In this document: in pieces, positions 1-25,239 of the stretch
How the letters are laid out: each line of letters begins with the position of its first letter
How positions within the stretch are numbered: the stretch's first letter is position 1
Source of the DNA: a virus
Length of the DNA: 25,239 bases
Virus record (IMG/VR): IMGVR_UViG_3300034093_003957
Coordinates: 1-25,239 of that record
Strand: one strand, 5' to 3'
The notes under the pieces: model-generated
Told to the model about the DNA's origin: nothing
What the model saw: only the letters and a program-made list of their open reading frames with translations
Databases searched by the model: none
Program-made: the position numbers and the translations under genes

Positions 1-1
1 G

Positions 2-316
2 AAGGAATACGAAACACTGTGTGTTAGAGTTATTTCCGAAAAAGATGTTGTGATTGCAAAATTAAATGCAACTATAGTTAAGCAGGAGGATCAATTATCA
101 GAAAAAGATGGGAAGATAAAAGCATTACAAGGTGAAATACTTGGGTGGATGGAAAGAAATAAAGTATTAGAATTACAGCTGGCTAATAGAAATCAGATAA
201 TAGATGAAAAGAATAAACAATTGAGTACATTAAAAACCAAAATGATTATCGGAGGTGGTCTTGGTTCACTTGCATTAATTGGACTTATTTTAACAAGTAT
301 TGGTGTTATTCACTAA
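2..316 (+). CDS. Partial coiled-coil protein with C-terminal membrane segment
   Basis: The reading frame is open to the left edge of the window, so this is the 3' end of a gene that starts upstream; the GTG at 50 is unlikely to be the real start. The visible part is a long charged helix rich in Glu, Lys, Gln and Leu (heptad-like, probably coiled coil). It is followed by one hydrophobic segment of about 20 residues beginning IIGGGLGSLALIGLIL, with only a few residues after it. This suggests a membrane-anchored protein with a long soluble N-terminal rod. It precedes probable virion genes, so a structural or lysis-related role is possible, but I do not recognise the family. Confidence 0.7.
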   Translation, partial: KEYETLCVRVISEKDVVIAKLNATIVKQEDQLSEKDGKIKALQGEILGWMERNKVLELQLANRNQIIDEKNKQLSTLKTKMIIGGGLGSLALIGLILTSIGVIH

Positions 317-338
317 TTTATAAAAATTATAAAATATA

Positions 339-2657
339 ATGGCATTTAGCACATCATCCAAGTACGTTCAGATAACACCATATTTACTTATGGAGTATAT
401 GTATGCTGACCAACCCCAACCTGAAACATATTTTGTAAATAGTGGACCGTCAACTGTGGGTTATGATAAATTGGTAAATGGGTTTAGATCTGGTGATTTC
501 CAAATATTTAATCCTAATAACGATTATAATATAACACATAACACCACTCAGGATAGTGTTGTTAGAATAGCTGAAAATTCATTTGTAACTCTTGATTCAA
601 ATTTAATTATTCCATTTAATGATTATTCAGATGAATTAACTAATACCACGAATCTGCCAATAGTATTTCCTTCCAATCTTTTAGTTGTCTATGATTCTGT
701 TAGATATCACATAAGAGCTGGATATAATCTTGGTAATATGGATGGAATTATAATGTCCATTCAGTATGAGGATGTTGACACAACAGTGGTGGTAGTATCC
801 CAAATTTTAATAAAAAAGGGCGTAAACGATGATTACAATCTTAACCCTAGTCCGGTTACGATTGGTTCAAACATATATGATAAGTACATAGAGATAAAAA
901 TACCCAATCTCAGGGATATGAATAATAAGTATCAGGCTTCTTCTTCATCTTTTAAACCAGAGACATTAGCTGGACTTATAAGTCATAGCGGTTTTGGATT
1001 TATTTATAATTCACCTATTAGAATAACCGCATGGCAGATACAGAGCACATCCGATTATGCAGGGTATGCCAAATATGATTCGTCTGAGATAGCCACACTT
1101 TCTCTTGAGCAAGAAGACCCTTTCGGTAACATTGGTGCAACTATAAGACCATCCGATAGAGGCGAATTCTTTGAATATTATGCAACTGACAATGAGGGAT
1201 TTGTTGAGGATTTTATATTATTTCAGAACTCCTTGGGAAATTCTTATTACATAAGTCATCAGATAGAGATACTTGAACAAATTGGAGCTTCACTCATAAG
1301 AACATCACATTTTGATTCTGTTCAAACCACGGCATACGATTCGCCAAATTATTATAGACCTATTGTTAGAAATGCAGGTATTGCCGTGAGCTTTACACTA
1401 AGATACACGATGACTCTTGTTAATAGTGTGGATCAGAGCAGAACCATAAGAATATCATCATATACATCTCCAAATCCTTCGGAATGGGGCTTGAAAATAA
1501 AACCAATACAGTTGAGTAATTTTCCTCAGGTTCAGAGGATATACAATAGAATATATTCTCAGCCATCCATAAGTATGTCTTCTAATAATCCTGCACCAAA
1601 AGAAATAATAAAGTTTACTAACGTTTTTATTAATCAGAATTATGTTGCTGCTAGCATGGATAATCTTACATTTACTAATAATTCTTTAAGCGTTGATAGC
1701 GGCGCATCACAAACAGTTGCTGTTGGAACCGGTAAATTAACGATATCAATATCTCCATTCGATACTTACGTCAAGTTTAAATTCATTAAAAGCGGACCTT
1801 CTGGTGATCCTGTTGCTATTGATCTTGTCAGCTCTGGTGAATTTAATATATCATTTGTTGATCTTAGTGGAAGTAAAATACAGATACCTTCGTTGAAGGA
1901 TAATTCATTAGCAAGTCCAGGATTAGGTGAGATTGCATTTAAGATTGATGAATCAGCTGCTAGTAGGATTCTACAAATAAGTGATAGAAGATTTTTTATA
2001 ACCAATGGTGTATCGATAAATCAAACAGCTCTTTCGGCTACTGACAAAAGTGCAGTTACTGTAAATCCTGGTGTTGGTAGCAATGTTCTAGAAAAAACCA
2101 TAGAGAGTGTTATTTCAGATAGAAGAGATTCAAGTAAAGCTATAAATGGAGCAAATAATTACATTAATTCTGCCTCGTATAATAATATATTAACACCTGT
2201 TAATAATTCAAATTCTGTTATATATTGGGGATATTGGAAAAAGAATGGCGAAGCGGATTTTGTTACAGGTGCGACTGCATCGACAGGTTTACCTGTTACT
2301 GGAGGTTCTACTGGGCCAACCAGTGAATCTATAAACAATCTAGCAAATTCACCTTTACCATCGATAAAATCAGTGATGCCAGCTACTCCAGGAACAGGTG
2401 GAACCCCTGCTACAGCAACACCTGCAGCTTCTACTAATCAAGTATTAACTGGCTCCGCTTTGATAGCATCACTGAGCGCAGAGATGAGAGGATATAAAGC
2501 TATTAGATGGGCGGATAGGACTATAACTAATTATTTCCTCAAGCCTGGTAAACCAGGTAGAATTAAATATCCGAACATAACACCGGAAGATGTTATTAAG
2601 GCAGGTAAGGGTATATTATCACCATTTACCTTAGCACGTTTAAAAATAAGAAAATAA
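339..2657 (+). CDS. Large putative virion structural protein (772 aa)
   Basis: This is a long open frame with a clear ATG start after an A/T-rich leader (aaaatataATG). The sequence is rich in Asn, Ser, Thr, Ile and Tyr with few cysteines and predicted mostly beta, as in phage baseplate, fibre or neck proteins. Residues about 660-720 form a low-complexity Gly/Thr/Ala/Pro/Ser linker. The last 50 residues are basic (ending LARLKIRK) and look like a separate small module. It is followed after 9 nt by another probable structural gene. I do not recognise a specific T4 counterpart, so the virion role is inferred from size, composition and position only. Confidence 0.6.
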   Translation: MAFSTSSKYVQITPYLLMEYMYADQPQPETYFVNSGPSTVGYDKLVNGFRSGDFQIFNPNNDYNITHNTTQDSVVRIAENSFVTLDSNLIIPFNDYSDELTNTTNLPIVFPSNLLVVYDSVRYHIRAGYNLGNMDGIIMSIQYEDVDTTVVVVSQILIKKGVNDDYNLNPSPVTIGSNIYDKYIEIKIPNLRDMNNKYQASSSSFKPETLAGLISHSGFGFIYNSPIRITAWQIQSTSDYAGYAKYDSSEIATLSLEQEDPFGNIGATIRPSDRGEFFEYYATDNEGFVEDFILFQNSLGNSYYISHQIEILEQIGASLIRTSHFDSVQTTAYDSPNYYRPIVRNAGIAVSFTLRYTMTLVNSVDQSRTIRISSYTSPNPSEWGLKIKPIQLSNFPQVQRIYNRIYSQPSISMSSNNPAPKEIIKFTNVFINQNYVAASMDNLTFTNNSLSVDSGASQTVAVGTGKLTISISPFDTYVKFKFIKSGPSGDPVAIDLVSSGEFNISFVDLSGSKIQIPSLKDNSLASPGLGEIAFKIDESAASRILQISDRRFFITNGVSINQTALSATDKSAVTVNPGVGSNVLEKTIESVISDRRDSSKAINGANNYINSASYNNILTPVNNSNSVIYWGYWKKNGEADFVTGATASTGLPVTGGSTGPTSESINNLANSPLPSIKSVMPATPGTGGTPATATPAASTNQVLTGSALIASLSAEMRGYKAIRWADRTITNYFLKPGKPGRIKYPNITPEDVIKAGKGILSPFTLARLKIRK

Positions 2658-2666
2658 TTATAACAG

Positions 2667-3215
2667 ATGTTATTAAACCCAAAAGGTAATAGTTTTTACT
2701 TTGTTTTTCCTAGAGGATTTTTTCCTAAAAGTGTGGTTGATAAATATCTACCGTACATTAAAAGACAACCTATACCATTCGATAATATAGATGACTATAT
2801 GAATAGTACTATACAGACAATAGGATTTCCGAATATGACTATAGATTCGGTTGAGCAGGTTAGAAACTTGGGTAAAAAAATATCATATAAAAGTTCAACT
2901 AATATTCAGGATTTATTTTCTCATGATTTTAGTATTGGATTTAAAAATGTTGATGGTTTTATAAACTATTTTATTATGTTGGATACGATATTAAATTTTC
3001 TTAACTTTGAAAATCCTCAATTAAGATTACCTAATTTACCACTAAGAATAATGGACAACGAAGGAAATATAGTGACCTCCGTAACATTTAAGGAAGTGAT
3101 ATTAACATCATATTCGGAGCTGCAATTAAGTTATACTTCGAATTCAAATCAATTTACACCATTTAGTCTGGGTTTCAAATGTAACTATCTTGATATAGTT
3201 CTAGAAGCAAAATAG
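2667..3215 (+). CDS. Putative virion protein, possibly tail-tube-like fold (182 aa)
   Basis: The start ATG lies 9 nt after the stop of the large structural gene, so the two probably share a transcript. The last 50 residues contain an alternating hydrophobic stretch (VTFKEVILTSYSELQLSYTS) ending in FKCNYLDIVLE. That pattern resembles the C-terminal beta strands of tail-tube and baseplate-hub barrel proteins, which finish on a Y-D/Y-L-x-I strand. This is a pattern impression, not a family match. The stop codon overlaps the putative promoter box that precedes the next gene. Confidence 0.55.
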   Translation: MLLNPKGNSFYFVFPRGFFPKSVVDKYLPYIKRQPIPFDNIDDYMNSTIQTIGFPNMTIDSVEQVRNLGKKISYKSSTNIQDLFSHDFSIGFKNVDGFINYFIMLDTILNFLNFENPQLRLPNLPLRIMDNEGNIVTSVTFKEVILTSYSELQLSYTSNSNQFTPFSLGFKCNYLDIVLEAK

Positions 3216-3222
3216 ATATATA
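3215..3222 (+). promoter_or_regulatory. GATATATA box, putative phage late promoter
   Basis: An exact GATATATA starts on the last base of the preceding stop codon. Nineteen nucleotides separate it from the ATG at 3242, the same gap seen for the boxes at 9565 and 23274. It resembles the T4-type late promoter (TATAAATA-like, no -35 element). Its function is inferred from this repeated placement. Confidence 0.55.
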
Positions 3223-3241
3223 CTTAAACAAACAAACTAAA

Positions 3242-3478
3242 ATGAAAACATTCTCAAATTTAAAAGAGCTAAATGAAGCGAAATATGGCCAACCATTGTA
3301 TGGTGAGAAAGATCACATGAAGAATCTACTTATTGCTGCTTGTGGTAACGATAGAAGAGTTCTTGATGATATTATAGATTGCCTTACCGAAGACCAAGTT
3401 AAGTCTTGTTTTTCAAAGTTATCTAAGGTATACGGAACAACCAATTCAGTCGGACAAAAACAGGATATTAACCAGTAA
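3242..3478 (+). CDS. Small protein with capsid-targeting-like N-terminus (78 aa)
   Basis: The first residues, MKTFSNLKELNEAK, look like the T4 capsid-targeting sequence MKTYQEFIAEA. They contain a perfect match (L-N-E then A) to the T4 prohead protease site (L/I)-x-E|(A/G). The rest is a small helical domain (residues about 20-65, LLIAACGNDRRVLDDIIDCL) followed by a polar tail. It lies alone behind a GATATATA box and 11 nt before the resolvase gene. The sequence suggests a late protein that may be packaged in the head and trimmed. No enzymatic motif is visible. Confidence 0.65.
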   Translation: MKTFSNLKELNEAKYGQPLYGEKDHMKNLLIAACGNDRRVLDDIIDCLTEDQVKSCFSKLSKVYGTTNSVGQKQDINQ

Positions 3479-3489
3479 CACATTATCAT

Positions 3490-4206
3490 ATGAATTTAGT
3501 GGGAATCGATTTCTCCCTTAATTGCCCGGCTTTTTGTTGTTTCAAGGACAATAAATATACGTGGGGATCAATTTCAAGATCTGACCGAACGTTTGAATCT
3601 TTATTAAAAAATAAAAAAAAACCATATTTTATACTTGATTCCAATGATAGCTTTGTTATAAAGATATTAGAAAAACAAGAATTTACTACTGAGTATTCTG
3701 CTAGGGAAAGAGAAAAAATGGGTTACTATTTAGAGATCGTTGAAGTTCTTTGGAGTTCTGTCCTTGAGATTATGGGGAATGAAACATTCCATGTAGCAAT
3801 GGAGGGTTTAAGTTTTTCATCCAACGGTAACTCCCTTGTAGACATATCAATGGCAACTGCTCTATTAAGAGAAAGAATAATAAGTCGGGTTGGTAGTGAA
3901 AATTTTTACGTGTTTTCACCAACAACGATTAAAAAATTCGCAGTTAAAGGTAATGCGAAGAAAGATGAGCTTTATCACTCCTTGTGTAGCTTTAGGGAGG
4001 ATGAAACAAACTTGGATGTATTCTCTAAGATGTTAGAGGAGAATAAAACAGAATGGATAACTGGGTCTAAGGCAATAAACAAGCCAATAGATGATGTTGT
4101 CGATTCAACTTGGGTTAATTTGTATTTAAAGGAGGAATTAAAGGGAAACAATGAGATTATTAAAGGTAAATCAAAGAGTAAAAAATCTACAAAGAAATTG
4201 GTATAA
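3490..4206 (+). CDS. RuvC-like Holliday-junction resolvase
   Basis: The RNase H-fold layout of RuvC nucleases is visible. The first strand carries the catalytic Asp (VGIDFSLNCPAF, D7). A second strand ends in Glu (VAMEGLSFSSNG, E105) and is followed by an amphipathic helix (DISMATALLRERI). After PTTIKKFAVKGNAKKDE comes the C-terminal acidic motif PIDDVVDSTWVNLYL (D201, D202, D205). Such enzymes cleave branched DNA during recombination-dependent replication and before packaging; T4 itself uses gp49 (endonuclease VII), an unrelated fold. The C-terminus is a basic Lys/Ser tail. Length 238 aa is longer than bacterial RuvC (about 170 aa), with an insertion at residues 35-75. The gene is followed by a terminator. 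Confidence 0.75.
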   Translation: MNLVGIDFSLNCPAFCCFKDNKYTWGSISRSDRTFESLLKNKKKPYFILDSNDSFVIKILEKQEFTTEYSAREREKMGYYLEIVEVLWSSVLEIMGNETFHVAMEGLSFSSNGNSLVDISMATALLRERIISRVGSENFYVFSPTTIKKFAVKGNAKKDELYHSLCSFREDETNLDVFSKMLEENKTEWITGSKAINKPIDDVVDSTWVNLYLKEELKGNNEIIKGKSKSKKSTKKLV

Positions 4207-4224
4207 TTTTCTTTCGACCGCAAC

Positions 4225-4237
4225 TTGGTCTGACCAA
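4225..4237. repeat. Palindrome TTGGTC-T-GACCAA upstream of gene 32
   Basis: A perfect 6-bp inverted repeat with a single-base spacer lies in the 233-nt gap before the gp32 gene, between the resolvase stop and the terminator hairpin. It could be an operator or protein-binding site, or a small hairpin. Nothing in the sequence decides between these. Confidence 0.35.
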
Positions 4238-4277
4238 TTCATAGAACACACAATCAATATTTTATCATATACGATTT

Positions 4278-4308
4278 AACACTAGGTAATAATTATCTGG
4301 TGTTTTTT
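4278..4308 (+). terminator. Rho-independent terminator before gene 32
   Basis: AACACTAGGTAA and TTATCTGGTGTT can pair into a 12-bp stem (two G-T pairs) around a 3-nt loop, directly followed by a T run. It closes the resolvase transcript. It also lies in the leader of gp32, so gene 32 transcription probably starts downstream of it or is attenuated here. Confidence 0.8.
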
Positions 4309-4395
4309 CGGTGTTTGGTATTCAAAATAAAAATAAAAAATGTAATATTATAAGATTAGAGGAAACAAAAGTAAAAACGGAAGTAAAATTTAAAG

Positions 4396-4431
4396 AATTA
4401 AAAAACAAATTAAAAAACAAATTAAAAAAAT
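4396..4431 (+). promoter_or_regulatory. Tandem A/T-rich 12-mers in the gene 32 leader, possible gp32 autoregulatory site
   Basis: Three tandem copies of a 12-mer (AATTAAAAAACA twice, then AATTAAAAAAAT) end 8 nt before the gp32 ATG. T4 gene 32 mRNA has AATTAAA-type repeats at the same place. There, surplus gp32 binds the unstructured leader cooperatively and shuts off its own translation. The resemblance in position and composition suggests the same control here. A plain translation-enhancing A-rich leader, common in Bacteroidota, is the alternative. Confidence 0.45.
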
Positions 4432-4439
4432 TAAGAAAG

Positions 4440-5408
4440 ATGAGTAATTTAGACATTTTCAATTTGGATGCAGAGGCATTCGTAACAAAAGTCCCAACAA
4501 CAGGAGGTGACAAAGATGATTTTTATAAACCATATCCAGAAGATGGTAAAGATGGTGTTTATAAATCATTAATTAGATTTATACCTAATTCAGAGAATCC
4601 TGCAAAATCAAAAATCCATAAGTATTATGTTTACTTGAAGGATCCAGTAAGTGGTGATGGATTTTCTGCTGACTGTCCTTCGACAGTTGGAAAAAAATCA
4701 ATATTAAAAGATTTATTCTGGAAGCTCAAGAATTCTCATTCTGCTGCTGATCAGGAATTATCTAAAAACTTCGCAAGGAAAGAGGATTTCTATTCACTTG
4801 TTCAGATTGTGCAAGATAAGAATAGACCAGAATTGGAAGGTAAGATTATGATCTTCAAGTTTGGTAAAAAACTTAATGATATGATCGAGGCCCAATTACA
4901 GCCAGAATATGGTGCACCATGTAATCCTTTTGATCTTTTTGAAGGGAGAGAATTTTCAGTAAGTGTAAGAAAAGTTGGTGAGTGGAATAATTATGATCTA
5001 TGCTCTTTTGTGGGTGAGAAAACATCGATTAAGATCGAAGGAAACTCAATGCAGAAAAATCAGAAAGATATGGACGTTATTCTTACGTATTTAAACGGAG
5101 GTCCTAAAAATCTAACAAACTTTGATTATAAAGATTGGGACGATGATCTAAGTGAAAAAATTATGAGCGTGATTAGAAATAGTGTACCTGAACAAAGAGT
5201 GCTTAATGAAATTTTAGGAGGATCTGCTTCGTCTTCATCCAGACCTGCAGCACCTGCTTCAGCCCCACAGAATAATTCTACTAATGATCTTTATGATGAG
5301 GTTAGTAAAACTAAAGTAAGCGGGTATGAAAACACACCTACTAGAGAAGCTGCACCAAGCACACCAAGTGCAACTAATTCATTAGAGGATCTTTATAACG
5401 ACCTATAA
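4440..5408 (+). CDS. 32: Single-stranded DNA-binding protein, T4 gp32 type
   Basis: I start the gene at the ATG at 4440 (322 aa) although the frame stays open to 4311. The upstream part encodes only Lys/Asn-rich low complexity from the leader repeats, and MSNLDIFNLDAEAF is the expected gp32-like beginning. The OB-fold core includes YKSLIRFIPN, GKIMIFKFGKKLNDMI (compare T4 GKVFKYRFGKKIWDKI) and GREFSVSVRKVGEWNNYD. The T4 zinc site is missing: one Cys (C79) remains where T4 has several ligands. A Ser/Ala/Pro/Asn linker (260-315) leads to an acidic C-terminal tail ending EDLYNDL, with a related DLYDE at 283-287. This tail is the usual interaction point for polymerase, primase and UvsY. It has its own terminators on both sides. 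Confidence 0.9.
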   Translation: MSNLDIFNLDAEAFVTKVPTTGGDKDDFYKPYPEDGKDGVYKSLIRFIPNSENPAKSKIHKYYVYLKDPVSGDGFSADCPSTVGKKSILKDLFWKLKNSHSAADQELSKNFARKEDFYSLVQIVQDKNRPELEGKIMIFKFGKKLNDMIEAQLQPEYGAPCNPFDLFEGREFSVSVRKVGEWNNYDLCSFVGEKTSIKIEGNSMQKNQKDMDVILTYLNGGPKNLTNFDYKDWDDDLSEKIMSVIRNSVPEQRVLNEILGGSASSSSRPAAPASAPQNNSTNDLYDEVSKTKVSGYENTPTREAAPSTPSATNSLEDLYNDL

Positions 5409-5419
5409 TAAATAAAAAT

Positions 5420-5455
5420 AAAGGGACATCTCCTTGGAAGAGCTGTCCCTTTTTA
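5420..5455 (+). terminator. Rho-independent terminator after gene 32
   Basis: AAAGGGACA and TGTCCCTTT pair in a 9-bp stem, with an inner CTC/GAG pairing around CTTGGAA, followed by a T-rich tract. It ends the gp32 transcript 12 nt after the stop and 11 nt before the primase start. Confidence 0.85.
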
Positions 5456-5465
5456 TTTTATAAAG

Positions 5466-6530
5466 ATGCAGCTAGAAAAAATTGAACAAACTGTAAGGGA
5501 GATACTCGTAAAGGAATTTTCAAGAGAACCTAATAAACAAATAGTTTATAAAGCGGGAAATCGTTTGAATTTCTCGTGCCCTTATTGTGGTGATTCAAAT
5601 GATGGTAGAAAGAAAAGAGGTAATTTCTACATGGACACTCTAGCATATAAGTGTTATAATGGCGGATGTGGTATCTATAAAGATTCAATATCTTTCTTTA
5701 GAGATTTTTCCATGTACGGAAAGTTTAATGGTGAGGAGAGGGAGGAGCTAAGATCGATAATAGACACAAATAAAACAAAAAGAAGATCAGCCATAGGTAA
5801 GATAGACATAAGTTATTTTTTTGATAATGACATAAATGATCTATTAATACCAAGAGCAGATTTCATGAAGAAGCTTAGACTACAGGAAGTATTTGGTTCG
5901 TCTATACATAGATATGTTACAAGAAGACACCAGAAACCTGATATGAAGTTTGCATGGGATCCAAGAAAGGAGAGGCTTTTCCTTTTTAACCTGACCCCTG
6001 ATGAAAAAATAATTGGCCTGCAGGTTAGAAATATGAACTCTATAAAAGGCAGTTCAAAATATCTAACCTATAAGCTCAGTGGAATATATGAAAAACTTCT
6101 CAGAGTTGTTGATAGTGAATTTCTGGAGAGAGCTAGGGATGTGGATCCAATATCAAATGTTTTTGGTATCGGTAATCTTGATTTTTCAAATGATATAACA
6201 GTTTTCGAGGGACCCATGGATTCGTTCTTCTGGCCAAATTCGGTGGGACTTTGTTCTTTAGAAAATAGATTCCCATTTGATGTTGATAATAAAAGATATT
6301 TTTACGATTGGGATAAAGCAGGAATAGGGAAAAGCATGGACCTACTAAGTAAAGGCGAAACAGTTTTTAATTGGGGTAGGTTTCTGGAGGAAAATTCTAT
6401 AACAAGGAATAGAAAATGGGATTTAAACGATCTTGTTATACATCTAAGGGCGGTTGGAAAAAAAGTTAAAAGATTAGATAATTACTTTACGAATGACATA
6501 CTTGACCTCCGATATTTTATTAATGACTAA
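5466..6530 (+). CDS. 61: DNA primase, T4 gp61 / DnaG type
   Basis: This enzyme makes RNA primers for lagging-strand synthesis. An N-terminal zinc-ribbon is visible: CPYCGD (C38, C41) and CYNGGCG (C63, C68). The TOPRIM catalytic domain shows FEGPMDSFF (E248, D252) and YDWDKAGIG (D281, D283), followed by RKWDLNDLVI (residues 316-325), all usual for DnaG-family primases. Length, 354 aa, is close to T4 gp61 (342 aa). It begins just after the gene 32 terminator, and its stop is one nucleotide before the next start. The partner helicase (gp41) is not in the window. No Shine-Dalgarno is evident. Confidence 0.9.
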   Translation: MQLEKIEQTVREILVKEFSREPNKQIVYKAGNRLNFSCPYCGDSNDGRKKRGNFYMDTLAYKCYNGGCGIYKDSISFFRDFSMYGKFNGEEREELRSIIDTNKTKRRSAIGKIDISYFFDNDINDLLIPRADFMKKLRLQEVFGSSIHRYVTRRHQKPDMKFAWDPRKERLFLFNLTPDEKIIGLQVRNMNSIKGSSKYLTYKLSGIYEKLLRVVDSEFLERARDVDPISNVFGIGNLDFSNDITVFEGPMDSFFWPNSVGLCSLENRFPFDVDNKRYFYDWDKAGIGKSMDLLSKGETVFNWGRFLEENSITRNRKWDLNDLVIHLRAVGKKVKRLDNYFTNDILDLRYFIND

Positions 6531-6531
6531 A

Positions 6532-6768
6532 ATGGATCAACAAAATCTAATTGAGGATTGGGAGAATGAGTTAGGTAGAAATCAACAATCAAGAATAAAA
6601 TTTCCCATTGTTGTTTCTAATGACGATTCTCTAGACGTCAATTTGGATTTTATTGAACCAAAAATAAGAGAACCTGAACAGGACAAGATCGTGGAAAAGA
6701 TTAATGAAATCAAAGTTTTGGATATTCCAAAAAAAAGAGGAACAAAAAACAAACCAAAATTATTTTAA
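6532..6768 (+). CDS. Small acidic protein between primase and uvsY (78 aa)
   Basis: I chose the ATG at 6532, which directly follows the primase stop (TAAaATG). In-frame ATGs at 6493 and 6523 would overlap the primase. The protein is highly charged: an acidic N-terminal helix (NLIEDWENELGRN), a short strand (IKFPIVVSNDDSLDVNLDF) and a basic C-terminus (PKKRGTKNKPKLF). No domain is recognised. Its stop is one nucleotide from the start of the UvsY candidate, so it is part of the same translationally tight run and may be a replication or recombination accessory factor. Confidence 0.6.
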   Translation: MDQQNLIEDWENELGRNQQSRIKFPIVVSNDDSLDVNLDFIEPKIREPEQDKIVEKINEIKVLDIPKKRGTKNKPKLF

Positions 6769-6769
6769 T

Positions 6770-7213
6770 ATGTCTGAACAAAAAACAGATTTTGGAAAGG
6801 TTTTCGAAAACGAGAGAGAAGAATGGAAAGAGAAGATACAGGTTCTTTCCCTTAATATGAAGGACATAAAAACCCTAGCAAAAGCTCAGGTCGATATGTT
6901 TAGCTATAGACAAGTACTTTTAGAGTATAGTTATAAATTAGCAGGTATAGTTTCTAAGCTTAATTCAAAATATAAATCTGACAAGGCAAGAAAGATGCGA
7001 GAATATTCCGAACAGATGAACGTCAGATACGGTGCAACGGAAAAAATGCTACTAATAGAAGGTGATCTTGTGGAAATATCTGAGAAGATGGAGCTTGTTG
7101 AGAATCATCGAAAATTCATAGACCAAACAATACAAACTGTAGATCATATGCTTTACGGGGTTCGTCAGAGGATATCTCTCGAGGATTATTTAAGAGGATC
7201 CACAGTAAAATAA
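6770..7213 (+). CDS. uvsY: Candidate UvsY recombination mediator (147 aa)
   Basis: I start at the ATG at 6770, just after the previous stop; an upstream extension to 6704 would overlap that gene in another frame. The protein is small, nearly all helical and charged, like T4 UvsY (137 aa). The order of features agrees: a YSYKLA segment (T4 YSKWLN), a Lys/Arg-rich helix, then Y-x-x-x-E-K (YGATEKMLLIEGDLVEIS; T4 YEKSEMKTVL), and a final helix with a basic end (MLYGVRQRISLEDYLRG). UvsY loads UvsX recombinase on gp32-coated DNA. The position next to uvsW, as in T4, supports the call, but sequence similarity is weak by eye. Confidence 0.5.
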   Translation: MSEQKTDFGKVFENEREEWKEKIQVLSLNMKDIKTLAKAQVDMFSYRQVLLEYSYKLAGIVSKLNSKYKSDKARKMREYSEQMNVRYGATEKMLLIEGDLVEISEKMELVENHRKFIDQTIQTVDHMLYGVRQRISLEDYLRGSTVK

Positions 7214-7227
7214 ATTATTTTTGTGAT

Positions 7228-7998
7228 ATGAATGTTTATAAAATAACAAATCTACTTAATGGGCTGATTTATATTGGACAGGAAAAAAATTATAATCCAA
7301 ATTACTACGGCAGCGGAATTTTAATTAAAGAAGCAATAAGTGAATTTGGTATTGAAAATTTTAAAAAGGATATTATAGAATATTATAATGGTTCTGATTA
7401 TAGAGAATTAAATAGAATTGAGATATTCTGGATCAAAGAACTTGATTCAAGAAATCCAAAAATTGGTTATAATCTTTCCGGCGGTGGTTCTCTTTTTATG
7501 ACAAGTCCAGAAATATCTAAAAAAATATCAGATACTTTGAAAGGAAAGTATGTTGGCGAGAACGCATTTAGACATGGAACAAAACTTACTGAGTATCATA
7601 AAAAAAGAATATCTGAAGCTAATAAGGGAAAGAATAAAAATATTACCGATGAGACGAGAAAGAAAATGTCGGAATCTAGAATTGGAATAAAGTTTACCGA
7701 TGAAACAAAAAAGAGGATGTCGGAATCTAAAATTGGTATTAATTTAAGGGATGAACATAGGAAAAAAATATCGGATGGGCTTAGAGGGCATTCAGTCTCA
7801 GTCGAAAGCAAAGATAAATTAAAAATAAGTAATATAAATAGAAAACAAAAGCATTCAAAAAGTGTTGATGCTATTAGGATAGATGGGACGGAGCAGTTAT
7901 ATTTCAATAATATTTCTCAGTGTGCTAGATATTTTAATGTTGATCGTGGTAAAGTAAGAAATAATACTATATCTGAATGGAATATGACAATAAATTAA
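7228..7998 (+). CDS. Free-standing GIY-YIG homing endonuclease with NUMOD3 repeats
   Basis: The N-terminal GIY-YIG domain shows VYKITN (3-8), LIYIGQ (13-18), a YYGSG loop, the catalytic Glu in ELNRIEIFWI (E65) and the usual end GYNLSGGG (80-87). Residues 93-195 carry about five DNA-binding NUMOD3-like repeats of the form (T)-D-E-x-(K/R)-K-(K/R)-(I/M)-S-(E/D)-x-(K/R)-x-G. The C-terminus (212-256) resembles a NUMOD1/IENR helix-turn-helix (ISQCARYFNVDRGKVRNN). It lies between the UvsY candidate and uvsW, both of which have their own ends, so it is not intron-borne. Free-standing genes of this type (T4 seg) spread by cutting genomes that lack them. Base composition is even more A-rich than its neighbours. 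Confidence 0.88.
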   Translation: MNVYKITNLLNGLIYIGQEKNYNPNYYGSGILIKEAISEFGIENFKKDIIEYYNGSDYRELNRIEIFWIKELDSRNPKIGYNLSGGGSLFMTSPEISKKISDTLKGKYVGENAFRHGTKLTEYHKKRISEANKGKNKNITDETRKKMSESRIGIKFTDETKKRMSESKIGINLRDEHRKKISDGLRGHSVSVESKDKLKISNINRKQKHSKSVDAIRIDGTEQLYFNNISQCARYFNVDRGKVRNNTISEWNMTIN

Positions 7999-8009
7999 AA
8001 TAAAAAAAT

Positions 8010-9553
8010 ATGTTAAGATTTGAAATCTCATCAGACTCTCAGTTTTTAATATTGAGAGAATACACTGAGGAGGTGGAAAAAAATCAATTGGGGATTTCTT
8101 TAACACAGAAAATTCACAATCATTTTTTCCACCCCTTGGTGAAAAAAAAAAAATATGGAATGGCGATATCTGCTTTGTAGATAAAAAGGGGCCTATTTGG
8201 AGAGTACCCATTGGTTTATGGAAGGAGGTATTGGATATTGGTGAAAAATACAGGATAGACATTAAAATAGATGGATTGGATGAAATAGTATCTAATACTA
8301 TTACTCTTGAAAGTTTTACCCTGTGGGTTAATGAATTTTTTGATGGAGGAATAGGAGGAAATCCAGATAAGATGCCTAGAGATTACCAGATAGAAACTGC
8401 ATGGAAAATAATAAGATATAGATATTCAGTTTCCGAAGTAGCAACATCGTCAGGTAAAACCCTTATATCATTTATGATATTCGCTTATCTTAAATCCAAA
8501 GGAATGGTTAGAAAAATACTAATGATAGTTCCTAATTCAAATCTTGTTTTTCAGGGTAATGACGATTTCGAAGAGTATGGTCTTGATAAGCTGGATAGTG
8601 TTAAGATCCAACAAATAGGGGGAGGAAGTAAGATTAAGGACGGATGCGATATAATAATAGGTACTTATCAATCTTTAGTTAAGAGAGAATCCGATTTTTT
8701 TGAGGAAGTTGATTGCGTATTTGTTGACGAGGCACATCATAGCAATAGTGCATCTATAAAGAAGATAGTTTCTCAATGTATGCATTCCAAATGGAGATTT
8801 GGACTAACCGGTACATTAACAAAGAAAGGAACCGCAGATTACCTAACAATACAGCAATTTCTTGGTCCTTTGGTTATGGAGATACCACCAAGTTTTCTTT
8901 TTGATAATGGATATGCAACCCCTGTATCAATAAAGGTGGTTGTTATGGATTGGTTAGATCCAGTTTATAAAAACAAACTTGCAGATCTGAAACTTAGCGA
9001 TAATAACGTGGAGGGTAATGAAATCTATAATTTGGAAAGAAAACTGGTAATAGAAAGCAGAGTTAGATTGAACTATATTACAGATTTTATCAATAAGACA
9101 TCCAAGAATTCTTTAGTTCTATTCCAATCAGTGAAAGAGGAATATGGAAAGCAGATATGGAATCTTCTCAGAGAACTTAATGGCGATAGGGAGGCTTTTT
9201 ATGTCGATGGCGACACTAGTGAAGCATTGAGAGAGGAATATAAGAGAAGAATGTCAGTTGGCGCTAATAAGGTCCTAATTGCGACATATGGAACATTCTC
9301 CACTGGTATATCAATAAACAACTTGCATAATATATTTCTGGTTGAGTCATATAAAAGCGAGATACTTATAAAACAAAGTTTAGGTAGAGGTATGCGTAAG
9401 ATGGAGGGGAAAGAAAAAGTTAATGTTATAGATTTCGTCGATGATTTTAGTACAGGAAAGTATAAAAGTTATCTGACTAAGCATAGTCTTGAGAGGATAG
9501 AAATTTATAAGAAGGAAGGTTTTGAATATAGATTATATAACGTTAAACTTTAA
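8010..9553 (+). CDS. uvsW: UvsW-type SF2 helicase, N-terminal domain out of frame (-1 shift)
   Basis: ATP-dependent branch-migration helicase, as in T4. The uninterrupted frame is 8069-9553. It has Q-motif RDYQIETA, Walker A ATSSGKT, DEAH box VFVDEAHH, motif III LTGTL, motif V ATYGTFSTGIS, motif VI QSLGRGMRK, and ends YRLYNVKL like T4 UvsW (NYVMKTVNL). That frame has no ATG before DKMPRDYQ, deep in the protein. The UvsW-like N-terminus starts in another frame at the ATG at 8010 (MLRFEISSDSQFLILREYTEE) and stops at 8180 after 56 aa. One -1 shift at the A7 run 8077-8083 (slippery A_AAA_AAT) joins them into about 514 aa, against 503 for T4. The joined part FFNTENSQSFFPP...WNGDI fits the T4 N-terminal domain (FFSFEADGYRFNP...NWDGRI). 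Programmed shift, true mutation and homopolymer error all fit. Confidence 0.85.
8072..8133. repeat. 11-bp inverted repeat across the uvsW frame-change site
   Basis: GGTGGAAAAAA at 8072-8082 is a perfect inverted copy of TTTTTTCCACC at 8123-8133. The left arm contains most of the A7 slippery run and part of an AGGAGGT sequence (8068-8076), a strong Shine-Dalgarno match unusual in this window. In mRNA the two arms could pair around a 40-nt loop. Confidence 0.6.
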
Positions 9554-9564
9554 TTTATATTGAG

Positions 9565-9572
9565 GATATATA
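9565..9572 (+). promoter_or_regulatory. GATATATA box, putative phage late promoter
   Basis: Exact GATATATA in the 38-nt gap after uvsW, with 19 nt between it and the ATG at 9592. It would drive the tagged gene at 9592 and probably the nucleotidyltransferase and ligase-NMNAT genes behind it, as no terminator is visible between them. Confidence 0.6.
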
Positions 9573-9591
9573 GAAAAACATTTTTTAACTA

Positions 9592-10143
9592 ATGGGAATA
9601 AAATCTTTTACTGAATTTAACGAATCCAATATGCAGGAGTCATATCACGGTAACCAATATTACGAGACTCATGGAAAAACATCATTTACTAGATGGCTTA
9701 GAGGTATTGGTGAAAAGATAGGGGTGGGTGATGGTGAATATACCAGTTATTATTCGGATGCTCCTGATAACATGTCCACATTAAAAAGTGCTTCTATGGC
9801 TATACCTTTATTAATTAAGGGACTTGCTAAAGGAACTGCTGCTATTGTAGATTTTCTTTCACCAGGTGAGGATACCAAATCCTGGAAGGAACTCGATAAG
9901 GATGAAATCAAGAGAAGAAAAGATGAAATTATAAAAAAATGGGAGTCTGAGAATATAGAAAACAGAAATGTTTCCGATAAAGACGCAGAGGAATTTTATA
10001 GATCTGGAGTTCTCAGAGGTAAAAAATATTTTGGTGATGAATTTACTCCTCTTGAGCCTAAAGATAAGGAGCAAGAAATATATAGGGATTATCTTAAAGA
10101 TATAATGAATACCTATTACAAAAAAACCTCCAAGAAAAGATAG
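9592..10143 (+). CDS. Protein with capsid-targeting-like N-terminus (183 aa)
   Basis: It begins MGIKSFTEFNESN, close to the T4 internal-protein leader (MKTYQEFIAEA), with F-N-E at the expected cut position. Residues 60-85 form a moderately hydrophobic helix (ASMAIPLLIKGLAKGTAAIVDFL) that might touch membrane or pack in a coat. The last 100 residues are very charged and helical (KDEIKRRKDEIIKKWESE) with a basic end. It is the first gene after a GATATATA box and is one nucleotide from the next start. No enzyme motif is visible. A packaged, DNA- or membrane-binding head protein is a reasonable guess only. Confidence 0.65.
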   Translation: MGIKSFTEFNESNMQESYHGNQYYETHGKTSFTRWLRGIGEKIGVGDGEYTSYYSDAPDNMSTLKSASMAIPLLIKGLAKGTAAIVDFLSPGEDTKSWKELDKDEIKRRKDEIIKKWESENIENRNVSDKDAEEFYRSGVLRGKKYFGDEFTPLEPKDKEQEIYRDYLKDIMNTYYKKTSKKR

Positions 10144-10144
10144 T

Positions 10145-11080
10145 ATGCTTATGAGCAAGAGTATTCTAAATTTTTCTACTTTTAGTTCCCTATTTGAGGG
10201 AGGAGCTGCAATAAAGACATCTAGACGAATAAGAGAGGATGAATTTCCTGAAACTTTAAAAAGTATACAGAAAAAACTTTTCCCGCTTATTGGTATGGAA
10301 TCAGCTATACTAAATGAGCAATATGTTGTTATTGGAAGTATAGGCAAGAAAGAAAATCCTTATGATACTTCGGGTGATCTTGATATTGGGTATGATGCAA
10401 TCTGGTACTCGCAATCTAATGGTATAGAAAAAAAAGAGTGCTCTGGTTTTATTTTTGATAAATTAAAAAAAGAAATCGAGCCCGTATTGGGATTTGTTCC
10501 TGAAATAAATTATCTTAAAGGTCTTAATATAGTTAGCATCGGCTGGCCGATAGAGGGTGACCCTAGTAAGGGTATAGTTCAGCTAGATCTTATACCGTTA
10601 TCAGATATGAAATGGGCAGATTTTATATACTATTCTCCAAATTACAAAATAGGTGAGAGTAAATATAAATCGGCTCATAGAAATTGGTTATTGGCAGCTA
10701 TATTATCATCAAGAAAGGAAATAATGGACAGAGACGAGGCTGGGGAGATATTGGACTACAATACACCGGTTTTAATATTGAGTGATGGACTATTCTGGCA
10801 TACTAAATCATATAAGGGAAAGATAAAGGATAGACTAAAAAATCCCAAGAAGATAGAAGGTAGCGAAAGATTTGTTACTAATGATCCTCAGGAATTTATA
10901 GATTTTGCATTGGGTAAGAGTTATACAACTGATGATGTTAAAACATTTGAACAACTATTTAATATAATAATTTCTCCCGATTTTGAATTAAAGGATAAAT
11001 TACCGGAAATAAGGGAGAGATTTCTGGAATTTTTACAGAGGGTTGGACTAGAAATACCTACTGAGGTTAATAGAATATAA
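10145..11080 (+). CDS. Pol-beta-superfamily nucleotidyltransferase
   Basis: The signature of Pol-beta-type nucleotidyltransferases is present: G-S (64-65) in VVIGSIGKKENPYDTSGDLDI, with catalytic D78 and D80, and a third acidic strand GIVQLDLIPL (D148). These enzymes move a nucleotide onto RNA, DNA, protein or a small molecule. The substrate here is unknown. The start may be 10145 or 10151 (MLMSKS or MSKS). The N-terminus FSTFSSLFEGGAAIK resembles the head-targeting tag with a perfect L-F-E|G protease site. It lies between another tagged gene and the RNA-ligase/NMNAT fusion, suggesting a joint pathway. Length 311 aa leaves a helical C-terminal half, partly an RNA- or substrate-binding region. 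Confidence 0.75.
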   Translation: MLMSKSILNFSTFSSLFEGGAAIKTSRRIREDEFPETLKSIQKKLFPLIGMESAILNEQYVVIGSIGKKENPYDTSGDLDIGYDAIWYSQSNGIEKKECSGFIFDKLKKEIEPVLGFVPEINYLKGLNIVSIGWPIEGDPSKGIVQLDLIPLSDMKWADFIYYSPNYKIGESKYKSAHRNWLLAAILSSRKEIMDRDEAGEILDYNTPVLILSDGLFWHTKSYKGKIKDRLKNPKKIEGSERFVTNDPQEFIDFALGKSYTTDDVKTFEQLFNIIISPDFELKDKLPEIRERFLEFLQRVGLEIPTEVNRI

Positions 11081-11103
11081 TAATAAACATTAAGAAGGTA
11101 ATT

Positions 11104-13137
11104 ATGGCAGGAATTAGTCATTTATATGATATTTATAACAAAAAGGGTAAAGATTTTATTGATAATCTCTTTAACTCCTATGTGACTATTAATGAGAAAA
11201 TGGATGGTTCCGCTTTTGTTTTTGAGAGAAACATTGAAACCGGTAGATTTAATTTTTATAAGAGGGATCAGAGATATCCTATAACTCTTGTTGATCGTAC
11301 ATTAATGAAATATTACGAAAAACCAATAAACTATATAGAGTCCTTACCCCCTCATATTCTTAGAGAGATCCCAAGAGGATGGAGATTTGGACTTGAGTAT
11401 TTTTCCAATAATCAGCCGGTTGAAATAGCATATGATAGATTACCAAAGAATAATCTTATATTGTCTTATGTCCACACTAAGAACGATAACGGTAAACCAG
11501 CATCCACTATACAGGATCAGGAACAGCTAAATAATTGGGCAGATATACTTGGCGTGGAAAGACCACCTATAGTATTTCAGGGTATGCTAACTGATGATCA
11601 GAAAAATCAGATACTTGATTTTCTTAGAACCCCCTTTGGTGATCTTGTATCGGAATTTAAAACAAAAAGTTTTGTTAGGTACATAATAGGTGTTCTTAAT
11701 CCGGAAGCTAAAACGAGTGCTCTTAATAATGATCTCGATAAACCAATAGAGGGTATAGTTTTCAGATTTGGAGAGGGCGATAATGGTAAAGAACCTATAT
11801 TATCAAAAATGGTCGATCCTGTTTTTACCGAGATGGCCAAGGAAAAATATAATAAAAAATCAGAGGAAAAGCCTAGTGATTTTCTGGGCCTTACCATAAT
11901 GGACATAATGAATTTTATACTCGAGGAGGGCGTTGAAAGTTTTAATGTTTCTGGTGATACTGATGATGAGAGATACATCTCCTTTATTTCTGATGTTTTT
12001 GTTAAATTTCTCGGTGAATATGCATATAAATACAGAGGAGCGGATTTTCAAGAACCCGATTACTTAAGGAAGGATGAATTTAGACTTAATCTGGATATGA
12101 TAAAGGATAAAAGAGTCCTTAAATATCTGGACACTGATGACTCCTACGAGTCATTGTTTAAGCTCATGCTTAATTCATTCAGAAAGATAAGAAAAAGAGC
12201 TAGCGGAATAATAACTACTGGCATAATAGATCAATTCAATATAGTAGTTAGTAACATAGAAAGAATTGTTACTGATAATAGAAAACCAAGTATACAAGAA
12301 TCTGAGTCTGTACCATCATTCATGGATTTTAAGAAAAGTAATTTATCTTCTAAGAAAATAGATTATGTAACTTCAGAATTAGATGAATCCGGCGATGAAT
12401 TAGAGGATGTAGATGATCCTTTCTATTCATACAATGAATTTATTTCCACACTGGAGACTATTGATACCACTAAAAAAGATAAATCGAAAGAAATAAAGGA
12501 GGAAGGTGAAACTGATAAAAACAAATTGGAACCTGTTAATTTGCTTGTTGGTAGATTCCAACCTTTCCATAATGGACACATGAAAATGGTTGATCAGTTA
12601 TACAAGGAAAATGATCTTCCTAGTATAATTGCGGTTGTTCATCCTGGACATAACAAATCAGGCAAATCCCCATATGACGAAAAATTAATATCACGCTATA
12701 TGGAGGGAATTGTAAGGGATAATCCTGGAAAAATATCTGGTTATTTTGTTGTTAATAGAGGCCTTCTTGGACCCATATATGGGAAAGCTAAGGAATATGG
12801 ATTTCTAACTAAAAGCATAGCAGCTGGTGACGATAGGATAGAAGACTACAATAAGCAAGCGGAATATCTTAAAAAGACAGGTGGTGATTTTCCAGACGAT
12901 ATAAAGATAATTCAAACAAAAAGATCATCGAGCGGAAGCGACGTTAGGAAAAAAATAGAATCTGAGGATTATACGGGATTTAAAAAACTAGTACCACAAG
13001 CGGTTGCTAATGTGTATAATTCTTTAATAGATGCACAAAGAGGAAATGGTATTAAGGAGGAGGAAGAAATTATTTTTCATGATTCCAACCTTGTAGCTGA
13101 ATCCGAAACACAAGAGATAATAAAAAATAACCAATAA
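11104..13137 (+). CDS. Fusion of RNA-ligase-like domain and NMN adenylyltransferase-like domain (677 aa)
   Basis: The N-terminal part has the nucleotidyl-transfer motifs of ATP-dependent RNA/DNA ligases: motif I EKMDGSAF (K32 as adenylylated Lys), motif III WRFGLEYF (E98), motif IV PIEGIVFRF (E216) and motif V LSKMVDP (K235). Residues 255-395 are helical with no recognised domain. A charged linker (398-475) is probably flexible. The C-terminal part is a HIGH-superfamily nucleotidylyltransferase: VGRFQPFHNGHMKM (483-492 motif), and SSSGSDVRKKI (608-618), matching the I-S-G-T-x-I-R motif of NMNAT/NadM. It follows the nucleotidyltransferase gene by 23 nt. Likely work: sealing or repairing RNA and making or recycling NAD+. 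Whether both domains are active is unknown. Confidence 0.85.
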   Translation: MAGISHLYDIYNKKGKDFIDNLFNSYVTINEKMDGSAFVFERNIETGRFNFYKRDQRYPITLVDRTLMKYYEKPINYIESLPPHILREIPRGWRFGLEYFSNNQPVEIAYDRLPKNNLILSYVHTKNDNGKPASTIQDQEQLNNWADILGVERPPIVFQGMLTDDQKNQILDFLRTPFGDLVSEFKTKSFVRYIIGVLNPEAKTSALNNDLDKPIEGIVFRFGEGDNGKEPILSKMVDPVFTEMAKEKYNKKSEEKPSDFLGLTIMDIMNFILEEGVESFNVSGDTDDERYISFISDVFVKFLGEYAYKYRGADFQEPDYLRKDEFRLNLDMIKDKRVLKYLDTDDSYESLFKLMLNSFRKIRKRASGIITTGIIDQFNIVVSNIERIVTDNRKPSIQESESVPSFMDFKKSNLSSKKIDYVTSELDESGDELEDVDDPFYSYNEFISTLETIDTTKKDKSKEIKEEGETDKNKLEPVNLLVGRFQPFHNGHMKMVDQLYKENDLPSIIAVVHPGHNKSGKSPYDEKLISRYMEGIVRDNPGKISGYFVVNRGLLGPIYGKAKEYGFLTKSIAAGDDRIEDYNKQAEYLKKTGGDFPDDIKIIQTKRSSSGSDVRKKIESEDYTGFKKLVPQAVANVYNSLIDAQRGNGIKEEEEIIFHDSNLVAESETQEIIKNNQ

Positions 13138-13141
13138 TAAA

Positions 13142-13687
13142 ATGCAAAAGTTTATTGAAACGTTTGATCAATTTACAAACCCAGTTAATGAAAGTGATGG
13201 GTTTGGTACTTCAGAATTTCTGATGAAAAAGGTGGGTGACATATACCACTATTTCTTTAGTCTTGATAGCGAGGATGAGGAGTATGAAATGGGTTACCAC
13301 CTTATCATAGGAAAATATTCGGAAAATGAACCTATAGACGGAGCTAAAAATTCCTATTGCGTTCTTAATATAAATCAAGTGGGTCATGAACTTATCGAGG
13401 ATATTGCTATCAATAAGGAGGATATACCAGCACCCGATTCAACCGAATTTATACTCGATGGTAATGAGCTTTCCAGATTAATGGAACATACATTCAAATG
13501 CGTTCTTGATTATCTTTCTCTAAATTCTAAGGTTACCCGAATATATGACGAGATCCAGAATAATCTGGTTTATAAGGGTAAGGGAGAATATATTGAATAT
13601 ATGAAATCCATATGTTTATCACAACTTGGTAAAAATTGGTCAGTTCAGGAAGGATCTAGCAAAAAATCATTAATTATAAGCAGATAA
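13142..13687 (+). CDS. Tagged acidic protein of unknown function (181 aa)
   Basis: It begins MQKFIETFDQFTNPVNESDG, again an F-x-x-F leader ending in V-N-E. It starts 4 nt after the ligase-NMNAT stop, so it belongs to the same run. The body is acidic with beta-rich segments (EMGYHLIIGKYSENE, KNSYCVLNINQVG) and a C-terminal helix. No motif is recognised. It may be a packaged late protein like its tagged neighbours. Confidence 0.6.
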   Translation: MQKFIETFDQFTNPVNESDGFGTSEFLMKKVGDIYHYFFSLDSEDEEYEMGYHLIIGKYSENEPIDGAKNSYCVLNINQVGHELIEDIAINKEDIPAPDSTEFILDGNELSRLMEHTFKCVLDYLSLNSKVTRIYDEIQNNLVYKGKGEYIEYMKSICLSQLGKNWSVQEGSSKKSLIISR

Positions 13688-13720
13688 GGGAACTTTTTAA
13701 AAAAATCTTGTATAATAATA

Positions 13721-13739
13721 AATTAAAATTAAAATTAAA
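13721..13739 (+). promoter_or_regulatory. AATTAA repeat leader of the histone-like gene
   Basis: Three tandem AATTAA hexamers directly precede the ATG at 13740, with TATAATAATA just upstream (13711-13720), a possible -10 region. The unstructured A/T leader resembles that of gp32 and the operator repeats of T4 gene 32. It may raise translation in a Bacteroidota host, where A-rich leaders replace Shine-Dalgarno pairing. Confidence 0.4.
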
Positions 13740-13919
13740 ATGGAAAAATTCGAACAAATTAAGGCTCTATTAGAGCAAACACAAGGTGATGCTGAAAAAT
13801 TCTTCAGTAAAGGAAATAGTGCAGCTGGTACTAGAGTTAGAAAAGCTATGCAGGAATTAAAAGCACTTGCACAAGAAGTAAGAACTGAAGTGCAAGACAC
13901 TAAAAACAAAGAGGCTTAA
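13740..13919 (+). CDS. Histone H1-like (Hc1 family) DNA-binding protein, 59 aa
   Basis: This short gene reads MEKFEQIKALLEQTQGDAEK, then FFSKGNSAAGTRVRKAMQEL and KALAQEVRTEVQD. The core (G-N-x-A-A-G-T-R-V-R-K-A-M-Q-x-L-K) is characteristic of the small Hc1-type histone-like proteins found across Bacteroidota. Those proteins bind DNA and are about 58-60 aa, the length seen here. A phage copy could coat phage DNA in the head or at injection, or compete with the host copy to remodel the nucleoid. It has an A/T repeat leader suggesting high expression. It is the strongest host indicator in the window. Confidence 0.8.
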   Translation: MEKFEQIKALLEQTQGDAEKFFSKGNSAAGTRVRKAMQELKALAQEVRTEVQDTKNKEA

Positions 13920-13944
13920 TTATTAATTTTTAAAAAAACATAAC

Positions 13945-14178
13945 ATGAGCTACTACTTAGCAAAAGTAAGATTTGAATCAGGAGAAGTTAAAAAGAATGG
14001 AGATCCAGTTTATACTATATCTCAATTCCTAGTTTCAGCAGAATCTGTATTAGACGTGGAAACGAAAGTTGCGTCTTATATGGAGGGAACACTAGGAGCT
14101 TTTGAAACCATCCAGGTTACAAAAACAAAAATAGAAACAGTCATATATGACAAAGAAAGATACGAAGACTCAATCTAA
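13945..14178 (+). CDS. DUF4494-like small protein (77 aa)
   Basis: The order YYLAKVRFE...NGDPVYTISQFLVSAESVLDVETKV resembles DUF4494, a family of short Bacteroidota proteins (typically W-F/Y-x-C-K-V-R-Y-E ... x-Y-L-V-D-A-x-S-F-T-E-A-E). The function of that family is not known. The match is from memory of the pattern and is moderate. The gene follows the histone-like gene by 25 nt. Its last 32 nt overlap the next gene in another frame, so translation of the two is probably coupled. Confidence 0.65.
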   Translation: MSYYLAKVRFESGEVKKNGDPVYTISQFLVSAESVLDVETKVASYMEGTLGAFETIQVTKTKIETVIYDKERYEDSI

Positions 14179-14407
14179 ATCAGCAGATACCAGCTCCTAT
14201 GTTCCGCCACAATCTCCAATAGCTATACAACCAGGGGACACTGGATTTGCTACTGTAGGTAAGGGATATAATAGATTTATATGGACATTTGGAGATTGGT
14301 ATAAAAAGAAGAAGAAGATAATCAATCCGGATACAAATTGGGATCTTAATAAGAAACCAATGTCAGATGACGAATGGGAAAAAAAGAAAAAGGACTTATA
14401 TTTATAA
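14147..14407 (+). CDS. Small basic protein of unknown function (86 aa)
   Basis: It starts inside the end of the preceding gene (ATG at 14147). The N-terminal 30 residues are polar and Pro/Ser-rich, the middle has an aromatic stretch (YNRFIWTFGDWYKKKKK), and the end is Lys/Glu/Asp-rich (WEKKKKDLYL). No domain is recognised. The 3' end encodes the ascending arm of the terminator hairpin, so stop codon and terminator overlap, an economical layout that supports this being the real gene end. Confidence 0.6.
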   Translation: MTKKDTKTQSKSADTSSYVPPQSPIAIQPGDTGFATVGKGYNRFIWTFGDWYKKKKKIINPDTNWDLNKKPMSDDEWEKKKKDLYL

Positions 14408-14418
14408 GTCCTTTTTTT
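14387..14418 (+). terminator. Strong rho-independent terminator
   Basis: AAAAAGGACTTAT and ATAAGTCCTTTTT form a 13-bp stem with a short loop, followed by a T run. It ends the histone/DUF4494-like transcript and lies 4 nt before a GATATATA box. Confidence 0.9.
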
Positions 14419-14422
14419 GTTT

Positions 14423-14430
14423 GATATATA
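14423..14430 (+). promoter_or_regulatory. GATATATA box, putative late promoter with very short leader
   Basis: Exact GATATATA directly after a strong terminator, where a new promoter is expected. Only 4 nt separate it from the ATG at 14435. If the transcript starts about 6 nt after the box, as for T4 late promoters, the message would be leaderless or nearly so. Confidence 0.5.
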
Positions 14431-14434
14431 CACT

Positions 14435-14713
14435 ATGAGAAATGTAAAATCATTTGTTTCTTTTTTGAATGAGGATATCGTGCCCAGATATAGTGGCGGT
14501 GACGTAACAAAGATGGAAGTTATAGGTGAAATTATTACTGAGCCAATGCACGGTGAAGTATCAAAGAAATATGATGTTGTTGAGATAATACCTGCAGGAA
14601 ATATGGATAATTACATATACGTTATAAATAAATGGTATAAATCAAATACTCCACAGCTTATACATTCAGCGATGGTAGATCAATTTCAACCAAAATGGAA
14701 AAAAATAAAATAA
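14435..14713 (+). CDS. Tagged small protein (92 aa)
   Basis: I use the ATG at 14435; a TTG at 14417 would extend it through the promoter box. It begins MRNVKSFVSFLNEDIVPR, a close match to the tag pattern, with L-N-E at the cut position. The rest is a compact beta-rich domain (VTKMEVIGEIITEP, YDVVEIIPAGN, NYIYVINKWYKS) that may be an SH3- or OB-like barrel. It is first in a run of five close genes (14435-16265). No function is recognised. Confidence 0.65.
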   Translation: MRNVKSFVSFLNEDIVPRYSGGDVTKMEVIGEIITEPMHGEVSKKYDVVEIIPAGNMDNYIYVINKWYKSNTPQLIHSAMVDQFQPKWKKIK

Positions 14714-14716
14714 TCG

Positions 14717-15085
14717 ATGTCAGCAGTAAGTAAAGCACAACAAGCACTTTTTGGACAAGCGTATGCAATTAGGATTGGCGAATTGTCACCATCCGATCTT
14801 GATCCGAAATATAGAGACGAAATAGTAAAATTATCAAAGAGTATGACCGAGAAAGAGCTCAAAGCTTATGCATCAACTAAGCATAAGAAACTTCCTGATC
14901 ATGTTGACGAGATGGATCTTCCTATTAGTCTTGAACCTGTCGGATCCCCAACAATTCCAAAGTTTCAACCTAAGGGACCAGGTAAGATAGTTCCATTTTT
15001 GGATCCAGATTCAAAACAAATAAAAAAAGGTAAAAAGAATCTATCGAATCTTAAGGATTATAGAGACTGGCTTTCTGATAAGTAG
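14717..15085 (+). CDS. DUF3008-like phage protein (122 aa)
   Basis: The start MSAVSKAQQALFGQAYAIRIGE and the middle (KELKAYASTKHKKLP, residues 51-65) resemble the short S-K-A-Q-Q-x-x-F-G proteins grouped as DUF3008. These are common in large phages and have no settled function. The C-terminal half is Pro/Lys-rich and probably unstructured. It starts 4 nt after the preceding stop and ends one nucleotide before the next start. The family call is from memory of the pattern. Confidence 0.6.
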   Translation: MSAVSKAQQALFGQAYAIRIGELSPSDLDPKYRDEIVKLSKSMTEKELKAYASTKHKKLPDHVDEMDLPISLEPVGSPTIPKFQPKGPGKIVPFLDPDSKQIKKGKKNLSNLKDYRDWLSDK

Positions 15086-15086
15086 G

Positions 15087-15512
15087 ATGAAAAAGCAGAT
15101 GAAACATCTTCTGGATTTTAAATCATATTCACCCGAATATGAATATAAAACCGAATATAGAAGGGAAATTGAATTAGACAGAGTAAGAAAATCTAGGGAA
15201 TATAGGAGGCTATTGTCCCTTGGATTTGATGAGGACACTTCCCATCAACAGGAGCTTAATAACACGCTTAAGTTTGTTAGAAGTGTAAAAAAACAAAAAG
15301 AACTTGGACATGGTGACATTTTCTATACTATACATCCGTCAGGAACGGTAAGAAGATATAATCCAATAAAATCTAAGGAAGTAAAAGAAGGAAACGGTAA
15401 CGATATAAAAAAATTCCAATCGCCATTTAAAACAGCTAAGGATTATTCCAAGGGATTAAATTTTCTTTGGCAATATATCAGAAGAAAAGAGGCTAGAGGA
15501 GACTATAGATAA
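15087..15512 (+). CDS. Basic charged protein of unknown function (141 aa)
   Basis: It is rich in Lys, Arg, Glu and Tyr, with a probable long helix (YRREIELDRVRKSREYRRLL). A later segment reads GDIFYTIHPSGTVRRYNP, which looks like a beta hairpin. The N-terminus (MKKQMKHLLDFKSYSPEYEY) is a weak variant of the tag pattern with F-K-S-Y and may or may not belong to it. Net charge is positive, so DNA binding is possible. It is tightly packed between neighbours (1 and 2 nt gaps). Confidence 0.6.
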   Translation: MKKQMKHLLDFKSYSPEYEYKTEYRREIELDRVRKSREYRRLLSLGFDEDTSHQQELNNTLKFVRSVKKQKELGHGDIFYTIHPSGTVRRYNPIKSKEVKEGNGNDIKKFQSPFKTAKDYSKGLNFLWQYIRRKEARGDYR

Positions 15513-15514
15513 TT

Positions 15515-15742
15515 ATGTGTGGATGCGGATCACCAAATGCTATGGAGATTAGAAATATGAGTCCTAGCAAAGAGACTAGTAAAATATTAAATCATTGGGT
15601 CATTGATAACATGGGTAGAAAATTACTCGTTGATAGTCCAATATATGATAATTATAATGACATAATAGGTTACGTAACAAAGAATGAATCTGGTAATATA
15701 GTTAGAATATTTTCCAAGAATATAAAAGAAATATTAGAATAG
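15515..15742 (+). CDS. Small protein with MCGCGS start (75 aa)
   Basis: This gene lies 2 nt after the previous stop and 1 nt before the next start. Cysteines at positions 2 and 4 are the only ones; the rest is a beta-rich domain (HWVIDNMGRKLLVDSP, IIGYVTKNESGNIVRIF). Together with the next, very Cys-rich gene it may form a metal-binding pair, which is a guess. No family is recognised. Confidence 0.6.
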   Translation: MCGCGSPNAMEIRNMSPSKETSKILNHWVIDNMGRKLLVDSPIYDNYNDIIGYVTKNESGNIVRIFSKNIKEILE

Positions 15743-15743
15743 T

Positions 15744-16265
15744 ATGTTTTACCCAACAGGAAATAGTACAAATGGCAGAAAATTAGTTTGTATCGGAGAT
15801 GAAAGAAAAAAACTAGATGAATGTCTAGATGAATGTAACTGTAAAGATTCGGAGGGTTCTTGCAATTGTGATGAATCAAATTGTGATGAATGCAAATGTA
15901 ATGAATCATGTAATTGTGTTGAAAATTGGCTTGGCGAAAATAATTATTGCGTTGAAAAATGGCAATTAAAAAATTATCTTATCAATAAGGGTTTAAGTAC
16001 TCGTAAACTTATCGAGGATGATGGTGGTGGGGCATCTTCAGCTGGACTTGCAACACTTGGTAATGTTGGCGGAATGGGAAATCCTGCACCACCAACAAAC
16101 GATGGAACCAATGCTGGATTTTATGATTCTAATAAAACAGGTAGTGGTGACACTTTCAATACTATGACTGTTGGAACAAATGCAGCTATGAAGAAGACGA
16201 GGGGAAAAAAGAAAATGATTTCCTATAAGGAGTTTATAGAAAAAAACAGAAAGAAAAAGAAATAA
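15744..16265 (+). CDS. Cysteine-rich, probably metal-binding protein (173 aa)
   Basis: Twelve cysteines lie in the first 69 residues, ten of them in residues 27-58 in C-x-C and C-x-x-C spacing (for example CLDECNCKD and CDECKCNESCNC). The interleaved Asp/Glu make it metallothionein-like. Repeated D-E-(C/S)-N-C units suggest small internal duplications. The middle (95-150) is a Gly/Thr/Asn-rich low-complexity region. The C-terminal end is basic and contains ISYKEFIEKN, which looks like the head-targeting tag but at the wrong end. It is the last gene of its run, before a terminator. Metal storage, a redox role or structural Zn sites are possible. Confidence 0.65.
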   Translation: MFYPTGNSTNGRKLVCIGDERKKLDECLDECNCKDSEGSCNCDESNCDECKCNESCNCVENWLGENNYCVEKWQLKNYLINKGLSTRKLIEDDGGGASSAGLATLGNVGGMGNPAPPTNDGTNAGFYDSNKTGSGDTFNTMTVGTNAAMKKTRGKKKMISYKEFIEKNRKKKK

Positions 16266-16293
16266 AAAAAATCTCCCTTGGGAGATTTTTTTT
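16264..16293. terminator. Rho-independent terminator
   Basis: AAAATCTCCC and GGGAGATTTT pair in a stem with a very short loop, flanked by A and T runs, so it could work in both directions. It starts on the stop codon of the Cys-rich gene. Confidence 0.88.
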
Positions 16294-16334
16294 ATTCGCA
16301 TGTATTTTTTAAATTGCGATAAAAATTAAAGTAT

Positions 16335-16724
16335 ATGCCAAGAGAGATATTAATACAGGAGAATTACCCGGATGATCCCTGGAAAATTTTAATATGCTGT
16401 ATATTATTGAATCAAACTAATAATAGACAGGTACGACCTATTTTAGAAGCCGTATTTGATCTAATACCCAACATTGATTCTGCAATCAATTGTGATCCTG
16501 AAAGTTTAGCAGCGATCATAAAAACCACCGGATTTTACAATATAAAGTCAAGAAGAATAATAGAGATGAGTAAAGCTTACAAAGAAGGCTTTACTCGAGT
16601 TACCGAACTTCCTGGGGTTGGAATATATGCTAATGAATCCTGGGAAATATTTGTTAATGGTAATCTCGATATAAAGCCAACAGATGGTAAGCTTAGAGCC
16701 TACTTGGATGCCGTTTTATTTTAG
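16335..16724 (+). CDS. HhH-GPD DNA glycosylase, MBD4/EndoIII-like (129 aa)
   Basis: This base-excision enzyme is recognisable by DDPWKILICCILLNQTNN (compare PWKLLIATIFLNRT of MBD4), the helix-hairpin-helix ELPGVGIYANES (91-102) and the catalytic Asp region IKPTDGKLRAYLD (D117; MBD4 HPEDHKL). No C-terminal iron-sulphur cysteines are present, as in MBD4 and unlike EndoIII. MBD4 removes U and T mispaired with G. The substrate here is open. It is small but has all core elements. Upstream is a terminator and a 41-nt A/T-rich gap. Its 3' end overlaps the end of the convergent minus-strand gene by 9 nt. Confidence 0.8.
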   Translation: MPREILIQENYPDDPWKILICCILLNQTNNRQVRPILEAVFDLIPNIDSAINCDPESLAAIIKTTGFYNIKSRRIIEMSKAYKEGFTRVTELPGVGIYANESWEIFVNGNLDIKPTDGKLRAYLDAVLF

Positions 16725-17690
16725 AATTTTAATTCTTAAGTTTATTGGTTCCTTAAGCACTGGATTTGAAACATAGAATGGCTTTTGGATCTCGCATCTA
16801 ACGAATTTTTTATCGTCACCCAATGGAAGGTAAATTATATCACCAGGTTTGAATGATTTATAAATCTTTAATGTTTTTCCGTCCCTTTCGAACTCCAGAT
16901 CAATTTCTATATGGTCGTCAAATATGGTCCAATTGTCGCTTCTACCGAATTTCTTAAATTCCTTATTAATTATTCTAAAAATCTTCCCTGTAACGAATCC
17001 ATCAGCACCTAATTTAGATGTGAATCTTATCGGTTTGCCTTTTTTGAGGTTGTATGTTTGTATTTTTGAATTGTTAAATGCTATTGCTTTATCCTTAGGC
17101 GTCTTTTTTGATTCCTCCTCAGTTATAACTGTACCATCCGTTTGTATCACTATTCTATAATCGTAATTATCTCCTTGTCTGGTGATAACATATTTTAATT
17201 TGTCTTCGTCATACTTTGCTTTACTTATACCAGCATGAAATTCTATAGATTTATTTATTTCATCCTGCGTCTCGTCGTCCTTAAATATCTTTATAGTTTT
17301 ACCTATATTTTCTATTATCGGGATGTAAATTTGATTACCCTCCTTGCCTGGTTGATCAGTTTTCAAGTTTGGCGGTACATCAACATTCAGTGGATAAAAT
17401 TTATTAATGAATCTAAAATGTGTTGTCATTAATGGATATCCGGTGGCTATTTTATCTGAGAACTTTAGCCATTTTAGCACATCATTGAGTCTGGTGTCAT
17501 ATTCTTTTGCAAGCAATTTTGCACACTCCCTCTTAATTTCCTCTATCTTTATATTATCGAAATATTTTGATAATATACTAGGAAATACTATATTCTCTGG
17601 AGAGTATATTTTTTCTACCTCTTCGACGTCAACCTTTATTGATAATCTTGCCTCATTAATCCATCCGCTAAACTTTTGTAAATTTTCCAT
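16716..17690 (-). CDS. Tagged protein of unknown function (324 aa)
   Basis: It begins MENLQKFSGWINEARLSIK, a very good match to the head-targeting tag with a perfect I-N-E|A protease site. The body is about 300 residues of mixed alpha/beta. Residues 130-210 show strand-rich pieces (KTIKIFKDD, LKYVITRQGDNYDYRIVIQ), and the C-terminal 100 residues look beta-rich (FTSKLGADGFVTGKIFRIIN, IEIDLEFERDG). No known domain is recognised. It is translationally coupled to the upstream gene (TAATG overlap). It converges on the DNA glycosylase gene. Confidence 0.65.
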   Translation of the reverse strand: MENLQKFSGWINEARLSIKVDVEEVEKIYSPENIVFPSILSKYFDNIKIEEIKRECAKLLAKEYDTRLNDVLKWLKFSDKIATGYPLMTTHFRFINKFYPLNVDVPPNLKTDQPGKEGNQIYIPIIENIGKTIKIFKDDETQDEINKSIEFHAGISKAKYDEDKLKYVITRQGDNYDYRIVIQTDGTVITEEESKKTPKDKAIAFNNSKIQTYNLKKGKPIRFTSKLGADGFVTGKIFRIINKEFKKFGRSDNWTIFDDHIEIDLEFERDGKTLKIYKSFKPGDIIYLPLGDDKKFVRCEIQKPFYVSNPVLKEPINLRIKILK

Positions 17691-17995
17691 TATTGTTTCT
17701 CCTTTGAGTTTTTTATTTGGAATGATGTTTTTAGATATTCAGCTACATCCGATCCTGATTTATTTTTTTCACTCAAGAATTTATTAAATTTTTCAGATTT
17801 ACCCTCTTCGTCTAAAAAGTCATGGAAATATGCTGCTTCAAACATGGCGTCCACGATTTGTGGCATAGTTGGATCTATGGATTGGTAGTTCCTTCTATTT
17901 GCTCTAATTTGGTATGCTTCCCCTGGAACATCCACACTTCCTGGAGAATCTAGCCATTCGTTCACAAAACCTCTAAATTTTATCAAATTTTTCAT
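17690..17995 (-). CDS. Tagged small protein (101 aa)
   Basis: It begins MKNLIKFRGFVNEWLDSPG, with the F-x-x-F pattern and V-N-E at the cut position. The middle is a helical acidic region (IVDAMFEAAYFHDFLDEEG). The stop and the start of the following gene share one base. With that gene it makes the only minus-strand unit in the window, preceded by a GATATATA box on the same strand. Function is not recognised; a packaged or head-associated protein is inferred from the tag. Confidence 0.65.
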   Translation of the reverse strand: MKNLIKFRGFVNEWLDSPGSVDVPGEAYQIRANRRNYQSIDPTMPQIVDAMFEAAYFHDFLDEEGKSEKFNKFLSEKNKSGSDVAEYLKTSFQIKNSKEKQ

Positions 17996-18001
17996 ATTAT
18001 T

Positions 18002-18009
18002 TATATATC
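18002..18009 (-). promoter_or_regulatory. GATATATA box on the minus strand, putative late promoter
   Basis: Read on the minus strand the sequence is GGATATATAAATAATATG. It contains both GATATATA and a perfect T4 late-promoter TATAAATA, with 6 nt between the GATATATA and the ATG. The transcript would be nearly leaderless. The 69-nt gap to the polymerase gene on the other strand holds no other signal I can name. Confidence 0.6.
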
Positions 18010-18064
18010 CGACCGGAACATAAGTTTATTATGATGTAAAACATATGCATTAAAAATATTTCCA

Positions 18065-19471
18065 ATGATTATTGACATAGAGAATAAAGGGAGCTATCTA
18101 AACGTATCCCATTTCGGACCAGAAGGGGATCTTGCATTTCTTCATGTTCCGATAGCTGAGCAGGAAAGATTTAATTGGGAAAAGTGCAATCCTGGTGATC
18201 CTAAGAGGGACAAGGAATGGACCAATTGGAAGGGAGAACCAGTAAAGAAAGTAAAGACAGAGAGGTATGATAAGTACCGAATGGCACAGATTCTGATGGA
18301 GGCACCAAAGGAACTAACAAAACCTTTATGGGAATATCAGGAACCTAAGAAATACTTCGTCGATATAGAGGTTGAGATAACGGAGGATAAAGCAGCATCG
18401 CTGGATACTGAAAATGCTAAGAATCGGGTTATATCCATAGGTATAGGAACTGATAAAAGAAAGCTTCTAATTCTTGGACTTGATCCACTGACACCCGAGC
18501 AACAAGGAAATATTTATAATAAACTAAATAAGTATTTCGAAAAAACTGGCGATGAATGGAGTTTTAAATATAAACAATTTGAAACTGAGTACGATATGAT
18601 GTACACGTTCTTCCGAGAGCTTGGTCCTAAGATGGCAACAATGACTGGGTGGAACTGGCTTGGTTATGACTGGCCATATCTTTTAAATAGGGCTAAAAGA
18701 CTCGGTATAGATCCCAAGATTATATCACCAGGAAGAACACTTATAGGTAAGGCACAATTACCACAACATCTACTAATGTTTGATTACCTGGACATATATA
18801 AAAAATGGGATCGTGTTATCAAGATCAAGGAAAGCAATAGATTAGATTACGTTGCTGATAAAGCTGTTGGCTTCAAGAAGATTGCTTATGATGGGACACT
18901 TAGGGATTTATACCAATCTAACTTTGAAGATTTTATCTACTATAATGCTGTCGATTGTGCACTTGTACATTATATAGATCAGAAACTTAAAACGATGCAA
19001 ACTTTCTTCAAGATTGCAATGATATCTGGAGTTGAAATAAACAGGTGTCTTTCACCAGTTTGGTCTACCGAAGTTTTAATGATGAAGAAATTCTTGGATA
19101 GAAAGCAGGTACTTACAGCTGAAAGAAAAGAGGAGGTACATGTTAAATTTGCTGGTGGATATGTTAAAGATCCTATTAAGGGATTACACGGTTGGGTTGC
19201 TTGTTATGACTTTGCTTCTCTATATCCTAATGCCATGGTTCAATGGGGGATTTCACCAGAATCATACAAGGGAAAGAATCTTTTAAACCCAAAGGATAAT
19301 TGGATAAAATGTGCTTCCGGCGCATACTTCGGTAATGATGACGAGAATCCAATACTTAAAATAATAATTAAAGATCTATACTCGAGAAGAAGAAAAACCA
19401 AAGATAAAATGCTTGAATTAGAGCTAGAAATAGATGGTTTAAAAAAATTGTTGGGTAAAGAGAAAAATTAA
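18065..19471 (+). CDS. 43: DNA polymerase family B, N-terminal half (gp43A-like, split)
   Basis: The 3'-5' exonuclease is complete: Exo I FVDIEVE (D100, E102), Exo II WNWLGYDWPY (N197, D202), Exo III YYNAVDCAL (Y293, D297). It is followed by the GGYVKDPIKG loop and polymerase motif A CYDFASLYPNAM (D382). The protein then runs into the first fingers helix (LYSRRRKTKDKM, matching T4/RB69 VFNQRKEHKGYM) and stops at 468 aa, about half of T4 gp43 (898 aa). Motifs B (K-x-x-x-N-S-x-Y-G), C (D-T-D) and the thumb are absent, and no continuation is found in the following sequence in any frame. A second gene elsewhere must supply them if the enzyme works. The start ATG at 18065 follows an A/T-rich gap. 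Confidence 0.9.
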   Translation: MIIDIENKGSYLNVSHFGPEGDLAFLHVPIAEQERFNWEKCNPGDPKRDKEWTNWKGEPVKKVKTERYDKYRMAQILMEAPKELTKPLWEYQEPKKYFVDIEVEITEDKAASLDTENAKNRVISIGIGTDKRKLLILGLDPLTPEQQGNIYNKLNKYFEKTGDEWSFKYKQFETEYDMMYTFFRELGPKMATMTGWNWLGYDWPYLLNRAKRLGIDPKIISPGRTLIGKAQLPQHLLMFDYLDIYKKWDRVIKIKESNRLDYVADKAVGFKKIAYDGTLRDLYQSNFEDFIYYNAVDCALVHYIDQKLKTMQTFFKIAMISGVEINRCLSPVWSTEVLMMKKFLDRKQVLTAERKEEVHVKFAGGYVKDPIKGLHGWVACYDFASLYPNAMVQWGISPESYKGKNLLNPKDNWIKCASGAYFGNDDENPILKIIIKDLYSRRRKTKDKMLELELEIDGLKKLLGKEKN

Positions 19472-19503
19472 CATATTACTTCCTTGGTTACAGAAACCTG
19501 GTT

Positions 19504-19511
19504 GATATATA
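19504..19511 (+). promoter_or_regulatory. GATATATA box between polymerase fragment and dUTPase
   Basis: Exact GATATATA, here 60 nt before the ATG at 19572 and inside the loop of a weak CCTGG/CCAGG hairpin (19497-19520). The leader ends in the A-rich tract AACAAAAAAAATTAAAAATG. The longer distance than at other boxes makes it a less certain promoter. It would place the dUTPase-nrdB-nrdA run on a separate transcript. Confidence 0.4.
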
Positions 19512-19571
19512 AAATCCAGGAATGATCTAGGGTCTAGTAATAAAACTTAAAATTAACAAAAAAAATTAAAA

Positions 19572-20039
19572 ATGGCTAATATTGATAACAGCTGCTCGAA
19601 GTTAAATATAGAAGATCTTTATTCAAAAAGTAGTGATACTCTTGGTGACATACTAAATTTACAGTCTGATACACAAAAGAATGTTTATGGTTACAATTTC
19701 GAAGAAATGAATTTGCGTGAACTTATGGGATTTTGGCATATGAATAATCATTCCCTCATAGATGAAATTCACGAAGCCACTGATGCTCTTGGAGGAATTA
19801 AAGATGGAAATGGCAATGCTATTTGGAAGAAATGGAAATCTGCTTATGACACATATGAATCTAAGAAATTCTCAGATCTTACCGATAGTGACCAACTGGA
19901 ATGTAAATTTGAAATTATAGACATGCTTCATTTTTTCATGAACTATGCAATATCTATAGGTATGACGCCTGCTGAAATGTACAACATGTACATGAGTAAG
20001 AATCAAGAAAACAGAAGAAGACAAGAAAACAATTATTAA
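19572..20039 (+). CDS. 56: Dimeric all-alpha dUTPase / gp56-type dCTPase-dUTPase (155 aa)
   Basis: The all-alpha NTP pyrophosphatase pattern is clear: helix with DEIHEA (E65, E68), then FEIIDMLHFFMNYAISIGMTPAEM (E114, D117), and the ending Y-x-x-K-x-x-E-N-R-R-R-Q-x-N-N-Y typical of dimeric dUTPases. It hydrolyses dUTP (and in T4 gp56 also dCTP) to the monophosphate, keeping uracil out of DNA and feeding dTMP synthesis. Whether it also acts on dCTP, as needed when cytosine is replaced, cannot be told from sequence by eye. It precedes nrdB by 13 nt, making a nucleotide-supply operon. Confidence 0.85.
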   Translation: MANIDNSCSKLNIEDLYSKSSDTLGDILNLQSDTQKNVYGYNFEEMNLRELMGFWHMNNHSLIDEIHEATDALGGIKDGNGNAIWKKWKSAYDTYESKKFSDLTDSDQLECKFEIIDMLHFFMNYAISIGMTPAEMYNMYMSKNQENRRRQENNY

Positions 20040-20052
20040 AAAAATTTAACAA

Positions 20053-21036
20053 ATGGAAAGCAGATACACTTTACCCGAGCCAATACTGGCTGATAATCCC
20101 GGAAGATTCGTAATATTCCCAATTGAACATCATGATATCTGGGAAAGATACAAAGAACAACAAGCATCGATATGGACAGCGGAGGAAATAGATCTTTCTG
20201 CTGATCTTAATGACTGGAGAAACAAATTGAATGACGATGAAAGATATTTTATCAAGAATGTGCTAGCTTTCTTTGCTGCATCTGATGGTATAGTTAATGA
20301 GAACCTAGCTGAAAACTTTTTATCAGAAGTTCAATATGCGGAGGCTAAGTTTTTCTATGGTTTCCAAGTTATGATGGAGAATGTTCATTCTGAAACATAC
20401 TCATTGCTTATAGACACCTATATACAGGATACTATCGAAAAAGATAGATTATTTAATGCTATTGATAATATACCTGCTGTTAAGAAAAAAGCTGAGTGGG
20501 CTCTAAATTGGATAGGCTCTGCTACTTTCCAGGAAAGATTAGTTGCTTTTGCTGCTGTTGAGGGTATGTTCTTTAGTGGATCATTCTGTGCGATCTTCTG
20601 GATGAAAAAAAGAGGATTACTTCCTGGTCTATGCTTTTCTAACGAATTAATATCTAGGGATGAGGGTATGCATTGTGACTTTGCTGTTTTATTGCATAAT
20701 GAACATTTAGCAAACAAAGTATCTGAGGATAGAATAAAAGAAATAATTCTAAGTGCATTAGAAATTGAAAAAGAATTTATAACTGAATCATTACCAGTTA
20801 GACTTATTGGTATGAATCAGGATCTAATGAAACAATACCTGGAATTTGTTGCCGATAGATTACTAGCTGATTTTGGATGCTCTAAAGTATTCAACGCTGC
20901 ATGTCCTTTTGATTTCATGGAAAATATAGCACTTCAGGGGAAGACCAATTTTTTTGAAAAAAAAGTTGGCGAATATCAAAAGTCTGGAATATTGAACAAA
21001 AATACAGATACCTTCGCTTTTGGTGAGGATTTCTAA
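20053..21036 (+). CDS. nrdB: Class I ribonucleotide reductase small subunit (NrdB)
   Basis: The di-iron and radical residues of R2 are all present: D78 ([11 protein letters not shown]), E109 and H112 with radical Tyr Y116 ([12 protein letters not shown]), E170 ([10 protein letters not shown]), E204 and H207 ([10 protein letters not shown]). The C-terminus ([11 protein letters not shown]) that docks on the large subunit is intact. The sequence resembles eukaryote-like R2 proteins, also common in Bacteroidota, more than E. coli NrdB. Length 327 aa is normal. Start and stop are clear, with 13 and 16 nt to neighbours. It supplies the radical used by NrdA for dNTP synthesis. Confidence 0.95.
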
Positions 21037-21052
21037 AAAATTAATTTAAAAT

Positions 21053-23251
21053 ATGTTTGTAACTAAAAGAGATGGCTCAAAAGAAGCTGTTAGGTTTGAA
21101 AAAATTTCAAATAGAATAAGAAAAATGACATACGGCTTAAATGTCGATTATGTTGATGCTATGGAAGTAGCTCAGAAAGTTATTGCTGGTATCTATGATG
21201 GTATAACCACACAGGAACTAGATAATCTTACTGCTGAGACTGCTGCTTCGTTAATACCTAGACATCCTGATTATTCCATATTGGCTTCAAGAATAGCAGT
21301 GTCAAGATTGCACAAAACGACCAAGAAGAAATTCTCAGAAACCATACAGGATCTATATGATTATATAAATCCAGAAACCAATGAGCCTGCTGGTATTATA
21401 AATGACCTCACTTACGAGGTTGTTATGAAGAATAAACAAAAGCTTGATGGTGCAATTATACATGAAAGAGATTTTGATTTTGAATATTTTGGATTTAGAA
21501 CTCTTGAAAAAAGCTACCTATTAAAAACCAATGGCCAGGTTTGTGAATCACCCCAGCATATGTACATGCGTGTAGCTGCGGGAATATGGGGAGAAGATAT
21601 AAAGAGCGTTATTAAAACTTATGAGCTTTTGTCTAATCATATGATGACACATGCAACACCTACATTATTTAATGCTGGTACGAAAAAACCACAATTATCA
21701 TCTTGCTTCTTATTGATGATGTCCGATGATTCGATTCCTGGAATTTATAAAACGCTTGCTGATGTAGCTGCCATATCACAGAATGCTGGAGGAATAGGTC
21801 TTGCTGTTCATAATGTGAGAGGTACTGGTTCTTATATCAGAGGTACGAATGGTACATCCAATGGTATAATCCCGATGCTTAAAGTTTTTAACGAAACCGC
21901 TAGATATGTTGACCAAGGCGGTGGAAAACGTAAAGGCTCGTTTGCAATCTATATTGAACCATGGCATTCAGATATTGAGGATTTCTTGGATCTTAGAAAA
22001 AATCACGGTAAGGAAGAATTTAGAGCTAGAGATCTTTTCTTAGCACTATGGACCCCTGATTTATTTATGAAAAGAGTGGAAGATGATAAGGAATGGAGCT
22101 TATTTTCTCCTTCCGATGTACAGGGACTTTGGGAATTATATGGTGATGAATTTGAAGCTGCATATGAGGCTGCTGAAGCTGCAGGTAAAGCTAAAAAAAC
22201 AATGAAAGCCAGGGATCTTTGGACTAGAATATTAGATTCGCAAATTGAAACTGGAACCCCTTATATACTTTATAAGGATGCTGCTAATAAAAAATCAAAC
22301 CAGAAAAATCTAGGTACTATTAAAAGCTCTAATTTGTGCACGGAAATATTGGAATATACGGATAAGGACGAGCAAGCTGTTTGTAACCTTGCTTCGATAC
22401 CTGTTAATAAATTCCTTAAATCTACTGATAATAGAACCTCTAAAATATCTAAGGGTAGATGTGAGGTTGATCACCAGGCACTTTATGATGTTGCATATCA
22501 GACAACGCTTAATCTTAATAAGGTAATAGACGTTAACTATTATCCAACACCAGAGACTAAAAAATCAAACATGAGACATAGACCTATAGGTATAGGTATT
22601 CAGGGCCTTGCTGATTTATTTGCAATTCTTGGTATTCCTTTTGCTTCACCTGAGGCTAAAAGAATCAACGAGGAAGTATTTGAAACAATATATTTTGCTT
22701 CTATGTCTTCCTCCATGGCACTTGCAAAAAAAGAGGGAGCTTATGAAACATTTCGGGGTTCACCCCTATCTAATGGTGAATTCCAATTTAACATGTGGGG
22801 ATTCAGTGACGAACAGCTATCAGGAAGATGGGATTGGGGTAAGCTTAGGAAGGATGTGATGAAGAATGGAGCAAGGAATTCTTTACTATTAGCACCGATG
22901 CCAACCGCTTCTTGTATTTTAGCAGAATCCAAAGTTCTAACTCCTGAGGGTCCAAAATCGTATATCGAAATAATGGAAGCCCAAGGTATAAACTGGAAAT
23001 CGATAGAGGAAAACGGGGATCAGCAGTGGGTATTTTTTAATTCACCAGTATCTGTAGAAACGAGATTTGGTACTAAGGAATGTGAAAAGATATTTTTTAA
23101 CGGGAAAGTACCAGTGTTTGAAGTCGAAACGGAGGATGGAAATATTATAACATGTTCGTATAATCATAAATTTTTATGTATTAGAGATGGTAACGAGATT
23201 TGGGTTAGAGCTGATGAACTTACTGAAAGAGATATGATTGTCCAACAATAG
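21053..23251 (+). CDS. nrdA: Ribonucleotide reductase large subunit, N-extein fused to N-terminal split-intein half
   Basis: Residues 1-620 are NrdA. They hold an N-terminal ATP-cone ([19 protein letters not shown]), the redox Cys in QLSSCFLL (C218), the active site NLCTEI (N427, C429, E431) and the partner Cys AVCNLASI (C444). The NrdA part ends LLAPMPTAS. From C621 the protein is an intein N-half of 112 aa: block [10 protein letters not shown] and block [13 protein letters not shown] (His 85 of the intein). It then stops at 23251 instead of continuing into NrdA. The remaining 210 residues of NrdA are encoded from 24490 behind the C-intein half. Trans-splicing would give about 830 aa, a normal NrdA length. 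It is 16 nt after nrdB. Confidence 0.93.
22913..23248 (+). other. Split intein N-terminal half (112 aa)
   Basis: It starts with Cys (first intein residue) after the extein residues PMPTAS and ends at a stop codon. The Hint-fold elements are C1, E-S-K-V-L at 5-9, beta strands around FEVETEDGN and the T-x-x-H-like block B CSYNHKF. The size is within the usual range for natural split-intein N-halves (about 90-125 aa). The insertion point is the conserved PTAS|TAQI site of NrdA, in the active-site region. Confidence 0.9.
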
Positions 23252-23273
23252 AAAAATTTTGGTCGGCATTGGA

Positions 23274-23281
23274 GATATATA
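23274..23281 (+). promoter_or_regulatory. GATATATA box before the intein-borne endonuclease gene
   Basis: Exact GATATATA in the 49-nt gap after the N-intein stop, with 19 nt to the ATG at 23301, the same gap as at 3215 and 9565. It could give the endonuclease and the NrdA C-terminal gene their own transcript. Confidence 0.55.
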
Positions 23282-23300
23282 AAAGAAAACATTAATCGAT

Positions 23301-24554
23301 ATGCAGACCAAAATTAATCCATCGTCTTATTATTGCAGATACCCATCGAAGATGGTGGATACAATATTTAGTAAATTTGACCTTTTAAATTCATCAGAAT
23401 CAAACTCATATTTCGAAAGATTTGAGAAATTATTAGAATTGAAAACATTAAATCCTTACTCTTCAGGTATTGAATACCATAAATTGCTGTATGGCGATAA
23501 TTTTGAAGAAATGTGGAATGAAAAAAATTCCAAAATAGTAACTCCATACAAGGAGGATTATTGGATGAGAATGGGATATACTATGGAGGAATCAACTAAT
23601 ATGGTTAAAAAATACAAAAAGGATAAATCAACAACGCTTGATAATTTTATTATTAAATACGGGAAAGATGAAGGTTATAAGCTCTTTGATAGTTTTAAAG
23701 AAAAATCAAAACAAACCCTGGATAAATTCAAAATTAGATATGGTGATTCCGGTATTGATAGATGGAATAACTATAAATTGACCAAAAATTCATGCTCTTT
23801 TGATTGGGCTCTCAGAAAATGTAACGGTGATATAGAAAAAGCAAAAATACTTTATTCAGATAGAATAGAATCCACTAAAATAGACAAAGATAAAAAAATC
23901 ATTGAACTCGGAGGGGAGGAGCAATATAATGATTACATTAAGGATTTGAATGAAAGGAAAAAAATAAATTTTAATTATTATCTCAAAAAAAATAACGGAG
24001 ATTATTTATTAGCAACAAACGAATATACAGAAATACTAAAAAGTAGGAGAGTCAAATTTGGTTCTGCTTCAAAAATATCCTTGTTATATTTTCTGCCAAT
24101 TGTTGAATATCTAAATCAAAAAAAAATTCGTAATTTTGTTGAAATTGAGGAAAGTAAACATTTTTTTCTTTATGATAAAATAAATTCGAGAAGCTATTGT
24201 TATGATTTTTGTATAATGGATTTTGAAACTAAGGCTATAATAGAATTCAATGGTATAAAATGGCACCCAAGACTGGATAAATATTCAATTGATGAATATA
24301 AAGGAATTTCTGTTTATTTAAAGACTGATAAAAAAATAAGAGAAGCACATGAATATGATATGGGAAAAAAAAGAATAGCGAAGGATAATGGATTTTCATA
24401 TCTGGTTATATGGGATAGCGATCCGGCAGATGTTAACATTAATCTAATCGAGGAATTTTTAAATAAAAATAAGATAAAATATAAATATAATGAAAACGAT
24501 AAAAATAAAATCATTAAGAAAGCTAGACCAAGAAAAACCAACGTGGGATCTTGA
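23301..24554 (+). CDS. Vsr-like (EDxHD) homing endonuclease between the NrdA halves (417 aa)
   Basis: The C-terminal 120 residues follow the pattern of very-short-patch-repair-like nucleases: CYDFCIMDF (D302), AIIEFNGIKWHP (E315, H322), then YDMGKKRIAKDNG and YLVIWDSD (370-374). This family is known from genes lying between split-intein halves. The N-terminal half has repeated Y-G-x-x-x-G/I-x-x-x-(F/W) units (IIKYGKDEGYKLF at 117-129, KIRYGDSGIDRW at 144-155), probably for DNA recognition. Its likely target is intein-free nrdA. The gene has its own promoter-like box, and its last 65 nt overlap the start of the C-intein gene in another frame. It is richer in A than nrdA, as expected of an invader. 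Confidence 0.85.
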   Translation: MQTKINPSSYYCRYPSKMVDTIFSKFDLLNSSESNSYFERFEKLLELKTLNPYSSGIEYHKLLYGDNFEEMWNEKNSKIVTPYKEDYWMRMGYTMEESTNMVKKYKKDKSTTLDNFIIKYGKDEGYKLFDSFKEKSKQTLDKFKIRYGDSGIDRWNNYKLTKNSCSFDWALRKCNGDIEKAKILYSDRIESTKIDKDKKIIELGGEEQYNDYIKDLNERKKINFNYYLKKNNGDYLLATNEYTEILKSRRVKFGSASKISLLYFLPIVEYLNQKKIRNFVEIEESKHFFLYDKINSRSYCYDFCIMDFETKAIIEFNGIKWHPRLDKYSIDEYKGISVYLKTDKKIREAHEYDMGKKRIAKDNGFSYLVIWDSDPADVNINLIEEFLNKNKIKYKYNENDKNKIIKKARPRKTNVGS

Positions 24555-24606
24555 AGTTCCTGATGTTCATGAGTATTTGTTAGAAAATGGTATGGTTTCA
24601 CACAAC
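24490..24606 (+). other. Split intein C-terminal half (39 aa)
   Basis: It runs from its own ATG (MKTIKIKSLRKLDQEKPTWD) to the terminal Asn at 24604-24606, followed by Thr. The block F pattern W-D-L-E-V-P-D-V-H-E-Y-L and the H-N end are those of an active Hint C-terminus. The length matches natural split-intein C-halves (about 35-45 aa). Confidence 0.9.
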
Positions 24607-25239
24607 ACTGCTCAGATTATGGGTAACAACGAAGCATTCGAACCATTCACCTCTAATATATACACAAGAAGAACGCTAAGTGGTGAGTTTATCATAATAA
24701 ATAAACACCTGGTTAAGGATCTTATTTCTCTTGGATTATGGAGCGAGGATATGAAAAACCTAATAGTTTACCATAAAGGATCTGTTCAACATATAGAACA
24801 GATACCTGAAAATGTTAGAGAAATTTATAGAACTGTTTGGGAAATTAAACAAAAAGACCTGATAGATATGTCCGCAGGTAGGGGTAAATTTATATGCCAA
24901 TCACAATCTCTTAATTTATTTATAGAGAATGTGAATTCTGCTAAATTAACTTCTGCACATTTCTATTCATGGAAAGCTGGTCTTAAAACGGGTATGTATT
25001 ATTTAAGAACTAAAGCAGCGGTTGATGCCCTTGCTGGACTTGGTATAGATATGGAAAAAACTAAAAATTCCATGAAAGAATCTGCGATAAAAGCAACACC
25101 GGCTGAAGTTACTAAACCTGTTAATGTTAAAATTAATGGAATGACTAGCGAAGAACTAAGTAAAGCAGCTGACGATGTTCTGGAAGGAGTTAGTTGTTCG
25201 TTGGATTCGCCAGATCAATGCGATATGTGTGGCTCATAA
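24490..25239 (+). CDS. nrdA: C-terminal split-intein half fused to the C-extein of NrdA
   Basis: Residues 1-39 are the intein C-half, ending in the block F/G residues EYLLENGMVSHN with the penultimate His and terminal Asn needed for splicing. Residue 40 (Thr) is the +1 extein nucleophile. Residues 40-249 continue NrdA exactly where the first part stopped (TAQIMGNNEAFEPFTSNIYT). They include the radical-path tyrosines GMYYLRTK (Y170, Y171) and the C-terminal redox pair CDMCGS (C244, C247). The start ATG at 24490 lies inside the endonuclease gene. The stop is the last codon of the window. Confidence 0.93.
   Translation: MKTIKIKSLRKLDQEKPTWDLEVPDVHEYLLENGMVSHNTAQIMGNNEAFEPFTSNIYTRRTLSGEFIIINKHLVKDLISLGLWSEDMKNLIVYHKGSVQHIEQIPENVREIYRTVWEIKQKDLIDMSAGRGKFICQSQSLNLFIENVNSAKLTSAHFYSWKAGLKTGMYYLRTKAAVDALAGLGIDMEKTKNSMKESAIKATPAEVTKPVNVKINGMTSEELSKAADDVLEGVSCSLDSPDQCDMCGS

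Follow-up and report, generated by a model that had tools for sequence, protein, structure and literature searches.

Which role a small protein of the Hc1 family plays in a phage, and how the phage came by it, is the question raised by the hc1-like gene at positions 13740–13919 (+ strand; ATG at 13740, TAA at 13917–13919) of the DNA analysed here, a whole IMG/VR virus record of 25,239 bases that is referred to as the window. A preliminary description had presented the 59-residue product as a phage-borne Hc1 histone-like protein close to the consensus of Bacteroidota hosts, recently captured, suited to DNA compaction or to taking the place of host chromatin protein, and indicative of the host phylum. 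When compared with Pfam, the product matched the Hc1 profile PF07432 over its full length (profile positions 1–57 of 57; E 1.6e-25; 89.1 bits, cut-off 23.5) with a score inside the range of the best chromosomal copies from Bacteroidota (about 87–94 bits); the profile search did not place the protein outside the Hc1 family, and this part of the description is confirmed. A search of PHROGs gave no meaningful match to the 59-residue protein. Comparison of hc1 with its homologues in the relatives L002, L004 and L005 revealed 8, 16 and 13 silent codon changes, respectively, versus 2 amino-acid changes each, and this 4- to 8-fold excess of silent changes among the nearest phage relatives indicates purifying selection. 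The profile score, the purifying selection and the presence of the gene in at least 588 related viral stretches exclude a chance match.

That the gene is borne by a phage is evident from the IMG/VR virus record itself and from the T4-like replication genes and a tail-tube-like protein gene in the window, detected with PHROG, Pfam and NCBIfam profiles. The + strand encodes a gp32-like single-strand DNA-binding protein (SSB; 4311–5408; phrog_224, 2e-33), a DNA primase (5466–6530; phrog_47, 2.4e-20), a DNA helicase (8231–9553; phrog_16, 7.3e-73; Pfam ResIII, 5.7e-23) and the 468-residue N-terminal piece of a family B DNA polymerase (18065–19471; phrog_2062, 2.2e-69), and the window also contains a ribonucleotide reductase gene. 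Closest to the polymerase is that of LR756500, a 462-kb metagenomic phage (39% identity), followed by those of other huge phages and Prevotella Lak phages (about 29–34%). The polymerase gene comprises this N-terminal piece alone and is followed by an unrelated gene, a situation also found in the short polymerase family phrog_2062. Upstream of hc1, also on the + strand, lie a gene for a 677-residue protein with weak RNA-ligase-like N-terminal and cytidylyltransferase-like C-terminal parts (11104–13137; PF01467, 24.7 bits; PF09414, 21.7 bits) and a gene for a conserved 181-residue protein (13142–13687) that gave zero Pfam or PHROG matches. Downstream on the same strand, a conserved 77-residue protein (13945–14178) showed a weak, sub-threshold similarity to the C-terminal half of DUF4494 in Pfam (23.9 bits, cut-off 27).

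In order of conservation, 166 distinct phage and bacterial Hc1 sequences showed F21, A29, G30, R32, R34 and R48 at 100% at printed precision and D17, N26, T31, Q38, K41, Q45 and K55 at 98% or more, and the window protein has all six of the former, the family core residues of the sampled set. The motif GNSAAGTRVRKAMQ was found in the window protein and is common to the bacterial copies. The pattern GNxAAGTRVRKAMQ is the core of the whole Hc1 family, and its identity between phage and host is due to this family-wide invariance and not to a recent transfer; it says nothing on how recently the gene moved. Near-identity to the host consensus thus holds for the motif and not for the whole protein, whose identity to the 80 best chromosomal copies nowhere exceeds 68%. 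A single-chain AlphaFold2 model predicts a two-helix hairpin (H2–24 and H27–58) with a mean pLDDT of 95.7. Helix 2 displays a nearly invariant stripe with heptad spacing, R34-Q38-K41-Q45-R48-(Q52)-K55, which is probably exposed, judging from how it is phased against the hydrophobic positions. No solved relative of the protein was found, and a fold comparison of the predicted hairpin gave no significant match; the small terminase of phage 44RR and GINS, which appeared at E about 0.5–1.3, were taken as generic helical hairpins.

The chlamydial protein after which the family is named uses its N-terminus for dimerisation and its Lys-rich C-terminus for DNA binding (PMC2848022; PMC3469542). The window protein resembles the N-terminal module of chlamydial Hc1 (HctA) and ends at residue 59 without the Lys-rich DNA-binding part; with the NCBIfam HctA model (NF051889), it scored 20.3 bits against a cut-off of 100, and positions 7–50 of 121 alone were aligned. 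Its net charge is just +1, and non-specific DNA binding is therefore not expected from charge alone. Values range from -3 to +4 in the wider jumbo-phage set, from -2 to +2 in marine phage copies and from 0 to +7 in chromosomal copies, the phage charge being slightly lower than that of Bacteroidota chromosomal Hc1 (median +2 versus +3). As the protein has no Lys-rich tail and is near neutral, DNA compaction, or replacement of host chromatin protein, by simple analogy with a histone is weakly founded, and the compaction reading is not supported. For a comparison of working mode, with no homology claimed, T4 DsbA may be mentioned, a small phage-encoded DNA-binding protein of about 10 kDa that is coupled to the late-transcription gene 33 (PMC2988020). 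Within the library of papers searched, no study was found on the function of Bacteroidota Hc1 or of tail-less bacterial homologues.

An IMG/VR search with hc1 retrieved at least 588 relatives, the best 80 of which include contigs of up to 434 kb and close phage relatives whose protein is 73–97% identical to that of the window. In 27 of them (L002–L028) the gene occupies a fixed slot between homologues of the 181-residue gene (51–83% identity) and of the DUF4494-like gene (61–99%), and other genes of the neighborhood show 28 to 99% identity. As these relatives had been picked through hc1 itself, a second IMG/VR search was performed with the 677-residue neighbor as query, which is blind to hc1, and the count was limited to contigs extending 1 kb or more downstream (n=69). 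Downstream of the 677-residue homologue, whose identity falls to 39% in this set, hc1 was present in 67 of the 69 contigs; in the other two the contig ends after 1.2 and 1.8 kb, and similarly divergent relatives have hc1 at 1.2–4.8 kb and 2.3 kb. From these data, it is evident that hc1 is an old gene that this diverse jumbo-phage lineage keeps almost universally and in a conserved position. PF07432 had been noted in Bacteroidota-linked jumbo phages, the moraphages, with genome compaction offered as speculation (Perez-Hernandez et al., November 2025; PMC12619734). The moraphage protein belongs to the same Pfam family and its phages likewise are jumbo phages with predicted Bacteroidota hosts, reaching 307 kb versus up to 434 kb for window-lineage contigs among the best 80 of at least 588 relatives (PMC12619734). 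New here are the near-universality within the lineage, the case against recent capture and the missing tail, as well as a conserved promoter-like element and a pairing of SSB and hc1 genes in separate marine phages.

Among 296 sampled Bacteroidota genomes, 177 carry a PF07432 Hc1. The chromosomal copies resemble the phage protein in length (57–67 residues in the set used), in their full-length domain match and in the invariant residues, and differ from it in identity, in genomic setting and in lying on the opposite side of the tree. The closest are mostly Sphingobacteriaceae and Cytophagales-type copies. The tree with host proteins that the preliminary description had proposed for naming the donor lineage was based on 59 usable columns and is poorly resolved; phage copies did not nest among chromosomal ones. 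When long-branch rows were left out, a single change separated phage from chromosomal labels, and with 14 divergent phage copies added the same split was recovered (SH-aLRT 90); an initial tree had placed a single long-branched phage row (L194) among bacteria, a position that is untrustworthy. In the AU test, a single jumbo-phage clade was not rejected (p 0.41).

A recent capture from a Bacteroidota host living today, the reading suggested by the preliminary description, could call upon the shared core motif, upon a family score in the bacterial range and upon the AU test, which left a grouping of jumbo phages with Sphingobacteriaceae/Cytophagales-type copies unrejected (p 0.138, 59 columns). 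Against it stand, mainly, the near-universal occurrence in the phage lineage and the identity of at most 68% with chromosomal copies versus 73–97% within the same phage lineage, and furthermore the confinement of every chromosomal copy to a single side of one branch, as well as the flanks of chromosomal hc1, which by eye have nothing in common with the phage locus. On prevalence, identity and tree we reject recent capture as highly improbable. At the chromosomal loci L083 and L119, hc1 lies near genes that by eye resemble dapA and ligA.

The start codon of hc1 in the window is preceded by 23 bp, and before these by a promoter-like element (13689–13716, + strand) consisting of GGAACT (13689–13694), a 16-bp spacer and TATAAT (13711–13716). 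The pattern G(A/G)AAC – 16/17 bp – TATAAW was encountered 21–29 bp before the hc1 ATG in 27 of 28 sequences (the window and 27 relatives) with diverging spacers, and also in 57 of the neighbor-ascertained contigs with Hc1, a recurrence to be read as conservation and not as a probability because these relatives do not count as independent samples. Counted over both strands of the entire window, the two-part pattern was observed 5 times versus about 1.5 times expected by chance. These data suggest that hc1 is under its own putative promoter. Some relatives have a TATAAAT-type box upstream of hc1 that looks like a T4-type late promoter. However, TATAWATA-like strings in the AT-rich window occur at chance level (203 versus 196 expected), so that the claim of a T4-type late promoter was dropped in favor of the two-part element, whose position is conserved.

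With respect to the host, the leaders of genes in the window and in its relatives are rich in A and contain few Shine-Dalgarno-like sites (2 of 24 genes in the window). Bacteroidota typically lack Shine-Dalgarno sites, and on account of these leader sequences the window phage likely infects a member of this phylum. The host proposed in the preliminary description is therefore likely, whereas its argument that Hc1 identifies the phylum does not hold, because a cyanophage and phages with Shine-Dalgarno-type leaders also carry Hc1. The latter form a separate marine lineage of 46 contigs (L029–L081 without L030, L033, L037, L038, L040, L041 and L049), in which 27–67% of the genes have Shine-Dalgarno-like sites and hc1 follows a gp32-like SSB gene, at 0.5 kb or less in 45 of the 46 contigs and at 1.7 kb in L061. 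An example of the SSB gene followed by hc1 is L045:6768–8168. Megablast of one marine relative matched no annotated phage, and the helicase and SSB of this relative indicated no clear host. Distant Hc1 copies were detected in a marine single-cell virus, 1.5 kb from its own SSB gene, and in the Synechococcus phage S-SRM01, where the protein annotated as 'Histone H1' (QPX48246.1) is likewise encoded by a phage gene and has an identical core motif; it differs in its cyanobacterial host and is distant (51% over 35 residues). The 'histone H1-like' family name and an identical motif thus show neither DNA compaction, nor recent transfer, nor host phylum.

As to function, we tentatively favor, at somewhat less than an even chance, a small, probably dimeric factor of this phage lineage that is accessory to the replication machinery and consists of a free-standing Hc1 N-terminal module. 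The 59-residue hairpin would dimerise like the matching domain of chlamydial Hc1, and the Arg/Gln/Lys stripe of helix 2 (R34-Q38-K41-Q45-R48-Q52-K55) would face nucleic acid or a partner bound to it. Expressed from its own promoter during infection, the protein might work on phage DNA inside the cell, alongside the machinery for replication and recombination (SSB, primase, helicase, polymerase). The T4-like replication genes around hc1 and the SSB-hc1 pair of the marine lineage point in this direction, as do the fixed slot, the prevalence of 67/69, the invariant stripe, the high-confidence hairpin and the conserved promoter-like element. Against it count the low net charge, the genes adjoining hc1 in the window, which have no known function, and the lack of a solved relative or significant fold match. 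Gene proximity is weak evidence here, the SSB gene of the window being 8–9 kb from hc1. A wider proposal, that tail-less Hc1 is a recurrent phage replication accessory working with gp32-type SSB through the stripe as partner-binding surface, is suggested by several phage lineages, distinct from one another and probably differing in their hosts, that keep hc1 next to or close to genes for SSB and replication; we consider it doubtful. If true, it would give a function to the tail-less members of a bacterial 'histone-like' family.

A role in the virion or in packaging, by which the protein would compact phage DNA in the capsid or en route to it, is suggested by the family name, was raised by the moraphage authors for the same Pfam family (PMC12619734) and would suit the likeness of the TATAAAT-type box of some relatives to a T4-type late promoter. 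However, TATAWATA-like strings are no commoner than chance in the window, the neighbors of known function are replication and not packaging genes, and the protein lacks a Lys-rich tail and has a net charge near zero; we regard packaging as quite improbable. The phage copy might instead pair with host Hc1 in mixed dimers, through a shared dimerisation surface, and thereby remove or re-route the host protein; in favor of this are the 177 of 296 Bacteroidota genomes with Hc1 and the core motif, which is identical in phage and host copies. However, the bacterial copies are likewise short and tail-less, and the phage copy therefore lacks the look of a truncated inhibitor, and the gene is also kept by a lineage whose leaders do not look like those of Bacteroidota; host takeover by this route seems unlikely. 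Equally, a small adaptor or RNA-binding factor that makes no contact with DNA would be in keeping with the near-neutral charge and with a hairpin that resembles many unrelated helical hairpins and gave no significant match, and 'histone-like' would then be an accident of naming, derived from a chlamydial tail that is absent here. The invariant Arg/Lys/Gln stripe and the linkage to SSB and replication genes speak against this possibility, to which we give a low probability. For the question of what the tail-less form does, a phage lineage that keeps the Hc1 module in nearly every member, and behind a promoter-like element of its own, gives clean genetic access.

Among other observations, an intein-like stretch apparently splits the large subunit of ribonucleotide reductase (21053–25239), roughly after residue 621; it scored 21.5 bits with TIGR01445 (N-terminal region), under the cut-off of 24.5; a separate ORF of 417 residues (23301–24554) lies inside, and the next ORF contains the apparent intein end followed by ribonucleotide reductase sequence. 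The ORF at 7228–7998 resembles by eye a GIY-YIG-type homing endonuclease and looks mobile, because among 27 close relatives only L026 and L027 have a homologue (64%) at the same place. Finally, the homologue of an 86-residue gene at window position 14147 is tandemly duplicated in L007, L022, L023, L026 and L027, about 400–600 bp past hc1.
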